64,000 nucleotides of DNA. Source: Natronomonas pharaonis DSM 2160. GTDB taxonomy: Archaea; Halobacteriota; Halobacteria; Halobacteriales; Haloarculaceae. The notes under the pieces were generated by a model. It did no database searches, was not told the origin of the DNA, and saw only the letters and a list, made by a program, of their open reading frames with translations. The position numbers and the translations under genes were made by a program. Every line of letters begins with the position of its first letter. Position 1 is the first letter of the stretch. Below, piece after piece: positions 1-64,000 of the stretch. The DNA lies in assembly GCF_000026045.1 (NCBI RefSeq), contig NC_007426.1, forward strand, positions 1,612,001 to 1,676,000, written 5' to 3'.

Positions 1-153
1 TTCGTCTCGGGAACCCGACCGGACAGCCATCTCTCTGGGGGGCGAAACAAACCCGACGAGGACGGCCGACACGCGGGCTGACAGCCGCAGAGGAACCTGT
101 CCGTGAATGGCAAAGACGAACCGCTTTTGAACGGTGGTCGGTTACGAGAGAGT

Positions 154-885
154 ATGCAACTGCTCGTCGTCGGCGCCGGCGAGATGGGGCAGTGGTTTGC
201 CCGTCACAGCGGCGCCGACGCTGTCGCGTTCGCCGACCGCGATTCCGACACCGCACGGCGAGCCGCAGCTGGACTGAATGACGCTCAGGCGGTACCGCTC
301 GACACCGACGAGCGGTTCGACGTTGTCTGTATAGCGGTACCGATGTCGGCGGTGGCGGACGCGGTCGCGGCACACGCTGGGAAGGCAACAGCAGCCGTCG
401 TCGATGTCGCCGGTGAGATGCGCGATTCGGTCGCGGCCCTCCGGAAACACGCTCCCGACCGCGAGCGAGCCAGCTTCCATCCGCTGTTTTCGGCTTCGAA
501 CGCTCCCGGTAACCTCCCGGTCGTCGTCGACGCCGAGGGACCGACCGTCGCGGCCCTCCGGGCGGCGCTTTCTGCGGCCGGCAATGAGGTCTTCGAGACA
601 ACGCCGGAAGAACACGACCGGGCGATGGAAACCGTACAAGCGCAGGCCCACACAGCCGTGCTAGCCTATGCGCTCGCGGCGGACGATGTCGATAGCCGGT
701 TTCACACAGCACTTTCGGAGCCGCTGGAAGCGCTTGTCGATGATGTCGTCGGTAACACGCCCGAGGTGTATGCCGAGATACAGTCCCGCTTCGATGGTAG
801 CGATGCCGTCGCGGAGGCGGCACAACGGCTGGCCGACGCCGATGCGTCCGAGTTTGCCGACCTCTACGAGGAGGCGGGTCGATGA
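154..885 (+). CDS. tyrA: Prephenate dehydrogenase (TyrA)
   Basis: This enzyme would oxidise and decarboxylate prephenate to 4-hydroxyphenylpyruvate with NAD(P) in tyrosine biosynthesis. The protein opens with a Rossmann beta strand and a GAGEMG dinucleotide-binding loop within the first 15 residues. A VVDVAGEMR segment and an SFHPLFS segment follow, the latter resembling the family's conserved substrate-site HP pair. The reading frame is open from 103, but the ATG at 154 places the Rossmann strand at the N-terminus as in the family, so I chose it; the product is 243 aa. No chorismate mutase or ACT domain is fused to it. It overlaps the next gene by 4 bases (ATGA), which implies translational coupling. 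The family call is firm; the cofactor preference is not visible. Confidence 0.85.
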   Translation: MQLLVVGAGEMGQWFARHSGADAVAFADRDSDTARRAAAGLNDAQAVPLDTDERFDVVCIAVPMSAVADAVAAHAGKATAAVVDVAGEMRDSVAALRKHAPDRERASFHPLFSASNAPGNLPVVVDAEGPTVAALRAALSAAGNEVFETTPEEHDRAMETVQAQAHTAVLAYALAADDVDSRFHTALSEPLEALVDDVVGNTPEVYAEIQSRFDGSDAVAEAAQRLADADASEFADLYEEAGR

Positions 886-2309
886 CCGACACTGAAGCCG
901 TACTCGACACGGCGCGTTATCTCCGCGAAGTCCGGCCGATCGACCCCGAAGAGATATACGAGTACGTCGACGGCCAGCCACATCCGGCCGTCGTTCGGCA
1001 GACGCTTCGCGAACACGCCTTCGAACTCGGGCTCAAAGAACGCGAGGACGGCGCGTTCGTCCCGGTTGAGGACGGGACGGTCCACCCCGATTTCACCGGT
1101 GTTGAGCGGTTCCCAGAACAGTACGCCAGACAACTTGAATCGCTGCTTGTCGACCGCTACGGCGCTGGCTGGCCCGACAGCGACGCTGGCGACCGCCTGC
1201 GAGAGCACATTGACCAGCTGAAGGTTGACTACTTTGCCGACGCTGATGTGACATACGACGAGGAGACGGCGCTGGCCTACGCGCTGTACCATCTACCGGA
1301 CTACTACGCTGCAATCCAGTATGTCCTCGATGACCTCGGCTCGGCGGGACTGCTCGGCCGACGGCTTCGCGTGCTCGATGTCGGGGCCGGCACCGGCGGA
1401 CCGATGCTCGGCATTCACGAGTACCTCCCCGAGGAGACGCTCGTCGACTACGACGCCGTCGAACCGAGCGCCGCTGCCGATGTCTTCGAGCAGATGGCCT
1501 CGGAGACGCGCCGAGGGTTTGAGCCAACCCTCTACCGTGAGACCGCCGAATCCTTCTCGCCGGACGGCGACTACGACCTCATCGTTTTTGCGAACGTGCT
1601 CTCGGAGCTTTCGCAGCCGGCTGCTGTCTTCGAGCGGTATCTCGACCACCTCGCCGACGATGGGACGGTAGTCGCCGTCTCACCGGCAGAGGAGCGGACT
1701 GCGACCCGGCTGCGGGACATCGAACGTGAGGTACTCGACCGCCGGCCGGACGCGACCGTCTACGCACCGACAATTCGGCTGTGGCCCGACGAGTCACCGT
1801 CGGACCGTGGGTGGACGTTCACCCGGCAGGCTGACATCGAACCGCCAGCCTTCCAGACGCGGCTGGACGCAGCCGCGGCCGACGATGCTGCGGCGGACGG
1901 CATCGCCGCCGGCGGCGACGGGACCTACACCAAGACCACCGTACAGTACGCGTACCTCCTGTTGCGGACCGACGGCAGGCGCGCCATCGAGTATACGCCG
2001 GACCCCGACACGGTGGCAAAGATGGCGGATATGGACGCCCACGTCACCGACCGCATCGACCTCGCGGCGCTGAAGCTGTCGCCTGACCTCTCGTCGGACG
2101 GCAACCCACTGTACAAGATTAGCGACGGCAGCGAAGCGGTCGACCACTACGCCGTGCTGACTCGGGAATCGTCGCTCAACAGGGAGCTACCTGCGGCTCC
2201 CTACGGCTCGCTGCTCCGATTTGAGAACGTTTTGGTGCTGTGGAACGACGACGAGGACGCCTACAACCTCGTGGTCGACGACGAGACAGTCGTCGACCGG
2301 CTCGCCTGA
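882..2309 (+). CDS. Rsm22-family methyltransferase-like ribosome assembly protein
   Basis: This is a class I SAM methyltransferase-fold protein of 475 aa. Motif I is VLDVGAGTGG at about residue 165, a VEPS acidic strand end follows, and FANVLSELS sits in the motif IV position. An ALAYALYHLPDYYAAIQ helix just before motif I matches the Rsm22/METTL17 family of small-ribosomal-subunit assembly factors. Members of that family usually carry a cysteine-rich CPH..CPL stretch that binds an iron-sulfur cluster. The equivalent stretch here reads RLWPDESPSDRGW, and the whole protein contains no cysteine. It is translationally coupled to tyrA, which probably reflects co-expression rather than a shared pathway. 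A role in 16S rRNA or small-subunit maturation is inferred from the family. Confidence 0.7.
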   Translation: MTDTEAVLDTARYLREVRPIDPEEIYEYVDGQPHPAVVRQTLREHAFELGLKEREDGAFVPVEDGTVHPDFTGVERFPEQYARQLESLLVDRYGAGWPDSDAGDRLREHIDQLKVDYFADADVTYDEETALAYALYHLPDYYAAIQYVLDDLGSAGLLGRRLRVLDVGAGTGGPMLGIHEYLPEETLVDYDAVEPSAAADVFEQMASETRRGFEPTLYRETAESFSPDGDYDLIVFANVLSELSQPAAVFERYLDHLADDGTVVAVSPAEERTATRLRDIEREVLDRRPDATVYAPTIRLWPDESPSDRGWTFTRQADIEPPAFQTRLDAAAADDAAADGIAAGGDGTYTKTTVQYAYLLLRTDGRRAIEYTPDPDTVAKMADMDAHVTDRIDLAALKLSPDLSSDGNPLYKISDGSEAVDHYAVLTRESSLNRELPAAPYGSLLRFENVLVLWNDDEDAYNLVVDDETVVDRLA

Positions 2310-2382
2310 ACTTTCGCTCCCGACACCGAATAACAGCACGGCCGTCGCGAGGCTTTAGTCGCTTGCCATCGAACGACTGTTC

Positions 2383-2862
2383 GTGGTGTACATCACCCGC
2401 GGACTGCTGGCGGCGCTGTGTGAACTCGCGGCCGAGCGTGACCCGCGGTCGGTCACCGTCGCGCTAACCGTGACGCCGGCGTCGGAGCTCGCCCCCGCCG
2501 GCCCAGCGGCCGACGACGGGTCGGCGACTGTACCCGCCCGCCGCAACGACGTCGACCTCTCGGCGCTCCAGCCCGACGCCGATGTTTTCACCGATATGTA
2601 CTTGCCAGATACCGGCGGGTCCGTCACGGCGGTGTTCGGCATGGACCTGTCGACGCCCGGCTCAGCCGGCCGGTTCATCTCACATCCGGAGGGGCCATTC
2701 GGTCTGACGAAGGCAGACGACCTCCACGAGGTCGTCTTCATCGCGGTGCCGCCCTATGACCGAGACGCCGTCGCCGCCTTCGACCGGCGCGGCAACGTAC
2801 TGACTGTCACTGTTGTCAAAGCGGTGCCGCCGGAAGGGTCGGTGGAGCCGCTCGATACATAG
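2383..2862 (+). CDS. JAMM/MPN-like protein lacking zinc ligands
   Basis: This is a 159-aa protein with a GTG start (a second GTG follows directly). By eye its architecture follows archaeal JAMM/MPN isopeptidases: an N-terminal ITRGLLAALCELA helix, then a strand, then a loop FISHPEGPFGLTKADD, and a late PPYDRDAVAAFDRRGN block resembling the family's 'YDxDxWxxYDxxG' ending. The metal-binding pattern H-x-H-x7-S-x2-D aligns as I99-S-H101-x7-T109-x2-D112. The second His and the Asp are kept, the first His is Ile, and the upstream catalytic Glu position reads Ser. If the alignment is right, this is a non-catalytic MPN domain. It follows the Rsm22-like gene by 73 bases. The alternative is an unrelated haloarchaeal family. 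Confidence 0.5.
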   Translation: MVYITRGLLAALCELAAERDPRSVTVALTVTPASELAPAGPAADDGSATVPARRNDVDLSALQPDADVFTDMYLPDTGGSVTAVFGMDLSTPGSAGRFISHPEGPFGLTKADDLHEVVFIAVPPYDRDAVAAFDRRGNVLTVTVVKAVPPEGSVEPLDT

Positions 2863-2910
2863 GTCGCCCCGAGTCGGGAGCCTTTAGGCCCCTGTGGAAC
2901 GTACCGACTC

Positions 2911-3243
2911 ATGATGGGAGTCCGGCCGCCACAGGCAAACGACGACGAGGAGCCCGAAATAATCGCGTTCGGTATCGCCGCACTCGACGAGTACCTCGAG
3001 CAGGGCAACGTGACGTTTCCGGCCACTGACGAGGAGCTCCGCCGAGCGCTCGGCGACCCCGACATTCCTTATGACGCAAAGGGACACACGATTTCTTTTG
3101 GGTCCGCGCTCGAACGGGCCGGCCGAGAGCGGTTCGAGAACCGCCAACAGTTCATGAACGCACTGCATCCGGTCTTTGAGGCCGAGCGGGAACGGACGAA
3201 CAACAGCTTCGTCGGACGCGTGCGCTCGCTGCTGCCGTTCTGA
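2911..3243 (+). CDS. Small conserved haloarchaeal protein (DUF5789-like)
   Basis: This is an acidic soluble protein of about 110 aa; the ATG three bases downstream could equally be the start. The central part reads FPATDEELRRALGDPDIPY and is followed by a short strand, a helix with an ENRQQFMNAL motif, and a basic tail ending in RVRSLLPF. The order of a short 'FP/YP' element, a charged helix, a 'GD' turn and an 'F-x2-x2-F' helix resembles the DUF5789 group of small haloarchaeal proteins. There is no signal peptide, membrane segment or metal motif. The function is unknown. It lies 48 bases after the JAMM-like gene on the same strand and converges with aglJ. Confidence 0.55.
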   Translation: MMGVRPPQANDDEEPEIIAFGIAALDEYLEQGNVTFPATDEELRRALGDPDIPYDAKGHTISFGSALERAGRERFENRQQFMNALHPVFEAERERTNNSFVGRVRSLLPF

Positions 3244-3282
3244 CCCGAATAGGGTGGCCGAGTCGATGCGTCACGCCCGCTA

Positions 3283-4227
3283 TTACTCGTCGTTTTGTTC
3301 TTCGAGTTGGTCGGCGATATCGTCGAGCCGGCGGGTTTGCTCTCGGTGTATTGAGACGATAATGTCGGAAAGCACCCCGAACATCAGCAGTTGGACCGAC
3401 AGCAACACCAGAAACGCTGCCAAAAGCGCCAAGACCTCATGCGAAACGCCGGCAGTCAGATACCGGTAGCCCACAAACGCTCCCAGTGCCACACCACCGG
3501 CGGTCCCGACAGCCGCCACGCTCCCGAAATAAAAAATCGGATTGTTCATCCGCGCAAGCCGGTACAGCGTCAGCAGAATGCGGCCGCCGTCCTTCAGTGG
3601 ATGCAGGTTCGTCTCCGACCCTCCCGGCCGAGCCTCGTACCGAATCGGCACGACCGCAGTCGAAACCCCGCGACGGACGCACTCGACGGCCAACTCGGTC
3701 TCGATGCCGAACCCGTCAGCCGAGAGCTTCGACCGCTCGAACGATTGGGTCGTAAACGCCCGGTATCCCGACAGAATGTCCTGTAAGTCACGCCCGTGAA
3801 TCGTTGCAAACAGGCGATTGATGAGGCGGTTACCGACAGCGTTCAACCGCGTCATCGCCCCCGCCTCCATGTCGGCAAACCGGTCGCCGATGACATGCTC
3901 GGCCCGCCCCGCAAACAGCGGCGTGAGCATTTTGTCAGCGTCTTCCGGCCGATACGTGCCATCGCCGTCGGCCATCAACACGTACGGTTGGTCAATCTGT
4001 TCGACACCTTCCCGGACTGCCTGTCCCTTTCCGCTGCCCGACTGCGTGATGACGCGGGCCCCGTGCTCGCGGGCGATGGCCCGCGTTCCATCCGTCGAGT
4101 CACCGTCAACGACAAGTACGTGCTCGAAGCCGTGGTCGTAGAAGCCACCGACGACGTCACCGATTGTCTCGGACTCATTGAGCGTCGGTAACAGCACGCA
4201 CACGTCTGTCCGGTCTGGCATTCTCAT
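3283..4227 (-). CDS. aglJ: S-layer N-glycosylation dolichol-phosphate glycosyltransferase AglJ
   Basis: This GT2-family transferase would add the first hexose to dolichol phosphate in the haloarchaeal N-glycosylation pathway. Residues 1-210 form the catalytic domain, with LLPTLNESETIGDV at the start, the nucleotide-binding VVDGDSTDG turn, and MADGDGTY carrying the metal-binding DxD. The DRFADM and LSGYRAF motifs are those of Dpm1/AglJ proteins. Two hydrophobic helices near the C-terminus (about residues 230-290) anchor it in the membrane, and a charged SIHREQTRR tail follows, as in Haloferax AglJ. ATG codons at 4227 and 4221 are both plausible starts; an upstream ATG at 4299 would add a basic extension not seen in the family. 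It is the last gene of a minus-strand run after coaD. Confidence 0.85.
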   Translation of the reverse strand: MRMPDRTDVCVLLPTLNESETIGDVVGGFYDHGFEHVLVVDGDSTDGTRAIAREHGARVITQSGSGKGQAVREGVEQIDQPYVLMADGDGTYRPEDADKMLTPLFAGRAEHVIGDRFADMEAGAMTRLNAVGNRLINRLFATIHGRDLQDILSGYRAFTTQSFERSKLSADGFGIETELAVECVRRGVSTAVVPIRYEARPGGSETNLHPLKDGGRILLTLYRLARMNNPIFYFGSVAAVGTAGGVALGAFVGYRYLTAGVSHEVLALLAAFLVLLSVQLLMFGVLSDIIVSIHREQTRRLDDIADQLEEQNDE

Positions 4228-4337
4228 CGACTCTCCAACCCGACCCGCAAAAATACCACGGGTTCTGACAGCGGGCACAGACGCTCGCTCGGCCGCCATA
4301 CTGCGGTCGCCCGGTCGGCCGCCCGGTTTTGACCGAG

Positions 4338-4829
4338 CTAGTCCTTCGCCGGAGGGCGGCCGTCGGACTCCGGCGTGAGATTGCCATGCTCGTCGATTTC
4401 ACCCGCGACGATGCGGGTCGAGGAGATGATGTCGCCGTCCTCAGCGTAGCGGTGGTCGACGACCTCGATATCGAGCGGCTCCAGACCCTTTTCTATCCGC
4501 TCTTCGTTCACGAGTTCGCCGCCGTCCTTCGTTTCGGGGGAGACGATTAGCGCGTCAAACCCCGGTTCGGTTGCGATGCCGGTCGGCTCTGTCAGCTCTC
4601 GGACTTCGAACTCGCGGCCGTAGTCGTCCGCAAGCGTTTCCAGTTCGGCTTCAAGGTCATCCTTCCGCTCGTCGTAGGAGCGGACATGGCGGTCGACGCT
4701 GCGTGTCTTGGGGGCGAGCTCGTCGCTCGTCAGCCCGACGGTGACGTCGCCGAGTTCGAACGCGCGTTCGAAAAGCGCCCGGTGCCCGTCGTGCACCGGG
4801 TCAAACGTCCCGCCCAGTACGACCTTCAT
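4338..4829 (-). CDS. coaD: Phosphopantetheine adenylyltransferase, archaeal type (CoaD)
   Basis: This enzyme would transfer AMP from ATP to 4'-phosphopantetheine to give dephospho-CoA, the penultimate step of CoA synthesis. The 163-aa protein starts with GGTFDPVHDGH, the nucleotidyltransferase HxGH motif, and carries VGLTSDE and an IISSTRI motif near the C-terminus, matching the ISSTxR ATP-phosphate loop. The size and lack of extra domains match archaeal PPAT (COG1019) rather than bacterial CoaD. It sits between the helix-turn-helix gene (72-base gap) and aglJ (110-base gap) on the same strand. The function is well supported by the motifs. Confidence 0.9.
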   Translation of the reverse strand: MKVVLGGTFDPVHDGHRALFERAFELGDVTVGLTSDELAPKTRSVDRHVRSYDERKDDLEAELETLADDYGREFEVRELTEPTGIATEPGFDALIVSPETKDGGELVNEERIEKGLEPLDIEVVDHRYAEDGDIISSTRIVAGEIDEHGNLTPESDGRPPAKD

Positions 4830-4901
4830 AGAGGCCGAAAGTACGGCCCCGGTTTAGCTTCTGCGATGCGGTTCCGGGAAACAACCCGGATGTGAGCCGA
4901 C

Positions 4902-5390
4902 TCAGGGGTCGTCGCGCTCGACGGTAATCGTCACCGGCTCGGTGTCGTCGTCTTCACAGACGCCCAGATGCGAATCGAGGTTGAAAACGGTGTTCAGCTC
5001 GTCTTGAATCTCGCCGACAGCGTCGCCGACGAGCTCGCTCGGTGCCATGGCGGTGTACTCGTATGGATTGTTGCCAGCCCCATCGGCGTCGCGCTTCTGC
5101 CGTTCGAGCCGTCCTTCCTCGTGGAGCCCTGCCAGCGCCTCGCGAACGGTGCTCGGGTACAGGCCGGTCCCTTCGGCGATTTCCTCGCTCGTACTCCCCG
5201 GGTTCTGCCGGAGGAACACGTAGATACGCGCCCGTGTCTCCGTATCAAGCACCCACGAGAGCAGATCGACAATGCCGTCGTCGAACTGTTCTGCGGCCCG
5301 TTCGGCTTCCTGCTCGAGCCGGTCTCGGACGCCGTCGCTGTCGCCCGCTGTTGACTCCCCCTCGTCGTCTGACGATTTGTCCGTAGCCAT
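4902..5390 (-). CDS. Winged helix-turn-helix transcriptional regulator
   Basis: This is a 162-aa acidic protein. After a disordered acidic N-terminus of about 45 residues comes a winged helix at about residues 50-110. It has a DTETRARIYVFLRQNPGST helix-strand start, the SEEIAEGTGLYPSTVREAL recognition unit and a wing with EEGRLERQKR. The C-terminal 50 residues are acidic and may be an effector or dimer segment. The layout matches haloarchaeal ArsR/TrmB-like regulators that respond to unknown signals. I chose the ATG at 5390 because an upstream extension would overlap the end of gshA and is not conserved-looking. Its target could be the surrounding gshA/coaD genes, but no operator was recognised. 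Confidence 0.75.
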   Translation of the reverse strand: MATDKSSDDEGESTAGDSDGVRDRLEQEAERAAEQFDDGIVDLLSWVLDTETRARIYVFLRQNPGSTSEEIAEGTGLYPSTVREALAGLHEEGRLERQKRDADGAGNNPYEYTAMAPSELVGDAVGEIQDELNTVFNLDSHLGVCEDDDTEPVTITVERDDP

Positions 5391-5434
5391 GCGTTCGTTC
5401 TCAGCCGGAGACAGGGAATTGGGGGATAAAAACC

Positions 5435-6523
5435 CTATGACGAGTCCCACTCGACCGACAGCGACCCACAGAGGGCATCCATCCCCTCCGATTCCAGCAG
5501 CCGGCGCTGCTTTTCGGCACCGCTTTCAGCCTCGTAGACATCGCGAATCCCCGAAACGCCGAGGCGCTGGCACTCGCTTTCGACGAGCTCTCCGAGCGGG
5601 ACCGACTCCTCCAACGAGCGGTCGAGTAGCTCGGCGTCGTGGCCGTGGCGTAGCGCCCGCCACTTGTTCTCGTCGAGTAGCTCCCGTCGGTGGTTGGCCC
5701 CGGACTCCCCATCCTCGTATCTGGCCGACAGGTCTTCGACGAGCGCCTGTGTGTACTCGACGAACGCGAGCACATGGTCGGGGTCGGCCTGTCCGTCCGG
5801 CGTTCTGACTTCGACGGTTCCGTGCTCGGAGTGGGGCCGGACATCGTACCACAGTTCGCCGCGGTCGTTTATCGACCCGGTTTCGACCATTGTCCGCTCG
5901 AAGGACTGGAACGATTCGAAATCCTCGAAGGCAGTCGGCATGCCGGTGTTCGGCAGTGCCTCGAATATTTTTGCCCGGGCGGACTGCAAGCCCGTATCGA
6001 AGCCGTTCCAGTACGGCGAGTTAGCAGACAGCGCCAACATGACTGGCATGTACCACCGGAGTTCGTTGGCGACCCAGACAGCTTTATCAGCGTCGTCAAC
6101 GCCGACGTGGATGTGCAGTCCGGCGGTGGTGTTTCGATGCTGTGGGTACTGGATGCGGTCCAGTTGTGCGCGGTACCGCGGCTTCTCGGCGTGGTCGAGT
6201 TCGCGCCACTTCGCCGCCGGGTGCAACCCTGCAGCGGCGATGCCGAAGCCGTGGGTCTCAGCGTGACTGACGAGCGCTTTCCGCACCTCGGCGAGTGCGT
6301 CGTCGGCCGCGGAAAGCGAGCCGATGGTCGGCGTCTGAGTCTCGATAACGCATTTGAACAGTTCGTGGTCGAGACGGTCTTTGAGGGGCTCCGGGGGCTC
6401 GTTCTCGTAGACAAGTTCGTCGGTGCCGGCGGTCGGGCGTCCGTACTCGTCGACGACGAAGAACTCCTCTTCGATGCCGAGCGTTCCCGTCCGGTCGAAC
6501 GCCTCACGCGAGCCCAAATCCAT
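5435..6523 (-). CDS. gshA: Glutamate-cysteine ligase, GCS2 type (GshA)
   Basis: This enzyme would ligate L-glutamate and L-cysteine with ATP to gamma-glutamylcysteine, the main low-molecular-weight thiol of haloarchaea, which generally do not go on to glutathione. The 362-aa protein has the GCS2 signature [10 protein letters not shown] close to the start, [14 protein letters not shown] in the middle, NSPYWNG, and [16 protein letters not shown], which together form the substrate and metal sites. The ATG at 6523 puts the GIEEEF motif at the usual distance; the frame is open further upstream. It is the first gene of the minus-strand series gshA, regulator, coaD, aglJ, and lies divergent from the transducer gene at 6721. 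Confidence 0.9.
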
Positions 6524-6720
6524 CGTCGGCTGTTCGCTCCCGGTCGTTAAAACTCCACGGACCTCGGACAGCACTCCCGCTGTCGTCACTGCATACGCCG
6601 GACATCTCCACAAACCGTGATACACCGACACACGCGGTCTCTACGGTACATAAACTCTGTGAACGTTCTCGACGGTGAATCCGTTCAGGCATTGATTTGT
6701 ATCGCGGAAGAACGTCCTGT

Positions 6721-8055
6721 ATGTCATCACAGCCAGCCGAGGGGGAGCCGGACGAAGACGGGCTTCCGTCGTCGCACTTCGAGCTTTCCGAGGAGTTCGA
6801 AGCGTTGGACAGCACGGAAGCGAAGGTTATGCTCCAAGAACGGACGAAGGAGCTGTCGGCAATACAGCGGGCAAACGAGCTGTTCGGGAACGTCGACCAG
6901 CCAGTCGAAGCACTCGCCGAAGAATACGTCACAGAGCTTCCACAGTGGTTTCAGTATCCGTCGGTCACCGAAGCGGAGATTCAGGTCGGCGACCAACTGT
7001 TTCAGTCGTCAGGCTACCAGCCAACCGCACATCCGCTGACGAGCGAAGAAACAACCGACGCCGGAACGACGGTCCGCATCCAGATCGTCTACACAGAAGA
7101 CCGACCGGCGGAAGACGACGGCCCATGGCTCGACGAAGAACAGGAGATGTTAGATACCCTTGACGGGTTCATCCGGAACTACGTCGCTCAACTGGAGACC
7201 AGAACACAGGTCGAGACACAGGTTCAATCGAGCGTTCAGGAGGTCCGACAGACGGCCGACAACATCGCCGAAAGCTCCGAGCAGATAAGCGACTACGCCC
7301 GCCAGCAGGCCGAGTCGATGAACGACGTCGGCAACGAGGTGTCGGGGATGTCGGCAACCATCGAAGAAATCGCATCGACGACCGACGAAGTGGCCGAAAG
7401 CAGTATTCGGGCGGAGAACCTCACCGGCGAAGGCCAAGACGCCGTTACTGATGCGGTCGACGCGATGGAGGCCATCGATGCATCGAGAGCGGAGGTCAGC
7501 GACGACATCCACGACCTCGAGTCGCACGTCGATGAAATCGACGAGGTCGTCGAAATAATCCACGACATCGCCGAGGAGACAAACATCCTCGCGTTGAACG
7601 CCAACATCGAAGCCGCACGTGCTGGCGATGCCGGGTCTGGCTTCGCAGTTGTCGCCGACGAGGTGAAATCGCTCGCCGAGGACTCACAGTCGTACGCGAG
7701 CGACATCGAGACCATCGTCGAACAGGTCAAACAGAAGACAGACGAAAGCGTCTCCAGCCTCGAAACGACGGCACAGCAGGTCGACCGCGGCCTCGAACAG
7801 GTCGAAGAAGCAAAAGACAGACTGTCGGAAATCGCCGACTCGGTCGGCGAGGTGACCGAAGGCGTCCAAGACGTGGCGGCTGCGACCGACGAGCAAGCGA
7901 CATCGTCCGAGGAGGTCGCCAGCATGGTTGACGAGCTCACAGAGCAGGCCGAAGAGATCGCCGACGAAATTGAGTCCATTGCTGCGGCTAACGAAGAGCA
8001 GGTCTCGAAGGTCGAAGAGATAGACGAAGCGGTAGAGCAACTCTCATCACGATAG
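6721..8055 (+). CDS. Soluble halobacterial transducer (methyl-accepting chemotaxis-type)
   Basis: This 444-aa signal transducer has no membrane segments, so it should sense a cytoplasmic input. Residues 20-150 form a GAF-like sensor module of the kind found in haloarchaeal kinases; the segment around [18 protein letters not shown] and [16 protein letters not shown] is typical. From about residue 160 the protein is a long coiled coil. The MCP tip is at about residues 275-320 and contains [20 protein letters not shown] and [15 protein letters not shown], the CheA/CheW contact hairpin. Acidic Glu/Gln-rich pairs in the flanking helices may be methylated. No che genes are in the window. An in-frame ATG at 6697 exists, but MSSQPAEG at 6721 is the more likely start. 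Confidence 0.9.
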
Positions 8056-8362
8056 CTGGACGTGGGGTACGGCTCCTACAAAATATAGCAGGTGGTTCAA
8101 CCCCAACTTGCGGTTCGGCGGCGCCATAGTCGCTGTATCAGAAGCCACCGGTGAGACATCCGGCCGTTCGAGTCCAGCCGCGTCCCCGATGAAGTTGTGG
8201 CCACTGATATCATTTTATAGACACGGCGTGATGTCTCGGTAACCACCATACGGTGAGGGTACCGCACCGCTCCGGGGTTCAAATAATTGCTTGAAATCTT
8301 GCGATGATTTTCAGCGAACCCGTCGCTGTCTTGCTGTTTTGGGGAGTCACGAAGCAGTTGTA
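8056..8362. other. Intergenic region without a recognised gene
   Basis: This 307-base stretch lies between the transducer gene and the 3' end of tRNA-Trp, which is transcribed toward it. I see no coding frame of quality. It contains tRNA-like scraps: a GTTCGAGTCC T-loop-like string near 8170 and a GGGGTTCAAAT string near 8276. It also contains a weak box C/D-like arrangement (GATGA ... CTGA) around 8188-8210. None forms a complete structure that I can fold by eye. Confidence 0.5.
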
Positions 8363-8543
8363 TGGGGACGGAGGGATTTGAACCCCCGATCGACTGATAT
8401 CTCCGGTATGCGCCTCGGTCCTCCAGAGGGTCGTCAACGCGGAAGCGGTGATCAGCCGTCCGCTCGGTATATCAGTCTGGAGTCTCGTCACCGGGCGCGT
8501 GGCCTCTGGAGTCAGTCGCCATGCCTGGCTTGGCCACGTCCCC
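8363..8543 (-). tRNA. tRNA-Trp (anticodon CCA) with intron
   Basis: The minus strand gives a complete tRNA. The acceptor arms GGGGACG (8543-8537) and CGTCCCC (8370-8364) pair fully. The D stem is GCCA/TGGC, the anticodon stem ACTGA/TCAGT, the loop C-U-CCA-G-A, and the T arm GGGGG-TTCAAAT-CCCTC. The discriminator is A at 8363 and CCA is not encoded. The 5' exon is 8543-8506 (38 nt) and the 3' exon 8398-8363 (36 nt). A 107-nt intron sits between positions 37 and 38, the canonical archaeal site recognised by the splicing endonuclease as a bulge-helix-bulge. Haloarchaeal tRNA-Trp is known to carry such an intron. A TTTACGG element about 30 bases upstream (8570-8576) may be its promoter. Confidence 0.95.
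8399..8505 (-). ncRNA. tRNA-Trp intron acting as box C/D guide RNA
   Basis: Read on the minus strand, the intron holds box C GUGACGA (8491-8485), D' CCGA (8467-8464), C' UUGACGA (8437-8431) and D CCGA (8418-8415). The guide before D' (8477-8469) is the exact complement of the 3' splice region including A38 and U39. The base five positions upstream of D' pairs with U39. The guide before D (8429-8421) complements the anticodon loop, and the base five positions upstream of D pairs with C34. C34 and U39 are the two sites known to be 2'-O-methylated by this intron in Haloferax volcanii. Both box pairs differ from the consensus RUGAUGA/CUGA at the same two matching positions. Confidence 0.85.
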
Positions 8544-8612
8544 TCACCTCTCTGTATTTCTGGTTTCCGTAAAGGGGTTTCGATTCGAGCTACGAGTACA
8601 GGTTGGTCCCGA

Positions 8613-11600
8613 TTAGACGTCGAGAATCTCCGCCAGCCGCGTAGCGAGACTGAAGGTCACGATGCCACCAGCAGTCAACAGCCCGAGGAAGCCGGTCAGC
8701 TGCCCGAAGCTGGTGACGAGCCCGCCGTTGGATTCGGGGGTCGCCTCGCCACCGTCTTCATCTGACTCATCCTCGTTGTTTTGTTGTTGTTGTTGTGAGG
8801 TAGCATCGTCGTCGGCGTCGAGTTCGACCTCGAGGTCGAGTTCGAACCAGTTTGTGCCTTCGTCGGTCGCCGGCAGGTCGAGCGTCCCGTCAATCAGTGG
8901 GTCCCCTGTCTCGTCCGGCACGGTGAACTCGTTATCGACGAGTGTCGCCGTTCCGCCCTCCTCGTCCAGTGACGCCTCGCCCGACAGCGATTCACTCTCG
9001 CCGACTGTCGTCGCAATCTCAAAACTAAACTGCGTGTCATCGTCGCCTTCTATCGCCACTGACAACTCGCCGTTTGCGCTCATCTCGCCGCTGTCGGCGT
9101 CTATCTCACCCGACAGCCCATCCGGCGCGCTGACTTCCGCTGCAATCCCTGAGTCGGTCACCAAATCCGGGAACCGAATCGAACTCGACTCCCAACTGCC
9201 GTCGTCGTCGACCGCGCCGACAATCTCAATCGGCTCCTCGCCGGCATCCGCCGATGGGAACTCTAACCCTTCCTCGATGGCCGTCTCTTTGTCTCCGTCC
9301 TCAGCAAAGGAGATGAAGCCGCCCTGACTGGTCGCAACGAACGTGTCGCCGTCGGCGTCGACATCCGGTCCGAGGTCTTCTGCAACCGTCACGTCGGCCG
9401 TCGATTCGAAGCTTTCGCCCTCGATTTCGGCCGTGTGCTCGCCGAGGTCCTCTTCGGCGACGTCCCATTCGAGCGTGACCGTCTCGGTGTCGCCGGGGGC
9501 GACCTCGACGGTTTGGGTTTTGGTTTCGTCGCCGACGGTGGCGGTGACCTCTTCGGAGCCGGGAGCGCCGCCGGTGTTTTCGACGGTGGCGGTGAGTGCG
9601 ACGGTGTCGCCGGGTTCGGCGTCGGTGACATCGACGTCGACGGTCATCTCGGGGTCGTCGGCGTCGAGTTCGACATCGACGGTGGTGGTGTCGTCTTCGT
9701 CGACGGTGACGTCGGTGGTGGTGTCGGCGTGGCCATCGGCGGTGATTTCGAGTGTGTAGTCGCCGGTTTCGATGTCGTCGAGTTCGAAGTCGCCGTCGTC
9801 GTCGGTGGTGGTGTCGTCGAGTTCGTCCTCGATGTCGACGGTGGCATCTTCGATGGGGTCGCCGGTTGATGATTCGACGGTGCCCTCGATGTCGCCGGTA
9901 TCGGCTGCGGTCTCTTCGATGTCGATGTCGAAAGAGAGTGTGAGCCAGTTTTCGCCGGGTGTGGTGGCGGGCAGGTCGAGGGCGTTGTCCATGATGTCGT
10001 AGCCGCTTTCCTCTTGGATGAGGTATTCGTTGTCGACGGCGGTGATGGTGCCGCCGTCGGCGTCGAGGTCGGCGTCGCCGTCGAGGTCGTTGCTGCCGTC
10101 GGTGGTGGCGTCGATGTCGAATTCGAAGTTGCCGTCGGCGGCGGTGACGGCGAGTGTGCCCTCGACGGTCATGGTGTTGTCGTCGGTGTCGATGGTGCCT
10201 TCGAGGCCGTTGGGGGTGTCGATTTCGGCTTCGACGCCGTCGATGCCGGCTTCGCCGAGGTCGAGGTTGGGGAAGTCGACGGCGGTTGATTCCCAGGAGT
10301 TGTCGTCGGGGTTGTAATCGGCTTCGAGTTCGATGGGTGTGTCGCCGTCGTCTTCGTCAGGGAGCGAGAGGCCTTCGTCGCTGGCGGTGGTTTCGCTGGA
10401 GGTGTCTTCGGTGAAGGCGATGAAGCCGCCCTGGCTGGTTGCGGTGAGGACATCGTCGCCGGAGTCGGTTTCGTTGTCGTCGGCTTCGGAGACGGTGACC
10501 TCGGCTTCGGCGGTCGCATCGCCGGTATCCAGTTCCGCCGTGTACTCGCCGTCATCATCCGCATCCGTCTCCCAAGACAGATCGATAGTCGTCTCTTCCT
10601 CGAAGCCGACTTCGAGGGTTTCGGTCACCTCTTCGTCGGCGACCGAGAGCGTGACATCCTGCTCGCCGGCACCCTCACCGGTGTTTTCGACAGTTCCGAG
10701 TATTTCGGCCTCTTCGCCAGCTTCGACATCGTCGCCGACGACGGCGACGGCCTCGAAGTAGGCGTCGCCCGATTCAAGCGTGAGCGTCCGCTCTGTCGTC
10801 TCGTCTTCTTCGACAGTCACCTCAGCCGTCTTGTTGACGTAGCCCTCAGCAGTCACGTCAAGCTCCTGTGTACCGGCTTCGAGCTCGAACTCGAAGGCAC
10901 CGTCTTCGCCGGTCTGAGTCGCGTCAAGTTCGTCGACAACGTTGACATCAGCGCCCTCAATAGGAGCACCGTCTTCAGACTCGACCGTTCCCTCGACCGT
11001 TCCAGTCGGTACTTCCGTATCAACAACTTCGATGTCGAGGGCGAGACTCAGCCAGTTGTCCCCCTCTTGTGTCGACGGGAGGCCGAGGCCGCTATCGACG
11101 ATGTCATCACCGGTCGTGTCTTCGACGAGGAACTCGTTGTCGACAAGCGTGACTGAGCCACCGTCGTCGCCGAGCGATGCATCACCGTCGAGAATGCCGC
11201 TTTCGCCCGTCGTGGCGCCGATTTCAAACTCGAAGGAATCATCTTCATTGCCGTCGACGATAACGTTCAGGTCGCCCTCGGCGGTCATCTCGTCTCCCTC
11301 GATGTCGATGTCGCCGTAGAGATTGTCGATGACCTCGACATCGGCTTCAAGTCCCGCCGGTGCATCGAGGGTGGGGAACGTGGCGTCGGTCGACTGCCAC
11401 GTTCCATCGTCGAAGATTTCGCCTTCTATCTGAATCGGTGTGTCACCGTCTTCTTGGACCGGGAACTGAACGCCTTCATCTTCTCGGTCACTCTCGTCTT
11501 CGTTGAAAGCAATGTAGTTACCCTGACTCACAGCGGTGAACTCACCGACCTGTGGACCGTCGGGGTCCTCCGGACCATCGTCGTCAAGCTCGTCGACGAT

Positions 11601-12272
11601 TTCGACCTCGCTTGTCCCCCACCAAACGTTGTCATCGTCGTACTCGGAGATGCCGGTCGACCCCCACCACATCGTCGAGTCATCGGTAATATCGATGTCA
11701 GCCGTCTCCCCCGGGTCACCAGTGACAGCGAACTCAAGCGTCGCGAGCGTGACGTTCATATTCGGTGACGCCTCACCGTCGGCGACTTCGGCGATAAATT
11801 CGTCGGCGACGACATCAAGGAAGCTCGGCACCCACTCGACCTGCACTGAGTCGCCGTCATCGTCGATTTCGAGCTCTTCCGGTTCGGTCAGGAAGGTATC
11901 GGCGTCAGCGAAGACGAGCTTGTCATCGTCGTATTCGATATCGAGCTCGTATCCGGTTACATCGGCATCCTCGTTGTCACCGATGAGCGTCTCTGCGGTG
12001 ACATCTATCTCAACGCGGTCGCCCGATTCACCTTCTGTTGTCTCCGGGACAACCATGTAGTCGGCAAAATCGGAGACGGGCGCTGATGGGCTCTCCTGTG
12101 GCTCTGATTCGCCATCGCTGGCCGCCGCTGCGGGCACTGCGGCGAACGCGACTGCGGAAGCGAGCATAATGAACGCGAGGAGGGCGGCCGTAGACTGCCG
12201 TCCTCCGCATCCCCGTATTTTGCTAACGATTCTCCCCGCCGATGGCTTACCACTGCCGTTTCGCGTCGACAA
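8613..12272 (-). CDS. Large modular cell-surface protein with cohesin-like domain
   Basis: This is a 1219-aa exported, very acidic protein. A signal peptide occupies residues 1-52 (hydrophobic core around ALLAFIMLASAVAF, cleavage near AAAAS). Residues 70-225 resemble a cohesin-type beta domain (YELDIEYDDDKLVF, LATLEFAVTG). There follow three 'SQG' domains starting near residues 243, 609 and 977, each with T/VSQGG/NF/YIxF, a W-x-S strand and a VDNEF motif. The first two are each followed by a carboxypeptidase-regulatory-like beta sandwich (EGTVES....PIE) and a CARDB-like adhesion domain. The C-terminus has a Gln/Asn/acidic linker and one membrane helix (FLGLLTAGGIVTFSLA). It is not a PGF-CTERM protein. 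The start codon is TTG at 12272; there is no ATG or GTG before a stop upstream. A surface adhesion or scaffold role is inferred. Confidence 0.8.
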   Translation of the reverse strand: MSTRNGSGKPSAGRIVSKIRGCGGRQSTAALLAFIMLASAVAFAAVPAAAASDGESEPQESPSAPVSDFADYMVVPETTEGESGDRVEIDVTAETLIGDNEDADVTGYELDIEYDDDKLVFADADTFLTEPEELEIDDDGDSVQVEWVPSFLDVVADEFIAEVADGEASPNMNVTLATLEFAVTGDPGETADIDITDDSTMWWGSTGISEYDDDNVWWGTSEVEIVDELDDDGPEDPDGPQVGEFTAVSQGNYIAFNEDESDREDEGVQFPVQEDGDTPIQIEGEIFDDGTWQSTDATFPTLDAPAGLEADVEVIDNLYGDIDIEGDEMTAEGDLNVIVDGNEDDSFEFEIGATTGESGILDGDASLGDDGGSVTLVDNEFLVEDTTGDDIVDSGLGLPSTQEGDNWLSLALDIEVVDTEVPTGTVEGTVESEDGAPIEGADVNVVDELDATQTGEDGAFEFELEAGTQELDVTAEGYVNKTAEVTVEEDETTERTLTLESGDAYFEAVAVVGDDVEAGEEAEILGTVENTGEGAGEQDVTLSVADEEVTETLEVGFEEETTIDLSWETDADDDGEYTAELDTGDATAEAEVTVSEADDNETDSGDDVLTATSQGGFIAFTEDTSSETTASDEGLSLPDEDDGDTPIELEADYNPDDNSWESTAVDFPNLDLGEAGIDGVEAEIDTPNGLEGTIDTDDNTMTVEGTLAVTAADGNFEFDIDATTDGSNDLDGDADLDADGGTITAVDNEYLIQEESGYDIMDNALDLPATTPGENWLTLSFDIDIEETAADTGDIEGTVESSTGDPIEDATVDIEDELDDTTTDDDGDFELDDIETGDYTLEITADGHADTTTDVTVDEDDTTTVDVELDADDPEMTVDVDVTDAEPGDTVALTATVENTGGAPGSEEVTATVGDETKTQTVEVAPGDTETVTLEWDVAEEDLGEHTAEIEGESFESTADVTVAEDLGPDVDADGDTFVATSQGGFISFAEDGDKETAIEEGLEFPSADAGEEPIEIVGAVDDDGSWESSSIRFPDLVTDSGIAAEVSAPDGLSGEIDADSGEMSANGELSVAIEGDDDTQFSFEIATTVGESESLSGEASLDEEGGTATLVDNEFTVPDETGDPLIDGTLDLPATDEGTNWFELDLEVELDADDDATSQQQQQNNEDESDEDGGEATPESNGGLVTSFGQLTGFLGLLTAGGIVTFSLATRLAEILDV
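9340..11545 (-). repeat. Two tandem 1.1-kb coding modules plus a third partial copy
   Basis: Within the surface-protein gene the unit of SQG domain, regulatory-like domain and CARDB-like domain recurs with a spacing of about 366 codons. The units begin near 11545 and 10445, and a third SQG domain begins near 9340. Protein similarity between copies is obvious (VSQGNYIAF, TSQGGFIAF, TSQGGFISF), while DNA identity is lower. The middle copy has markedly different synonymous codon use. Confidence 0.75.
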
Positions 12273-12390
12273 ATGTGCTTCCCCCGATTGCTAAACGTAT
12301 TCTTTATTGTCGTACTTAAAATGTATGTAACTATTGTCTAGTTTGGTATCGTTTATCGGTGGGAAGCGCCCAGCGATGGCGCACAACGGG

Positions 12391-12615
12391 CTAGCGGTCC
12401 GTCTCACTCCAGCCACAGTCCTGGCACTTGTATCCGGTGACGAACTCCGTTATGCCGGGCATGTAGCCGACCGAGAGCACGTCACCGCCACACTCCGGAC
12501 ACTGTCGGTCGGCGTCTTCGATGCCCTCTGTGTCCATGACGCTGTCGTCTTCGATGAGTTCGGCAAGCTTCTGTGGGGTGACCATCCGTCCTTCAACGAC
12601 GCGGTTTTCGGACAT
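12391..12615 (-). CDS. DUF5795 zinc-ribbon protein
   Basis: This is a 74-aa haloarchaeal protein with a helical N-terminus (VVTPQKLAEL-like, followed by an acidic IEDDSVMD stretch). A C-terminal treble-clef ribbon has CPECGGDVLSVGY and YKCQDCGW providing two CxxC pairs, so one zinc ion is expected. I recognise the family as DUF5795, whose members are nearly invariant in this region. I chose the ATG at 12615 (MSENRVV); a second ATG lies three codons upstream. It is encoded just downstream of the DUF5794 gene on the same strand with a 61-base gap, and the two are probably co-transcribed. The biochemical role is unknown. Confidence 0.75.
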   Translation of the reverse strand: MSENRVVEGRMVTPQKLAELIEDDSVMDTEGIEDADRQCPECGGDVLSVGYMPGITEFVTGYKCQDCGWSETDR

Positions 12616-12676
12616 ACGCGTCATCGGGAGCCCGGACCCCTAAACCTGTCCGGTTGGGTCTCGAATTGCCTCAAGC

Positions 12677-13594
12677 TCAGAGCCACGGGGCCCTGTCGCC
12701 GTCGGAAACGCCCGGTTCGCCGTCCTCGGATTGGTCATCGTCGCTGCCGGATGGCTCGTCCAGCGGGTCCTCGAGCGGCGATTCGTCATCGACGCCACTG
12801 CCGTCAGTTGCGGCAGGAACACCAGTATCAGGTGTTTCCTGTGGACCTATCTCGAGTGCCCCGTCGGGGTTGAACGCGAGCAGTCCCGTCAGCGCCAAGA
12901 CGATGAGCGCAAGCGGCTCTTCACCCGTAATGGGGCCGACTTCGAGGATCGTAAGCGGCAGTACGCCTAGTGCGACGGCGCTGCCGAACCGGAACCGGTC
13001 GATGTCGACGTTACCGCGCAGCCACGGCCCCAACAGCGCGACAGCGAGCGCGAACCCGACACCGACAAGCGCTGCGCCGGTCCCGTACACCACGTACATC
13101 GGTTCGGCGACGACGGCAACCGCAAAGCCGTTGGGCTGGAAGCTGGCGACCAATCCAAGGGCGATGATGACTCCTGGCCCGGGAAGATATTCACCGATGG
13201 TCGCGCTGGCGGTCTTCGCCGCAACCGCGAGGATGACAAGCGCTGCAAAGCGCTTGAAAATATCCATCGCCAACAGCGACTCGATAGTCGGCGCGATAGC
13301 CGCCTGCACGGCCGCAAACGGGACGACAAGCGCGCCCACAAGCAGGATGTTTCGGACTCGGTCGCGGCGACTGCCTTCCATCTCAGCGAGAACGACTGCG
13401 AGCGTCGCACTCCCGCCGAATATCAGCAGGCCGACTTCAATCATCCCCAAGACAGAGGAGACAGCGCCCGCAACGACGAGGGCGGCGAAGATACCGTCGA
13501 GTAACGGCAGCGCCATGACAGTCCCTAGTAAACGGGTGCCTTCACCGACGCGTCGCTCAAGACGGAGCGCGACCGGATGTCGGGACGTACTCAT
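12677..13594 (-). CDS. DUF5794 polytopic membrane protein
   Basis: This 305-aa protein has about seven hydrophobic segments between residues 25 and 240, for example LLDGIFAALVVAGAVSSVLG and PLALIVLALTGLLAF. It ends in a 65-residue acidic, Pro/Ser-rich cytoplasmic-type tail. It belongs to a haloarchaeal family that I recognise as DUF5794. No catalytic or transport motif is evident. The neighbouring DUF5795 gene suggests a two-gene unit. The start at 13594 gives a short basic N-terminus (RHPVALRLERR) before the first helix, which suits membrane topology. Confidence 0.7.
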   Translation of the reverse strand: MSTSRHPVALRLERRVGEGTRLLGTVMALPLLDGIFAALVVAGAVSSVLGMIEVGLLIFGGSATLAVVLAEMEGSRRDRVRNILLVGALVVPFAAVQAAIAPTIESLLAMDIFKRFAALVILAVAAKTASATIGEYLPGPGVIIALGLVASFQPNGFAVAVVAEPMYVVYGTGAALVGVGFALAVALLGPWLRGNVDIDRFRFGSAVALGVLPLTILEVGPITGEEPLALIVLALTGLLAFNPDGALEIGPQETPDTGVPAATDGSGVDDESPLEDPLDEPSGSDDDQSEDGEPGVSDGDRAPWL

Positions 13595-14056
13595 ACCTTA
13601 GGCTGGCAGTCCCTCACCGTAGGAGCGGTGGTGAATATGGCGATACCCTCTCGGACGGCCGCAGAAGCCTCGCTTGAGGGTATTCTCCGCTTTATTGAAT
13701 CCCATCGAAAATGTAAATGTAATGCCGGTGTCGAGAGCGGTCTCGCCGGCAATGCGCTGGTCGATGGGACTTGCGGAGTCCATACTGCGAATTACAACCG
13801 GTTTTTACATAAGTGTTGTGTGGTTGTGGTTCACAGACGAAAGACGAACGAGCACAAGGAGGTGATTTTTGAAAAAATACTCCAGCTAAGGAGACAGAAA
13901 GAGCTACGAATAGCCAGGTTTGTGCACTAATGATTGGGTCCACACATCGTTCAGCCTCCCGAAGTTATCGGAGGTCAGTCGGTCGCCGGTGTGCCGACGC
14001 ACACCACGCAGTAGCCGTCTCGCAACGTTTTTGGGCGGCCGATTCGGACCGGTTAC
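13595..14056. other. AT-richer intergenic region, no gene recognised
   Basis: This 462-base gap separates the DUF5794 gene (minus) from guaB (plus). Base composition is visibly richer in A and T than the flanks. Open frames on both strands (for example minus 13783-13598) lack the acidic bias of haloarchaeal proteins and resemble no family. A perfect AGGAGGTGAT string near 13858 is followed by a stop after a few codons, so it does not mark a gene. The last 35 bases hold the likely guaB promoter. Confidence 0.5.
14025..14034 (+). promoter_or_regulatory. Probable TATA element of guaB
   Basis: ACGTTTTTGG lies 23-32 bases before the guaB ATG at 14057. This is the usual distance for a haloarchaeal leaderless transcript, although the element is a weak match to TTTWWW. 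Confidence 0.35.
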
Positions 14057-15538
14057 ATGGCGAGCGACGAACCCTTCTCCGAGAAACTCCGCGTACCCGA
14101 GGCGCTGACGTTCGACGACGTACTGCTACGGCCGAAAGAGAGCCGTGTCGAACCTGACGACGCCGATATGGCGACGCGGGTGTCGACGAACGTCTCGCTC
14201 AACATCCCGGTCATCTCGGCGGCGATGGATACAGTCACCGAAGCCGAACTCGCAATCGAGATGGCCAGACAGGGTGGCCTCGGCGTCCTTCACCGGAATA
14301 TGTCCGTCGAGGAGACGGCACAGCACGTCGAGGAAGTAAAACGAGCCGACGAGCTCATCATCCGGGATGTCGTTACCGCGTCACCGGACCAGACGGTCCG
14401 TGAGGTTGATGCGATGATGGAACGAAAGGGCGTCTCTGGGGCCCCCGTCGTTGACGACGATGATACGGTCCTCGGTATCATCTCCGGAACTGACATTCGA
14501 CCGTATCTGGAGGTCGGCGAACACGACAGCGTCCAGGAGGCGATGACCGACGAGGTCATTACCGCGACTGAAGAGGTCAGCCCCCGTGAGGCGCTTGAGC
14601 TGATGTACGAGCACAAGATAGAGCGAGTCCCGATAGTCGACGACGAAAACCGGCTGACCGGTCTCGTGACGATGGCTGGCGTTCTCGCCCGCCGCGAGTA
14701 CGACAACGCCGCTCGCGACGACGACGGCGCGCTCGTTGTCGGGGTCGCCGTCGGCCCGTTCGAGCTTGAGCGAGCGCGTGCTGCCGATGCGGCAGGCGCG
14801 GACATCGTCTTCATCGACTGTGCACACGCACACAACCTCGACGTTATCGACTCCGCCAGAGAGATTCGCGAAGAAGTCGACGCCGATGTCGTTGTCGGTA
14901 ACATCGGCACCCGAGAGGCCGCCGAGGCTGTCGTCGACTTCGCTGACGGGGTCAAGGTCGGCATCGGTCCCGGTTCCATCTGTACGACGCGGGTCGTCTC
15001 CGGGTCCGGGATGCCACAGATTACGGCCGTCGCCGAAGTCGCCGATGTCGCATCTCAACACGACACGCCGGTCATCGCCGACGGCGGTATTCGCTACTCC
15101 GGCGACGCCATCAAGGCCATTGCGGCCGGCGCTGACGCTGTCATGCTCGGGTCGTACTTCGCCGGGACCGAGGAAGCACCGGGTCGTGTCATCACCATGA
15201 ACGGCAAGCGGTACAAGCAGTACCGCGGCATGGGCTCAGTTGGTGCAATGAACGACGGCGGCGGCGACCGCTACCTCAAGGACGACGAGGAAGACGAGGA
15301 GTTCGTGCCTGAAGGTGTCGAGGCAGCGACACCGTACAAGGGACCACTCTCCTCGGAGCTCCACCAACTCGTCGGCGGAATGCAGTCCGGAATGGGCTAT
15401 GTCGGCGCGGAGACGATTCCGGAATTCAAAGAGCGCAGTGAGTTCGTCCGGGTCTCCTCTGCCGGCCAGACAGAAAGCCACGCCCACGACGTCGTTATTA
15501 CCGACGAAGCGCCGAACTACAGCCCCGACAGCAACTAA
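14057..15538 (+). CDS. guaB: IMP dehydrogenase (GuaB)
   Basis: This enzyme would oxidise IMP to XMP with NAD, the committed step to GMP. The 493-aa protein begins with the TIM-barrel segment [13 protein letters not shown]. Two CBS domains are inserted at about residues 100-220 ([30 protein letters not shown]), and the barrel then resumes. GPGSICTTR carries the catalytic cysteine at residue 309. [19 protein letters not shown] and [12 protein letters not shown] bind the phosphate, and YRGMGS leads into the mobile flap. The length and domain order are those of standard archaeal IMPDH. It is probably transcribed alone, with a minus-strand gene converging 22 bases downstream. Confidence 0.95.
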
Positions 15539-15560
15539 AACGGCAGCAATCGACCGGGCG

Positions 15561-17246
15561 CTACAGCTCTTCGCTGGAGCCGAGCGGGCCGTCGAGCCGG
15601 TCGTCGAGTTCTTCTTCGAGTTTATATCGCTGGACCTTCTGCGTCGCCGACCGCGGTAGCTCCTCGATGATGAAGATACGCCGTGGGTGGGCATACGTCG
15701 CGACGTGGTCAAGCGTGAAGTCTCGGAGCTGTTCTTCTTCGAGGTCGGCATCCGGCTCCGGAACGACGAACGCGACCGGCGCTTCGCCTTTGATTTCGTG
15801 TGGGGCGGCGACGACGGCAGCCTCGGCAACCCCCGGATGCTCGTAGAGGGCGTCCTCAACTTCGGCGGGGTAAATGTTCTCACCGCCGGAGATTATCATG
15901 TCGTCGGCGCGGTCGACCATCCAGAAGTAGCCGTCTTCATCGACGCGGGCGATGTCTTCGGTGTAGAACCACCCATCGTCGTCGAAGACGGCACCGGTTT
16001 TTTCCGGTCGGTTGTAGTATCCCTCGAAGACGTTCGGTCCACGGATTGCGATTTCGCCAGTCACCTGCGACTCATCGGTGAAGTCAATGTCGTCGTCTGG
16101 TGCCGGTTCGAGTTGGTCGGAATGGAGCCGCGTCTCGCGAGTCTCGGGGTCGACAAGTTTGATGTCGACCCCACGGAGCACGGGCCCGATACAGCCGGCG
16201 GATTTCCGGACGCCACGCGACGGTTCGGTACAGCCCGCCGGCCCGGTTTCGGTCATTCCCCAGCCTTCGGTCATCGGCACGTCCCACGCGTCTTCGATGG
16301 TGCGCCGCGTATCGTCCGCCAGTGGGGCAGCCGCACAGACGACATCGTTCAGCGACGCCATGTCGTAGTCGTCCGGCGACTCTCGATAGACCTGCCACAT
16401 CATGTTATACAGCGCCGGCACGCCCGCGAACGTCGTCACGTCGTTCTGTGAGATGGTCTGCAGAATCATCTCCGGGTCCGGGCGCGGAATCATATGCATC
16501 GTTCCTCCCTTGTAAATGAACGTCCCCTGAATGGCGTTGAGCGCGTAGATGTGGAACAGCGGCAACACGAGCGCAGTGTTGTCGTCGGCGTCGACGGGAA
16601 GGCCGCCCTTCGTGTACGACTCGATTGTCGAAAGCAGGTTCTCGTGGGTCAACAGCACGCCCTTCGGCTTGCCGGTCGTTCCGGAGGTGTATGGCTGGAC
16701 GGCAACATCGTCGTATGCGCGCTCGACCGTCTCGAACTCGTCGTCGGCTTCGGCCACCGCCTGCGAGTAGTTGACAACATCGTCATCGCCGACGCCCGGC
16801 ACGTAAACGTTGCCAACACCCGCGTTGTCGGCGAGTTCGGTCGGGCCGGCGATGCGGCCGTCGTCGGTGTCCATCCCGCCGACAAGCAGCGGTGAGCCGA
16901 TAAGATGGTCGACGCCGCTGTCCTGCAGCACGAACTCCAGTGTGTTTGGGTCCATCCGGAGATTCAGGGGGACGGGCACGGCACCGGTCTTGATGGCTCC
17001 GAAGTAGGCCGCCGGGAACTGGTCAGTGTTGGGGATATAGAGCCCAACGCGGTCGCCGGCCGCAACCCCGTTTTCGACGAGAACGTTGGCGACACTGTTT
17101 GCCGTCGCTTCGAGTTCGCCATAGGTCGTCTCTTGGCTCATAAACTCGACGGCGACGTTGTCCTCATACCGGTCGGCCGCCATCGAGAGGAGGTCGCCCA
17201 TGTGCCGCAGTGGTGCTCCGTTATAATGTTCCATGGTAGCATCCAA
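15561..17246 (-). CDS. Long-chain fatty-acid-CoA ligase-like AMP-binding enzyme
   Basis: This 561-aa ANL-superfamily ligase would activate a carboxylic acid to its acyl-CoA via an acyl-adenylate. The P-loop is YTSGTTGKPKGV at about residue 190, followed by the A5-type GWGMTETGPAG and WFYTEDIARVDEDGYF. The hinge is DRADDMIISGGENIYPAEVE, and SATQKVQRYKL near the C-terminus carries the catalytic lysine region. The substrate is not readable from sequence. ATGs at 17246 and 17234 are both possible starts. It converges with guaB and is transcribed from a promoter region shared with nothing else obvious. A second ligase of the same superfamily is at 33.6 kb. Confidence 0.85.
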   Translation of the reverse strand: MDATMEHYNGAPLRHMGDLLSMAADRYEDNVAVEFMSQETTYGELEATANSVANVLVENGVAAGDRVGLYIPNTDQFPAAYFGAIKTGAVPVPLNLRMDPNTLEFVLQDSGVDHLIGSPLLVGGMDTDDGRIAGPTELADNAGVGNVYVPGVGDDDVVNYSQAVAEADDEFETVERAYDDVAVQPYTSGTTGKPKGVLLTHENLLSTIESYTKGGLPVDADDNTALVLPLFHIYALNAIQGTFIYKGGTMHMIPRPDPEMILQTISQNDVTTFAGVPALYNMMWQVYRESPDDYDMASLNDVVCAAAPLADDTRRTIEDAWDVPMTEGWGMTETGPAGCTEPSRGVRKSAGCIGPVLRGVDIKLVDPETRETRLHSDQLEPAPDDDIDFTDESQVTGEIAIRGPNVFEGYYNRPEKTGAVFDDDGWFYTEDIARVDEDGYFWMVDRADDMIISGGENIYPAEVEDALYEHPGVAEAAVVAAPHEIKGEAPVAFVVPEPDADLEEEQLRDFTLDHVATYAHPRRIFIIEELPRSATQKVQRYKLEEELDDRLDGPLGSSEEL

Positions 17247-17394
17247 ATCTCCGAAGCATGGATATTAAAGATTCGCCCGAGGGGAAAAATTACAGAACAC
17301 AGTACGGAGTGCCGTGGCAACGCCGAGAAATACACAAAATGTGGGCGGGCTGACGCTTCGCGGCGGTGCCGGCGGGCCAGCCCCACCATATCAG

Positions 17395-18255
17395 CTATTC
17401 GGGCGTGACGTCGAGCGACCAGTCGCTGTCGGCTTCGATATCAAGCCAGACCACGCCGGCTAGGTCGGTCTTGGTTTCCCCGTCGAACGTACCGAGCTCG
17501 TTGAACAGTAATTCACCAGCAAGCGATGTCGAGGCCGCCTCGCCGTAGCCTTCGACAATAAAGTTCATACTTCCGTCGTGTTCGCCGGCGACCGTTTCCG
17601 ATCCGTTCAGTTCGACCGGCCCCACCACGTCCGACCCTGTACCGGTGGCCGAGACCGGCGGCGTGCGGACGGCCTCGGCCGGTGCCCGTGGCTGACCGAC
17701 CTGCAACGACCACTCGCCGCCAGCGTCGACATCGAATCTGTACGACCCCGCCGGCGTCGGGACGGCGACAGCCCCGCTCGTCGCACCGATGTCGTTGACG
17801 AGCAACTCAGTTCTGTCTCCCTCAAGTTCGATAATAACGTTCCCGGCGCCCGTATGTTCGAACACGACCACAGTGAGTCCACTCCCCAGCGTCATCTCGT
17901 CGGTGACGACTGCTCCCTCGCCGTCGAGGCGTTCGATGCCGTCCGCATCAAAGAGCGGTTGGTCGCCGCCGAGGGTTTCAGTAACGGAAAGCAGTGTTCC
18001 CGCATCCGACCGGTCGGTGTCGTCGTCTTGCTCGGGTGTCTCCTCTGGCTCCGTTGGGTCCTCATCTTCGGCCGTCTCCTCTACGTCGTTGCGTGGGGTT
18101 GTCTCCTCGTTGTCGTCTGTTGCTTCGGCTCCCGGTGTCGGCTCGGGGTCGGACGGAGTTTCCGCTCCGTCCCCGTTCTCGCCCTCGTCGTCGCTGCAGC
18201 CGGCGAGAGAAGCCAGCGCCGCCCCCGAAAGAGCGATGTACGTGCGTCTACGCAT
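17395..18255 (-). CDS. Tat-exported lipoprotein with duplicated beta domain
   Basis: This is a 286-aa lipoprotein. The N-terminus RRRTYIALSGAALASLAGC has a twin-arginine start and a lipobox with Cys at residue 20, as is common for haloarchaeal surface lipoproteins. A Glu/Asp/Thr/Pro-rich linker runs to about residue 85. Two copies of a beta-sandwich-like domain follow. The first is at about 90-185 (GSGLTVVVFEHTGAGNVIIEL, AGSYRFDVDAGGEWSLQV) and the second at about 195-286 (EHDGSMNFIVEGYGE, VVWLDIEADSDWSLDV). Both end in the same 'D-x-E/D-A-x(3)-W-S-L' strand. The function is unknown; ligand binding or a wall-associated role is a guess. A perfect 14-base palindrome sits immediately upstream of the start. 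Confidence 0.75.
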   Translation of the reverse strand: MRRRTYIALSGAALASLAGCSDDEGENGDGAETPSDPEPTPGAEATDDNEETTPRNDVEETAEDEDPTEPEETPEQDDDTDRSDAGTLLSVTETLGGDQPLFDADGIERLDGEGAVVTDEMTLGSGLTVVVFEHTGAGNVIIELEGDRTELLVNDIGATSGAVAVPTPAGSYRFDVDAGGEWSLQVGQPRAPAEAVRTPPVSATGTGSDVVGPVELNGSETVAGEHDGSMNFIVEGYGEAASTSLAGELLFNELGTFDGETKTDLAGVVWLDIEADSDWSLDVTPE

Positions 18256-18257
18256 TG

Positions 18258-18271
18258 CGCAGATATCTGCG
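18258..18271. promoter_or_regulatory. Palindrome upstream of the lipoprotein gene
   Basis: CGCAGATATCTGCG is a perfect 14-base palindrome located 3 bases before the lipoprotein start codon on its 5' side. A regulator bound here would cover the start of a leaderless transcript. Chance occurrence cannot be excluded. Confidence 0.3.
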
Positions 18272-18423
18272 GAGCGCGTGTAAAAACCCTCTCTCCGTAT
18301 CGCGGGCCCAATCCGGTCGTGAGAGCCGACGGGAACACTGCGACCACCGTGAATGTAATGTAGGATGGATGATTACTACACCCATGAGAGAGAGGGCGGA
18401 TGCCGTCCATCTCAGATCGACCA

Positions 18424-19803
18424 ATGTACGAAAACAACCGAATATTAACCGGGGGGTGGACACGAGGTCAAATCCGCGCAGTACTGCTCGCTGCAATACT
18501 TGTGATGTCGCTGGTCGCACTCGCTGTCCCAGCCGCCGCAACGGGTGAAGACGAATCGGCCACCGAACACACCTCCACAGCAGATATCGGCCCAACGCCC
18601 GCCGTATCAGCCGTCGAGCGGGGCGGTGCTGACGCCGCGCTTCGGTCCGGTGGACTGTTCTTCCAGGGACAGACGGTCGTGCTTGAAGTACCGGAGTCGG
18701 TGACCGAACAGCGTGACTTCCAACTCCGGCGGTACGACAGGCCCGGCGACCGGACCGCCTCGTTCGTTCGTGAGTTCAACGTCGATGGACAGGACCGCTA
18801 CGAGATCTCAACCAACCGACTCCGCGGCGACTACGCTGTGACACTCGGCAACGACCAAACCCAAGTTGTCGAGTTCGACAGCGACGGCGTCGCAACCGGC
18901 GTCGTCGACCAAGCCGACGCCCGGCCGTTTGAGGTCGCCGAACAGTCCCTGCGGGTTTCATGGGGCCAGGACCGAATCACGACCGGTGACGACGATGTTG
19001 ACCTCAATATCCGCTCGAACCGTGCGCGGTACAACCTCAACGTCAGTGCCGACGGGCTTGACTTCGACGACCTCGTGAACGTCTTCCGCCACGGCGGCGC
19101 CTCCGACAACCCCGAACCGCACGCAGACAGAAATCCGTTTGCGGTTGACGGGAGCGTCTACGACGCCTACGAGGACGAGGACGTCCTCGTTGTTCGTGGC
19201 CTCCGCGATGGCTCGCTTACCGCTGACTTCACTCAAATCGACGCCGGCGACTACCCCTTCCGGTTTGAGGTGACGGACACGGGTGTTTCGTCAGGTGCAC
19301 CGGCCAGCGAGGAGACCGACCCCTCGCCCGCATTCTTCGATGCTTCGGACATAGAGCCGATGAGCGCGACTGTCGCACCCGGTGAGACAGTGAGCGTCTC
19401 GGCGACAGTCACGAACACGGGCGAGACCGAGGGGACACAGACGGTTTCGCTCCGTATCGACGATTCACCGGTCGCCAACAGTACGGTCGGCTTGGAGGCT
19501 GGCATGTCGACAACCGTCGACTTCGAGGTTGACGCGCCGGAGGAGCCCGGACAATACGTTCATAGCATCACGACTGATAACGCGACCGTCGCTGGGAGTC
19601 TGACCGTCGAAGCACCCGCGGAGACGCCGACCGAAACGCCAACCGAGACACCGACTGAAACGCCGACTGAAACGCCGACCGAAGAAACTCCCGAGACACC
19701 GACTGAAACACCGACCGAAGACCAGCACGGGTTCGGTGCTGTCGTCGCCATCGTCGCTGCGCTCTCTGCCGCGCTACTGCTCGCCCGCCGACAACAGTCG
19801 TAA
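18424..19803 (+). CDS. Surface glycoprotein-like protein with PGF-CTERM-like tail
   Basis: This is a 459-aa secreted protein. The signal segment (about residues 15-40, core VLLAAILVMSLVALAVPAAA) is followed by a region near residue 70 with GLFFQGQTVVLEVP and FQLRRYD. This resembles the first beta domain of haloarchaeal S-layer glycoproteins. Residues 300-395 form a CARDB-like domain (VTNTGETEGTQTVSL). A Thr-rich tract of repeated 'ETPT' units (19619-19720) is a likely O-glycosylated stalk. The C-terminus has a HGFGAVVAIVAALSAALLLARR segment, the tripartite pattern of PGF-CTERM archaeosortase substrates, but with His in place of the first Pro. The ATG at 18424 is preferred over 18400 because it places the basic residues directly before the hydrophobic core. 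Confidence 0.75.
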   Translation: MYENNRILTGGWTRGQIRAVLLAAILVMSLVALAVPAAATGEDESATEHTSTADIGPTPAVSAVERGGADAALRSGGLFFQGQTVVLEVPESVTEQRDFQLRRYDRPGDRTASFVREFNVDGQDRYEISTNRLRGDYAVTLGNDQTQVVEFDSDGVATGVVDQADARPFEVAEQSLRVSWGQDRITTGDDDVDLNIRSNRARYNLNVSADGLDFDDLVNVFRHGGASDNPEPHADRNPFAVDGSVYDAYEDEDVLVVRGLRDGSLTADFTQIDAGDYPFRFEVTDTGVSSGAPASEETDPSPAFFDASDIEPMSATVAPGETVSVSATVTNTGETEGTQTVSLRIDDSPVANSTVGLEAGMSTTVDFEVDAPEEPGQYVHSITTDNATVAGSLTVEAPAETPTETPTETPTETPTETPTEETPETPTETPTEDQHGFGAVVAIVAALSAALLLARRQQS

Positions 19804-19813
19804 GCAGTGAACC

Positions 19814-19900
19814 GCCTCGGGGTCAAGTGGTTCGAGGGACTTCGTCTCTCGTCATCACGGAAGACTCCGTCTTCCGTACGACCCCGAGGCTTCCCGTTTC
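19814..19900 (-). ncRNA. Putative TnpB right-end RNA (omega/reRNA) scaffold
   Basis: The last 70 bases of tnpB fold on paper into nested perfect hairpins: an 11-bp outer stem (19880-19890 with 19814-19824) and a 9-bp inner stem (19857-19865 with 19869-19877, three-base loop). TnpB proteins use an RNA that overlaps the 3' end of their own gene, and sense overlapping transcripts of this kind are described for haloarchaeal IS1341-type genes. The guide would be read from the sequence just past the right end, here the 3' end of the neighbouring surface-protein gene. The ends of the RNA are not defined by sequence alone. Confidence 0.45.
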
Positions 19901-21127
19901 GATGACGCGACTTGCAGGAACCGACGAAGACCGGCCTCCATCGGTTTCCACAGCGGTCGCAGTCTCCACGGGCGTGACTTCGGCCTGTCCCAGACCTAAC
20001 TCCCGAAGACCGCGAGAAAGAACGTTGTACGACGCATTCGCGTCCCTGTCCGCCTCGAACCCACACGACGGACATGAGTGTTCCCGCACCCACAACGGCT
20101 TCTCCGTCTCGACGCCACACTCGGCGCACTCTTTGGTTGTCCCCGCAGGGTTCACTTGGACAACGTGCGTGCCGTACAGGTCGCCCTTATACTCCAGCAT
20201 ATTGATGAACCCACGCCACGCAGCGTCCTGCTTATTCCGGGCGTTCCCCCGCTGTTGAAGCATCCCTGAGACGTTCAAATCCTCCACGAACACGGCGTCA
20301 TACGTCTTGACCAGCCATGTCGTGAGTTTGTGCTGGAAATCTTCGACTTTCCGCTTGATTCGACGTTTGACTTTGGCGACCTCCCGGCGTTGTTTCTTCC
20401 AGTTGTTGCTCCTATGTTCTTTTCGGGAGAGATTGCGCTGTTCCCGACGCAGGCGTTCGTACTCGTCGGAGAGGTTAAGCCAGTCCACGCTGTCGCCATC
20501 GCTCGTATAGATGTAGTTGGTGATGCCGAGGTCGATGCCGACACAATCCTCGGCATCCAAGTCATCCACGTCGGGTTTCTCGGGGAGCGTGGTGTCTTCG
20601 ACTTCGAGGCCAAACGTGACGTACCACTCGCCAGTCGTTTCTTTCTTCAGCGTGACTTCTTTGATAGTGGCGTTGTCGGGGATAGGGCGGTGGTAGCGGA
20701 TGGGGATGTCACCGATTTTCGAAAGCCAGAGCGTGGCAGTCCGACCACTCGTGTTTTTGAGTTCGAAGCCGGACTGCGAGTACGTCACACTCTGGTATTC
20801 TCGCGGCGGTTTCCACTTGAGCCACCCGACCTTGTGCCCGTTCTGTTTCTTCTCGGAAAGGTTCGATAGGTTATCGTAGAAGCGTTCGACGGTTTTCTGC
20901 AACGCCTTCGAGTGGACTTCCGAGAACACGGACCATTCGTCTTTCCACTCGGTGAGGCGCTTCTGGTGTTGATACGCCGAACCGATGTTGTCCTCGTCAG
21001 TGTCGAGGGCGTTGTATTCGTAGCGGGTGTGGTTGTAGGCTTGGCGGTGGATGTCGATGTGGCGTTCCGCTTCCGCAGCCACACCTGTTCGGTCAGGATA
21101 GGCACAGAAGCGGTAGTCGTACCACAT
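19823..21127 (-). CDS. tnpB: TnpB RNA-guided nuclease / IS1341-type transposase-associated protein
   Basis: This is a 434-aa TnpB. The RuvC-like triad appears intact: Asp199 in VGIDLGITN, Glu282 in VFVEDLN and Asp362 in DRDANAS. The zinc-binding site has C-x2-C (334/337) in KECAECG and C-x2-C (352/355) in HSCPSCG. A basic helical stretch between residues 225 and 265 fits the RNA-contacting region. TnpB proteins cut DNA next to a transposon-associated motif under guidance of a right-end RNA. Start sites at 21175 and 21127 are in frame; MWYDYRF at 21127 matches the usual N-terminus. The gene ends 20 bases from the stop of the convergent surface-protein gene, so insertion did not disrupt it. Confidence 0.9.
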   Translation of the reverse strand: MWYDYRFCAYPDRTGVAAEAERHIDIHRQAYNHTRYEYNALDTDEDNIGSAYQHQKRLTEWKDEWSVFSEVHSKALQKTVERFYDNLSNLSEKKQNGHKVGWLKWKPPREYQSVTYSQSGFELKNTSGRTATLWLSKIGDIPIRYHRPIPDNATIKEVTLKKETTGEWYVTFGLEVEDTTLPEKPDVDDLDAEDCVGIDLGITNYIYTSDGDSVDWLNLSDEYERLRREQRNLSRKEHRSNNWKKQRREVAKVKRRIKRKVEDFQHKLTTWLVKTYDAVFVEDLNVSGMLQQRGNARNKQDAAWRGFINMLEYKGDLYGTHVVQVNPAGTTKECAECGVETEKPLWVREHSCPSCGFEADRDANASYNVLSRGLRELGLGQAEVTPVETATAVETDGGRSSSVPASRVIETGSLGVVRKTESSVMTRDEVPRTT

Positions 21128-21252
21128 CGCCGTACCGTGATTATTGGCATATTTCGACTTAATGATTTGGTTCACAAGTTGTCGGCTTCATCCACGGGGT
21201 CAAGCCCCGTGGCATTCGCCTCGACAGCCTGTAAAGACCCCTGAATTGACCG

Positions 21253-21705
21253 TCAGAGGTCCTCAAAACTGAACCGCTCGCTTTCGGTTGGCCGTGTCGC
21301 CCCCGGCCGTGTCACTGTGCTGATTTCTTTCCTGAGGTCGTGGTAGTGTTCGATAACATCGTGCGCGGTGAGAACGCCGACGAGGTCGAAATCCTCGACA
21401 ACCGGGAGCTTCTTGATGTTTTCTTCCTCCATTCGTTCCGTGGCCCGGCGGAGCGTTTTGTCCTTCGTAATCGTCACCAGTGGCCGGTTCATCACCTTCG
21501 ATACTGGAATCTCGGAAAACGCCACGTCAGCGGCGAATCCGGCCCGGAGGGCGTCAGTCTCGGTTACCATGCCGACAGGCGTCTCATCGTCACGAACGAT
21601 GACGCTACCGACATCGTTGCGGAGCATCCGCCCGGCCGCCGTTCGCAACGATACATTGGCGTGACATGTGACCACACGCTCGGTCATGGCTTCCTTGACG
21701 AGCAT
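21253..21705 (-). CDS. Two-CBS-domain protein
   Basis: This 150-aa protein consists of a CBS pair. CBS1 runs from KEAMTERVVTCHANVSLRTAA to about residue 60, with the MVTETDAL end. CBS2 runs from KVMNRPLVTITKDKTLRRA to about residue 122, ending VGVLTAHDVIEHY. An acidic tail of about 25 residues follows. CBS pairs usually bind adenine nucleotides and regulate a partner. There is no attached catalytic or DNA-binding domain here. The partner is unknown. It is transcribed away from the TnpB element and was not truncated by it. Confidence 0.85.
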   Translation of the reverse strand: MLVKEAMTERVVTCHANVSLRTAAGRMLRNDVGSVIVRDDETPVGMVTETDALRAGFAADVAFSEIPVSKVMNRPLVTITKDKTLRRATERMEEENIKKLPVVEDFDLVGVLTAHDVIEHYHDLRKEISTVTRPGATRPTESERFSFEDL

Positions 21706-21772
21706 GTCGGCCGGTGGGGCGGGCCGTAGATAGCTCTACCGCGGCCGTGTTGTATTCACCGTCGACATCCGG

Positions 21773-22192
21773 CTACCGGTTCACCAGCATCGACCAGCCG
21801 AGATGTATCACGAGCGCGGCGGCCAGCCCGCCGGCGATGCCGTAGAGGAGGTTCGGCCCGTCAGTCGCAAACCCGAGCGCGAGCATCACGACACTGCCCG
21901 CTTCGAGGCCGCCACCGAGAGTTCCAAGCTGCGTGCTCGCCGGAACCCGCGCTGCGGCCTCGGCAAACGGTATCTGGTCGCCGTCGTCCGACTGCACGGA
22001 CGAGATGCCGATGAACCACGGTAAAAAGAAAAACGACCCGAGAGCCGAGAGGACGCCGGCGACAGCGCCGTAGGTGATACTCTCAAGGGCGACGTAGCCG
22101 ACGGCAGTGAACGCAACGAAGTGCATCACCGCGGACCCGCTTGCCAGCATGGTCAGAGAGCGCTCGCTCGCTTGCATTTCTTCGGAGGGCAT
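21773..22192 (-). CDS. Small four-helix membrane protein, unknown
   Basis: This is a protein of about 139 aa with four hydrophobic helices (around ASGSAVMHFVAFTAVGYVAL, YGAVAGVLSALGSFFFLPWF, GSVVMLALGFA and LLYGIAGGLAAALVIHLGW). A short polar loop (SSVQSDDGDQIPFAEAA) lies in the middle. The family is not recognised. I prefer the ATG at 22192 because the upstream in-frame extension to 22282 is Cys- and Arg-rich, unlike haloarchaeal proteins, and lies in the divergent promoter region. An ATG five codons further in is also possible. Confidence 0.6.
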   Translation of the reverse strand: MPSEEMQASERSLTMLASGSAVMHFVAFTAVGYVALESITYGAVAGVLSALGSFFFLPWFIGISSVQSDDGDQIPFAEAAARVPASTQLGTLGGGLEAGSVVMLALGFATDGPNLLYGIAGGLAAALVIHLGWSMLVNR

Positions 22193-22311
22193 ACACCACC
22201 GGATTACGCGCAGTGCACAAAAATCAATATACTTGTTTCCGAGTTCTGTGGCGCGTCGGACCACAGACCACAGAAACATCAAACATCCTCCAGCCCATAG
22301 GTATCATTGTA

Positions 22312-23001
22312 ATGGCCGAAAGGGAGCTGGAAGCAGAGCGGGAGCGACCGACCGTCGTTCAGCTTGACGACGACCGGGAGCGGGACCTGCTCGCCGGGGC
22401 GGTGACGGAGGCCGAGGGGACGACAGCCGACGAGGACGCGCTTGAGAAGTTCGCCGAGCAGCTTGCCGGCTACCGAAAGAACGCCGAGCGGCAGGAGGCC
22501 TGGATACGGACGCTCCGGCTCCCACGCGACGGTAAACCGGACCCCGGGGAAGAAATCGAAATCGAGTTTCTGCTGCCGAGCGGTGACACGTTCACCCGTT
22601 CGTTTGTCGTCCCGCCGCAGGTCTGGCCGGCTGACAACGACCTTGTCAGGCTGCTTGATGCTGTCGGCCGAACGCCCGCGACGCTTACCGACCTGCTTGG
22701 GGACGCGGTGCCGGTCACCCACGACGGCGACGAGTGGACACTTGATATCGACCCCGAACCGACCGGCGAACGGGCCAACGGCGGCTGGTCAGAACGACAG
22801 ACCACGACGCTTCTCATCGGTACGCTCGTTCCGCTTGTCGTTGTCGCACAGGTACTCTCGCCGATTGCGATGTTCGTCGGCGGCGCAAGCCTCATCACGC
22901 CGCTGCTGTATCTGCTCGGCGGTATGGGGCTTGTCGCGACGCTCGGATACATGGTCACGAGCGTCGTCCAGCGGGCGGATGCCGACCTCACCCACGGGTG
23001 A
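22312..23001 (+). CDS. Membrane-anchored protein of unknown function
   Basis: This is a 229-aa protein. The first 165 residues are hydrophilic, with a helical Glu/Arg-rich start (RELEAERERP) and a beta-rich centre (IEIEFLLPSGDTFTRSFVVP). Two closely spaced membrane helices follow at about 170-220 (TLLIGTLVPLVVVAQVLSPI and LLYLLGGMGLVATLGYMV). The ATG at 22312 is chosen because the upstream open frame runs through the divergent intergenic region and is not conserved-looking. The family is not recognised. It is divergent from the four-helix gene and upstream of the metal-dependent hydrolase gene. Confidence 0.65.
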   Translation: MAERELEAERERPTVVQLDDDRERDLLAGAVTEAEGTTADEDALEKFAEQLAGYRKNAERQEAWIRTLRLPRDGKPDPGEEIEIEFLLPSGDTFTRSFVVPPQVWPADNDLVRLLDAVGRTPATLTDLLGDAVPVTHDGDEWTLDIDPEPTGERANGGWSERQTTTLLIGTLVPLVVVAQVLSPIAMFVGGASLITPLLYLLGGMGLVATLGYMVTSVVQRADADLTHG

Positions 23002-23092
23002 CCCGTTCCGAGCTCCCACTCTACGTCGGTCAAACGACAGTCGAACCGACCGATAGGTATACGTACGATTGTCCGAAATTTTCGCACAGACG

Positions 23093-23575
23093 ATGCATCG
23101 TGCCGGACACGTCGGGGCGGCACTGCTGACGTACGTCCCGTTTGGATTTGTTCTCTCGGCGGCTGAACCTGCGCTCGCGATTCTCGGCGGCGTCGGTGTC
23201 GTGGTTCTCTCCCGGCTTCCGGACATCGACTTCGTTCTCCCCGGCGTTGAACACCGTGGTGCAACCCATACAGTCGGCTTTCTGCTCGTTGTCACGGCGG
23301 TGCTCGCCGGGGTCGGCTTCGTAATCTCGGGAACGTTCGGGACCGGAACGACTCCGGGACAAAGTGCCGTCCTCGGCGCACTCATCGGGGCGACGGCTGT
23401 CGGCTCGCATCTGCTCGCCGATATGCTGGCACCGCCCGGCCTCCCGTTGCTGTGGCCGGTATCGAGGGCACAGTTTACTGTCAATGTGACACACCCCCGC
23501 GACCCACTGGCGAACTACGGCTTGCTGACCTTCGGCGTGGTGTTGACAGTGCTCGTCGGCTACGTCGCGAGCTGA
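23093..23575 (+). CDS. YdjM/DUF457-type membrane metal-dependent hydrolase
   Basis: This is a membrane protein of about 160 aa. The family hallmarks are conserved His and Asp residues at helix ends: HRAGHVG at the start, SRLPDIDF near residue 45, EHRGATHTVGFLL near residue 60 and SHLLADMLAPPG near residue 110. These residues would bind metal on the membrane face. Four to five hydrophobic helices separate them. The family (DUF457, LexA-regulated YdjM in bacteria) has no firm substrate; a phosphatase or phospholipase-like role has been proposed. The ATG at 23093 gives the family's usual start; 23069 is in frame but adds an unconserved stretch. Confidence 0.8.
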   Translation: MHRAGHVGAALLTYVPFGFVLSAAEPALAILGGVGVVVLSRLPDIDFVLPGVEHRGATHTVGFLLVVTAVLAGVGFVISGTFGTGTTPGQSAVLGALIGATAVGSHLLADMLAPPGLPLLWPVSRAQFTVNVTHPRDPLANYGLLTFGVVLTVLVGYVAS

Positions 23576-23633
23576 AGAGCGCCATCGGCTGCGGCGGAAG
23601 GAATATTGCTGTCGCCTCCGCAATGTCGAGGGT

Positions 23634-24200
23634 ATGACCGACGATGCCATGGGGAACTTCCCCGTCCCTGAGCTGTCCGACCTGCCGGAGGACATCAAAG
23701 AGCGAATCGAGTCGGAAACCGAACGCGCCGGGTTCACCCCGAACGTCTTCTCGGCTTTCGCGTACAAACCGAGTCACTTCCGGGCGTTTTTCGAATACCA
23801 CGACGCAATCGTCGACGAGTCTCCTCTGGAACGGGAAGAAATCGAGATGCTCATCGTGACCGTTTCGGGTGTCAACGACTGTCTTTACTGCGTGGTTGCA
23901 CACGGAGCGTTGCTCCGGGTGTATGCTGATGCGCCGAAGCTCGCAGAGCAGTTGGCGACGAACCACCGGAGTGCAGACCTTTCAGAGCCGCATCGGGCCA
24001 TGTTGGATTTCGCGGTCACGCTCACCGAAACGCCGGGAAAGGTCGACGAACGCGACCTCGAACGGCTTCGAGAAGCAGGTTTCTCGACCGAGGAAATCTG
24101 GGACATCGGCAGTGTCGTCGCGCTATTCAACCTCTCGAACCGAATGGCGACGCTGGCGGATATCCGACCGAACGAGGAGTTCTACACGCTGGGCCGATAG
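23634..24200 (+). CDS. AhpD-like / carboxymuconolactone decarboxylase family peroxidase
   Basis: This 188-aa all-helical protein carries the AhpD redox motif NDCLYCVVAHGA, in which the C-x2-C pair and the following His form the peroxidase site. The FSAFAYKPSHFRAFFEYHDAI segment and a GFSTEEIWDI segment match the peroxidase-related subgroup. It would reduce peroxides using an unknown electron donor. The first ATG at 23634 and the second at 23649 are both possible. It stands between the hydrolase and deacylase genes on the same strand with short gaps. Confidence 0.8.
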   Translation: MTDDAMGNFPVPELSDLPEDIKERIESETERAGFTPNVFSAFAYKPSHFRAFFEYHDAIVDESPLEREEIEMLIVTVSGVNDCLYCVVAHGALLRVYADAPKLAEQLATNHRSADLSEPHRAMLDFAVTLTETPGKVDERDLERLREAGFSTEEIWDIGSVVALFNLSNRMATLADIRPNEEFYTLGR

Positions 24201-24254
24201 CCCGCAGTATCGAAGCGCGGGGTTCATAGCCCCCGGGGCGCTAGGTGGCGGCAG

Positions 24255-25094
24255 ATGCGCGTCGAGACGCTGGGCGACGGCGAGCCGGAGGTGGCGATCG
24301 TCGGCGGAATACACGGCGACGAGCCGTGCGGCCCCGCAGCGGTCGAAGCGCTCCTTGATGCCGCCCCGGACGTCGAACGACCGGTGAAGCTCGTTGTCGC
24401 CAACGAGAAGGCGCTGGCCCGCGGTGTCAGATACGTCGACGAGGACCTCAACCGTGCGTTCCCGGGCGACCCCGACGCCGATACCCACGAAGGACGGCTG
24501 GCACACGAGCTTCTCGGCGAGATTCGCGGCTGTGAAATCCTCTCGCTCCACTCAACGCAGTCGTACCCGGAGCCGTTCGCGCTGGTTGACGAACGTGACG
24601 GATACGCACGGTCGGTCTGTTCGTACCTCTCGGTCGAGGCACTCGTCGAGACGGCACAGTACAGCGGCGGTCGGCTCATCGCCTACCCGGGCGTCGTCGA
24701 ACTTGAGTGTGGGTTACAACGGTCCACCGCCGCCGCGAAAAACGCCGAAGCGCTCGCCCGGGAGTTCCTCGTCGCCGTCGGGGCGTTATCCGGCGGCGGC
24801 GAGCAAACACGACATCACCCGCTCCCTATATTCCGACTTGACAAGCAGATTCCGAAGCCCGAGGCCGACACCTACGAGGTGTTCGTCGAGAACTTCGAAC
24901 GCGTCGCGGAGGGCGATGCATTCGCCGCGGCCGACGGCGAGCGGCTCGTGGCCGAGTGGCCGTTCTATCCGGTGTTGCTTTCGGCGTACGGCTACCGGAA
25001 CGTCTTCGGTTACGCGGGCGAACTCGTCGGTCGTCTCGGCGACGAAACACCGACCCGCCATGGTGCGGTGGAAGCGGACGGCCGAGAGGACTAG
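24255..25094 (+). CDS. Succinylglutamate desuccinylase/aspartoacylase-type zinc enzyme
   Basis: This 279-aa M14-like deacylase or carboxypeptidase has GGIHGDEPCGPAAVEALL near residue 18, which provides the His and Glu zinc ligands. DLNRAFPGD near residue 70 is the substrate-binding Asn-Arg pair, and HSTQSYPEPFAL near residue 98 supplies the third ligand. YPGVVELECGLQ contains the likely catalytic Glu. The substrate is unknown; the family includes aspartoacylase, AstE and amide hydrolases. It converges with the UPF0179 gene, whose stop lies 8 bases away. Confidence 0.8.
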   Translation: MRVETLGDGEPEVAIVGGIHGDEPCGPAAVEALLDAAPDVERPVKLVVANEKALARGVRYVDEDLNRAFPGDPDADTHEGRLAHELLGEIRGCEILSLHSTQSYPEPFALVDERDGYARSVCSYLSVEALVETAQYSGGRLIAYPGVVELECGLQRSTAAAKNAEALAREFLVAVGALSGGGEQTRHHPLPIFRLDKQIPKPEADTYEVFVENFERVAEGDAFAAADGERLVAEWPFYPVLLSAYGYRNVFGYAGELVGRLGDETPTRHGAVEADGRED

Positions 25095-25101
25095 CTGCTG
25101 G

Positions 25102-25545
25102 CTACTCTTCGGCAGCAAACTGGACCAGTTGTAGCTCCCGGTCGAGCATACAGTAGTCGTGTGGCGGGTCACCGACGACCTCGGTTATCTGATACTCTTC
25201 GTCGAAATCAGCGCCGTCCGGCTCGCAGAACTCGTGGCTTGGACACTCAGTGTACGGACATGGTCCCACGAGCGAAGCCTTACTGCCGGCGTAAGCGGCG
25301 TTCGCATCGACGTTCGCGAGCACCGGGGCAGGCTCTACTTCGACCGCGGTGACACCGGTGTCGTGGACCGCACACTCAAGCGTCCCGGAGTCACGGACAC
25401 CCGTCACGCGGTAGCGGCGACCTTCCGTAAGGTTGAGACACTGCTCCCGATACGGACAGCCCTCGCAAGCGTCGGTCTCGCCCCCGTAAACGAACTCCGT
25501 CCCGACCTCCGCGAGGCGCTCGCCAAGTAGCGTGACGGTACTCAT
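25102..25545 (-). CDS. UPF0179 cysteine-rich protein
   Basis: This is an archaeal UPF0179 family protein of 147 aa. Two cysteine clusters are visible: CEGCPYREQCLNL near residue 28 and CPYTECPSHEFC near residue 95, with further single cysteines between and after them. The spacing suggests one or two metal sites or an iron-sulfur centre. The rest is beta-rich. The ATG at 25545 (MSTVTLLG) fits the family better than the one two codons earlier. No function is known. It is divergent from rdfA. Confidence 0.85.
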   Translation of the reverse strand: MSTVTLLGERLAEVGTEFVYGGETDACEGCPYREQCLNLTEGRRYRVTGVRDSGTLECAVHDTGVTAVEVEPAPVLANVDANAAYAGSKASLVGPCPYTECPSHEFCEPDGADFDEEYQITEVVGDPPHDYCMLDRELQLVQFAAEE

Positions 25546-25673
25546 ACCCACGCGTTCGCCGGCGAACGGGTTAAGCCTGTCTCGTCCGATTCTGCAGAAT
25601 GATAATTTATCCTATAATGAAAAGTTTCGTATATTTCTGGGGCGGCTGACCGCTAGCAGTCGCGACCGCGCTC

Positions 25674-25682
25674 TTTTATATC
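25674..25682 (+). promoter_or_regulatory. TATA box of rdfA
   Basis: TTTTATATC lies 23-31 bases before the GTG at 25705. This spacing predicts a leaderless transcript and supports the GTG as the true start. Confidence 0.6.
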
Positions 25683-25704
25683 GTGAGGAACGAACCTGTC
25701 CGTA

Positions 25705-26379
25705 GTGAGCGACCGAAACCGCTGTAAGGTCTGCGACGTCGTCCGGCGGTACGACATCGAGTCGCCGATCGGGGAGTACGCGACGGTTGACGAGTACCTG
25801 GTCGCCCGGTGGAGCGGTGCTGCAAGAGGCGAGGCGGTCGGATACCGGACGCTGACAGGGTGGATAAACAAGCGGATACTCCGGGAGGCATACGACGACG
25901 CCGCGCTTTCGTATCCGGGGAGTCGCATAACCGACGACTACGAGACGCTGCAGGGCGACGACGAGCTGGCACGGCAGGAGTTGCTCGAGTATCTGGACGC
26001 AAACGGCGTCGATGCGACGAGGGTCGTCAGTGACTTCGTCTCCTGGAGCACCGTTCGCCACCACCTGAAAGACTGCCTAAACGCAAAAAAGCCTGACCAG
26101 TCGGCGTCAACCGACTGGGAGCAAGAGAGTGTCGACACCGCTGTCGAGCAGACGGCAGAAAAGACAGAGCGGGCGCTACGCGCACTTGCTAACAAAGGTC
26201 GGATACGTGACGGGAAAGCGGCGACGATACGCGTGCGGGTGGAGCTGGAGTGTCCGGAGTGTCAGGTCCGGGTCCCGTTTGACGAGGCGTTCCAGCGCGG
26301 TTACGTCTGCGAGGAACATGCGCCGCAACCGGCCGAGGAGGACCATGCTGAGCCGGCAAGCGGAGGTGGTGCTGGATGA
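25705..26379 (+). CDS. rdfA: Rod-determining factor RdfA
   Basis: This is a 224-aa homologue of RdfA, a cell-shape regulator needed for rods in Haloferax. The N-terminus RCKVCDVVRRYDI has a CxxC pair. The middle is helical with GYRTLTGWINKRILREAY and a WSTVRHHLKDCL segment. The C-terminus has CPECQVRVPF and YVCEEH, which together with a further Cys/His could complete a zinc ribbon. The GTG start is supported by the TATA box at 25674. The gene overlaps the SMC-related gene by 4 bases (ATGA), so the two are translationally coupled. The coupling suggests the proteins work together, but that is inference. Confidence 0.8.
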   Translation: MSDRNRCKVCDVVRRYDIESPIGEYATVDEYLVARWSGAARGEAVGYRTLTGWINKRILREAYDDAALSYPGSRITDDYETLQGDDELARQELLEYLDANGVDATRVVSDFVSWSTVRHHLKDCLNAKKPDQSASTDWEQESVDTAVEQTAEKTERALRALANKGRIRDGKAATIRVRVELECPECQVRVPFDEAFQRGYVCEEHAPQPAEEDHAEPASGGGAG

Positions 26380-28151
26380 CGTGGAAGCTGGAAATAGAGA
26401 ATATTGCTGGCATTCGCTCCGGGGCGGCAACGATCGAACCGGGGCTGAACGTCGTCCACGCTGAAAACTGGCAGGGTAAGTCGAGCTTCTTGAAATCCAT
26501 CCGAACTGTTTTCGGAACGGCCAACCCGATTACAGAAAGTTGTGATGAGGGATACGTCGAGCTTCGCGAGGAGGAAACGACCACGACGGTTCGGTTGACG
26601 CGCGCCGACGGCCGAATCATCCGAGAAGGGGACCCGGTTTTGGAGACGCCCTACGACCGACGACGGGCCATACTGTTTGCGTTCCTCGGAGAGGAAAACG
26701 AGATTCGGCGGGCAGTTCGCCGCGGCGAAGACCTTGAGGACGAACTCACTGCTCCGCTCGACCTTCAGAACATCGACGAGCAGATAACAGCACTGACCGA
26801 AAAGCGGGAAGATATTGAACGGCAGCTAGAACAGGCCGAACGCGCTGCCGACGACGCCATCGACCTCGAACAACGGGTACAGGAGCTCTCAGCGGAGCTC
26901 GAAGAGCTTCGTTCGGAGCGGTCCAGCATGGAGACCCACGGCGACTCAGACAGCGGCAGCACGACACAGGCGCTTGCTGACAAGCAGGCGCAACTGGAAC
27001 GACAGCGAAACCGAAAATCACGGCTCGAAAGCACGGTACAGCGGGTCGAAGACCGACTCACAGAGCTGGACGCAGCCGAGTCGGGCATCGATGTCCCGGA
27101 GGCAGCCGTCGGCGAGGAACTCGCGACCGTCGAGACGGAGCTCCGCCGGCTGAACAGCGATATCGACCTGTTGCAGTCACTGTACTCGGCGAACCACCGA
27201 CTGCTTGAAGAGGACCGCCTCGAACTCGTCGCCGATATCGACCGGTCTATCGCCGGCGATGTCGTCTCCTGTTGGGTGTGCGGCGCCGACAGCGACCGGG
27301 AGACAATAGAGTCGTACGTGACGGCCCTCGGCGAGCGATTGTCAGATGCCCGTGCGGAACGCGACGAGCTCCAGCAGCGACACGAGGAGCTGAAATCCCG
27401 CAGAGAGCAGCGACAGGAGGCAGAAAAGCGGCTCCAGGAGATTCGCGACCAGCAGTCGGAGCTGGAACGACAGCTCGAAGAAAAACGGGAGTCGCTGGCC
27501 GATGTCGAAGAGCGCATCGAGGAGCTCGAAGACAAAGTCGAAGCCCTCGAGTCGGAAGCCGAGGCTGCCAGCGAACAGCGGACGGACATCGAGAGCGAAA
27601 TCAAATTCACCGAGACCAAGCTGGAGGAGACGAAGGCCTCACTCGAGGAGAAACGCGACACCGCCGACCGGAGGCCTGAGCTGGAAGCCCGCCGCGACGA
27701 GCTAACCGCCGAGATAACTGATTTGCGGACCGAGAAGAAGACGACAAAGCGGCGGCTTCGAACGGAGTTTGAAGACGCGGTTGACGACGTTATCGAACGT
27801 TTTGAAACCGGGTTCGAGAAGGCACGGCTGACGGATTCGTTCAACCTCGTTGTCGCACGAGATGGCCGCGAGGCTTCGCTCGATGCGCTCAGCGAGGGCG
27901 AGCGGGAGTTGCTGGGGCTTCTGGTCGCTCTTGCCGGCCACGAAGCCTTCGAGGTTGGCGAGGACGTACCGGTGTTGCTTTTCGATGGCTTGGGTGCGCT
28001 CTCGGCGGCCAACCTCGAAAAGCTCGCAGACTACGTCGAGGGGCGCGCCGAGCGTATCGTTTTCACCGCCTACCCCGAACACTCAACAGAGGGCGCTCAC
28101 GAGATAGACCCAGCCGACTGGAAAGTCGTCTCGGGGCGGGATGAGGCCTGA
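26376..28151 (+). CDS. Archaea-specific SMC-related protein (Sph-like) with zinc hook
   Basis: This is a 591-aa SMC/Rad50-like ATPase. The N-terminal head has a Walker A variant AENWQGKSSF near residue 30. Long coiled coils (about residues 125-270 and 330-480) flank a central CWVCG hook near residue 303. This one CxxC per chain could dimerise through zinc as in Rad50. The C-terminal head has the signature LSEGERELLG near residue 510 and Walker B VPVLLFDGLG near residue 535. The catalytic Glu normally after the Asp is Gly here. It is coupled to rdfA. A role in DNA organisation or cell shape is inferred; ATP hydrolysis may be weak. Confidence 0.85.
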   Translation: MTWKLEIENIAGIRSGAATIEPGLNVVHAENWQGKSSFLKSIRTVFGTANPITESCDEGYVELREEETTTTVRLTRADGRIIREGDPVLETPYDRRRAILFAFLGEENEIRRAVRRGEDLEDELTAPLDLQNIDEQITALTEKREDIERQLEQAERAADDAIDLEQRVQELSAELEELRSERSSMETHGDSDSGSTTQALADKQAQLERQRNRKSRLESTVQRVEDRLTELDAAESGIDVPEAAVGEELATVETELRRLNSDIDLLQSLYSANHRLLEEDRLELVADIDRSIAGDVVSCWVCGADSDRETIESYVTALGERLSDARAERDELQQRHEELKSRREQRQEAEKRLQEIRDQQSELERQLEEKRESLADVEERIEELEDKVEALESEAEAASEQRTDIESEIKFTETKLEETKASLEEKRDTADRRPELEARRDELTAEITDLRTEKKTTKRRLRTEFEDAVDDVIERFETGFEKARLTDSFNLVVARDGREASLDALSEGERELLGLLVALAGHEAFEVGEDVPVLLFDGLGALSAANLEKLADYVEGRAERIVFTAYPEHSTEGAHEIDPADWKVVSGRDEA

Positions 28152-28203
28152 ATCGACAGAAGAGTATTTACAGCTACAACAACCACCACAATAAAAACGC
28201 GAG

Positions 28204-28692
28204 ATGGTACGCGAATATATCACGTCACGCGAGTATCTTCCGGACGACCCGGAAGGTGAACACCGGCTTCAACTGACCGACGCCGAAACGAAGGAGATAT
28301 TCGAGACGCAGGTCCGTATTGCGAAGTCGAAAGCGGAGCTTGCAGACCCTGCACCGCTTGTCGTCCGCGGCGGCCCACACGAGGACAGCCACGAGGCGTG
28401 GTATGTCGAACTCGTCGAGTCGGACGCCGGCGGGGAGATAGACCGGGAGCTGCTCCGCGATTGTCTCGAGGACGCACAGAGCGGGACCGATGTTATCAAC
28501 GCTCGGTCGGCGGAGCTGAAAGCGGTGCTCTGTTACCTCGTCGAAAAGGGCGTCTTCGAGTCACAGTCGGAGGCAGCCCGGTCGCTACTCTGGGAAAAGC
28601 TAGCCGACGACCACCGGCCGCTGCTCCGACAGCTTGACGGAGTCTGCGATGAGCTCGAAGAAAGTGACCTCGATGCGGCACTGGGACGATGA
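28204..28692 (+). CDS. Uncharacterised haloarchaeal protein between SMC-like and ubiD genes
   Basis: This is a 162-aa soluble protein. The N-terminal half is strand-rich (HRLQLTDAETKEIF, PLVVRGG). The C-terminal half is helical, with SAELKAVLCYLVEKGVFESQSEAARSLL resembling the helix pattern of small DNA-binding or adaptor domains. I do not recognise the family. It starts 52 bases after the SMC-related gene and its stop overlaps the UbiD start (ATGA at 28689-28692). It is therefore translationally coupled to the decarboxylase genes while following the rdfA/SMC pair. Confidence 0.6.
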   Translation: MVREYITSREYLPDDPEGEHRLQLTDAETKEIFETQVRIAKSKAELADPAPLVVRGGPHEDSHEAWYVELVESDAGGEIDRELLRDCLEDAQSGTDVINARSAELKAVLCYLVEKGVFESQSEAARSLLWEKLADDHRPLLRQLDGVCDELEESDLDAALGR

Positions 28693-30203
28693 GCGCGACC
28701 GAAAGCTTCCGCGGGTTCCTCTCGGCGCTGGATGCGGCCGGCGAGCTAAACCGGATACAGCAGCCCGTCTCGTGGGACCTCGAAGCAGCCGCAATCACCA
28801 CCCGTGCGAACGAGCGGGATGCAGCGATTCCGGTCTTTGAGACGATGTCCGGCGACGCTGCATCCGCGCGACTCGTCGGCGACCCCTATCGGGGGCCGCC
28901 GACCCGACCGTGGGCAAACGTCGCACGCGGTGCTGGTATCGACCCGCGAAGCGACAGCACGACATTCTTCGAGGCGATGGTCGAACGGCTCGAATCGCGA
29001 ATCGAGCCGAAGACGGTCGAAAGAGACGAGGCACCCTGCAAAGCGGTCGTCAACCGCGGCAGCGATGCCGACCTGCTCGACCTTCCGTGGCCGTATATCC
29101 ACCAGGGCGACGGCGGGAGATATTCGAGCCTCCATACCCTCGTCGCTCCGGACCCGACGACCGAGTGGGGTCGCTGTGGCGACCACCGTGCGATGATACA
29201 CGGAACCCAGCGGGCCAGCGTCCGGCTGCTGGCCGGCGAGCAGATTCCCAACCGCTACTACTACGACTACGAGCGAGGCGGCGAGCCGATGCCGGTTGCC
29301 ATCGCTATCGGCCCGCCGCCCGCGGTGTCGTTTACGTCGAACCTGTGGATTCCGACGGGACGAAGCGAGTTCGAGTTTGCCGGCTCGATTCGCGGGTCGG
29401 CCATCGAACTCGTCGAATGCGAAACCAACGACCTGTACGTCCCTGCGACGGCCGAGATCGTCATCGAGGGGCATATCCACCCGGACGACCGGCTCGACGA
29501 GGGGCCGTACGGAGACTATCTCGGGTTTATGCACGGCCCACGGCGGTCGATGCCGGCTCTAGATGTTGCGGCGATTACGCACCGTCCGGACCCGTATCTT
29601 CCCTTCTGTGTCGACGGGTCCGGTACCGGCTATCCGTTTAATTCCAGCAACGCGATCGAACACGCCTGTTCCGGGCCGGACGCGACCATCGGCGCCCGGG
29701 CGGCCGGATTCGACATCGAGCGGAGCGCAACGTGGCCCTACACCGAGCAGACGGTGTTCGTCTTTGCGACCGAAGAACAGTACGACGGGTATTTCCACGA
29801 CGTGGCGAACTTCGTGTTCACTTCGTGGGGGATGCTCCGGGTCGACTTCTTCATTTTCGTCGACGCCGACGTAGACCCGATGGACCCTCGTGCCGTCTTC
29901 GAGGCTATCGCCCTACACGCAGACCCCGAAGAGGATTTCTACCAGTTCGGCATCGAGCGGATGCCGAAGACGCCGCTCAACATCTACCAGACACCCGAAG
30001 AGAAGGGTAGCGCCGACCTCGGGACCTCAAAGACCAAGACGGCAAAAGCCTACATCGACGCGACCCGAGCCGAAAACGCCGAGGGCGTCGAGCAGACGGT
30101 CTACTCCGACCGTCGCCTCCGGGAACGCGCCCAAGAGACACTCGCGACGGCCGGCTTCGACGCCTCAAAGCTGCCGCTGTCGTCCGGACGGGGGAAGCGA
30201 TGA
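28689..30203 (+). CDS. UbiD family decarboxylase, catalytic-type
   Basis: This 504-aa UbiD-family protein would use prenylated FMN, supplied by a UbiX not in this window, to decarboxylate or carboxylate an aromatic or unsaturated acid reversibly. Features are an N-terminal mixed domain, LPWPYIHQGDGGRYSSLHTL near residue 130, and the central SFTSNLWIPTGRSEFEFAG region. The acidic motif DEGPYGDYLGF near residue 270 corresponds to the family's catalytic Glu/Asp pair. IERMPKTPLNIYQTPEEKG lies near the C-terminus. It overlaps the next, related gene by 4 bases. The substrate is unknown. Confidence 0.85.
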   Translation: MSATESFRGFLSALDAAGELNRIQQPVSWDLEAAAITTRANERDAAIPVFETMSGDAASARLVGDPYRGPPTRPWANVARGAGIDPRSDSTTFFEAMVERLESRIEPKTVERDEAPCKAVVNRGSDADLLDLPWPYIHQGDGGRYSSLHTLVAPDPTTEWGRCGDHRAMIHGTQRASVRLLAGEQIPNRYYYDYERGGEPMPVAIAIGPPPAVSFTSNLWIPTGRSEFEFAGSIRGSAIELVECETNDLYVPATAEIVIEGHIHPDDRLDEGPYGDYLGFMHGPRRSMPALDVAAITHRPDPYLPFCVDGSGTGYPFNSSNAIEHACSGPDATIGARAAGFDIERSATWPYTEQTVFVFATEEQYDGYFHDVANFVFTSWGMLRVDFFIFVDADVDPMDPRAVFEAIALHADPEEDFYQFGIERMPKTPLNIYQTPEEKGSADLGTSKTKTAKAYIDATRAENAEGVEQTVYSDRRLRERAQETLATAGFDASKLPLSSGRGKR

Positions 30204-31582
30204 CCGCCTTCAGAGACCACCTCCAGCGGCTCGAACAGGACGGCGACGCCCTCGCTGTCGAGTCGGACCTCCATACTGTCGACGAGGTTGCAATGGTGGG
30301 ATACGAGTCGCTGAAGCACAACGGTCCCGCAATAACCTACGAGAACACTGCTGGAGTGGTCCGCCTCGCAAGCGGGGCATACGCTGGGCCGGACCAGCTG
30401 CAGCCACACGAACAGAAGCCGTGGACGCGAATCGCGCTTGCTGTCGGACTCGACACAGGGACGAGCTACGCAGAACTCCTGGAGTATACGACCGGGTTGC
30501 GGGAGACGACACCGGTCGCAGAGAACGGAACCGAGCCGCTCGATGCACGACCGGCCGGTATTGACCTCGGCGACCTCGGGTTGCCGGTGCCGCCGACCTG
30601 CGAAGGCGGCATGGCGACGCTCGGAATCTTCGCCGTCGGCGGCGACCGGACGACGTGGAGCCCGGTCCGCGGCCGAGTCCGTGGCCCCAATCGGCTCCGT
30701 GTTTCGATACCGGAGCGGCTCGGCGAGGAACTTGGGACGCGAGCGCGCGTGACCGTCTCGCTGGGTGTGCCGTGTGATGCGTTGTTGTCGGCGTACCTGC
30801 CGTGGTTTACCGGTGCACGACAGCGGGAGGCGTTCCCGGTCGCCCGTGGCCCGGATTCGCTTTCGGTGAGCCGCCACCGTGGTATGCTCATCCCGACCTC
30901 GTCGGAGGTCGTTGTCGACGGTCGCGTCGTGGGAGACGCCGGAGCGCTCGAGGAACCGCTTGCCGGCTGGGAGCGGCTTCTCGACACGACGACTGTAGAC
31001 ATCGCTATCAACGAGATACGGACCCGCAATAGCCCGACCGTTCCGTTCGCCTCCCTCGGGGCGCCACTCAGCGACGATATCCAACTCGCGGGACTGCTTG
31101 AGGCGGCGAAGCTTCATCGACGAATCAACAGCTACTGGGGCGTTTCGCCGATAGAGTGGCTGCTCATCCCACCGGAAGCCCGGTTGAATTTCTGTATCGT
31201 CGCCAGCGAAATCCTCTATGCGGGCTTTGAGTGGCAACTGGCGAACGCGCTGTTTACCTTTTCCGATAGCTTCGACAAGGTGCTCATCCTCGATACTGAC
31301 GTGCCCTCGACCGACCTCGGCAAGGCGCTACAGGATATGTGGGTAAAGGCCCACCCATCCCACAACTGGATATTCAGCACGTCCGACGCCCCACGAGCGA
31401 CCGCCCCGCTGTATCGACAGGACGGGTCGACCGGGTCTCGGCTCTATGTCGATGCCACGTGGGACGCCCGTTGGGACCAAGAGTACATCGCGCCGCGGGT
31501 CGGGTTCGAGGAGTCATTCCCCGAAGAGATACAGGCGGCCGTCCGCGAGTCGTGGACGTCGATGGGGTTCAGTGACGAGTGA
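30200..31582 (+). CDS. Divergent UbiD paralogue lacking the acidic active-site motif
   Basis: This is a 460-aa UbiD-family protein. It shares the overall plan of its upstream neighbour: FRDHLQRLEQDG start, LPVPPTCEGGMATLGIF in place of the LPWPYIHQGDGG block, and LIPTSSEVVVDGRV before the motif region. The region equivalent to DEGPYGDYLG reads ALEEPLAGWERL, so the Gly-Pro-Tyr-Gly turn and its following acid are gone. The C-terminal half (HRRINSYWGVSPIEWLLIP, FDKVLILDTDVPSTDLGKALQ) is conserved-looking UbiD fold. It is translationally coupled to the catalytic-type gene. A non-catalytic partner subunit or a different substrate specificity is inferred. Confidence 0.7.
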   Translation: MTAFRDHLQRLEQDGDALAVESDLHTVDEVAMVGYESLKHNGPAITYENTAGVVRLASGAYAGPDQLQPHEQKPWTRIALAVGLDTGTSYAELLEYTTGLRETTPVAENGTEPLDARPAGIDLGDLGLPVPPTCEGGMATLGIFAVGGDRTTWSPVRGRVRGPNRLRVSIPERLGEELGTRARVTVSLGVPCDALLSAYLPWFTGARQREAFPVARGPDSLSVSRHRGMLIPTSSEVVVDGRVVGDAGALEEPLAGWERLLDTTTVDIAINEIRTRNSPTVPFASLGAPLSDDIQLAGLLEAAKLHRRINSYWGVSPIEWLLIPPEARLNFCIVASEILYAGFEWQLANALFTFSDSFDKVLILDTDVPSTDLGKALQDMWVKAHPSHNWIFSTSDAPRATAPLYRQDGSTGSRLYVDATWDARWDQEYIAPRVGFEESFPEEIQAAVRESWTSMGFSDE

Positions 31583-31877
31583 CGAAGCTGTTGTATACAT
31601 TACATTATCTGTCGACGGCGGTACGGACCGATATCGCGTTGACGTGTGTCGGTTTAGCTGCGTCGGCGTCTTGTGTGAGAGTTGATTGCATATCTCTCGG
31701 TAGCTTTCTATAACACGCTTAGGGTTTGTTATACCACGCTCCGCTCAGTGGGGTGTCAAAGCCGTGCAGGTCGCTACACATCCACTGTCCGACCTTTTGT
31801 ATACAATTATGTATACAAAACCGAAGGCGAAGGCCGGCTGTATCCGCTCTCGATAGAATACGGTGTGCGCTCAGGCG
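31583..31877. other. AT-rich gap between convergent genes with palindromes
   Basis: This 295-base gap lies between the 3' ends of the UbiD paralogue and the DUF35 gene. It holds three related elements: a GTATAC-containing half site (31594-31599), an inverted repeat TATAACA-N11-TGTTATA (31709-31733) and a perfect 26-base palindrome (31795-31820). No coding frame is convincing. Convergent gaps normally hold only terminators, so the palindromes are unusual. Confidence 0.6.
31795..31820. promoter_or_regulatory. 26-base palindrome TTTTGTATAC-N6-GTATACAAAA
   Basis: The 10-base arms are perfectly complementary and separated by AATTAT. The form is that of a dimeric regulator binding site, but it could also be an AT-rich hairpin at a transcript end. 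No gene starts nearby in either direction. Confidence 0.5.
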
Positions 31878-32321
31878 TCAGCCGTCGAGGTCGAAAACGT
31901 GCATCGGCCATTCGCGCTCGTACTCCAGCGCAAGCGCCCGCTCGTCGTCCGTCGGCTCTCTGACCCGGAGCCGTACCTCGTCGCCGATTTCGACCGCCTC
32001 GTATGGGGCATCGACACGGCCCAAAAGCCGGCCGCCACCGTCAAGTTCGACGACTGCAATCGTATACGGCGCGTCGTCGTCCAGCTGTGGCGGCGGCGAG
32101 TGAACCGCAGTGTAGGTGTAGACAGTACCGGTTTTCGGCTGCGGTTCCGCGCTGACGTTGGTGCCGCCGCAGTTGTAGCAGGTCGGCCGTGGCGGGAAAA
32201 GCACGGCTCCGCAGTCGGTACAGACGCCGCCGAAGAGTTCGCCGTCGTCGAGCGCCGCAAAGAATCCCGGCAGCGTCAGCGGGCTCTCAGCGTCTAGCGG
32301 CCGGTCCGCTCTATCGCTCAT
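31878..32321 (-). CDS. Zn-ribbon OB-fold protein (DUF35), thiolase partner
   Basis: This 147-aa DUF35-family protein has an intact zinc ribbon near residues 34-51 (VCTDCGAVLFPPRPTCYNCG, with two CxxC pairs). An OB fold follows, with TGTVYTYTAVHSPP and APYTIAVVELDGGGRLLGRV. DUF35 proteins form complexes with thiolase-like enzymes, bridging them to a partner or presenting acyl-CoA. Here the gene overlaps the thiolase gene by 4 bases on the same strand, which supports that role. A long acidic C-terminus ends the protein. Confidence 0.85.
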   Translation of the reverse strand: MSDRADRPLDAESPLTLPGFFAALDDGELFGGVCTDCGAVLFPPRPTCYNCGGTNVSAEPQPKTGTVYTYTAVHSPPPQLDDDAPYTIAVVELDGGGRLLGRVDAPYEAVEIGDEVRLRVREPTDDERALALEYEREWPMHVFDLDG

Positions 32322-33487
32322 CGGCCACCTCCCGCGGTGAGGACGTGTGCAACCGTCACGGCATCAGCGACGCCCCCCTCGTTCAGCAGCAGCGCCGTCT
32401 CCGGCGCTGGTGGTCCACGGTTCGGCGCTTGTCCCGTGAGCTGTTCGTAGGCCTCGATAGCCTGCAAGAGTCCCGTCGCACCGATTGGGTGGCCGCGGGC
32501 CTTGAGACCGCCGCTGGTGCTGAGACTGACATCTGTCCAGCCGTCAGCCCGCTCCGATGGGGGGCGGTAGCTCTGATAGCCGGTGCCCTTCGGTGCAAAG
32601 CCGACCGCCTCCGCAAGCAGCGCCTCGCTGACGGTAAAGGCGTCGTGTACTTCGGCGATATCAACATCGTCTGGGGTGAGGCCCGCCTCCTCGTATGCGG
32701 TCTCGGCAGCGATTCGCGCCCCGGCGATGTCGGTCATATCCCGCTCTGCGACCGCGATGTTGTTCGCCGCCGCGCCGGTTCCGCCGATGGCGACGGACGG
32801 TGCGTCGAGTTCCGCGGCCCGCTCTTCGGTCGTAACGAGGACGACGGCCGCCCCGTCGCCGACCGGCGCGCAGTCGTAGAGCTTCAGCGGCGGCGCGACC
32901 GGTGGCGATTCGATGGCTGCCTCAAGCTCTATCGGCTCCGAAAACTGTGCACGAGGGTTCGCTGCGGCGTTCCGATGGTTCTTGACAGCGATGCGAGCGA
33001 GGTCTTCCTCAGTCGCGTCGGTCTCGTGGAGATACCGCTGTGCGAGCAGCGCATACTGGCTTGGGGCAGTCACCCCCGAACGTTGCTCGATGGCGCGGTC
33101 GAACGCTGCCGAGAGAGCGTCGGTCGCACCGCCTGTCCCACCGGCAGTCATTTTTTCGACGCCACAGGCCAATACGCCCTCGTGTTCGCCGTTCCGGACA
33201 TCCTTGACCGCATGGCGCAGCGCGAGCGCGCCGGCGGCCGCACATCCCTCCACACGTTCGGCGGGGACGTTCCGGAGTCCGGCCCACTCAGCAAGCAGGG
33301 TTCCCTGCATTATTTGATGTTCGTACGTCTCTGATTGGTTGCCGACGTAGACAGCGTCGGCGAGCGACGCCGGGTCGGGCAACCCATCGAAGGCCTCTGC
33401 TATGGCCAGCGAAAAGAGGTCGCGACCGGGCAGGTCTGTCTGGCCGACGGGTGATGACCCGACAGCCGCGAGTACTGGTTGGGGCAT
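32318..33487 (-). CDS. Thiolase family protein (SCP2-type acetyl-CoA acetyltransferase-like)
   Basis: This 389-aa thiolase-fold protein has its nucleophilic Cys in VEGCAAAGALAL near residue 85 and the conserved His in GGLKARGHPIGATG near residue 325. The usual C-terminal C-G-G motif is replaced by LNEGGVADA. This pattern is that of SCP2/archaeal thiolases associated with DUF35 proteins. These include acetoacetyl-CoA thiolases and retro-aldol enzymes, so the reaction is uncertain. The ATG at 33487 is the family-like start; the frame stays open to 33589 across the palindromic promoter region. It is coupled to the DUF35 gene and divergent from the acyl-CoA ligase gene. Confidence 0.8.
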   Translation of the reverse strand: MPQPVLAAVGSSPVGQTDLPGRDLFSLAIAEAFDGLPDPASLADAVYVGNQSETYEHQIMQGTLLAEWAGLRNVPAERVEGCAAAGALALRHAVKDVRNGEHEGVLACGVEKMTAGGTGGATDALSAAFDRAIEQRSGVTAPSQYALLAQRYLHETDATEEDLARIAVKNHRNAAANPRAQFSEPIELEAAIESPPVAPPLKLYDCAPVGDGAAVVLVTTEERAAELDAPSVAIGGTGAAANNIAVAERDMTDIAGARIAAETAYEEAGLTPDDVDIAEVHDAFTVSEALLAEAVGFAPKGTGYQSYRPPSERADGWTDVSLSTSGGLKARGHPIGATGLLQAIEAYEQLTGQAPNRGPPAPETALLLNEGGVADAVTVAHVLTAGGGR

Positions 33488-33536
33488 AACGGTCCAGGGT
33501 ATCGCTCGCTGTGTGATAGTTCTTTTGTCACATGGA

Positions 33537-33558
33537 AGGTGGGTACTTGTACCCACCT
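33537..33558. promoter_or_regulatory. Perfect palindromic operator candidate in divergent promoter
   Basis: AGGTGGGTAC-TT-GTACCCACCT has 10-base perfect arms with a 2-base spacer. It lies between the thiolase start (33487, minus) and the acyl-CoA ligase start (33626, plus). TATA-like sequences lie on both sides: GACAAAAGAAC read on minus near 33520, and ACTTTATTA at 33589-33597 for the ligase. A regulator bound here could control both genes. Confidence 0.6.
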
Positions 33559-33588
33559 GCATAAACCGGAGAGAATTACATATAGACA

Positions 33589-33597
33589 TACTTTATT
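33589..33597 (+). promoter_or_regulatory. Probable TATA box of the acyl-CoA ligase gene
   Basis: ACTTTATTA is 29-37 bases before the ATG at 33626 and downstream of the palindrome. It implies a very short or absent 5' leader. Confidence 0.45.
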
Positions 33598-33625
33598 ATT
33601 GTAGGTACTGGACAGCACAACCTGT

Positions 33626-35239
33626 ATGCGCCGACCACTACTAGTCACGCAGTTCCTGGAACGCGCACGCCGTAATTACGGCGACCAGGAAGCGGTAGTT
33701 GCAACGACCGGTGAACGCTTTACCTACAATGAACTCGCTGACCGGGCCGACCGCGTCTCGAAAGCGCTGCAGGAGCGAGGCATCGAGAAGGGCGACGCCG
33801 TCGCCGTCCTTGACCCGAACACCCACTATCACCTCGAAGCCGCCTATGGGTCGATGCAGCTGGGTGCGATTCACGCCCCTCTGAACTATCGGCTGCTCCC
33901 GGACGACCTTGAGTATATTCTCAACGACTGTGACGCAAAGGCTGTCATCGCGGACTACGAACTAGCCGAGAAGATTGAGGCGGTCCGTGACGACATCCCG
34001 ACCGATATATTCATCACGAACGACGCCACCGAGACGGACGGCGAGTGGGAGGACTTCGACGAGGTCATCGACGGTGTCGGCCCCGACTACGACGAGCCGG
34101 AGATGGACGAAGACGACGTCATTACCATCAACTACACCTCCGGGACGACCGGCGACCCGAAGGGTGTCATGCGGACCCACCGCAGCGAGACGCTCCACGC
34201 CTATCTAACGTCGATTCATCAAGAAATCAGCGACGATGATGTCTACCTGTGGACGCTCCCGATGTTCCACGTCAACGGCTGGGGGCACATCTACTCCATT
34301 ACCGGCATGGGTGCAAAGCACGTCTGCACGCGCGGCGTCGACGCCGAGACGATCTTTGAAGCGATTCAATCGGAAGACGTCTCGTATCTCTGTGCGGCAC
34401 CGACCGTTCTCAACATGCTGCTCGACTACTACGACAGCCACGATGTCGAGACGACGGGCGACAGCGACGTCCGCGTCGCGACGGCGGGCAGCGCCCCGCC
34501 GGAGGCGACCATCCGTACCGTCGAAGACGAGTTCGGCTGGTACCTCAAGCACGTGTACGGAGCGACCGAGACAGGGCCGCTCATCACGACCTCCGATTCG
34601 CGGCGGTTCTTCGACGACGACAGCGAGGACCGATTCGCAGTCAAGAAAACCCAGGGACTCGGCTTCCTCGGCACCGATGTCCGTGTTGTCGACGAAGATG
34701 GCAACGATGTTCCCCGCGACGGCCAGACCATTGGCGAAATCGTCGTCCGCGGCAATCAGGTGATGGACCGGTATCTCGGCAAGCCCGAGGCCACGGAAGA
34801 AGCGTTCAACGACCGTGTCGAGGGCTACTACCACATGGGAGACCTCGCAACGGTTGACGAAAACGGCATGATGCGGATTCAGGACCGCAAGAAGGATATC
34901 ATCATCTCCGGCGGAGAGAACATCTCCTCCATCGAACTGGAGGACACGCTCTTCGAACACCCCGAGGTATCCGATGTCGCCGTCATCCCGGCCCCGAGCG
35001 ACGAATGGGGCGAGACGCCGAAGGCGTTCGTCGTCCCGGAAAGTGGCGACCCCGACGACCCCGCTGTTACAGAGGACGAACTCACCGCGTTCACCCGTGA
35101 GAACCTTGCCAGCTACAAGATGGTCCGGCGCGTCGAGTTCGTCGAGGAACTGCCGACGACTGCGACCGGGAAGGTCCAAAAATACGAGCTTCGCGAGCAG
35201 GAGTGGGAAGACGAGGACGCGATGGTCGGTCAGGGATAA
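33626..35239 (+). CDS. Acyl-CoA synthetase (AMP-forming), medium/long-chain type
   Basis: This 537-aa ANL ligase has the P-loop YTSGTTGDPKGVM near residue 170, MFHVNGWGHIY near residue 215, and the adenylate motif YGATETGPL near residue 310. The hinge is DRKKDIIISGGENISSIELE, and the C-terminal TTATGKVQKYEL carries the catalytic Lys. It most resembles the group annotated as fatty-acyl or dimethylmalonyl-CoA ligases; the true substrate is unknown. It is divergent from the thiolase/DUF35 pair and upstream of the Liv-type transporter operon. The gene order suggests activation of the acid imported by that transporter. Confidence 0.85.
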   Translation: MRRPLLVTQFLERARRNYGDQEAVVATTGERFTYNELADRADRVSKALQERGIEKGDAVAVLDPNTHYHLEAAYGSMQLGAIHAPLNYRLLPDDLEYILNDCDAKAVIADYELAEKIEAVRDDIPTDIFITNDATETDGEWEDFDEVIDGVGPDYDEPEMDEDDVITINYTSGTTGDPKGVMRTHRSETLHAYLTSIHQEISDDDVYLWTLPMFHVNGWGHIYSITGMGAKHVCTRGVDAETIFEAIQSEDVSYLCAAPTVLNMLLDYYDSHDVETTGDSDVRVATAGSAPPEATIRTVEDEFGWYLKHVYGATETGPLITTSDSRRFFDDDSEDRFAVKKTQGLGFLGTDVRVVDEDGNDVPRDGQTIGEIVVRGNQVMDRYLGKPEATEEAFNDRVEGYYHMGDLATVDENGMMRIQDRKKDIIISGGENISSIELEDTLFEHPEVSDVAVIPAPSDEWGETPKAFVVPESGDPDDPAVTEDELTAFTRENLASYKMVRRVEFVEELPTTATGKVQKYELREQEWEDEDAMVGQG

Positions 35240-35286
35240 TAACACGGCAAAGATTTAATTACGGGGACGCTGTCTACGACCACTAC

Positions 35287-35324
35287 GGGACGGCACCACA
35301 TACTGCCGTGGGCCACGCCGTCCC
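35287..35324. promoter_or_regulatory. Inverted repeat in the leader of the transporter operon
   Basis: GGGACGGC (35287-35294) and GCCGTCCC (35317-35324) form a perfect 8-base inverted repeat with a 22-base loop. It lies downstream of the ligase gene and about 110 bases before the transporter start. It could be a terminator for the ligase transcript or an operator. The transporter TATA candidate is TTATTATAC at 35394-35402. Confidence 0.35.
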
Positions 35325-35432
35325 TGTTAGCCGCTCTCGATAGTCACATCTGGCCGCATGTTTTAAGTAGTCCTCCGTCTATAACCGGTATACTTATTAT
35401 ACTCTCTTACAACGTGTCGAACGGAATCTATC

Positions 35433-36776
35433 ATGACAGACAACCGCATCCGCTCGTCCCGCCGTCGCCTGCTGAAGGGCGCTGCGGCGGCAGGCGGTAT
35501 CGGAGCGTTCGCTGGCTGTGCCCTGCTCGAAGAAGCCGGCGAAGAGGAACAACTGGACGGAATTCCGGATGAGCCGTTCCGAATCGTTCACTTTACTTTC
35601 GAATCCGGCCCGCCGGCTTTCTACGGCGACGAGATGATAAACGCCGTCGACATGATGGTCGACCGGATTAACGACCGTGGCGGGCTGCTGGGCGAACGCG
35701 AAATCGAAATCGTCGACCGCATCGACGAGGACGCCGGCGTTGAGTCGATGCGCGGTAGCGTTCGCCAGATCGCCCAGAACGACGAAGCCGACATGCTCAT
35801 GGGCCTCATTTCGAGCGCCAACGCGCTTTCTGTGGTGCCGGCGGCGGAGGAAAACCAGATACCGTTCCTCGTTACTGTCCCCGGAACGTACCAGCTATTC
35901 GAGGAGAACCCTGACCTAGAGTATGCGGTCCGCACTGCCGGAACGAACGCGGCAGGTGCCATCGGTGGTGCCCGTATCGTCGAGCAGATGGACGATGTCG
36001 AGACGGTCGTCACCGTCGACCAGGACTACGCGTGGGGCCACGACCACCGCGACATGTTCGTCGAAGCGCTGGAGCGTATTCGGCCCGACATTGAGGTGCT
36101 GGAGACACGGACGCCGGAACCGTTCATCTCCGACTACAGCGCCCACATCAGCGCCGTACAGGACCTTGAGCCGGATGTCGTGTTCTCGAGCCTGTGGGGC
36201 GGCGACATCTCGACGTTTACCAGTCAGGCTGTCGACGACGGGCTCTTCGATGACATCGGAACCGGCGTCTTCGTCGGCGACACGGGCGCGCCGCTTCTCC
36301 GAGCGCTCGGTGACGACATGCCGGAAAACGTCATCATGGGCGGCCGTGGCGGCTACCAGCCCAACTACCGCTACGAGACTGCTGAAGACCATCAGGAGTT
36401 CGTCGACGACTACTTCGACCGCTACGGCGACATGCCCGGCTGGGGTGCCTACCACGACTGGGTCGCCTTCCAAGCACTGGAAGCGGGTGTCGAGCAGGCG
36501 GTTCAGCTGACCGGCAACTGGCCGACGGGCAGCCAGCTGATGTCGTCGATTCGAGGGCTGTCCTTCGAGACGACCCACGGCAGCCACGTGATGGCACAGG
36601 CCGGCGGCCGGCAGGCGTCCGCCCCCGGTGTCTTCGGTCAGCCCACGCCTGACCACGACTTCCCGGTCGACCACCACCTCCTCACCGACTACGAGTTCAT
36701 CCCCGCACACGAGTGCAACCCGCCAGAAGGGATGGACACCTTCGAGTGGGTCGAACAGATCGAACCAGTCGAATAA
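35433..36776 (+). CDS. ABC transporter substrate-binding lipoprotein, Liv family
   Basis: This is a 447-aa periplasmic-type binding protein. The N-terminus SSRRRLLKGAAAAGGIGAFAGC is a Tat signal with a lipobox. The mature part is a type I periplasmic-binding fold: FRIVHFTFESGP, NDRGGLLGEREIEI near residue 85, LISSANALSVVPAAEENQIPF and VDQDYAWGHDHRDMF near residue 195. It belongs to the branched-chain amino acid/amide/urea (HAAT) group. That group also binds aromatic and short fatty acids. The neighbouring acyl-CoA ligase and thiolase genes favour a carboxylic acid over an amino acid, which is inference. Confidence 0.85.
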   Translation: MTDNRIRSSRRRLLKGAAAAGGIGAFAGCALLEEAGEEEQLDGIPDEPFRIVHFTFESGPPAFYGDEMINAVDMMVDRINDRGGLLGEREIEIVDRIDEDAGVESMRGSVRQIAQNDEADMLMGLISSANALSVVPAAEENQIPFLVTVPGTYQLFEENPDLEYAVRTAGTNAAGAIGGARIVEQMDDVETVVTVDQDYAWGHDHRDMFVEALERIRPDIEVLETRTPEPFISDYSAHISAVQDLEPDVVFSSLWGGDISTFTSQAVDDGLFDDIGTGVFVGDTGAPLLRALGDDMPENVIMGGRGGYQPNYRYETAEDHQEFVDDYFDRYGDMPGWGAYHDWVAFQALEAGVEQAVQLTGNWPTGSQLMSSIRGLSFETTHGSHVMAQAGGRQASAPGVFGQPTPDHDFPVDHHLLTDYEFIPAHECNPPEGMDTFEWVEQIEPVE

Positions 36777-36782
36777 ACCGAG

Positions 36783-37697
36783 GTGATTACTATTCTCTCA
36801 AGTATACTTGGACCAACGTTCAACGGCCTATATTTCGCCGCGCTACTGTTCTTTGCGTCGGTCGGGCTGACGCTCGTCTTCGGCGTGTTGAACCTCCTGA
36901 ACATGGCGCATGCGGCGTTCTTCGGGCTCGGCGTCTACATCGGGGTCTGGACGCTGAACAACATGCACGATATCTCGACGTCGCTTGCGGTCTTGCTCGT
37001 GCTTATTGTCATCGCCATCCCGGTCGTCGTTTCGGTGCTGGCAGGGGCGCTAGACAAGACGCTCTTTGCACCACTGTACGACATCGAGCCCGTCTATCAG
37101 CTGCTCGCCACCTTCGGCGTGTTGCTGATGATAGAGGACCTCATCAAGTTCATCTGGGGAACGACGCCCATTGCCGTCGATTCCGCCGTCAATCCGAGTA
37201 GACAGCTCGGTTCATTCGAGGTCCTCGGCTCGTCGCTGTCGATGTACCGCACGTTCATTGTCCTGATGTTCATCGTGACCGCTGTCGGGCTGTTTCTGAT
37301 GTTCGAGCGGACGAAGCTCGGAAAGATTTCGCTGGCGATGGCTGAAGACTACGAGATGGTTCAGATGCTCGGCATCAACGTCAACCGCGTCCGAGTGCTC
37401 ATCTTCTCCATCTCGGTCGGTCTGGCCGCACTCGGCGGCGCACTCTTCGTGCCGCTTGCGCCGGCGACGCCCGCGATTACCCTTGAGTACGTGCTGCTCT
37501 CGTTCGCTGTCATCGTCATCGGCGGCCTCGGCAGCCTCAAAGGGGCAATCGTGGCATCGCTGATTATCGGGCTGGTTCGCAGCTTCGGTATCACGTACGT
37601 CCCGCAGATAGAGCTGGCTATCGTCTTCCTGCTGATGGCCGCGGTCATCATCGTGAAGCCCGAAGGTCTCTTCGGCCACGAGGAGGTGGGTGAATGA
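36783..37697 (+). CDS. livH: Branched-chain-type ABC transporter permease (LivH-like)
   Basis: This 304-aa permease has about eight membrane helices and the LivH signatures LTLVFGVLNLLNMAHAAFFGLGVY near residue 35, DYEMVQMLGINVNRVR (EAA-type coupling loop) near residue 190, and VIVIGGLGSLKGAI near residue 240. The start is GTG at 36783, six bases after the stop of the binding-protein gene. It overlaps the livM gene by 4 bases. Confidence 0.85.
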   Translation: MITILSSILGPTFNGLYFAALLFFASVGLTLVFGVLNLLNMAHAAFFGLGVYIGVWTLNNMHDISTSLAVLLVLIVIAIPVVVSVLAGALDKTLFAPLYDIEPVYQLLATFGVLLMIEDLIKFIWGTTPIAVDSAVNPSRQLGSFEVLGSSLSMYRTFIVLMFIVTAVGLFLMFERTKLGKISLAMAEDYEMVQMLGINVNRVRVLIFSISVGLAALGGALFVPLAPATPAITLEYVLLSFAVIVIGGLGSLKGAIVASLIIGLVRSFGITYVPQIELAIVFLLMAAVIIVKPEGLFGHEEVGE

Positions 37698-38698
37698 GCC
37701 GCCTCGGTCGTATCCGCAATGCGCTCGGCGACAAGCGAGTGCTCGGCGGCATCGGCCTGTTCGTCCTGCTTGCGCTCATTCCAGCCACTGGGCGGGGCTT
37801 CGAATCGTTCCTCGTCATCTGGATGATGTGCTTTGCCATCGCCGCGCTCGGCTTCAACGTCCTGTTGGGCTATACGGGGCTGCTCTCGTTCGGACACGCG
37901 GCCTTCTTCGGCAGCGCAGCCTACGCGATGGCCATCGGCATGGACCGACTGGGGATTGAGTCGCTCATCGTGTTGCTGGTGTTTGCCGTCGCTGTTGCCG
38001 GACTACTCGGTCTCGCGATGGCCCTTCTTACACTTCGGAGCAACGAGATTTACTTCGCGCTGTTGACCCTGGCGCTTGCCCAGCTCGTCTACGTCGTCGG
38101 GGTCCGAGATATCTACGGCCTCTCGGGCGGAACCGACGGCATGTCCGTCGGAACCCCCGACTTCCTCGGACTCGGGCTGAACGAGCTCGCGTTCAACACC
38201 TACATGCTCGGCTTCTACTACTACATCGTCCTGCTGTTCCTGGCCGGGACGATTCTGCTCATGTGGGCGATGCTCCGCTCGCCGTTCGGGCTGACGCTGA
38301 AGATGATTCGAGAAAACCCCGAGCGGGCGATGATGAGCGGCGTTCCGGTCGAGCGATACCGGACGTATTCGATGACGCTCTCGGCGATGATAACCGGCCT
38401 CGGCGGCGCGCTGTACGCCGTCCAGCTCGGACGCATCACGCCCGACCAGCTCTACTGGGTCCAGTCCGGTGAAATCGTCTTCATGGCCCTGCTCGGCGGC
38501 ATGGGGACGTTCTTCGGCCCCATCGTCGGCGCGGCCGCCTTCATCGGGCTACAGGAGCTGACGCTCCGGTTCACCGAGTACTGGCACTTCGTGATGGGTC
38601 TCATCCTGCTCATCGTTGTGGTGACACTCCGCGAGGACGGTATCTGGGGCGGTATCAAGCAAGCCAGCGAGCGGTTCCGCGGAGGTGACGACTCATGA
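37694..38698 (+). CDS. livM: Branched-chain-type ABC transporter permease (LivM-like)
   Basis: This 334-aa second permease subunit has LGFNVLLGYTGLLSFGHAAFFG near residue 55, the LTLKMIRENPERAMMSGV coupling loop near residue 205, and VFMALLGGMGTFFGPIVGAAAF near residue 260. About nine membrane helices are visible. A strong ribosome-binding site (GAGGAGGTG, 37679-37687) lies inside the end of livH. The stop overlaps the livG start by 4 bases. Confidence 0.85.
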   Translation: MSRLGRIRNALGDKRVLGGIGLFVLLALIPATGRGFESFLVIWMMCFAIAALGFNVLLGYTGLLSFGHAAFFGSAAYAMAIGMDRLGIESLIVLLVFAVAVAGLLGLAMALLTLRSNEIYFALLTLALAQLVYVVGVRDIYGLSGGTDGMSVGTPDFLGLGLNELAFNTYMLGFYYYIVLLFLAGTILLMWAMLRSPFGLTLKMIRENPERAMMSGVPVERYRTYSMTLSAMITGLGGALYAVQLGRITPDQLYWVQSGEIVFMALLGGMGTFFGPIVGAAAFIGLQELTLRFTEYWHFVMGLILLIVVVTLREDGIWGGIKQASERFRGGDDS

Positions 38699-39453
38699 GT
38701 TCGACACCAATACTCGAGACGGTCGATGTCCGCAAGGAGTTCGGCAATCTGGTCGCAGTCGACGGTATCAGTTTGGAGTTCTACACCGACGAGACGGTCG
38801 GCATTATCGGCCCGAACGGGGCCGGCAAGACGACCTTTATCAATCTGATATCCGGCGTTTTGCCGCTGACGGACGGCCAGATACTCTTCGCCGGCGACGA
38901 TATCAGCGACCTAAAGCGCTACAAGCGCGTCCGTCGTGGGCTGGTTCGGTCGTTCCAGATCCCGCAGATTTACGACGAGTTGACGCTCCGTGAGAACATC
39001 CAATCGAGCATTCTCTCACGGAAGCAGGAGAACAACCGTCTGTTCACGCCGACCGACCGCGAGGAGGAGTCGCTGCAAGAGGCAAACGAGCTCATCGAGA
39101 CGTTCAACCTCGAAGCCCACGCCGACGAGCACACGGAGCACCTCCCACACGGTGTCCGGAAAGTCCTCGACGTGGCGATGTCGTTTGCGCTTGAGCCACA
39201 GATTATGTTCCTCGATGAGCCGACAAGCGGTGTCGGGTCAAAGGAGAAAAACGACGTGATGGAGACCATAACACAGGCAGCCGACGAACAGAACATCGGA
39301 CTGGTGTTCATCGAACACGACATGGAACTCATCCGCGAGTACTCCAGCCGGACCGTTGCGCTCCATGAGGGACGCGTGCTGCTTGACGACGAGCCTGACG
39401 CGGTGTTCAACTCCGAGGAAGTAAACGAATTCATCCTGGAGGGAGGTGTCTGA
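38695..39453 (+). CDS. livG: ABC transporter ATP-binding protein (LivG-like)
   Basis: This is a 252-aa ATPase subunit. Walker A is GPNGAGKTTF near residue 40 and Walker B is IMFLDEPTSGV near residue 170, followed by the switch His in IEHDMELI. The signature motif is unusual, LPHGVRKVLD in place of LSxGQ-type; LivG proteins often differ here. A GGAGGTGA ribosome-binding sequence precedes the ATG. The C-terminus ends normally 2 bases before the livF ATG. Confidence 0.85.
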   Translation: MSSTPILETVDVRKEFGNLVAVDGISLEFYTDETVGIIGPNGAGKTTFINLISGVLPLTDGQILFAGDDISDLKRYKRVRRGLVRSFQIPQIYDELTLRENIQSSILSRKQENNRLFTPTDREEESLQEANELIETFNLEAHADEHTEHLPHGVRKVLDVAMSFALEPQIMFLDEPTSGVGSKEKNDVMETITQAADEQNIGLVFIEHDMELIREYSSRTVALHEGRVLLDDEPDAVFNSEEVNEFILEGGV

Positions 39454-39454
39454 G

Positions 39455-40186
39455 ATGAGCGACGCACTGCTTGAGCTGTCCGATGTCAGTGTGACTATCG
39501 ACAGTGCGCCGGTGCTTTCGGGCGTCTCGCTCCGTGTCGACCCCGGCGAAACCGTCGCGCTCGTCGGTCGTAACGGAGCCGGCAAGACGACGACCTTCCG
39601 AACTGTGATGGGCCAGACGGACATGACAGACGGCAGCATCCGCATGTCAGGAACGGAAATCGCCGACATGAAATCCCGCGAGCGGTCCCGGATGGGTATC
39701 GGATTCGCGCCGGAGGACCGCCGGCTCTTTACGTCGCTAACCGTCGAGGATAACCTCCGGATGGCGACGTGGGGCGGCGACAGCATCCCGGAATCGGAGT
39801 TCGAAGAGCGGCTCGACCGAATCCTCGATATCTTCCCGGAGATGGAGGAGTTCCTCGACCGGCCGGCCGGCCAACTCAGCGGCGGCCAACAGAAGATGGT
39901 AACCGTCGGCCGCGCACTCTCGTCTGACCCCGAGTTGGTGCTTGTCGACGAGCCTTTCGAGGGGCTTGCCCCGTCGGTCCGCGAGCAGTTCCGCAACGGC
40001 CTCGAACGAATCAAGGACCTCGATGTCTCCATTGTCGTCGCAGAGTCGAACGTCAGACACGCCGGCGAAGTCGCCGACCGTGCCTACGTCATCGAACGTG
40101 GTGAGATAATCACCGACACCGACATCACCGAAGAAGACCCGCTCGAAGAAAACGAAGAGGTCCGCCGTATCTTCGAAGGCGGCTGA
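39455..40186 (+). CDS. livF: ABC transporter ATP-binding protein (LivF-like)
   Basis: This is a 243-aa ATPase subunit with Walker A GRNGAGKTTTF near residue 35, the signature LSGGQQKMVTVGRALSS near residue 135 and Walker B LVLVDEPFEGLAP near residue 158. The ATG at 39455 is chosen because GGAGGTG (39442-39448) is at ribosome-binding distance; a GTG within that element (39446) is in frame but unlikely. It is the last gene of the five-gene transporter operon, followed by a palindrome and a T run. Confidence 0.85.
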   Translation: MSDALLELSDVSVTIDSAPVLSGVSLRVDPGETVALVGRNGAGKTTTFRTVMGQTDMTDGSIRMSGTEIADMKSRERSRMGIGFAPEDRRLFTSLTVEDNLRMATWGGDSIPESEFEERLDRILDIFPEMEEFLDRPAGQLSGGQQKMVTVGRALSSDPELVLVDEPFEGLAPSVREQFRNGLERIKDLDVSIVVAESNVRHAGEVADRAYVIERGEIITDTDITEEDPLEENEEVRRIFEGG

Positions 40187-40194
40187 CCGAACAC

Positions 40195-40211
40195 CGACGC
40201 GTCGTTTTTTG
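40195..40211 (+). terminator. Probable terminator of the transporter operon
   Basis: The palindrome CGACGCGTCG (40195-40204) is directly followed by six T (40205-40210). Archaeal termination is mainly driven by the T run. The convergent crotonase gene ends here as well. Confidence 0.5.
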
Positions 40212-40976
40212 TTACTCGAACTCCGGCGTGCGGTCCTCGACAAACGCTTTCATGCCTTCTCGCTGGTCGTGGGTGCCGAACAGCCCAGCGAAGGCTCGCT
40301 TCTCGTAGTCGAGGCCGCCGGTACCGTGGCGCTGTTCGATGGCCTGCTTTGCCGCTTTGAGCGCAACGGCGGGTTTGGAGGCCAACTCCGCGGCGAACTC
40401 CTCGATGCGGTTGTCGACCTCATCGTCAGAAACGACCTCGCCGAAGAGTCCCTCCGCGGCGGCCGTCTCCGCGTCGAGCCGCTCACCGAGGAATATCATC
40501 CGCTTTGCGGTCTCTTCGCCGACGAGCCGGGGGAGCCGTTGTGTGCCACCCCAGCCCGGAATGATACCGAGGTCGATTTCGGTGTTACCGATGAGCGCCG
40601 ACTCGCTGGCGATGCGGAAGTCACAGGCCATCGCCATCTCGCAGCCGCCGCCGAACGCGTAGCCGTCGACAGCGGCGACAGTCGCGCCGGGGAACTGTTC
40701 GAGTGCGTCGGCCACGTCGTGGCCGAGTTCACCCCACGCCTGTGCCTCCGGCGTCGAGAGGTCCTTCATGTATTTGATGTCCGCGCCGGCGATGAAGGCA
40801 TCGTCGCCAGCACCTGCAAGCACTAACACGCGTGCGTCGCCGGCCTCCGCTGCAGCTATTGCCTCTGCGAGTGCTTCCAACGTTTCAACATTGAGCGCGT
40901 TGAGCGCCTCCGGGCGGTCGACGGTGACGGTCGCGATGCTGTCGTTCCACTCCAGAGAAACGGTTTCCCATTCCAT
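40212..40976 (-). CDS. Enoyl-CoA hydratase/isomerase (crotonase family)
   Basis: This 254-aa crotonase would hydrate trans-2-enoyl-CoA in beta-oxidation. The acyl-CoA oxyanion hole is formed by AGADIKYM near residue 65 and GYAFGGGCEMAMACD near residue 105. The two acid/base glutamates of hydratases are present in GGGCE and in NTEIDLGIIPGWGGTQRL near residue 135. The C-terminal helices are complete. It is next to, and co-directional with, the universal stress protein gene, within a block of acyl-CoA genes. Confidence 0.9.
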   Translation of the reverse strand: MEWETVSLEWNDSIATVTVDRPEALNALNVETLEALAEAIAAAEAGDARVLVLAGAGDDAFIAGADIKYMKDLSTPEAQAWGELGHDVADALEQFPGATVAAVDGYAFGGGCEMAMACDFRIASESALIGNTEIDLGIIPGWGGTQRLPRLVGEETAKRMIFLGERLDAETAAAEGLFGEVVSDDEVDNRIEEFAAELASKPAVALKAAKQAIEQRHGTGGLDYEKRAFAGLFGTHDQREGMKAFVEDRTPEFE

Positions 40977-41027
40977 AGCAGTTGTTCGCCGGAACGGAGA
41001 ATAAAACTATGGACGCGGGCAGTTCAG

Positions 41028-41447
41028 CTACTTGTCCGCGCCGGTGACGACGACCGGACGGTCCGAGTCGAGGATGACAGACTGGGTGACACTGCCGAAA
41101 AGCGCCTTGCCGACTGGCGACTGCTTGCGCCCGCCGAGGACGATGCTGTCGACGTCGTGTTCGTTTGCTTCTTCGATTATCCGGTCGGCCGTCTCGCCGG
41201 CATCGTCGAGCACGGTGTACGCTACGTCGTGTTCGTCGAAATGCTCCGAGACGCGCCGGACGGAGCCGACACGAGTGGCAGATTTGAACGAGCCGAATCC
41301 CTCCGGGAGTTCTTCATCGTCGTCCTGAAAAATGAACAGGATGATAGCCTCGACATCGGTGTCGCTTCCCGGCAGCGAAGAGACGTACTCCGCTTGCTTC
41401 AACGAGCGCTCTTCGTCCGTATCGACCGGCATCAGTACGCGGTACAT
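41028..41447 (-). CDS. Universal stress protein (UspA family)
   Basis: This is a 139-aa single-domain Usp. The N-terminal VLMPVDTDEERS strand and loop and the C-terminal ATP-binding pattern G-x2-x-G-x9-G-S (GGRKQSPVGKALFGSVTQSV, near residue 105) indicate an ATP-binding type. A partner function is not readable. It is divergent from the second thiolase gene, with a 153-base promoter region between. Confidence 0.9.
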   Translation of the reverse strand: MYRVLMPVDTDEERSLKQAEYVSSLPGSDTDVEAIILFIFQDDDEELPEGFGSFKSATRVGSVRRVSEHFDEHDVAYTVLDDAGETADRIIEEANEHDVDSIVLGGRKQSPVGKALFGSVTQSVILDSDRPVVVTGADK

Positions 41448-41600
41448 ATCTAATGGCTCGCGCGCGGGGGAGGTAAAACCACAGGCTCACATACGAAGGT
41501 CGAACGAGGCCGCAGCCATTGAGGCCGGGTCGGCTCCGGTCGTGAGTCGATTGCACGCAACACCGAAAGGTCGTTATGCGTCCCCAGTAGACGTTCAGTT

Positions 41601-42755
41601 ATGGCTGAGATACGGGTAGCCGGAACCGGAATCACTGATTTCGGTGAACACGACCGAACCACACGCGACCTGTTCGCGGAGGCTGGACTCGCGGCGCTGG
41701 ACGACGCCAGCGTCCCGGCCGAAGACGTTGAAGCGCTCTACTACGGGAATTTCATCGGCGAACTCGCCGAGCGACAGGGCCATCAGGGACCGCTCGTCGC
41801 GGAGGCCGCCGGGCTGGATTGCCCGTCGACCCGCGTCGAAAGCGCCTGTGCCTCTTCGGGGGCCGCTGTTCGTGAAGGTGTACAGGCGATTCACGCCGGT
41901 GCAGACGTGGTCGTCGTCGGCGGCGCAGAGCGGATGTCCAACATGGGAACGGAGGGTGCGACCGAGGGGCTCGCAACGGCTGCCGACGACCTCCACGAGG
42001 TCCGGGCAGGCGTTACGTTCCCCGGCGCGTACGCGCTGATGGCCTCAGCGTACTTCCACCAGCACGGCGGCGGTCCGGAGGATTTGGCCCACATCGCCGT
42101 CAAGAACCACGACAACGCTCTCGTCAACGACCACGCACACCTCCAGCAGGAGATAACGGTTGCGGACGCTCTCGATGCGCCACAGGTGGCCTCGCCGCTC
42201 GGCCTCTACGATGCCTGTCCCATTTCGGACGGCGCGTCGGCCGTGGTGCTGGTTTCAGACGATTACGCGGAGGAAAACGACCTCAGCGCGCCAGTCGCTA
42301 TCACCGCAAGCAGTCAGGCGAGCGACCACCTCGCTCTTCATGACCGGGAGTCGCTGACCGAAACGCCGGCAACGGAAGTTGCGGCCGAGGCAGCATATCA
42401 AGAGGCCGGGATTGGCCCCAACGACCTCGATTGCATCGAGGTCCACGACTGTTTCACCATCGCCGAGGTGTTGGCGCTCGAAGGGCTCGGCGTCTACGAG
42501 ACCGGCGAAGCCATCGGCGCGGCCCGCCGCGGCGAGACAACACGGGACGGCGAGTTGCCGGTGAACCTCTCCGGTGGGCTGAAGGCGAAGGGCCACCCGG
42601 TCGGTGCGACCGGCGCGGCACAGATAGTTGAGCTGACGCGACAGCTCGACGGCACGCATCCGCGTGCCCCGGACGACGCGAGCGTTGGACTCGCGCACAA
42701 CGCTGGCGGCACCGTCGCGAGTGTCACGGTTCACGTCCTGGAGGTGGCAGAATGA
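41601..42755 (+). CDS. Thiolase family protein, second copy (SCP2 type)
   Basis: This 384-aa thiolase-fold protein has its nucleophilic Cys in VESACASSGAAVREG near residue 82 and the His in GGLKAKGHPVGATG near residue 330. The C-terminal HNAGGTVASVTV is typical of SCP2-type archaeal thiolases. It overlaps the OB-fold partner gene by 4 bases, repeating the arrangement at 31.9-33.5 kb on the opposite strand. The two thiolases are clearly paralogous but well diverged. The reaction (thiolysis, condensation or retro-aldol cleavage) cannot be told from sequence. Confidence 0.8.
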   Translation: MAEIRVAGTGITDFGEHDRTTRDLFAEAGLAALDDASVPAEDVEALYYGNFIGELAERQGHQGPLVAEAAGLDCPSTRVESACASSGAAVREGVQAIHAGADVVVVGGAERMSNMGTEGATEGLATAADDLHEVRAGVTFPGAYALMASAYFHQHGGGPEDLAHIAVKNHDNALVNDHAHLQQEITVADALDAPQVASPLGLYDACPISDGASAVVLVSDDYAEENDLSAPVAITASSQASDHLALHDRESLTETPATEVAAEAAYQEAGIGPNDLDCIEVHDCFTIAEVLALEGLGVYETGEAIGAARRGETTRDGELPVNLSGGLKAKGHPVGATGAAQIVELTRQLDGTHPRAPDDASVGLAHNAGGTVASVTVHVLEVAE

Positions 42756-43117
42756 ACTACGACGAGTTCCTCGATGCGCTTGCGGCGGGCGACGAAAGGT
42801 ACCTTGAGTCGCCCGAGGGCCACGGTTGGCTGCCGCCACGACGGGTCTGTCCGGAGTCCGGGTCGACCGACCTCTCACCGGCAGCGCTGCCAGAGGAGGG
42901 AGAAATTGTCGCGCTAACACAGGTCCACGTTCCGGCCCCCGACTTCGCCGATGACGCGCCGTACTGTACCGCTGTCGTGGACTTCGGACCGGTTCGAGTA
43001 ACTGGCGTTCTGCAGGGCGTTGAGTACGAAGCTGTCGCCATCGGCGATACCGTCACTGCGGGCGTCGGTCATTCGGAGACGACCGACGAGCGTATCGTCG
43101 TTTTCGAGCCGGTCTAG
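42752..43117 (+). CDS. DUF35-like OB-fold protein with degenerate zinc ribbon
   Basis: This 121-aa protein is the partner of the upstream thiolase. The OB-fold part (EGEIVALTQVHVPAPDF, APYCTAVVDFGPVRVTGVL) matches DUF35. The ribbon region reads LPPRRVCPESGSTDLS, where the family has CxxC pairs; only one cysteine of four remains. Zinc binding is therefore unlikely, unlike in its paralogue at 31878-32321. Translational coupling to the thiolase suggests the complex persists without the metal. Confidence 0.75.
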   Translation: MNYDEFLDALAAGDERYLESPEGHGWLPPRRVCPESGSTDLSPAALPEEGEIVALTQVHVPAPDFADDAPYCTAVVDFGPVRVTGVLQGVEYEAVAIGDTVTAGVGHSETTDERIVVFEPV

Positions 43118-43415
43118 TCGGGTCGCAGTTGCATATCTGAGCGCTAATTGGCAACTGTTCGAGACGTATTTTGAACTGGTACTTCTGGCAGACGCGGGAC
43201 AGCAGACAGCGGCGGAAGAAGTAGCTGCTAAACAATCTCTTCTCAAATATTGTTCTATAGCTATTATTTCTGAATTTTATATAAATTAAAGGATGTTAAA
43301 CAATCAAGGCGGTCGAATCCAGTCGTCCTGAATGCTATCGTAGCGTAGCTACGTCTGTAGTATAGATGTTGCTACAAAACAACCAAAATAAAAGAAAGTC
43401 TACAGTTGGAGAGCG
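43118..43415. other. AT-rich intergenic region with isolated promoter-like sequence
   Basis: This 298-base gap lies between the OB-fold gene (plus) and the 3' end of the DUF5820 gene (minus). It contains a strong TATA-like run TTTTATATAAATTAAA (43275-43290) and a hairpin CGTAGC-GTA-GCTACG (43339-43353), but no coding frame. A small RNA or antisense transcript is possible. Confidence 0.4.
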
Positions 43416-43844
43416 TTATTCCGCTGTCGGGCCGCCGGTCAGTTCGTCGAGGCGCTCGAAATACGATTCCCGAGGAATCTGATAGAGGCCGCGGTAGTCG
43501 ACATCGCCATCGGCGAACCGGCGAGTAAGCCGTGCGGCGGCCGCTGCAGCTTCGGCCGCGGTGTCGTAGGCCTCAGCATCGCGATTTACCTCTGGTTCGA
43601 GGTACAACGTCACCATCCACGGAGCATCGGGGGGTAGATTCCGGTTTCCCTCGGGCCGTCTGTTGGGTCGTCCACGCGTGATATACACCGTCGGAAGACA
43701 GGGCGGCGGGAACTCGTCGCCGTCGAATACGTCGGGGCGGTAGGCCAGTACCGTCCGGTCGCTGTCGGCGCTCCAGATGTCCCAGCCGTCGCCGAGCGTC
43801 GAGGGGTCGGGCGTGCTGTCGTCGGACACGGCCGAACGTTTCAT
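43416..43844 (-). CDS. DUF5820 family protein
   Basis: This is a 142-aa haloarchaeal protein. The conserved core includes WDIWSADSDRTVLAYRPDVF near residue 22, PPPCLPTVYITRGR near residue 47, WMVTLYLEPEVNRDAE near residue 80, and YRGLYQIPRESYFERLDELTGG at the C-terminus. I recognise these as DUF5820. It is soluble, with no metal motif. No function is known. It is divergent from the PrkA operon, with a 258-base shared 5' region. Confidence 0.75.
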   Translation of the reverse strand: MKRSAVSDDSTPDPSTLGDGWDIWSADSDRTVLAYRPDVFDGDEFPPPCLPTVYITRGRPNRRPEGNRNLPPDAPWMVTLYLEPEVNRDAEAYDTAAEAAAAAARLTRRFADGDVDYRGLYQIPRESYFERLDELTGGPTAE

Positions 43845-43984
43845 CCGCGCGGATATAAATAGCGACCGTCAGCCGTCGACTGGCGACCGGTATATATCGG
43901 GGGTGATGGCGTTGTCGGTTCTCACGGAGGGCGGCGGCACAGCATGACAACTGGGAACAAGCCTTATGCTTCTGTGGCCCCCAT

Positions 43985-43996
43985 CTATTAATATAG
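43985..43996 (+). promoter_or_regulatory. Candidate TATA box of the PrkA operon
   Basis: TCTATTAATATA is a good TATA-like match about 107 bases before the first prkA start. This would give a leader of about 80 nt, unlike the leaderless genes elsewhere in the window. Confidence 0.4.
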
Positions 43997-44102
43997 TATC
44001 GGTGGGTCCGCACCGCCGAGTGCCGGTGGAGACGGCGGAGCCGCCGAAACAGCGGTGATGGCCGCCCCGGGCTGGCCGGGGACGGTCGTCCACGTGATAG
44101 AA

Positions 44103-46172
44103 ATGAACGACATGGAAACCCTCGAAGAACTCAGCAAGGAGTACAGAGACACGATTCCGTCCGACCTCCGTCGGGTCCACTCGTTTGAGTGGTATCTTGA
44201 GACCCTCTACGAGGACCCCAAAGTGGCCCGCAGCTCCCATCAGCGGTTGGCCGACATGTTCGACTACTACGGCACCGAGTACGACGAGGAAGCCGGGGTC
44301 GTTGAGTACGCCCTCGCCGCCGAAGACCCGCTGGACGAGGGGGAAAACACCTTCTACGGCCGTGGCATCCACGAGTCCATCCACGAGTTCGTCAACAAGG
44401 TCAAGTCGGGGGCCCGCGGTCTCGGACCGGAAAAGCGTATCAAGCTACTGCTCGGGCCGGTCGGCTCCGGTAAATCCGACTTCGACCGGCAGGTCCGACA
44501 GTACTTCGAGGATTACACGGCCCGCGACGAGGGCAGAATGTACACCTTCCGATGGACCGGACTTTGCGATATCCTCGGCGACCAGGACCCGTCGGACGAT
44601 GTCGTTCGGTCGCCGATGAACCAAGACCCGCTCGTGCTCCTTCCGCCGAAGCAGCGGGAGCGCGTGCTTGAGGACATCAACGAAGCGCTTGACGCCCCCT
44701 ACACCATCCGCAACGAGCAGGCACTGGACCCGGCCAGCGAGTTCTACATGGACGCGCTGCTGGAACATTACGACGATGACCTCCAGCAGGTGCTCGAAAA
44801 CCACATCGAGGTGGTCCGACTGCTTGCCGACGAGAACAAACGACAGGCAATCGAGACCTTCGAGCCGAAAGACAAGAAAAACCAAGACGAGACGGAGCTG
44901 ACCGGCGACGTCAACTACTCGAAAATCGCCGTCTACGGCGAGTCAGACCCGCGCGCCTTCGACTACTCCGGGGCGTTCTGCAACGCCAATCGGGGAATCT
45001 TCTCCGGCGAGGAGCTCCTGAAGCTCCAGCGGGAGTTCCTCTATGACTTCCTGCATGCGACGCAGGAACAGACCATCAAGCCGAAGAGCAACCCCCGCAT
45101 CGACATCGACCAAGTCATCGTCGGGCGGACGAACATGCCCGAATACCGCGATAAAAAGGGCGACGAGAAGATGGAGGCGTTCAACGACCGGACAAAGCGC
45201 ATCGACTTCCCGTACGTCCTCCAGTACGACGCCGAGGCCCGTATCTACCGGAAGATGCTCAAAAACGCCGACGTGCCGGAGATGCACGTCGAACCACACA
45301 CCCTTGAGATGGCCGGGCTGTTCGGGGTATTGACCCGCATCGAGGAGCCGGACGGCGGCACCATCTCGATACTCCAGAAGGCCAAGGCCTACAACGGCGA
45401 AATCGATGAGGGCGAAGACATCGATGTCACAAAGCTCCGCGAGGAGGGCGACACAACGGCCGACATCGGTGAAGGGATGGACGGCGTTTCGCCGCGTTTC
45501 ATCGGTGACGAAATCGCCGAGGCCATCATGGACTCGATGCACCGCGGTCGAACGTTCCTGTCGCCGCTCGCCGCGTTCAACCATCTCGAGGAGAACCTCG
45601 AAAACCACGGCTCGATTCCCGAAGAACAGTTCGAGGACTACTACCGGTACCTTGAGCTCGTCCGCGAGGAGTACAAAGAGCGGGCCATCGAGGACGTTCG
45701 ACACGCGCTGGCCTACGACCTCGACGAAATCCAACGGCAGGGCGAAAAATACATGGACCACGTCATGGCCTACATCGACGACGACACCGTCGAAGACGAG
45801 CTCACGGGCCGCGAACAGGACCCCGACGAGGCGTTCCTGCGGGCTGTCGAAGAGAAGCTCGATGTTCCCGGCGACCGGAAGGACGACTTCCGACAGGAGG
45901 TCGCAAACTGGGTGAGCCGTCGGGCCCGTGAGGGAGAACCATTCGAGCCACAGGACAACGACCGACTACGACGCGCGCTGGAGCGAAAGCTCTGGGAGGA
46001 CAAAAAGCACAACATCAACTTCTCGGCGCTGGTGTCCAGCGGCGACCTCGACGACGACGAGCGCAACGCATGGGTCGATGCGCTCGAAGAACAGGGCTAC
46101 AGCACCGACGGAGCCAAAGAGGTCCTTGAGTTCGCCGGCGCGGAGGTCGCAAAGAGCGAACTGGAAGAATGA
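44103..46172 (+). CDS. prkA: PrkA family protein kinase/AAA+ ATPase, first copy
   Basis: This 689-aa PrkA has an AAA+ domain with Walker A LLLGPVGSGKSDF near residue 118. A long middle region includes DYSGAFCNANRGIFSGEELL near residue 285, equivalent to the PrkA Walker B/sensor region. A C-terminal PrkA-specific helical domain (SMHRGRTFLSPLAAFNHLEE, YMDHVMAYIDDDT) completes it. Bacterial PrkA/YeaG acts in starvation and sporulation responses; both kinase and ATP-dependent protease activity have been reported. The ATG at 44103 is preferred to 44055, whose extension is Trp/Gly-rich. It overlaps the second prkA by 4 bases. Confidence 0.85.
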   Translation: MNDMETLEELSKEYRDTIPSDLRRVHSFEWYLETLYEDPKVARSSHQRLADMFDYYGTEYDEEAGVVEYALAAEDPLDEGENTFYGRGIHESIHEFVNKVKSGARGLGPEKRIKLLLGPVGSGKSDFDRQVRQYFEDYTARDEGRMYTFRWTGLCDILGDQDPSDDVVRSPMNQDPLVLLPPKQRERVLEDINEALDAPYTIRNEQALDPASEFYMDALLEHYDDDLQQVLENHIEVVRLLADENKRQAIETFEPKDKKNQDETELTGDVNYSKIAVYGESDPRAFDYSGAFCNANRGIFSGEELLKLQREFLYDFLHATQEQTIKPKSNPRIDIDQVIVGRTNMPEYRDKKGDEKMEAFNDRTKRIDFPYVLQYDAEARIYRKMLKNADVPEMHVEPHTLEMAGLFGVLTRIEEPDGGTISILQKAKAYNGEIDEGEDIDVTKLREEGDTTADIGEGMDGVSPRFIGDEIAEAIMDSMHRGRTFLSPLAAFNHLEENLENHGSIPEEQFEDYYRYLELVREEYKERAIEDVRHALAYDLDEIQRQGEKYMDHVMAYIDDDTVEDELTGREQDPDEAFLRAVEEKLDVPGDRKDDFRQEVANWVSRRAREGEPFEPQDNDRLRRALERKLWEDKKHNINFSALVSSGDLDDDERNAWVDALEEQGYSTDGAKEVLEFAGAEVAKSELEE

Positions 46173-48445
46173 CAGACGGCGACTACATCGGCCGCGCCGA
46201 CGACGCCCTCCGGGACACCTACGAGCCGCCGATGAGCTTGACGGAGTACGTCGAGACGGTCTTCGAAAACCCGACATCGGCAGCTCACGCCTCGAAGTAC
46301 CTGCTCAAGGCCATCGAGGCAGCCGGGACCCGAACGGTAATCGAGGAGGGCGAAGAAAAGCAGCGATACCGCTTTTTCGACGACCCGTACAACGACGGCG
46401 AACACGCCGTCCTTGGAAACACAGCGGTGCTGAACGCCTTCGTTGACGACCTGCGGTCGATTGCCGCCCGCCGCGGCAAGGAGGAAAAGATACTGTGGCT
46501 CGACGGTCCGACAGCCACCGGTAAATCAGAGCTCAAGCGGTGTCTCATCAACGGCCTCCGGGAGTTCTCAAAGACGGACAACGGGCGGCGCTACACCGTC
46601 GAGTGGAACGTCTCGGCGACCGACGCCACACCGGGACTCACCTATGGCGACGACAGCAGCCCGGACGAAGACGAGTGGTATCCGTCCCCCGTACAGGCAC
46701 ACCCCCTTTCGGTGTTCCCCGAGCGCGTCCGAGAGCAGCTGATAGCCGACCTCAACGACAGCCGTACGGACCACATTCCGATAGCGCTCGACGCCGAACT
46801 CGACCCATTCAGCCGCGAGGCCTACGACCATCTCGAAGAGCGCTACCGGCGGGAGGGGGTCGAAGACCTGTTTTCGGCGGTGACTGACGAGAAGCATCTC
46901 CGGGTGAAGAACTTCGTCGTCGATGTCGGACAGGGTATCGGTGTCCTCCACAGCGAGGACGCCGGGTCACCGAAAGAGCGGCTCGTCGGCTCCTGGATGG
47001 CCGGGATGCTCCAGCGGCTGGACTCCCGTGGCCGGAAGAACCCGCAGGCGTTCAGCTACGACGGCGTGCTCTCGCAGGGCAACGGCCTGCTGACAATCGT
47101 CGAAGACGCCGCTCAGCACGCCGACCTCCTGCAGAAGTTGCTCAACGTTCCCGACGAACGGCGGGTGAAGCTCGACAAAGCGGTCGGGATGGACATCGAC
47201 ACCCAGATGGTCGTCATCTCGAATCCCGACCTCGAAGCGCAACTGAACAAGCACGCCGAGATGGAGGGGACCGACCCGCTGAAGGCGTTGAAGCGGCGGC
47301 TCGACAAACACGAGTTCCAGTACCTCACGAACCTCTCGCTTGAGGCCGAGTTGCTCCGCCGAGAGCTGACAAACGAAACCGAGCGCTGGACGGCGGAAAG
47401 CTACGACGAACTCGAAAGCCGGATTCGGGAGCCAGTGACGCTTTCGGTTAGGGACGCCGAAGGGACCGTCAAGGACAGAGAACTCGCGCCGCACGCTGTC
47501 GAGGCGGCGGCACTGTACGCGGTCGCGTCCCGTCTCGACGCGGAGTCGTTGCCACCCGGCATCGACCTCGTTGACAAGGCGCTCGTCTACGACAAGGGCT
47601 ACCTGCAGGACGGCGACGAACGCCGCTACCGGGAGGAGTTCGACTTCGGTGACGCCACGGAAGGCAAGACGGGGATTCCGGTGACCTACACCAGAGACAT
47701 CGTCGCAGACCTGCTCCACGAGACGCCGGACCGCCACCACCCCGACCTTGACGTCGAGACCATCGTCATGCCGCGGGACGTGCTCAACACGATGGCCGAG
47801 GGGCTTGACGATGCGCCGGTCTTTTCGTCAGCCGAGCGAACCGAGTACGAGAACCGGCTCGTACCGGTCAAAAACCACATCTTCGGCCGGCAGGAGTCCG
47901 ATGTCATCGACGCCATCATGCGCGAAAAGCAGGTCGATGAATCGACAGTCGAAGAGTACATCGAACACGTCTACGCGTGGGTCGAAGACGAGACCATCGA
48001 GAACGACCGCGGCGAGTCGGTGCCGCCGGACCCGCTGAAGATGAAGGTCTTCGAGACCGAACATCTCGGCCGGTTCGACGAGGACGATTACGACGGCACC
48101 GAGCCGGAAGCAGCCGTCGAGACGTTCCGTGCAGAGAAGATAATCACCGCACTAAACCGTCACGCGTGGCGGAACCGCGATGCGGAGTTCCGTGTTTCGG
48201 ATGTCGACCCGCGGGACATTCCGGTCATCGAGACCGTGCTTGGACGCCACGACTGGGACGATGTCCGCCGGACCTACGGCGACTTGGACCCCGCACAGTG
48301 GGACGATCCACCGTCGGGAACCGAGACAGAGCGCGTCAAGGAGCGAGCGCTGACGAACATGCAGGAGCTGTTCGGCTACTCGCCGGCGGCCGCAGAACTG
48401 ACGAGCAGACACGTTATGGGACAGGTGAGCTACCGATGGGACTGA
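46169..48445 (+). CDS. PrkA family protein kinase/AAA+ ATPase, second copy
   Basis: This is a 758-aa paralogue of the preceding gene. Walker A is WLDGPTATGKSELKR near residue 113. DYS-type sequence is replaced here by FSYDGVLSQGNGLLTIVEDA near residue 295, and NVPDERRVKLDKAVGMDIDTQMVVISNP follows. The C-terminal helical domain (EYIEHVYAWVEDETIEND) is retained. Divergence from the first copy is high. Tandem PrkA pairs followed by yeaH and spoVR genes recur in haloarchaea, which suggests two PrkA subunits act together. It is coupled to the first copy; a 78-base gap precedes yeaH. Confidence 0.85.
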   Translation: MTDGDYIGRADDALRDTYEPPMSLTEYVETVFENPTSAAHASKYLLKAIEAAGTRTVIEEGEEKQRYRFFDDPYNDGEHAVLGNTAVLNAFVDDLRSIAARRGKEEKILWLDGPTATGKSELKRCLINGLREFSKTDNGRRYTVEWNVSATDATPGLTYGDDSSPDEDEWYPSPVQAHPLSVFPERVREQLIADLNDSRTDHIPIALDAELDPFSREAYDHLEERYRREGVEDLFSAVTDEKHLRVKNFVVDVGQGIGVLHSEDAGSPKERLVGSWMAGMLQRLDSRGRKNPQAFSYDGVLSQGNGLLTIVEDAAQHADLLQKLLNVPDERRVKLDKAVGMDIDTQMVVISNPDLEAQLNKHAEMEGTDPLKALKRRLDKHEFQYLTNLSLEAELLRRELTNETERWTAESYDELESRIREPVTLSVRDAEGTVKDRELAPHAVEAAALYAVASRLDAESLPPGIDLVDKALVYDKGYLQDGDERRYREEFDFGDATEGKTGIPVTYTRDIVADLLHETPDRHHPDLDVETIVMPRDVLNTMAEGLDDAPVFSSAERTEYENRLVPVKNHIFGRQESDVIDAIMREKQVDESTVEEYIEHVYAWVEDETIENDRGESVPPDPLKMKVFETEHLGRFDEDDYDGTEPEAAVETFRAEKIITALNRHAWRNRDAEFRVSDVDPRDIPVIETVLGRHDWDDVRRTYGDLDPAQWDDPPSGTETERVKERALTNMQELFGYSPAAAELTSRHVMGQVSYRWD

Positions 48446-48523
48446 ACAATCCAGACAGTACCGGGCGTGAACCGACGGCGAGCACGGCGGAAGCGCTGTG
48501 CAGAAGCACAACGGTAGAGGAAG

Positions 48524-49843
48524 ATGGGACGTAGAGACGACCTCGACCGGTTCCGGGAGGTCGGCGAGGAGCGCCGGCAGGACCTCTCGGAGTTCATCCA
48601 GTACGGCGACCTCGGGGCGTCCGGCCCCGACTCGGTGAACGTCCCCATCAAAATCGTCGACCTCCCGGAGTTCGCTTACGACCCTCGCGACATGGGAGGC
48701 GTCGGACAGGGGCAGGGTGGGACGCCGGATGTCGGCGACCCAGTTGGGGAGCCGGAGCCACAGCCCGGCGATGGCGACGATGACGGCGAAGACGGCGAGC
48801 CCGGTGAAGAAGGGGGAGACCACGAGTACTACGAGATGGACCCCGAGGAGTTCGCCGCGGAACTCGACGAGGAACTCGGCCTCGACCTCGACCCGAAGGG
48901 CAAGAAAGTAATCGAAGAGACAGAAGGCGACTTCACTGACATCACCCGCTCCGGGCCGGCAAGCACGCTTGACTTCGAGCGCCTGTTCAAGCAGGGACTC
49001 AAGCGGAAGCTGGCGATGGACTTCGACGAGGAGTACCTCAAAGCGGCGCTGAAAGTCGACGGCTGGGGACCGGCAACCGTCTTCGAGTGGGCACGCGACC
49101 AGAACATCCCGGTATCGAGAGCGTGGATAGACGACGCATACGCGTCGATGCCCGCAGACGAGCGCTCGAAATGGGACTCCATCGAGGAGATGACCGACGA
49201 TGTCGACCGCGAGTCGACAGCGACCCGAATCCGCCGTGAGGGGGTCGATGAGGTTCCATTCCGGCGGGAAGACGAGCGCTACCGCTACCCGGAAATCATC
49301 GAAGAGCGCGAAAAGAACGTCGTCGTCGTCAACATTCGAGACGTCTCGGGGTCGATGCGGGAGTCGAAACGCGAACTCGTCGAGCGGACGTTTACCCCAC
49401 TTGACTGGTATCTGACCGGGAAATACGACAACGCCGAATTCGTCTACATCGCCCACGACGCCGATGCTTGGGAGGTCGACCGCGAGGAGTTCTTCGGCAT
49501 CCGCTCGGGCGGCGGCACCCGAATTTCGAGTGCGTACGAACTCGCCAGCGAGATATTGGAGGCGGAGTATCCATGGAGCGAGTGGAACCGATACGTCTTC
49601 GCCGCGGGGGACTCAGAGAACTCCTCGAACGACACCGAGAACAACGTCATCCCGCTGATGGAGTCGATTCCAGCGAACCTCCACGCCTACGTCGAGACAC
49701 AGCCCTCGGGCAACGCCATCAACGCGACACACGCACAGGAGCTTGAATCACACTTCGAGGACGACAACGTCGCGGTCGCCTACATCGAGGGGCCGGGCGA
49801 TGTCCTCGATGCCATCGAAACCGTCCTTAGCGCAGAACAATGA
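48524..49843 (+). CDS. yeaH: YeaH/YhbH family von Willebrand A-domain protein (DUF444)
   Basis: This is a 439-aa DUF444 protein. The N-terminus carries a Gly/Gln- and Asp/Glu-rich low-complexity section at about residues 60-110. The C-terminal half is a VWA-like domain with the MIDAS motif [11 protein letters not shown] near residue 273, [34 protein letters not shown] near residue 310 and FAAGDSEN near residue 365. The family always accompanies PrkA and SpoVR and is needed for the same stress responses. It overlaps the spoVR gene by 4 bases. Confidence 0.9.
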
Positions 49844-51825
49844 CCACAAACGACCGATTCCACAAACAGCGCGTCGCCGGACAGCTCGAAGAGCCGGCCC
49901 ACGAGGCGAACGCGCTCGCCAGAAAGCTCGGGCTCGACCCCTTCGATGTAAACTACTGGATTATCGATTACGACGAGATGAACGAGTTGGTCGCCTACGG
50001 GGGCTTCCAGCGCCGCTATCCGCATTGGCGGTGGGGGATGAGCTACGACCGACAGCGAAAACAGCGGCAGTTCCTCGGCGGCAAGGCCTTCGAAATCGTC
50101 AACAACGACGACCCCTCGAACGCCTTCCTGCAGGTCTCCAACGACATGGCCGACCAGAAGGCGGTCATCACGCATGTCGAGGCTCACGCAGACTTCTTCA
50201 AAAACAACGAGTGGTTCCGGCTGTTCGACACGTCGCCGGACGCCGCCGCCATGCTGGAGCGACACGCCGAGACGGTCGAGGAGTACATTTCCGACCCTGA
50301 TATCTCCCGGGAGGACATCGAGGCGTGGATAGACCACATCCTCTGTCTGGAGGACAACATCGACCAGCACCAGCCGTTCGCGCCGGCTGAATCCGAGGAC
50401 GGGGCTGAGACGCCGGCGGGAGATATCACCGAGACGCTCGAATCGTTGGATGTCTCCGAGGCGGTTCGAGACCAGGTCTTCGACGAGGAGTGGCGCGAGT
50501 CGGTCGCCGGCGACGGCGACGGCGCGACGGTGCCCCCGGAGCCAGAGCGTGACGTGCTTGGCTTCCTGGCGACCCACGGCAAGGCCTACGATGAGGAAAG
50601 CGGCAAGGCGGTCGGCTACGAGGACTGGCAGCAGGAGGTCTTGGAGCTGCTTCGAAAGGAGGCCCACTACTTCGCCCCACAGAAGCTGACGAAGGTGATG
50701 AACGAGGGGTGGGCGGCCTACTACGAATCGCTGATGATGGCCGACGAGCGCTTCGCCGACGCCGACGAGTTCATCTCGTATGCCGACCACATGGCGCAGG
50801 TGCTTGGCTCGCCGGGGTTGAATCCCTACAAGCTGGGCTTCGAGCTGTGGCAGTACGTCGAGAACCGACGGAACCGCCGGGAGGTCATCGAGCGGCTGCT
50901 CCGGGTCGACGGGGTGACGTGGCGGAATTTCGACGACACCGTCGACCTCGATGCGGTTCGTGACCGACTCGAGCCCGCACCGGAAGTCGCCGACCCCGTG
51001 AGCCATCTCGACGCGCTCGACCCCGACGATGAGCGGGTTGACACCGAAGCGCTCTCAGCGGCGCGGGACGGCGACATCGATGTCGAGTCCTACCCGTGGA
51101 AGCTGCTCACCTACGAGGGGCTGGCCGAGCGGCATTACTCACTGGTCAAACCCCAGCACCGCGGGTTTCTCAAAGCGGTCACCAAACAGGAACTCGAACA
51201 GGTCGCCAGATACCTCTTCGACACCGAGCGCTACGACGCTATCGAGGAGGCGGTCGACGATGTCGACCGCACGGCCGGCTGGGACCGGATGCACGAGGTC
51301 CGGGAGAGCCACAACGACGTGACGTTTATCGATGCGTTCCTCACCGACGAGTTCGTCGAGGCAAACGACTACTTCACCTACGAGTACACCCACACGACGG
51401 AAGATTTTCGAGCGACCTCGACGGACGCCGCAGATGTAAAAAAGAAGCTGATGCTGCAGTTTACTAATTTCGGGAAGCCGACGATTGCCGTCCACGACGG
51501 CAATTTCAGAAACCGCAATGAGCTACTGTTGGCCCACCACTACAACGGCGTTCAGCTCGACATCGAGCAGGCAAAACAGACACTTGAACGGGTCTTCGAG
51601 CTGTGGGGGCGGCCGGTCGCGCTGAAGACCATCGTCAAGGAACTCAGCGACCACGACATCGAGGTCGCCCGTCGGCAGGACCGGGAGCCGGAGCCGACCG
51701 AGCAGGGCAAGCTCATCCGATTCGACGGCGAGGACTTCGAAATCGAGGACCTCCCGGACGAGGAAATCGAGGATATCACGGCGACGGACGTCGACTACGA
51801 CACGAAGCCAGACGAGTGGTTGTAG
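49840..51825 (+). CDS. SpoVR family protein
   Basis: This 661-aa SpoVR has the early [29 protein letters not shown]-type region near residue 28 (quoted in part) and [17 protein letters not shown]-like sequence near residue 435. [20 protein letters not shown] lies near residue 107 and [21 protein letters not shown] near residue 485. It is longer than typical bacterial SpoVR (about 500 aa) because of an acidic insert at about residues 180-235. It is the last gene of the PrkA-PrkA-YeaH-SpoVR operon, 3 bases from the convergent DUF418 gene. The molecular function of the family is unresolved. Confidence 0.9.
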
Positions 51826-51828
51826 CAG

Positions 51829-53118
51829 TCACTTCTCTTTTTCGCCGACGCGCAGCGGCTGCCACTGGCGATACGTGAGCGTTCGCCAGAGCCACTCGAT
51901 GGGGCCGAAGCGGTATCGACGCAGCCACGCGACCGACAGCGGCACCTGTATCGCCCAGATGGCGACGACGACACCGAGCAGTTCGATGCGGCTCAACGTC
52001 CCGAACCACCCGACGCCGTGGCCGTAGAACAGCGTCGTCGCCAACACCGTCTGCAGAATGTAGTTCGAGAAGGCCGTCCGGCCGACCGCCGCGAGCGCGC
52101 CGGCAGCACGGCTTTCGGCGGCCGCTCGGCAAAACAGCATCACGGCCGCGACATACGAAAGCGACAGCAGCAACGCACCCCAGTAGTTGAACTGGTGGGC
52201 CAGTAAGACGACTGGCGCGGTCTCCCAACCGACGGCTTCGCGATACCACACCCCGGTCAGAATAAGCGCCAGTCCCGCTGTGCCGCCAGCGACGAGCAGC
52301 CGGCGGTAGAACCGCGACGCTCGCCGGTTCGAGATAATGCCGTACTTGTACAGCGCCATGCCGATACTCATCAGCCCGCCGAGCATCCAGAACGTCTCGA
52401 CGGCGAAGCCGAACGTCTGGAGCATGAGTACTGTCGGGGCACGGTGCTGTATCTGTTCAGTCCAACTTCCCCGGTAGGCGTCGATTTCTGCCGCAATCGC
52501 GTCGCCGCCGACGCCCGCTGTCACCGCTGCATTGATTTCGTCCTGTGTAGTCGCATCAGCGACCATGTAGCCGGCTCCGCCGACGAGATAGAGCAGCGAC
52601 GGCAGCGCGAACATCGCCACGCCGAGCAACAGCAGCCGGCGTGGCCGCCAATTGCGGACGAAAACGACGAGCATGCCACAGAGCGCGTACGCGACGAGAA
52701 TGTCGCCGTGCCAGAGGAGATACGCATGGAGGAGTCCGGCGACCAAAAGCCATCCCGTCCGCCGGAAATACAGCCGCCGGGCCGGCCTGCCAGCCGCTTC
52801 CTTTGACTCTACGAACAGAACGATACCGGCCCCAAACAGGAACGTAAACAGCGTGACAAACTTCTGTTCGAAGAACACGTGGCTGACGAGCCACGCAAGG
52901 TAGTTGAGCCCGGAGAAGTCGCCATACAGCGTCGGGTTCATCCCAGCTGCCATCGGCAGCCCGAACAGCCAGATATTGATGACGAGGATGCCGAGAATCG
53001 CCACGCCGCGGAGTACATCGAGGCTAACGATTCGGTCTTCAGGTGCCGTCGGTCCTGACTCCCCGGAGTTCTCTGTTGGAGAGCCGTCGTTTGCACAGTC
53101 ACGGCCGTCGGAGGGCAT
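51829..53118 (-). CDS. DUF418 polytopic membrane protein
   Basis: This protein of about 429 aa has roughly ten membrane helices. The N-terminal block RIVSLDVLRGVAILGILVIN is the DUF418/acyltransferase-3-like signature. The C-terminal DUF418 domain contains GRTAFSNYILQTVLATTLFYGHGVGWFG-type sequence (in part) and WLRRYRFGPIEWLWRTLTY. The family is assigned to membrane proteins of unknown function, possibly transport of small polar molecules or surface modification. The ATG at 53118 precedes a short acidic N-terminus; the frame is open to 53214 but that part is Cys/Trp-rich and not expected in this family. Confidence 0.85.
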   Translation of the reverse strand: MPSDGRDCANDGSPTENSGESGPTAPEDRIVSLDVLRGVAILGILVINIWLFGLPMAAGMNPTLYGDFSGLNYLAWLVSHVFFEQKFVTLFTFLFGAGIVLFVESKEAAGRPARRLYFRRTGWLLVAGLLHAYLLWHGDILVAYALCGMLVVFVRNWRPRRLLLLGVAMFALPSLLYLVGGAGYMVADATTQDEINAAVTAGVGGDAIAAEIDAYRGSWTEQIQHRAPTVLMLQTFGFAVETFWMLGGLMSIGMALYKYGIISNRRASRFYRRLLVAGGTAGLALILTGVWYREAVGWETAPVVLLAHQFNYWGALLLSLSYVAAVMLFCRAAAESRAAGALAAVGRTAFSNYILQTVLATTLFYGHGVGWFGTLSRIELLGVVVAIWAIQVPLSVAWLRRYRFGPIEWLWRTLTYRQWQPLRVGEKEK

Positions 53119-53246
53119 ACTGGGACCGCACGCGGAACCCCTGAAACAGTTTCTATCGGTACAAAAACGGCTTACGTATGACAAGGTTGCCCACGACACC
53201 CATTCGTACCGCATACATTCTTTTTCGGCGTTGCCGTAGCCGGGGT

Positions 53247-53627
53247 ATGCCGTCGTTTACTGTCGAGACGGACCGCGAGATACAATGTATCGATATCACC
53301 GACCGTGTCACGGAGGCGCTGCCGGACGACCACGACGGGGTCACAACAGTGGCGTCCCGTCATACGACCGCGGCGGTCGCAATCAACGAGGCCGAACCAC
53401 GGCTGCTGGGCGATGTTGAGGCGTTTTTACGGGAAAATGTCGCTGATGAGGGCTGGGACCACGACGCGCTCGACGGCAACGCCGACGGCCACCTCCGGGC
53501 GTTGCTCGTCGGGCCGTCCGAGCAGGTGCCGGTCGCAGACGGCAGCCCCGACCTCGGCACGTGGCAGTCAGTCCTCCTTGTCGAGTGTGATGGCCCCCGT
53601 AGCCGGACCGTGACAGTCCGGTGGTAG
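53247..53627 (+). CDS. YjbQ/UPF0047 family protein
   Basis: This 126-aa YjbQ-family beta-barrel protein has the signature GVTTVASRHTTAAVAINEAEP near residue 35 and NADGHLRALLVGPSEQVPV near residue 78, with the conserved His residues. A final VLLVECDGPRSRTVTV strand completes the trimer fold. Some members have weak thiamine-phosphate synthase activity; the physiological role is unclear. The ATG at 53247 is the family start. It lies divergent from the DUF418 gene. Confidence 0.85.
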   Translation: MPSFTVETDREIQCIDITDRVTEALPDDHDGVTTVASRHTTAAVAINEAEPRLLGDVEAFLRENVADEGWDHDALDGNADGHLRALLVGPSEQVPVADGSPDLGTWQSVLLVECDGPRSRTVTVRW

Positions 53628-53707
53628 GCAACGGTCGACCGGGTAAAAGCCGAGTGCTCGGTCGCCGGTATCCCGCGGTTCTTGACCCTCGCGGCCGTAC
53701 TCGGTGT

Positions 53708-55132
53708 ATGGATACCGCCGTCGTGTGGTTCCGCGATGACTTGCGCGTGACCGACAACCCGACCCTTGCCGATGCGGTTGCGGCAGCGGAGACCGTTATT
53801 CCGGTGTACACCTTCGACCCGGACCGATACACCGAAAGCGAGTACGGCCCCCCGAAGACGGGGGGCCACCGAGCGGTGTTCCGCCGACAGGCCGTTGCCG
53901 ACCTTCGGGCGTCGCTGCGCGACCGCGGCGGCGACCTGCTGGTGCGGAGCGGTCGGCCGGCGACAGTCGTGCCGGAACTGGCACAGCGGGCCGGAGCGGA
54001 CGCGGTCTATGCACAGACCAAGCCCGCGACCGAAGAACGAAGGCGGGCGGCCGACGTGGCATCGGCGCTCGACGATGCCGGTATTGCGCTTCGGCAGCGC
54101 TGGACGCATACGCTGTATCACCCGGACGACCTGCCGACACCGCCAACGGACATCGACGACACGTTCACGCCATGGCGGAAGGAGACCGAAGCGGCGGCGA
54201 CGGTACGGGACCCGCGTTCGGCTCCGGAGACGGTGCCGACACCCGATGGGCTCACCCCGGGACCGGTACCGACAGTTGAATCGCTCGGCGTTTCCGAGCC
54301 GCCGACCGACGACCGAGCAGTCCTCGAATTCGAAGGCGGCGAAAGCGCTGGGAAGCGCCGCGTGGAGTCGTACATCTGGGAAGGCGACCATCTCCGGGAG
54401 TACAAAACCACCCGGAACGGGCTTTTGGGTGCGGACTACTCTTCGAAGTTCTCGCCGTGGCTCGCGGCCGGCTGTCTCTCTCCGCGTTGGCTCCACCGGG
54501 AAGTCGAGCGGTACGAGGACGAACGCGTCGCCAACGAAGACACCTACTGGCTGGTCTTTGAACTCGCATGGCGGGACTTCTTCCAGTTTCAGTTCGAAAA
54601 ATACGGCGCGACGTTCTTCAAACCGGGCGGTATCCGGGAACGAAACATCGACTGGGACCGCGACCGGGCGCTGTTCGAACGCTGGGCCGACGGCGAGACC
54701 GGCGTCCCGTTCGTTGATGCGAATATGCGCGAGCTGAACCGGACCGGCTACATGTCGAACCGAGGGCGACAGAACGTCGCCTCGTTTCTGGCCGGTGTCC
54801 TCGGTATCGACTGGCGGTGGGGGGCGGCCTACTTCGAGGCCCGGCTGATTGATTACGACGTGGCATCGAACTGGGGGAACTGGGCGTATCAGGCCGGTGT
54901 CGGCAACGATTCACGGGACCGGTACTTCGATGTGCGGTCGCAGGCCGAGCGATACGACAGCGACGCCGAGTACATTACTACATGGCTACCGGAGCTTGCG
55001 GCGCTGCCGGCTACGATAGCACACCAGCCGTGGCAGCTCTCCGAGGCCGAACAACGAGAGTACGGGGTCGAACTCGGCGTCGATTACCCGGAACCAGTGG
55101 TCGACATCGACGCCCGATATCAGTCGCTATGA
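53708..55132 (+). CDS. DASH-type cryptochrome / photolyase
   Basis: This is a 474-aa photolyase-superfamily flavoprotein. The N-terminal alpha/beta domain starts with VVWFRDDLRVTDNPTL. The FAD-binding domain contains EYKTTRNGLLGADYSSKFSPWLA and CLSPRWLHREV, followed by FELAWRDFFQFQFEKYG, which are DASH signatures. NRTGYMSNRGRQNVASFL and DWRWGAAYFEARLIDYDVASNWGNW-type sequence (in part) complete the FAD site. DASH proteins repair cyclobutane dimers in single-stranded DNA and may act in light signalling. The ATG at 53708 is chosen by alignment with the family; the frame is open to 53621. Confidence 0.9.
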   Translation: MDTAVVWFRDDLRVTDNPTLADAVAAAETVIPVYTFDPDRYTESEYGPPKTGGHRAVFRRQAVADLRASLRDRGGDLLVRSGRPATVVPELAQRAGADAVYAQTKPATEERRRAADVASALDDAGIALRQRWTHTLYHPDDLPTPPTDIDDTFTPWRKETEAAATVRDPRSAPETVPTPDGLTPGPVPTVESLGVSEPPTDDRAVLEFEGGESAGKRRVESYIWEGDHLREYKTTRNGLLGADYSSKFSPWLAAGCLSPRWLHREVERYEDERVANEDTYWLVFELAWRDFFQFQFEKYGATFFKPGGIRERNIDWDRDRALFERWADGETGVPFVDANMRELNRTGYMSNRGRQNVASFLAGVLGIDWRWGAAYFEARLIDYDVASNWGNWAYQAGVGNDSRDRYFDVRSQAERYDSDAEYITTWLPELAALPATIAHQPWQLSEAEQREYGVELGVDYPEPVVDIDARYQSL

Positions 55133-55297
55133 AGGTGGTGCTCCGTGGCTGCGCTGTGAATGTCGGTTGTGTCGCAGAGACGCGGGGGCAGCGTCGGACA
55201 GGCCCGTAGAATGCGGCGTATCGTCGCGGAACGGCACTGTAGCCGCGGTAAATGGTATCAACGATTATCCAAGCGAGGAGTGAAAGAACCCCCGCGA

Positions 55298-55304
55298 TTT
55301 TAAA
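55298..55304 (+). promoter_or_regulatory. TATA box of the receiver-kinase gene
   Basis: TTTTAAA lies 24-30 bases before the ATG at 55328. It overlaps an in-frame upstream ATG at 55304, so the internal ATG is the better start. Confidence 0.5.
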
Positions 55305-55327
55305 TGCCTGAATCGTACGCGGCAGTA

Positions 55328-56461
55328 ATGGCCGCGGATGGCTCCGAGAACCCACCATGGAAGGACCTCCCCGACAGTACGCCGTCAGTCCTTGTCGTCG
55401 ACGACAGCGAGTTTTTTGCAGATATGATGGCTAGTGAGATAGAAAACGGCTCCTCCTTCGAAACTATCTCCTGCTACGATGGAGAGACGGCTCTTGAGAA
55501 AATCGAGCGGAACGACATCGCCTGTATTGTGAGCGATTACCGGATGGACCCCGTCGACGGGATCGAGCTCTTAGAGACGGTTCGCGATGAATACGGGGCG
55601 ATTCCATTCATCATACTAACCGGTCAAGGCGGCGAGGAGGTCGCTATTGAGGCGATTCGACTGGGTGCGACCGATTACGTCACAAAGGAGATGATTATCG
55701 AAGGCGAAGAGTTCAGCCTCCTGCTCAATCGCATCGAGCAGTCGGTTAATCACACGATGGCACAGACCGAACTCGCTCGACGAAAGGAACTCATCGAAAC
55801 CCAGCGGGACAATTTGGAGTTCTTGAACGAGGTCCTCCGGCACGATATCCGGAACGACCTGCAGATTATTTCGGCCTATGCGGACCGGCTCGAAGACCAC
55901 GTCGACCAAGCAGGCAGAGCAGATCTGGAGACGATTCAGCAGAGCACCGACAATGCCATTGAACTGACAAAGACTACCGACAAGGTTGCTGAGATTATGC
56001 TCAGACAGGAAGTCGACCGGCAGGCGGTGTCCATCCGAGACATCATTACCGAAGAAATAGAGACAATCCGGGCCGCTGACCCGAATGCAACGGTCGAGGT
56101 TGTAGGCGAGATTCCGGACGTCGAGGTGCTTGCAGGACAGATGATAGATGCCGTGTTCCGCAACCTCCTGAAAAACGCCGTCCAGCACAACGACAAGCGC
56201 GAGCCGGAAATCACCGTCTCTGCTACCGAACAGGAGGAGGTACTGGAGGTCCGGGTCGCCGACAACGGCCCCGGTATCAGCGAGGAGCTACAGCAGTCGA
56301 TATTCGGTAAGGGCGAGCGAGGGCTCGAAAGCGAAGGGACCGGCATCGGCCTCCACCTCGTGGCGACGCTCGTTGACGACTATGACGGGGATGTACGCAT
56401 CGAAGACAACGACCCGGAAGGAAGCGTGTTTGTCGTGGAACTCCAGTTGGCGGATGCCTAG
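55328..56461 (+). CDS. Receiver domain-histidine kinase hybrid
   Basis: This 377-aa two-component protein has a reversed order. The receiver domain is at about residues 20-140, with VLVVDDSEF, phospho-acceptor Asp in VSDYRMDPVDG near residue 70, the ILTGQGG switch and YVTKEM lysine. A histidine kinase follows. The H box is VLRHDIRNDLQII with His near residue 172, the N box is NLLKNAVQHNDK near residue 280, and the G boxes are DNGPGISEEL and GTGIGLHLV. No sensor or membrane segment is present, so the input probably comes through phosphotransfer to the receiver. The start is supported by the TATA box at 55298. Confidence 0.9.
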   Translation: MAADGSENPPWKDLPDSTPSVLVVDDSEFFADMMASEIENGSSFETISCYDGETALEKIERNDIACIVSDYRMDPVDGIELLETVRDEYGAIPFIILTGQGGEEVAIEAIRLGATDYVTKEMIIEGEEFSLLLNRIEQSVNHTMAQTELARRKELIETQRDNLEFLNEVLRHDIRNDLQIISAYADRLEDHVDQAGRADLETIQQSTDNAIELTKTTDKVAEIMLRQEVDRQAVSIRDIITEEIETIRAADPNATVEVVGEIPDVEVLAGQMIDAVFRNLLKNAVQHNDKREPEITVSATEQEEVLEVRVADNGPGISEELQQSIFGKGERGLESEGTGIGLHLVATLVDDYDGDVRIEDNDPEGSVFVVELQLADA

Positions 56462-56591
56462 TCCCCTGCTGGCCTGAGCAACGAAACCGCTGTACTGAAA
56501 GCTGCTATACGCACCAGTCGGAAGACCAGCCCGGGTTTTTGATACCACCGTCGTGCTCACGGCGGCCGGTATCCGACCGTATCGAACCGCC

Positions 56592-57758
56592 TCAGTAGCT
56601 CCGGGGCAGGTCGAGTTCGTGTTCGGCGATGTAGTTCAACACGAGTTCGTTTGCCACCGGCACCGTCTGTGTGAGCCGGAGGTTCTGCCAGATGTCGTAG
56701 ACCTCGTACTCGTCGGTGAAGCCGTTGCCGCCGTGGGCCTGAATCGCCCGGTCGGCCGCTTCGGTGCCGGCCTGTGAGGTGAGCAATTTGGCGACGTTGG
56801 CTTCGAGACCACAGTCCTCGTTTTCGTCCCACTTCTGTGCGCCTTTGTACATGATTTCACGGGCTGACATGAGCTTCGCGTAGGACTCGGCGATGGGATG
56901 TTGGATGCTCTGGTGGGCACCGATGGGCTGGCCGAAGACACTCCGGTCGCTGGCGTAGTCGACGGCCAAATCGATAGCACGGAGGCCGCCGCCGAGGGAA
57001 CTCGCCGCGCCGGCGAGCCGCTCGGTGTTGAGCGTATCCCACAGCAGGTAGAGCCCGCCGTCTTCGGTGCCGAGGATGTCGTCTTCGCTCACTCGGAGGT
57101 CGTCGAAGGTGACCTGGTACTGCCGCTCGAACCACGGAACCGCAGTGTCGACCTCGGCGAGGTTGATGCCGGGCTGTGCCGCCGGGTCGTCGACGAGGAA
57201 CAGCGTCACGCCGTGGGTCGGGTTTTCGTCATCGCGTTCTGTGGTCCGAGTAACAAGCAGCATCGTATCAGCGTTCTCGACGCCGCTGATGAACGTCTTC
57301 TGCCCGTTGACGACGAACTCGTCGCCGTCGCGGTCGGCGGTCGTCTGGATGTTGAGGGTGTTCGAGCCGGCGGTCGGCTCAGTCAGCGCCATGCAGAACT
57401 TCATCTCGCCGTCGGCGATTTGTGGCAGATACTCTTCTTTCTGTGCTTCGTTGCCGTGGCGCTGAATGCCGATGCCGCCGAAGACCGGCGTCAGAACGAA
57501 GATGATGCCGCCTTGTCCCCCTGAACGGGAGAGTTCCTCGATGATAATACACATCTCCAGCATTCCCAGCCCCTCGCCGCCATACTCTTCGGGGATGGTG
57601 ACGCCGAGCCAGCCGTCGTCGGCCAGCGCCTGCCAGTACTCTTCGGGGAACTCTTTCTGGTCGATGTGTTCCTTCCAGTAGCCGCGGTCGAACTCGGAGG
57701 CGATGCCGCGTACGGACTCCCGTATCAGGTCGTGGAGGTCGGATTCACCGGTGGCCAT
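56592..57758 (-). CDS. Acyl-CoA dehydrogenase
   Basis: This 388-aa FAD enzyme would introduce the 2,3 double bond in acyl-CoA. FCMALTEPTAGSN near residue 130 is the FAD/substrate motif. WFERQYQVTFDDLRVSEDDILG lies near residue 210, and IQAHGGNGFTDEYEVYDIWQNLR near residue 345 carries the catalytic Glu at the medium-chain-type position. The chain-length preference is not readable. It lies downstream of, and co-directional with, the DJ-1 family gene, and near the acyl-CoA carboxylase gene. Confidence 0.9.
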   Translation of the reverse strand: MATGESDLHDLIRESVRGIASEFDRGYWKEHIDQKEFPEEYWQALADDGWLGVTIPEEYGGEGLGMLEMCIIIEELSRSGGQGGIIFVLTPVFGGIGIQRHGNEAQKEEYLPQIADGEMKFCMALTEPTAGSNTLNIQTTADRDGDEFVVNGQKTFISGVENADTMLLVTRTTERDDENPTHGVTLFLVDDPAAQPGINLAEVDTAVPWFERQYQVTFDDLRVSEDDILGTEDGGLYLLWDTLNTERLAGAASSLGGGLRAIDLAVDYASDRSVFGQPIGAHQSIQHPIAESYAKLMSAREIMYKGAQKWDENEDCGLEANVAKLLTSQAGTEAADRAIQAHGGNGFTDEYEVYDIWQNLRLTQTVPVANELVLNYIAEHELDLPRSY

Positions 57759-57831
57759 GCCTCACGTAAATTGACACACGGTCTTAGGGTTTTCCCCCGG
57801 TTCGGCCGGGCGAGGCACGGCCCCTGTGTCG

Positions 57832-58512
57832 CTACTCGTCGAGTGCCGAAAGGAGCGTTTCAGCGGCGGCAGCCGACGACCCTGGGCCGCGGGCGGTTAT
57901 CAGGTCGCCGTCGACGGTGACGCTCGTTTCAGCATCGAGTTCGGCGTCCCACTCGCCGCCGACAGCCTTCACCTCGTCTTCGACCCAGTACGGGAGTTTT
58001 CGGCCGTCCGGAAGCCGGTCGTGGTCGTCGACGAGGTCGGCCTCCCACGCGTTGGGGAAGCCGGTCACCGACCGGCCAGCAACGAGCGGCTTGCCGTCGT
58101 CGGTGCGGGCAAACGCCAACAGCCCGACGGCGTGACAGACGACGAGTGCGGTGCCGTCGTCACCGGAGACAGCGTCGACAAGCAGGCGTCGGGCGTCGGC
58201 ATCCTGATTGATGTCCCAGCAGGTCCCGTGGCCGCCCGGGAAGACGACGGCGTCGTAGTCGTCGGCGTCCTCGCCGGCGACCGGCACCGGGTCGTTGAGC
58301 TTCGGATGGTCCTCGTCGATGGCGCGAAGCTCTTCGGCGGCTTCTGCCCCAATCTCCTCGGGGTCCAGCGACGCCTCATCGACGACCGGCGGGGCTCCCG
58401 TCGGCGTCGCAACTGTCGTCTCGACGCCAGCGTCTTCGAGCGTCGTCAGCGGCTCGATACACTCCTCTGCCCAGTAGCCGTCCTCGCTTACGACAAATAG
58501 TGTGCGCGTCAT
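57832..58512 (-). CDS. DJ-1/PfpI (Hsp31-type) family protein
   Basis: This 226-aa class I glutamine-amidotransferase-like protein has its nucleophile elbow in ALVVCHAVGLL near residue 125. The acidic partner is in WAEECIEPLTTLEDAG near residue 15, and DYDAVVFPGGHGTCWDI lies near residue 90. The Cys-His pair is of the Hsp31/YhbO group, associated with glyoxalase III, deglycase or holdase activity. Which of these applies is not readable. It is divergent from the carboxylase gene. Confidence 0.85.
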   Translation of the reverse strand: MTRTLFVVSEDGYWAEECIEPLTTLEDAGVETTVATPTGAPPVVDEASLDPEEIGAEAAEELRAIDEDHPKLNDPVPVAGEDADDYDAVVFPGGHGTCWDINQDADARRLLVDAVSGDDGTALVVCHAVGLLAFARTDDGKPLVAGRSVTGFPNAWEADLVDDHDRLPDGRKLPYWVEDEVKAVGGEWDAELDAETSVTVDGDLITARGPGSSAAAAETLLSALDE

Positions 58513-58680
58513 GCACCCCGTTATCGGAGGGTGGGAGACAAAACGCGGGGGGCGGCGGCAGCCGCTGCCGGGGCGGGGCGTGGCTCACATGGTCGCCTGT
58601 GCCAAACGTTTTTGCCTAGTGTTGTCATACCTCGCTACAGGAAACGGAAACCGAATTGTCGGTTTCTGCCAGCCACAACC

Positions 58681-60378
58681 ATGGAGATACACATCGACGA
58701 CGAGACCGACGGGGAGATAGCACAGGCAATCGCGACCGCCGTCGCCGAGCATCTCGGAACGAGTGTTGAACTCGTCGACGGCGGCGAGACGCTGGCCGAA
58801 GCGGGCACGGAGTGGGACGAGTCGGGAACGGTACTCACAGACCGTGAGGCGCGACTTAGAGACGATGTCGAAGCGGTCCTCTCAGGCGGTCCGGAACGGG
58901 GGTTTGAGAAAATCCGCTCGCTTGGGAAGGCCTTTGTTCGTGACCGACTGGAACTGGTCTTCGATGACATTGTTTACGAGGACGGCACCTTCGCGCGCTT
59001 TGCTGACGATGAGACACTGCCCGCAGACGGACTTGTGACCGGTATCGGAACCATCGACGGCCGGAAGGTCGCGTTCACCGCCAACGATTACACCGTTAAG
59101 GCCGGCTCGCTCGGACAGATGGGCGTCGAAAAGGTCATCCGGATACAGGAGCGGGCGATGGACCTGGGGATTCCGATGGTCCGACTCGTCGACTCGACCG
59201 GCGCGCGCCTGAACGCCGAGGAGCGCGAGCCCGGCGACACCCACATGGACCGCTACCGCGGGGGGAAGATGTTCTACAACCAGTGTCGGATGTCCGGCGA
59301 GATACCGCAGATTGGTGTCCTGTACGGGCCAAACGTCGCCGGGTCGGCTTATACGCCCGTTTTCTGCGACGTGCTGGTCATGGTCGAGGACATCTCTGGG
59401 CTGGCCATCGCCTCGCCACGCATCGTCGAGGCGATGACCGGCGAGGAGACGGATATGTCGTCGCTCGGCGGCCCGCAGGTTCACGCCCGACACTCCGGCA
59501 GCGCCGACATCGTCGTGCCGGACGAGGAGACCGCCGCCGAGCGAGTGCGGGAGCTTTTGGGGCTGCTTCCGCAGAGCTACGCCGCGGACCCACCGACAGC
59601 AGCCCCTGCCCCGCCGGCAGCGGACCCGAACGGTCTCGACCAGATTATTCCGGAAGAACCGAACGCCGCCTACGACGTTCACACAGTCATCGAGCGACTC
59701 GTCGACCGTGAGTCGTTTCTGGAGCTCAAGCCATCGTTCGCACCGGAGCTTGTCACCGGCTTCGCCCGCATTGACGGCCAGCCGGTCGGCATCGTCGCCA
59801 ACCAGCCCGACCACGTCTCCGGTGCCATCTTCCCCGACTCGGCCGACAAGGGCGCGGGGTTCGTCTGGACCTGCGACGCATACAACATCCCGCTGGTCTA
59901 TCTCTGTGACACGCCGGGATTCATGATCGGCTCACAGGTCGAGCGTGAAGGCGTCCTCCGGAAAGGCCGAAAGTTCATCTACGCGACATCGAACGCACAG
60001 GTACCGAAGTTCTGTGTCATCACTCGGAAAGCATACGGGGCCGGCATCTACGCGATGGCGGGGCCGTCGTTCGGGCCGGACGCGACGCTCGCGTTGCCGT
60101 CGGCGGAAATATCGGTCATGGGTCCGGATGCAGCCGTTCACGCGCTGTTCGGGGGACAGCTCGAAGGGATGGACGAAGAATCGAAGGCCGCCTTCGTCGA
60201 GTCCGCAAAAGAGCAGTTCGAAGCGTACATCGACATCCGGAAACAGGCGAGCACGATGCAGGTCGACGAACTGCTACCGGCCGGTGACCTCAGAGAGCAG
60301 CTGGCGGCGCGACTCGACACATACCGGACCAAAAGCCGCGACGAGCGGCCCAGACACCACGGGACGGTGCTCTTTTGA
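58681..60378 (+). CDS. Acyl-CoA carboxylase carboxyltransferase (beta) subunit
   Basis: This 565-aa carboxyltransferase belongs to the propionyl/acetyl-CoA carboxylase beta family. The N-terminal half has the acyl-CoA site with NDYTVKAGSLGQMGVEK near residue 140, LVDSTGARL near residue 170 and SGLAIASPRIVEAMTGEE near residue 240. The C-terminal half has ADKGAGFVWTCDAYNIPLVYL-type sequence near residue 400 and RKAYGAGIYAMAGPSFGPD near residue 450, forming the carboxybiotin site. The first 60 residues are an acidic extension. The biotin carboxylase/carrier subunit is not in the window. The frame is open upstream to 58531, but that sequence is low-complexity and basic, so I used the ATG at 58681. 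Confidence 0.85.
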   Translation: MEIHIDDETDGEIAQAIATAVAEHLGTSVELVDGGETLAEAGTEWDESGTVLTDREARLRDDVEAVLSGGPERGFEKIRSLGKAFVRDRLELVFDDIVYEDGTFARFADDETLPADGLVTGIGTIDGRKVAFTANDYTVKAGSLGQMGVEKVIRIQERAMDLGIPMVRLVDSTGARLNAEEREPGDTHMDRYRGGKMFYNQCRMSGEIPQIGVLYGPNVAGSAYTPVFCDVLVMVEDISGLAIASPRIVEAMTGEETDMSSLGGPQVHARHSGSADIVVPDEETAAERVRELLGLLPQSYAADPPTAAPAPPAADPNGLDQIIPEEPNAAYDVHTVIERLVDRESFLELKPSFAPELVTGFARIDGQPVGIVANQPDHVSGAIFPDSADKGAGFVWTCDAYNIPLVYLCDTPGFMIGSQVEREGVLRKGRKFIYATSNAQVPKFCVITRKAYGAGIYAMAGPSFGPDATLALPSAEISVMGPDAAVHALFGGQLEGMDEESKAAFVESAKEQFEAYIDIRKQASTMQVDELLPAGDLREQLAARLDTYRTKSRDERPRHHGTVLF

Positions 60379-60450
60379 GACGGTCGGCTGCGCTGGATAC
60401 ATGCGCGGATTCCCCGGCGGACAGGCACGTCCGACGATACGAGGGGAAGC

Positions 60451-60460
60451 TTTTTGCATA
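60451..60460 (+). promoter_or_regulatory. TATA box of the HTH-CBS gene
   Basis: TTTTTGCATA lies 21-30 bases before the ATG at 60481, which predicts a leaderless transcript. Confidence 0.4.
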
Positions 60461-60480
60461 ACTGGTGGTAATCGTTCCGC

Positions 60481-61029
60481 ATGGGTATGGACCTGCCGAC
60501 GCCGGCGGACCTCAAGGAGCGTCGGACGGAGCTGGAGCTGACACAGAGCGAGTTAGCCGACTACGCCGACGTTTCACAGCCACTTATCGCCCGTATCGAG
60601 GGCGGCGATGTCGACCCGCGGCTGTCGACATTGCGGCGCATTGTCAACGCTCTCGACGAGGCCGAAAGCGCGGTGATGCACGCCGCTGATATCATGCACG
60701 AGGGTGTCGTCTCCGTCGCTCCTGATGACAGCGTCCGTGAGGCCATCGACGTGATGGTAACGGAGGGCTACTCGCAGCTGCCGGTCATTCGCGACGGTCG
60801 CCCACAGGGCATTATCTCGAACTCCGATATCCGACAGCTCGATTCGGAAAGCGCCGGTGACCTTCCCGTCGCCGAGGCGATGCGGGAGGCGATTACGACC
60901 GTCGAACCGGACGCGACACTCGACGAAGTCAACGCACATCTCAACCATCAGGACGCCGTGATGGTCGTCGAAGACGGTCAGCTACAGGGCATCGTCACCG
61001 AGGCAGACGTGGCGGCCCACATTTCCTGA
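60481..61029 (+). CDS. XRE-type HTH and CBS-pair regulator
   Basis: This is a 182-aa predicted transcription regulator. Residues 8-65 are an XRE/Cro helix-turn-helix (KERRTELELTQSELADYADVSQPLIARIEGG, quoted in two overlapping parts: ELELTQSELADYAD and VSQPLIARIEGG). Residues 72-125 are CBS1 (DIMHEGVVSVAPDDSVREAI) and 130-182 CBS2 (AVAEAMREAITTVEPDATL-like). The arrangement suggests DNA binding controlled by an adenine nucleotide or similar ligand. This type is widespread in archaea, and its target is often an adjacent gene. ATGs at 60481 and 60487 are both possible. Confidence 0.85.
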   Translation: MGMDLPTPADLKERRTELELTQSELADYADVSQPLIARIEGGDVDPRLSTLRRIVNALDEAESAVMHAADIMHEGVVSVAPDDSVREAIDVMVTEGYSQLPVIRDGRPQGIISNSDIRQLDSESAGDLPVAEAMREAITTVEPDATLDEVNAHLNHQDAVMVVEDGQLQGIVTEADVAAHIS

Positions 61030-61306
61030 TACGGTTGGCGACCGGACTGAGCGGACCGAAGAACTATCCGGAGCGCGGAACCGTCGCTTGGACAGTCCGA
61101 GCCGGTCAGAGAAAGGTTTGGGAGGATTCTTTGGCGGTCAGTACAGCGAGTTCACGTCTCGTCTCATTCTTTCACCTCGGCCCACGAAGTTTCACCATAG
61201 ACGTCTTTGAGTGCCTGTTGGCAACCGAAATGATACGCTGCGGTCCAGATAGAGCGCGTCCGGCAGATACGCCACGAAGACAGAACAACGCGGCTGACGA
61301 CGGTGA

Positions 61307-61666
61307 CTACTCGCTTTCGTCGTCTTCGGTCTCGAAGGTCTGGATGACCTTCAGCGGAACGTCCCGAAGCGCGCCGCCGATTTCGCTTTTGGCGATTCTG
61401 GCGGCGTGCTGGTCGCTGTCGGCGTTGAACACGGTCATCTCCAGCCCGAGGCCGACAAGCGCAGTGTCGGCAGCGACGAACGCCGAATCGAACGGCTCGC
61501 CACAGGCCGGACACGGCGTTGACCCGACTTCGACCTCGACGTAGTCCATGTCGGCCTCGTTGAGCCGCTTTCCTGCCTCGCTGACGGCGACTCCTATCGC
61601 GTCGTCGATCTCCTCAACATCACGCACCAACCATGCTGCTTCCATCGCAACGAGGTAGTTGCTCAT
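61307..61666 (-). CDS. UPF0212 (DUF555) protein
   Basis: This 119-aa archaeal protein has the family core NYLVAMEAAWLVRDVEEIDDAI at its start. TPCPACGEPFDSAFV with a single CxxC is near residue 50, and ALVGLGLEMTVFNADSDQHA near residue 70. The last residues are acidic. The single CxxC may bind metal as a dimer. The function is unknown. It is transcribed toward the HTH-CBS gene with about 275 bases between. Confidence 0.85.
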   Translation of the reverse strand: MSNYLVAMEAAWLVRDVEEIDDAIGVAVSEAGKRLNEADMDYVEVEVGSTPCPACGEPFDSAFVAADTALVGLGLEMTVFNADSDQHAARIAKSEIGGALRDVPLKVIQTFETEDDESE

Positions 61667-61986
61667 ATCCGTGTCGAACGGTGCGGGACGGATAGCCCTA
61701 TTGTTTTCCGGTTCGCGCTGACAGAGCGGCCAGCGACCAGCGGCTGGCTATCGCCACTTTCCCGGCGAGACCACAGCGTACTCGTTTGCGCACGTCACCG
61801 GAGATATTCTCATATGTTATGCGTATCTGGAGCGGTAGCTACCCCTGTTATCTGCTCTGAGACGGTGGGGTCGTGGGTGGAGGCGGCGATCGAGCCAGCA
61901 AAAGAAAACCGCACGACTGCGCGGCGATGGGTCGGTTGCTTCTGCAACAAAGCTTATATACATCCACTCGCTTGGCACAGACCACG
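61667..61986. other. Intergenic region upstream of the small membrane protein
   Basis: This 320-base region is divergent between the UPF0212 gene (minus) and the small membrane protein gene (plus). No gene is seen. A clear TATA box TTATATA at 61954-61960 serves the plus-strand gene. Confidence 0.5.
61954..61960 (+). promoter_or_regulatory. TATA box upstream of the small membrane protein
   Basis: TTATATA lies 27-33 bases before the ATG at 61987, consistent with a leaderless mRNA. Confidence 0.55.
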
Positions 61987-62163
61987 ATGGCAACACGCCT
62001 GTACCAGGCTTCGGTGCTCGCGCTGTACCAACTTAGTATCGTCTTCGGCATCGCCATGCTTCCGCTCGCGCTCGTGGCGAACCGCGCCGGCATCCAGCTA
62101 CCGGTCGACCGGCTGGTCTCGCGGCTCGGCTCGGCCTACGAGCGAAGCTTGCCGGAAGCCTGA
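61987..62163 (+). CDS. Small one-helix membrane protein upstream of psmB
   Basis: This is a 58-aa protein with one long hydrophobic helix (ALYQLSIVFGIAMLPLALVA) near residue 12, followed by an amphipathic C-terminus (LPVDRLVSRLGSAYERSL). The ATG at 61987 is supported by the TATA box 27-33 bases upstream; the longer frame from 61873 is not. I do not recognise a named family. It is 40 bases upstream of psmB, which appears to have its own promoter in that gap. Confidence 0.6.
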   Translation: MATRLYQASVLALYQLSIVFGIAMLPLALVANRAGIQLPVDRLVSRLGSAYERSLPEA

Positions 62164-62172
62164 CCGGAAGGA

Positions 62173-62178
62173 TTTATC
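62173..62178 (+). promoter_or_regulatory. TATA box of psmB
   Basis: TTTATC lies 26-31 bases before the psmB ATG and inside the short gap after the small membrane protein gene, so psmB probably has its own leaderless transcript. Confidence 0.5.
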
Positions 62179-62203
62179 TGCGGTCGGTTTGTAGAAGCGG
62201 TCA

Positions 62204-62923
62204 ATGCGTCAACCTGATTCCTCCCTGCCGCGCACCGGACAGGACCACACGCTCTCGCCGTACGAGCCGGAGCTCGGCGAGGTCCCATCGAACGACCTCT
62301 CGATGGCCGACCTCGACAACGTCAACAAGACTGGAACGACGACCATCGGTATCTCGACCGCCGAAGGCGTCGTCATCGCGACGGACATGCGCGCCTCGCT
62401 GGGCGGCCGCTTCGTCTCGAACAAGAACGTCCAGAAGGTCGAACAGATTCACCCCAGCGCGGCGCTGACGCTTGTTGGGAGCGTCGGCGGCGCACAGTCG
62501 TTCATCCGCTCGCTGCGCGCCGAGGTAGACCTCTATGAGGCTCGACGCGGCGAGGACATCTCCATTAACGCCCTGGCGACGCTGGCCGGCAACTTCGCCC
62601 GCGGCGGCCCCTTCTTCGCTATCAACCCCATCCTCGGCGGCGTCGACGACGAAGGCCACCACGTCTACTCCATCGACCCCGCCGGCGGCGTCATGAAAGA
62701 CGACTACACCGTCACCGGCTCCGGGCTGACTGTCGCCTACGGGACCCTCGAACGGGAGTACGAAGACGACATGACAAACGAGGAGGCAAAGCGCGTCGCC
62801 GCCTCGGGCATCAAGGCCGCCGTCGAGCGGGACACCGGCTCCGGTAACGGCGTCTTCCTCGCGACCGTCACCGACGAGGACGTCGAAATCAAGGGCCACA
62901 AGGACTTCGACGAAGTCCTATAG
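62204..62923 (+). CDS. psmB: Proteasome beta subunit (PsmB)
   Basis: This is the catalytic subunit of the 20S proteasome, 239 aa. A 44-residue propeptide ends at NKTG, and autocatalysis would expose Thr45 of TTTIGISTAEGVVIATD as the nucleophile. Other active-site residues include Asp in ATDMRAS and Lys in SNKNVQK, with SGSG-equivalent GSGLTVAYG further on. Propeptide length is close to the 49 residues known for the Haloferax beta subunit. No alpha subunit or PAN gene is in the window. The start at 62204 is fixed by the TATA box. Confidence 0.95.
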   Translation: MRQPDSSLPRTGQDHTLSPYEPELGEVPSNDLSMADLDNVNKTGTTTIGISTAEGVVIATDMRASLGGRFVSNKNVQKVEQIHPSAALTLVGSVGGAQSFIRSLRAEVDLYEARRGEDISINALATLAGNFARGGPFFAINPILGGVDDEGHHVYSIDPAGGVMKDDYTVTGSGLTVAYGTLEREYEDDMTNEEAKRVAASGIKAAVERDTGSGNGVFLATVTDEDVEIKGHKDFDEVL

Positions 62924-62949
62924 ACCGGCTCCGCCCCGACGAATCACGC

Positions 62950-62957
62950 CTTTTAAT
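62950..62957 (+). promoter_or_regulatory. TATA box of the DNA ligase gene
   Basis: TTTTAATC lies 25-32 bases before the ligase ATG at 62982, which predicts a leaderless transcript. Confidence 0.5.
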
Positions 62958-62981
62958 CGGCGCTTTCTCCTACCGAGTAGT

Positions 62982-64000
62982 GATGGAATTCGCCGAGTTC
63001 GCCGCCCGTGCCGCGGAGATAGAGTCCGAACCGGCCGACCTGGAGACGGTCGACCTCGTCGCGACGCTGTGTGCCGACGCCGGCGACGACCTCGGGACGG
63101 TCGCCCGGTTCGTCCAGGGGCGGGTGTTTCCGGCCCACGACAGCACGAAACTCGATATCGGCCCCTCGCTGTGTTACGAGGCACTCGCCAAGGCCGCCGG
63201 CCCGAACGTCGACAGCGACGACATCGAGCGCCGGCTGGCGGAGGTCGGCGAAATCGGGGCCGTCGCCGAATCGCTCGACCTCGGCGGACAGCAGGGACTG
63301 GCCGCGTTCGGGGGTGGCACCGACCGCGAAGCACTGACCGTAAGCGGCGTCGAGGAGACGCTACAGGCACTTGCAGCCGCTGCAGGCGACGGCAGCACTG
63401 ATGCAAAGCGCGACCGGCTGTTTGACCTTTTCAATCGAGCCGAGCCGACCGAGGCGCGGTTCCTTGCCCGGCTGGTGCTCGGCGAGATGCGCGTCGGCGT
63501 TGGCGAGGGAACCGTCAGGGATGCCATCGCGGCCGCATTCGAGGTCCCGGAGCCGGATGTCGAGCGGGCGTTGCAGGTCGCAAACGACTGCGGGCTGGTC
63601 GCCGAGACGGCCCGCGACGACGGTGCCGCCGGGCTCGACGACATCGGGCTGGTCGTCGGCCGGCCGGTCAAGGCGATGTTGGCACAGGCCGGCACCGCCG
63701 TCGAAGCGCTCGATGAATGGGGAACGGCGGCTGTCGAGACGAAGTACGACGGCGCGCGGGTGCAGGTCCACTACGACGGTGACTCGGCGCGACTCTTCTC
63801 CCGAAACCTCGAAGAAGTAACCGAGCCGCTGCCGGAAGTCGTCGAGTTCGTCGAACAGTCGCTGTCGGTGCCGGCCATCCTTGACGGCGAAGTCGTCGCC
63901 GTCGACGACGACGGGACCCCCCGGCCGTTTCAAGAGATACTCCGCCGGTTCCGCCGAAAGCACGACGTTGCTGCCGCCCGGGAAGATGTTTCCGTCGAGC
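62982..64000 (+). CDS. ATP-dependent DNA ligase, 5' part (runs off the window)
   Basis: This gene starts at the ATG at 62982 and is still open at the window end; 339 codons are visible. Residues 1-200 form the DNA-binding domain typical of archaeal/eukaryal ligase I (RLFDLFNRAEPTEARFLARLVLGE-type sequence, near residue 145, quoted in part). The nucleotidyltransferase motif I is VETKYDGARVQVH with adenylated Lys near residue 254. LFSRNLEEVTEPLPE (motif III region) and ILDGEVVAVD (motif IIIa) follow. It would seal nicks in replication and repair. Haloarchaea often also have an NAD ligase; none is seen here. Confidence 0.95.

Follow-up and report, generated by a model that had tools for sequence, protein, structure and literature searches.

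Paired U·U to C·C changes in the kink-turns of the haloarchaeal tRNA-Trp intron box C/D guide RNA

The intron of euryarchaeal tRNA-Trp genes belongs to an already known family of box C/D guide RNAs. In H. volcanii, C34 and U39 of tRNA-Trp are 2'-O-methylated by the guide machinery (PMC2584109), and the intron at the same place as that studied here is 103 nt long and occurs as a circle once excised (PMC7714728). Grosjean 2008 (PMC2584109) noted degenerate boxes in the halobacterial members as well as a longer D'-C' spacer, 19-21 in halobacteria compared with 4-10.

In k-turn numbering, 3b is the fourth base of UGAUGA and 3n the second base of CUGA, and box C/D k-turns have U:U at 3b:3n (PMC5689011). 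The published view is that these k-turns, with their strong preference for U:U, are under selection to remain unfolded before L7Ae binding. The U:U box C/D k-turn of A. fulgidus fails to fold in Mg2+ when L7Ae is absent (PMC5689011); where structures are known, U:U k-turns adopt N3 (PMC4914095). The Actinomyces-1 k-turn, which has C:C, folds in Mg2+, adopts N1 (PDB 7EAF) and also folds with A. fulgidus L7Ae as other k-turns do (PMC8191799). According to published folding rules, a k-turn with C at 3b folds well in metal ions unless 3n is G, Watson-Crick pairs fold poorly (PMC4382518, PMC8191799), and G:C at 4b:4n disfavours ion folding (PMC5689011).

We analysed a window of 64,000 nucleotides from Natronomonas pharaonis DSM 2160 (NC_007426.1, positions 1,612,001 to 1,676,000), in which an Rfam tRNA match running from 8543 to 8363 reveals a tRNA-Trp gene with anticodon CCA, whose anticodon arm carries a large insertion (Table 1). 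The minimum-energy fold predicts an archaeal BHB there, with a CUCC/GGAG helix and AGA and AUA bulges. Together with the known cleavage rule, this predicted BHB places the intron ends at 8505 and 8399; box C/D guide RNAs in tRNA-Trp introns have such BHB boundaries. Neither ARAGORN nor a whole-genome search with a tRNA model detects the gene, which with its long intron may therefore be absent from automatic annotation. Among haloarchaea the tRNA-Trp gene is present in all 97 sampled genomes (44 genera) and a loose intron pattern is matched in 370 of 391 genomes; given these numbers the intron boxes are not a chance occurrence. Two genomes contain two copies of the gene. At seven loci the intron is lengthened by lineage-specific insertions between the 5' splice site and box C, some of them hairpin-like.

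Table 1. Features of the tRNA-Trp gene and its intron, in window coordinates.
Feature	Position	Strand	Remarks
tRNA-Trp(CCA) gene with intron	8363-8543	-	Rfam RF00005, 46.2 bits, E 1.8e-8
Intron, 107 nt	8399-8505	-	Cut after G37 and before A38, as inferred from the BHB
Terminal stem, 5' strand, GCGCC	8494-8498	-	-1b = C8494; pairs with GGCGC 8414-8410
Box C, GUGACGA	8485-8491	-	3b = C8487
D' guide, GACUGAUAUA	8468-8477	-	Fifth base opposite U39; 9-bp complement AUAUCAGUC in 3' exon
Box D', CCGA	8464-8467	-	3n = C8466; co-varies with 8433
Apical stem-loop between D' and C' (C-helix of internal k-turn)	8438-8463	-	
Conserved apical loop, CUGAUCA	8449-8455	-	221 of 224 haloarchaeal introns
Box C', UUGACGA	8431-8437	-	3b = C8433
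D guide, CUCUGGAGGA	8419-8428	-	Fifth base opposite C34; 8-bp complement CUCCAGAG at the anticodon
Box D, CCGA	8415-8418	-	3n = C8417
Terminal stem, 3' strand, GGCGC	8410-8414	-	-1n = G8414; G in 196/196 distinct introns tallied

A preliminary description of this DNA had assigned boxes C, D', C' and D to 8415-8491, and our placement on the minus strand agrees with it exactly. The assignment is supported by applying the fifth-base rule to all C-like boxes (with up to one mismatch) and D-like C-N-GA boxes of the pre-tRNA: only the two CCGA boxes satisfied the rule for U39 (9 bp, AUAUCAGUC) and C34 (8 bp, CUCCAGAG). A placement with standard boxes was sought across every D-like C-N-GA site of the tRNA-Trp gene; no CUGA gives a guide to U39 or C34, and alternatives built on CUGA were rejected as having no tRNA target at the methylated positions. 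Both motifs depart from the canonical RUGAUGA and CUGA, reading UGACGA and CCGA, and the intron is filed as a box C/D guide by its position, guides and gene context, strict consensus not being the basis. Judged from sequence, it is probably the haloarchaeal form of the tRNA-Trp box C/D guide, directing 2'-O-methylation of C34 and U39.

The apical stem-loop contains covarying Watson-Crick pairs (8456-8448, 8461-8441, 8459-8445 and 8460-8442), and pair 8496-8412 of the terminal stem also co-varies. The pairs that close the apical loop vary among haloarchaeal introns (A-U, G-C, C-G and U-A). Within the loop UGAUCA is self-complementary, and CUGAUC is also complementary to GAUCAG at 37-42 of the spliced tRNA; the loop is a candidate kissing dimer or docking site. 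Its variants UUGAUCA and UUGAUCG keep GAUC, the exceptions being one locus with CUGGCCC and another with CUGGCUC. A separate observation concerns the first U of box C (position 8490), a loop U described as required for L7Ae binding: it is G in most haloarchaea, with GGGACGA in 132 of 196 distinct introns.

The preliminary description had also recognised that the facing U-U pair has become C-C in the C/D and C'/D' motifs. This is right and follows from the k-turn numbering: 3b·3n is C·C, where U·U is usual, in both the internal and the terminal k-turn of the window intron. The tandem G·A/A·G is provided by the sequence, G8489 and A8488 of box C facing A8415 and G8416 of box D, and the internal motif is arranged likewise. 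In these k-turns -1b:-1n is C:G and 4b:4n is G:C. The internal loop is GUU (3 nt), and the terminal loop is CGGU (4 nt) in this genus and CGG in most relatives. The sequences show the features of the ion-folding C:C class under the Lilley rules, namely C at 3b, a base other than G at 3n, and C:G at -1b:-1n; across relatives -1n is G without exception, both in the 196 terminal motifs and in the 110 internal motifs with C·C.

Introns were then tallied from haloarchaeal genomes and 120 named stretches, giving 218 distinct introns. The terminal 3b·3n pair is C·C in 213 of these, U·U in three and C·U in two. The internal pair is C·C in 120, U·U in 75, C·U in 10, C·A in seven, C·G in three, A·A in two and A·U in one, that is, 197 same-base and 21 mixed pairs. 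The mixed pairs are one-sided, as C at 3b accepts C, U, A and rarely G at 3n whereas U at 3b occurs only with U; 3b = U with 3n = C was never seen among the 218. In Natrialbaceae and most Haloarculaceae the terminal motif is C·C and the internal one U·U, the sampled Haloferax species have terminal C·C too, and the internal A·A pair is found in two distant families. Beyond the class, a pattern that demanded a UGAUGA C' box and left the second base of box D free retrieved eight introns, all with U·U in both motifs. The C·C contact is a trait of the haloarchaeal clade and is not special to the gene in the window.

The 197 same-base internal pairs exceed expectation (107 expected, and a maximum of 133 in 10,000 shuffles of the 3b/3n pairs, which do not preserve the relatedness of the introns). 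Covariation was scored as APC-corrected mutual information over 4,885 column pairs in an alignment of 161 distinct introns with an effective number of about 30. The internal 3n-3b pair (8466, 8433) ranked sixth, and of the five column pairs that scored higher, four belong to the stem of the apical hairpin. The terminal 3b-3n pair ranked only 44th because it hardly varies. On a tree of Nop5 and fibrillarin with 114 scored genomes, a dependent model of change was preferred over an independent one (LR 41, 4 df, p 3e-8). In an independent-pairs sign test all informative contrasts lay in the same direction and none in the opposite one, with supported pairs too few to reach 0.05. Furthermore, two introns from one genus, L470 (terminal U·U, internal C·C) and L471 (U·U in both), differ by a paired change in the internal motif alone. 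Since the two bases of each k-turn change together, the contact appears, on the balance of this comparative evidence, to be a real structural pair kept by selection.

The preliminary description had gone further and proposed four coordinated changes, co-evolved across both k-turns and to be checked in relatives as a joint C-C replacement. Co-evolution holds within each k-turn, as the covariation and the tree indicate, but does not extend across the two: the column pairs that link the two motifs come 4400th and 3981st among the 4885, and in the aligned relatives the motifs do not switch together. Four changes as one unit are ruled out by the lineages with one motif switched and by the absent cross-motif covariation. 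The alignments point instead to two independent two-base changes, the two k-turns switching independently of each other.

Altered L7Ae binding, raised earlier as a possible consequence, is not indicated. The L7Ae of this genome carries the NExxK RNA-contact motif as GTNETTK, as do the aligned relatives, including one with terminal U·U (18 rows were compared, one of them a wrong reading frame); the C:C k-turn of Actinomyces-1 is, moreover, compatible with an archaeal L7Ae, as noted above. The closest solved chains to this L7Ae are those of Haloarcula L7Ae in the 50S subunit. Nop5 and L7Ae genes were found in each of the 97 sampled genomes. An altered L7Ae was rejected as the explanation, its contact motif being unchanged. 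As L7Ae keeps GTNETTK irrespective of the motif, we suggest that the change is best placed in the intrinsic folding and conformation of the RNA, with the protein staying the same.

Given C:C at 3b:3n and C:G at -1b:-1n, the published rules predict ion-induced folding and the N1 form for the C·C motifs of haloarchaea, bearing in mind that these rules derive from low-salt buffers and that at molar KCl U·U might fold too. Counting against the prediction are G:C at 4b:4n and the 4-nt terminal loop CGGU, the rules having been built on 3-nt loops. The overall explanation that we consider the likeliest, and think somewhat more probable than its negation, is that these are guide k-turns with a paired U·U to C·C replacement, predicted to fold in ions as N1 and still to be bound by the conserved L7Ae. 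The ancestral motif would have been U:U, L7Ae-dependent and of N3 type, and its haloarchaeal descendant would fold in metal ions alone while remaining bound by the same protein. After the change of 3b to C, 3n would be free to drift to U or A within the same folding class, which fits the one-sided mixed pairs. Where the cytoplasm is very rich in K+, a k-turn that is already folded could help the guide RNP to assemble or shift the precursor towards the guide conformer, an advantage that we infer. We put forward only tentatively the wider proposal that Haloarchaea turned a protein-dependent N3 k-turn into a salt-folding N1 k-turn by repeated paired changes from U·U to C·C or A·A, as an adaptation to multi-molar K+ in which the guide pre-folds before L7Ae. 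Many lineages retain internal U·U, and hence ion folding of the internal motif is not required.

Neutral drift could also have produced C·C, if high-GC mutation pressure converted U to C at weakly constrained sites where C·C is tolerated and function is unchanged. C·C intron loci are slightly GC-richer than U·U loci (mean 0.638 compared with 0.616, p 0.0016), but the local GC ranges of the two overlap fully (0.52-0.72 for both); Haloquadratum, at 52% local GC, has C·C in both motifs, and Natrialbaceae keep internal U·U. Drift would be compatible with the mixed C·U and C·A states and with the dispensability of the H. volcanii tRNA-Trp intron (Joardar 2008, as quoted in PMC4090602). However, GC pressure leaves both the coupling and the double origin of A·A unexplained. 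GC pressure alone was rejected, as it does not account for the coupling; it may set the direction of change. Drift as the whole explanation is conceivable but rather unlikely.

A competing helix is a less probable alternative still, and one we doubt. Here CGG(U) before box C and (A)CCG of box D would extend the terminal stem in a splicing conformer, hiding the k-turn and thereby keeping the C of box D. The predicted minimum-energy fold does pair GCGCCCGGU with ACCG-A-GGCGC, and in the window a CGGU/ACCG helix hiding box D could form between 8493-8490 and 8419-8416. Columns 8493 and 8492 co-vary with 8419 (ranks 5 and 10): A precedes box D in 50 of 61 introns that have the 4-nt loop CGGU, and U does so in 78 of 79 that have the 3-nt loop CGG, an association that may partly reflect lineage. 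The introns with terminal U·U have GUU or GCU loops, which are incapable of the CGG/CCG helix. In contrast, C·C occurs next to a UCU loop in one family of three loci, and two further C·C loci read as GAC loops, the helix being impossible in all of them, and the internal motif has no competing helix yet shows the stronger covariation. The helix may be a real second state, with several lineages having C·C without it.

That the boxes are decayed remnants in an intron that no longer guides methylation is very improbable: Grosjean 2008 called halobacterial boxes 'more degenerated' (PMC2584109) and most introns have lost U1 of box C, but the two guides and the distances between boxes are conserved, H. 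volcanii has Cm34 and Um39 (PMC2584109) while sampled Haloferax share the terminal C·C, and Nop5 and L7Ae persist in every genome sampled.

Paired replacement at 3b·3n with retention of L7Ae, the reading we favour, would bear on whether protein dependence matters in k-turns. A whole archaeal class that breaks the U:U rule through paired changes amounts to a natural experiment on this question, which is approachable with short RNAs and a genetically tractable archaeon. The results also suggest that strict UGAUGA/CUGA searches may overlook real haloarchaeal C/D RNAs. To see whether C·C is used in other haloarchaeal C/D RNAs, a guide to C34 of tRNA-Met was sought with patterns from the tRNA-Met of this genome, which gave one lone candidate and otherwise scattered, unconserved matches; the candidate, L385:1501-1519 GACGACUUAUGAGUGCUGA, is a possible guide half with a motif of C·U type in one early-branching genome. 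In the literature surveyed, neither the paired exchange among U·U, C·C and A·A nor what it means for folding was found described.

Collectively, the window intron shares with the euryarchaeal tRNA-Trp intron guide (Pyrococcus sR50, H. volcanii) its host gene, the targets C34 and U39, the order C-D'-C'-D and the BHB context (PMC2584109, PMC7994747, PMC4090602). It differs in having UGACGA and CCGA in place of UGAUGA and CUGA, and a long stem-loop between D' and C' where the euryarchaeal guide has a short spacer. With the archaeal box C/D k-turn of A. fulgidus type it has in common the tandem G·A/A·G, G:C at 4b:4n and L7Ae as partner, but whereas that k-turn is U:U, protein-dependent and N3, the haloarchaeal one is C:C with C:G at -1b:-1n and is predicted to fold in ions as N1. 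The Actinomyces-1 k-turn (PDB 7EAF) has the same C:C at 3b:3n and C:G at -1b:-1n, although it belongs to an unrelated bacterial RNA and has C:G at 4b:4n, where the window intron has G:C.
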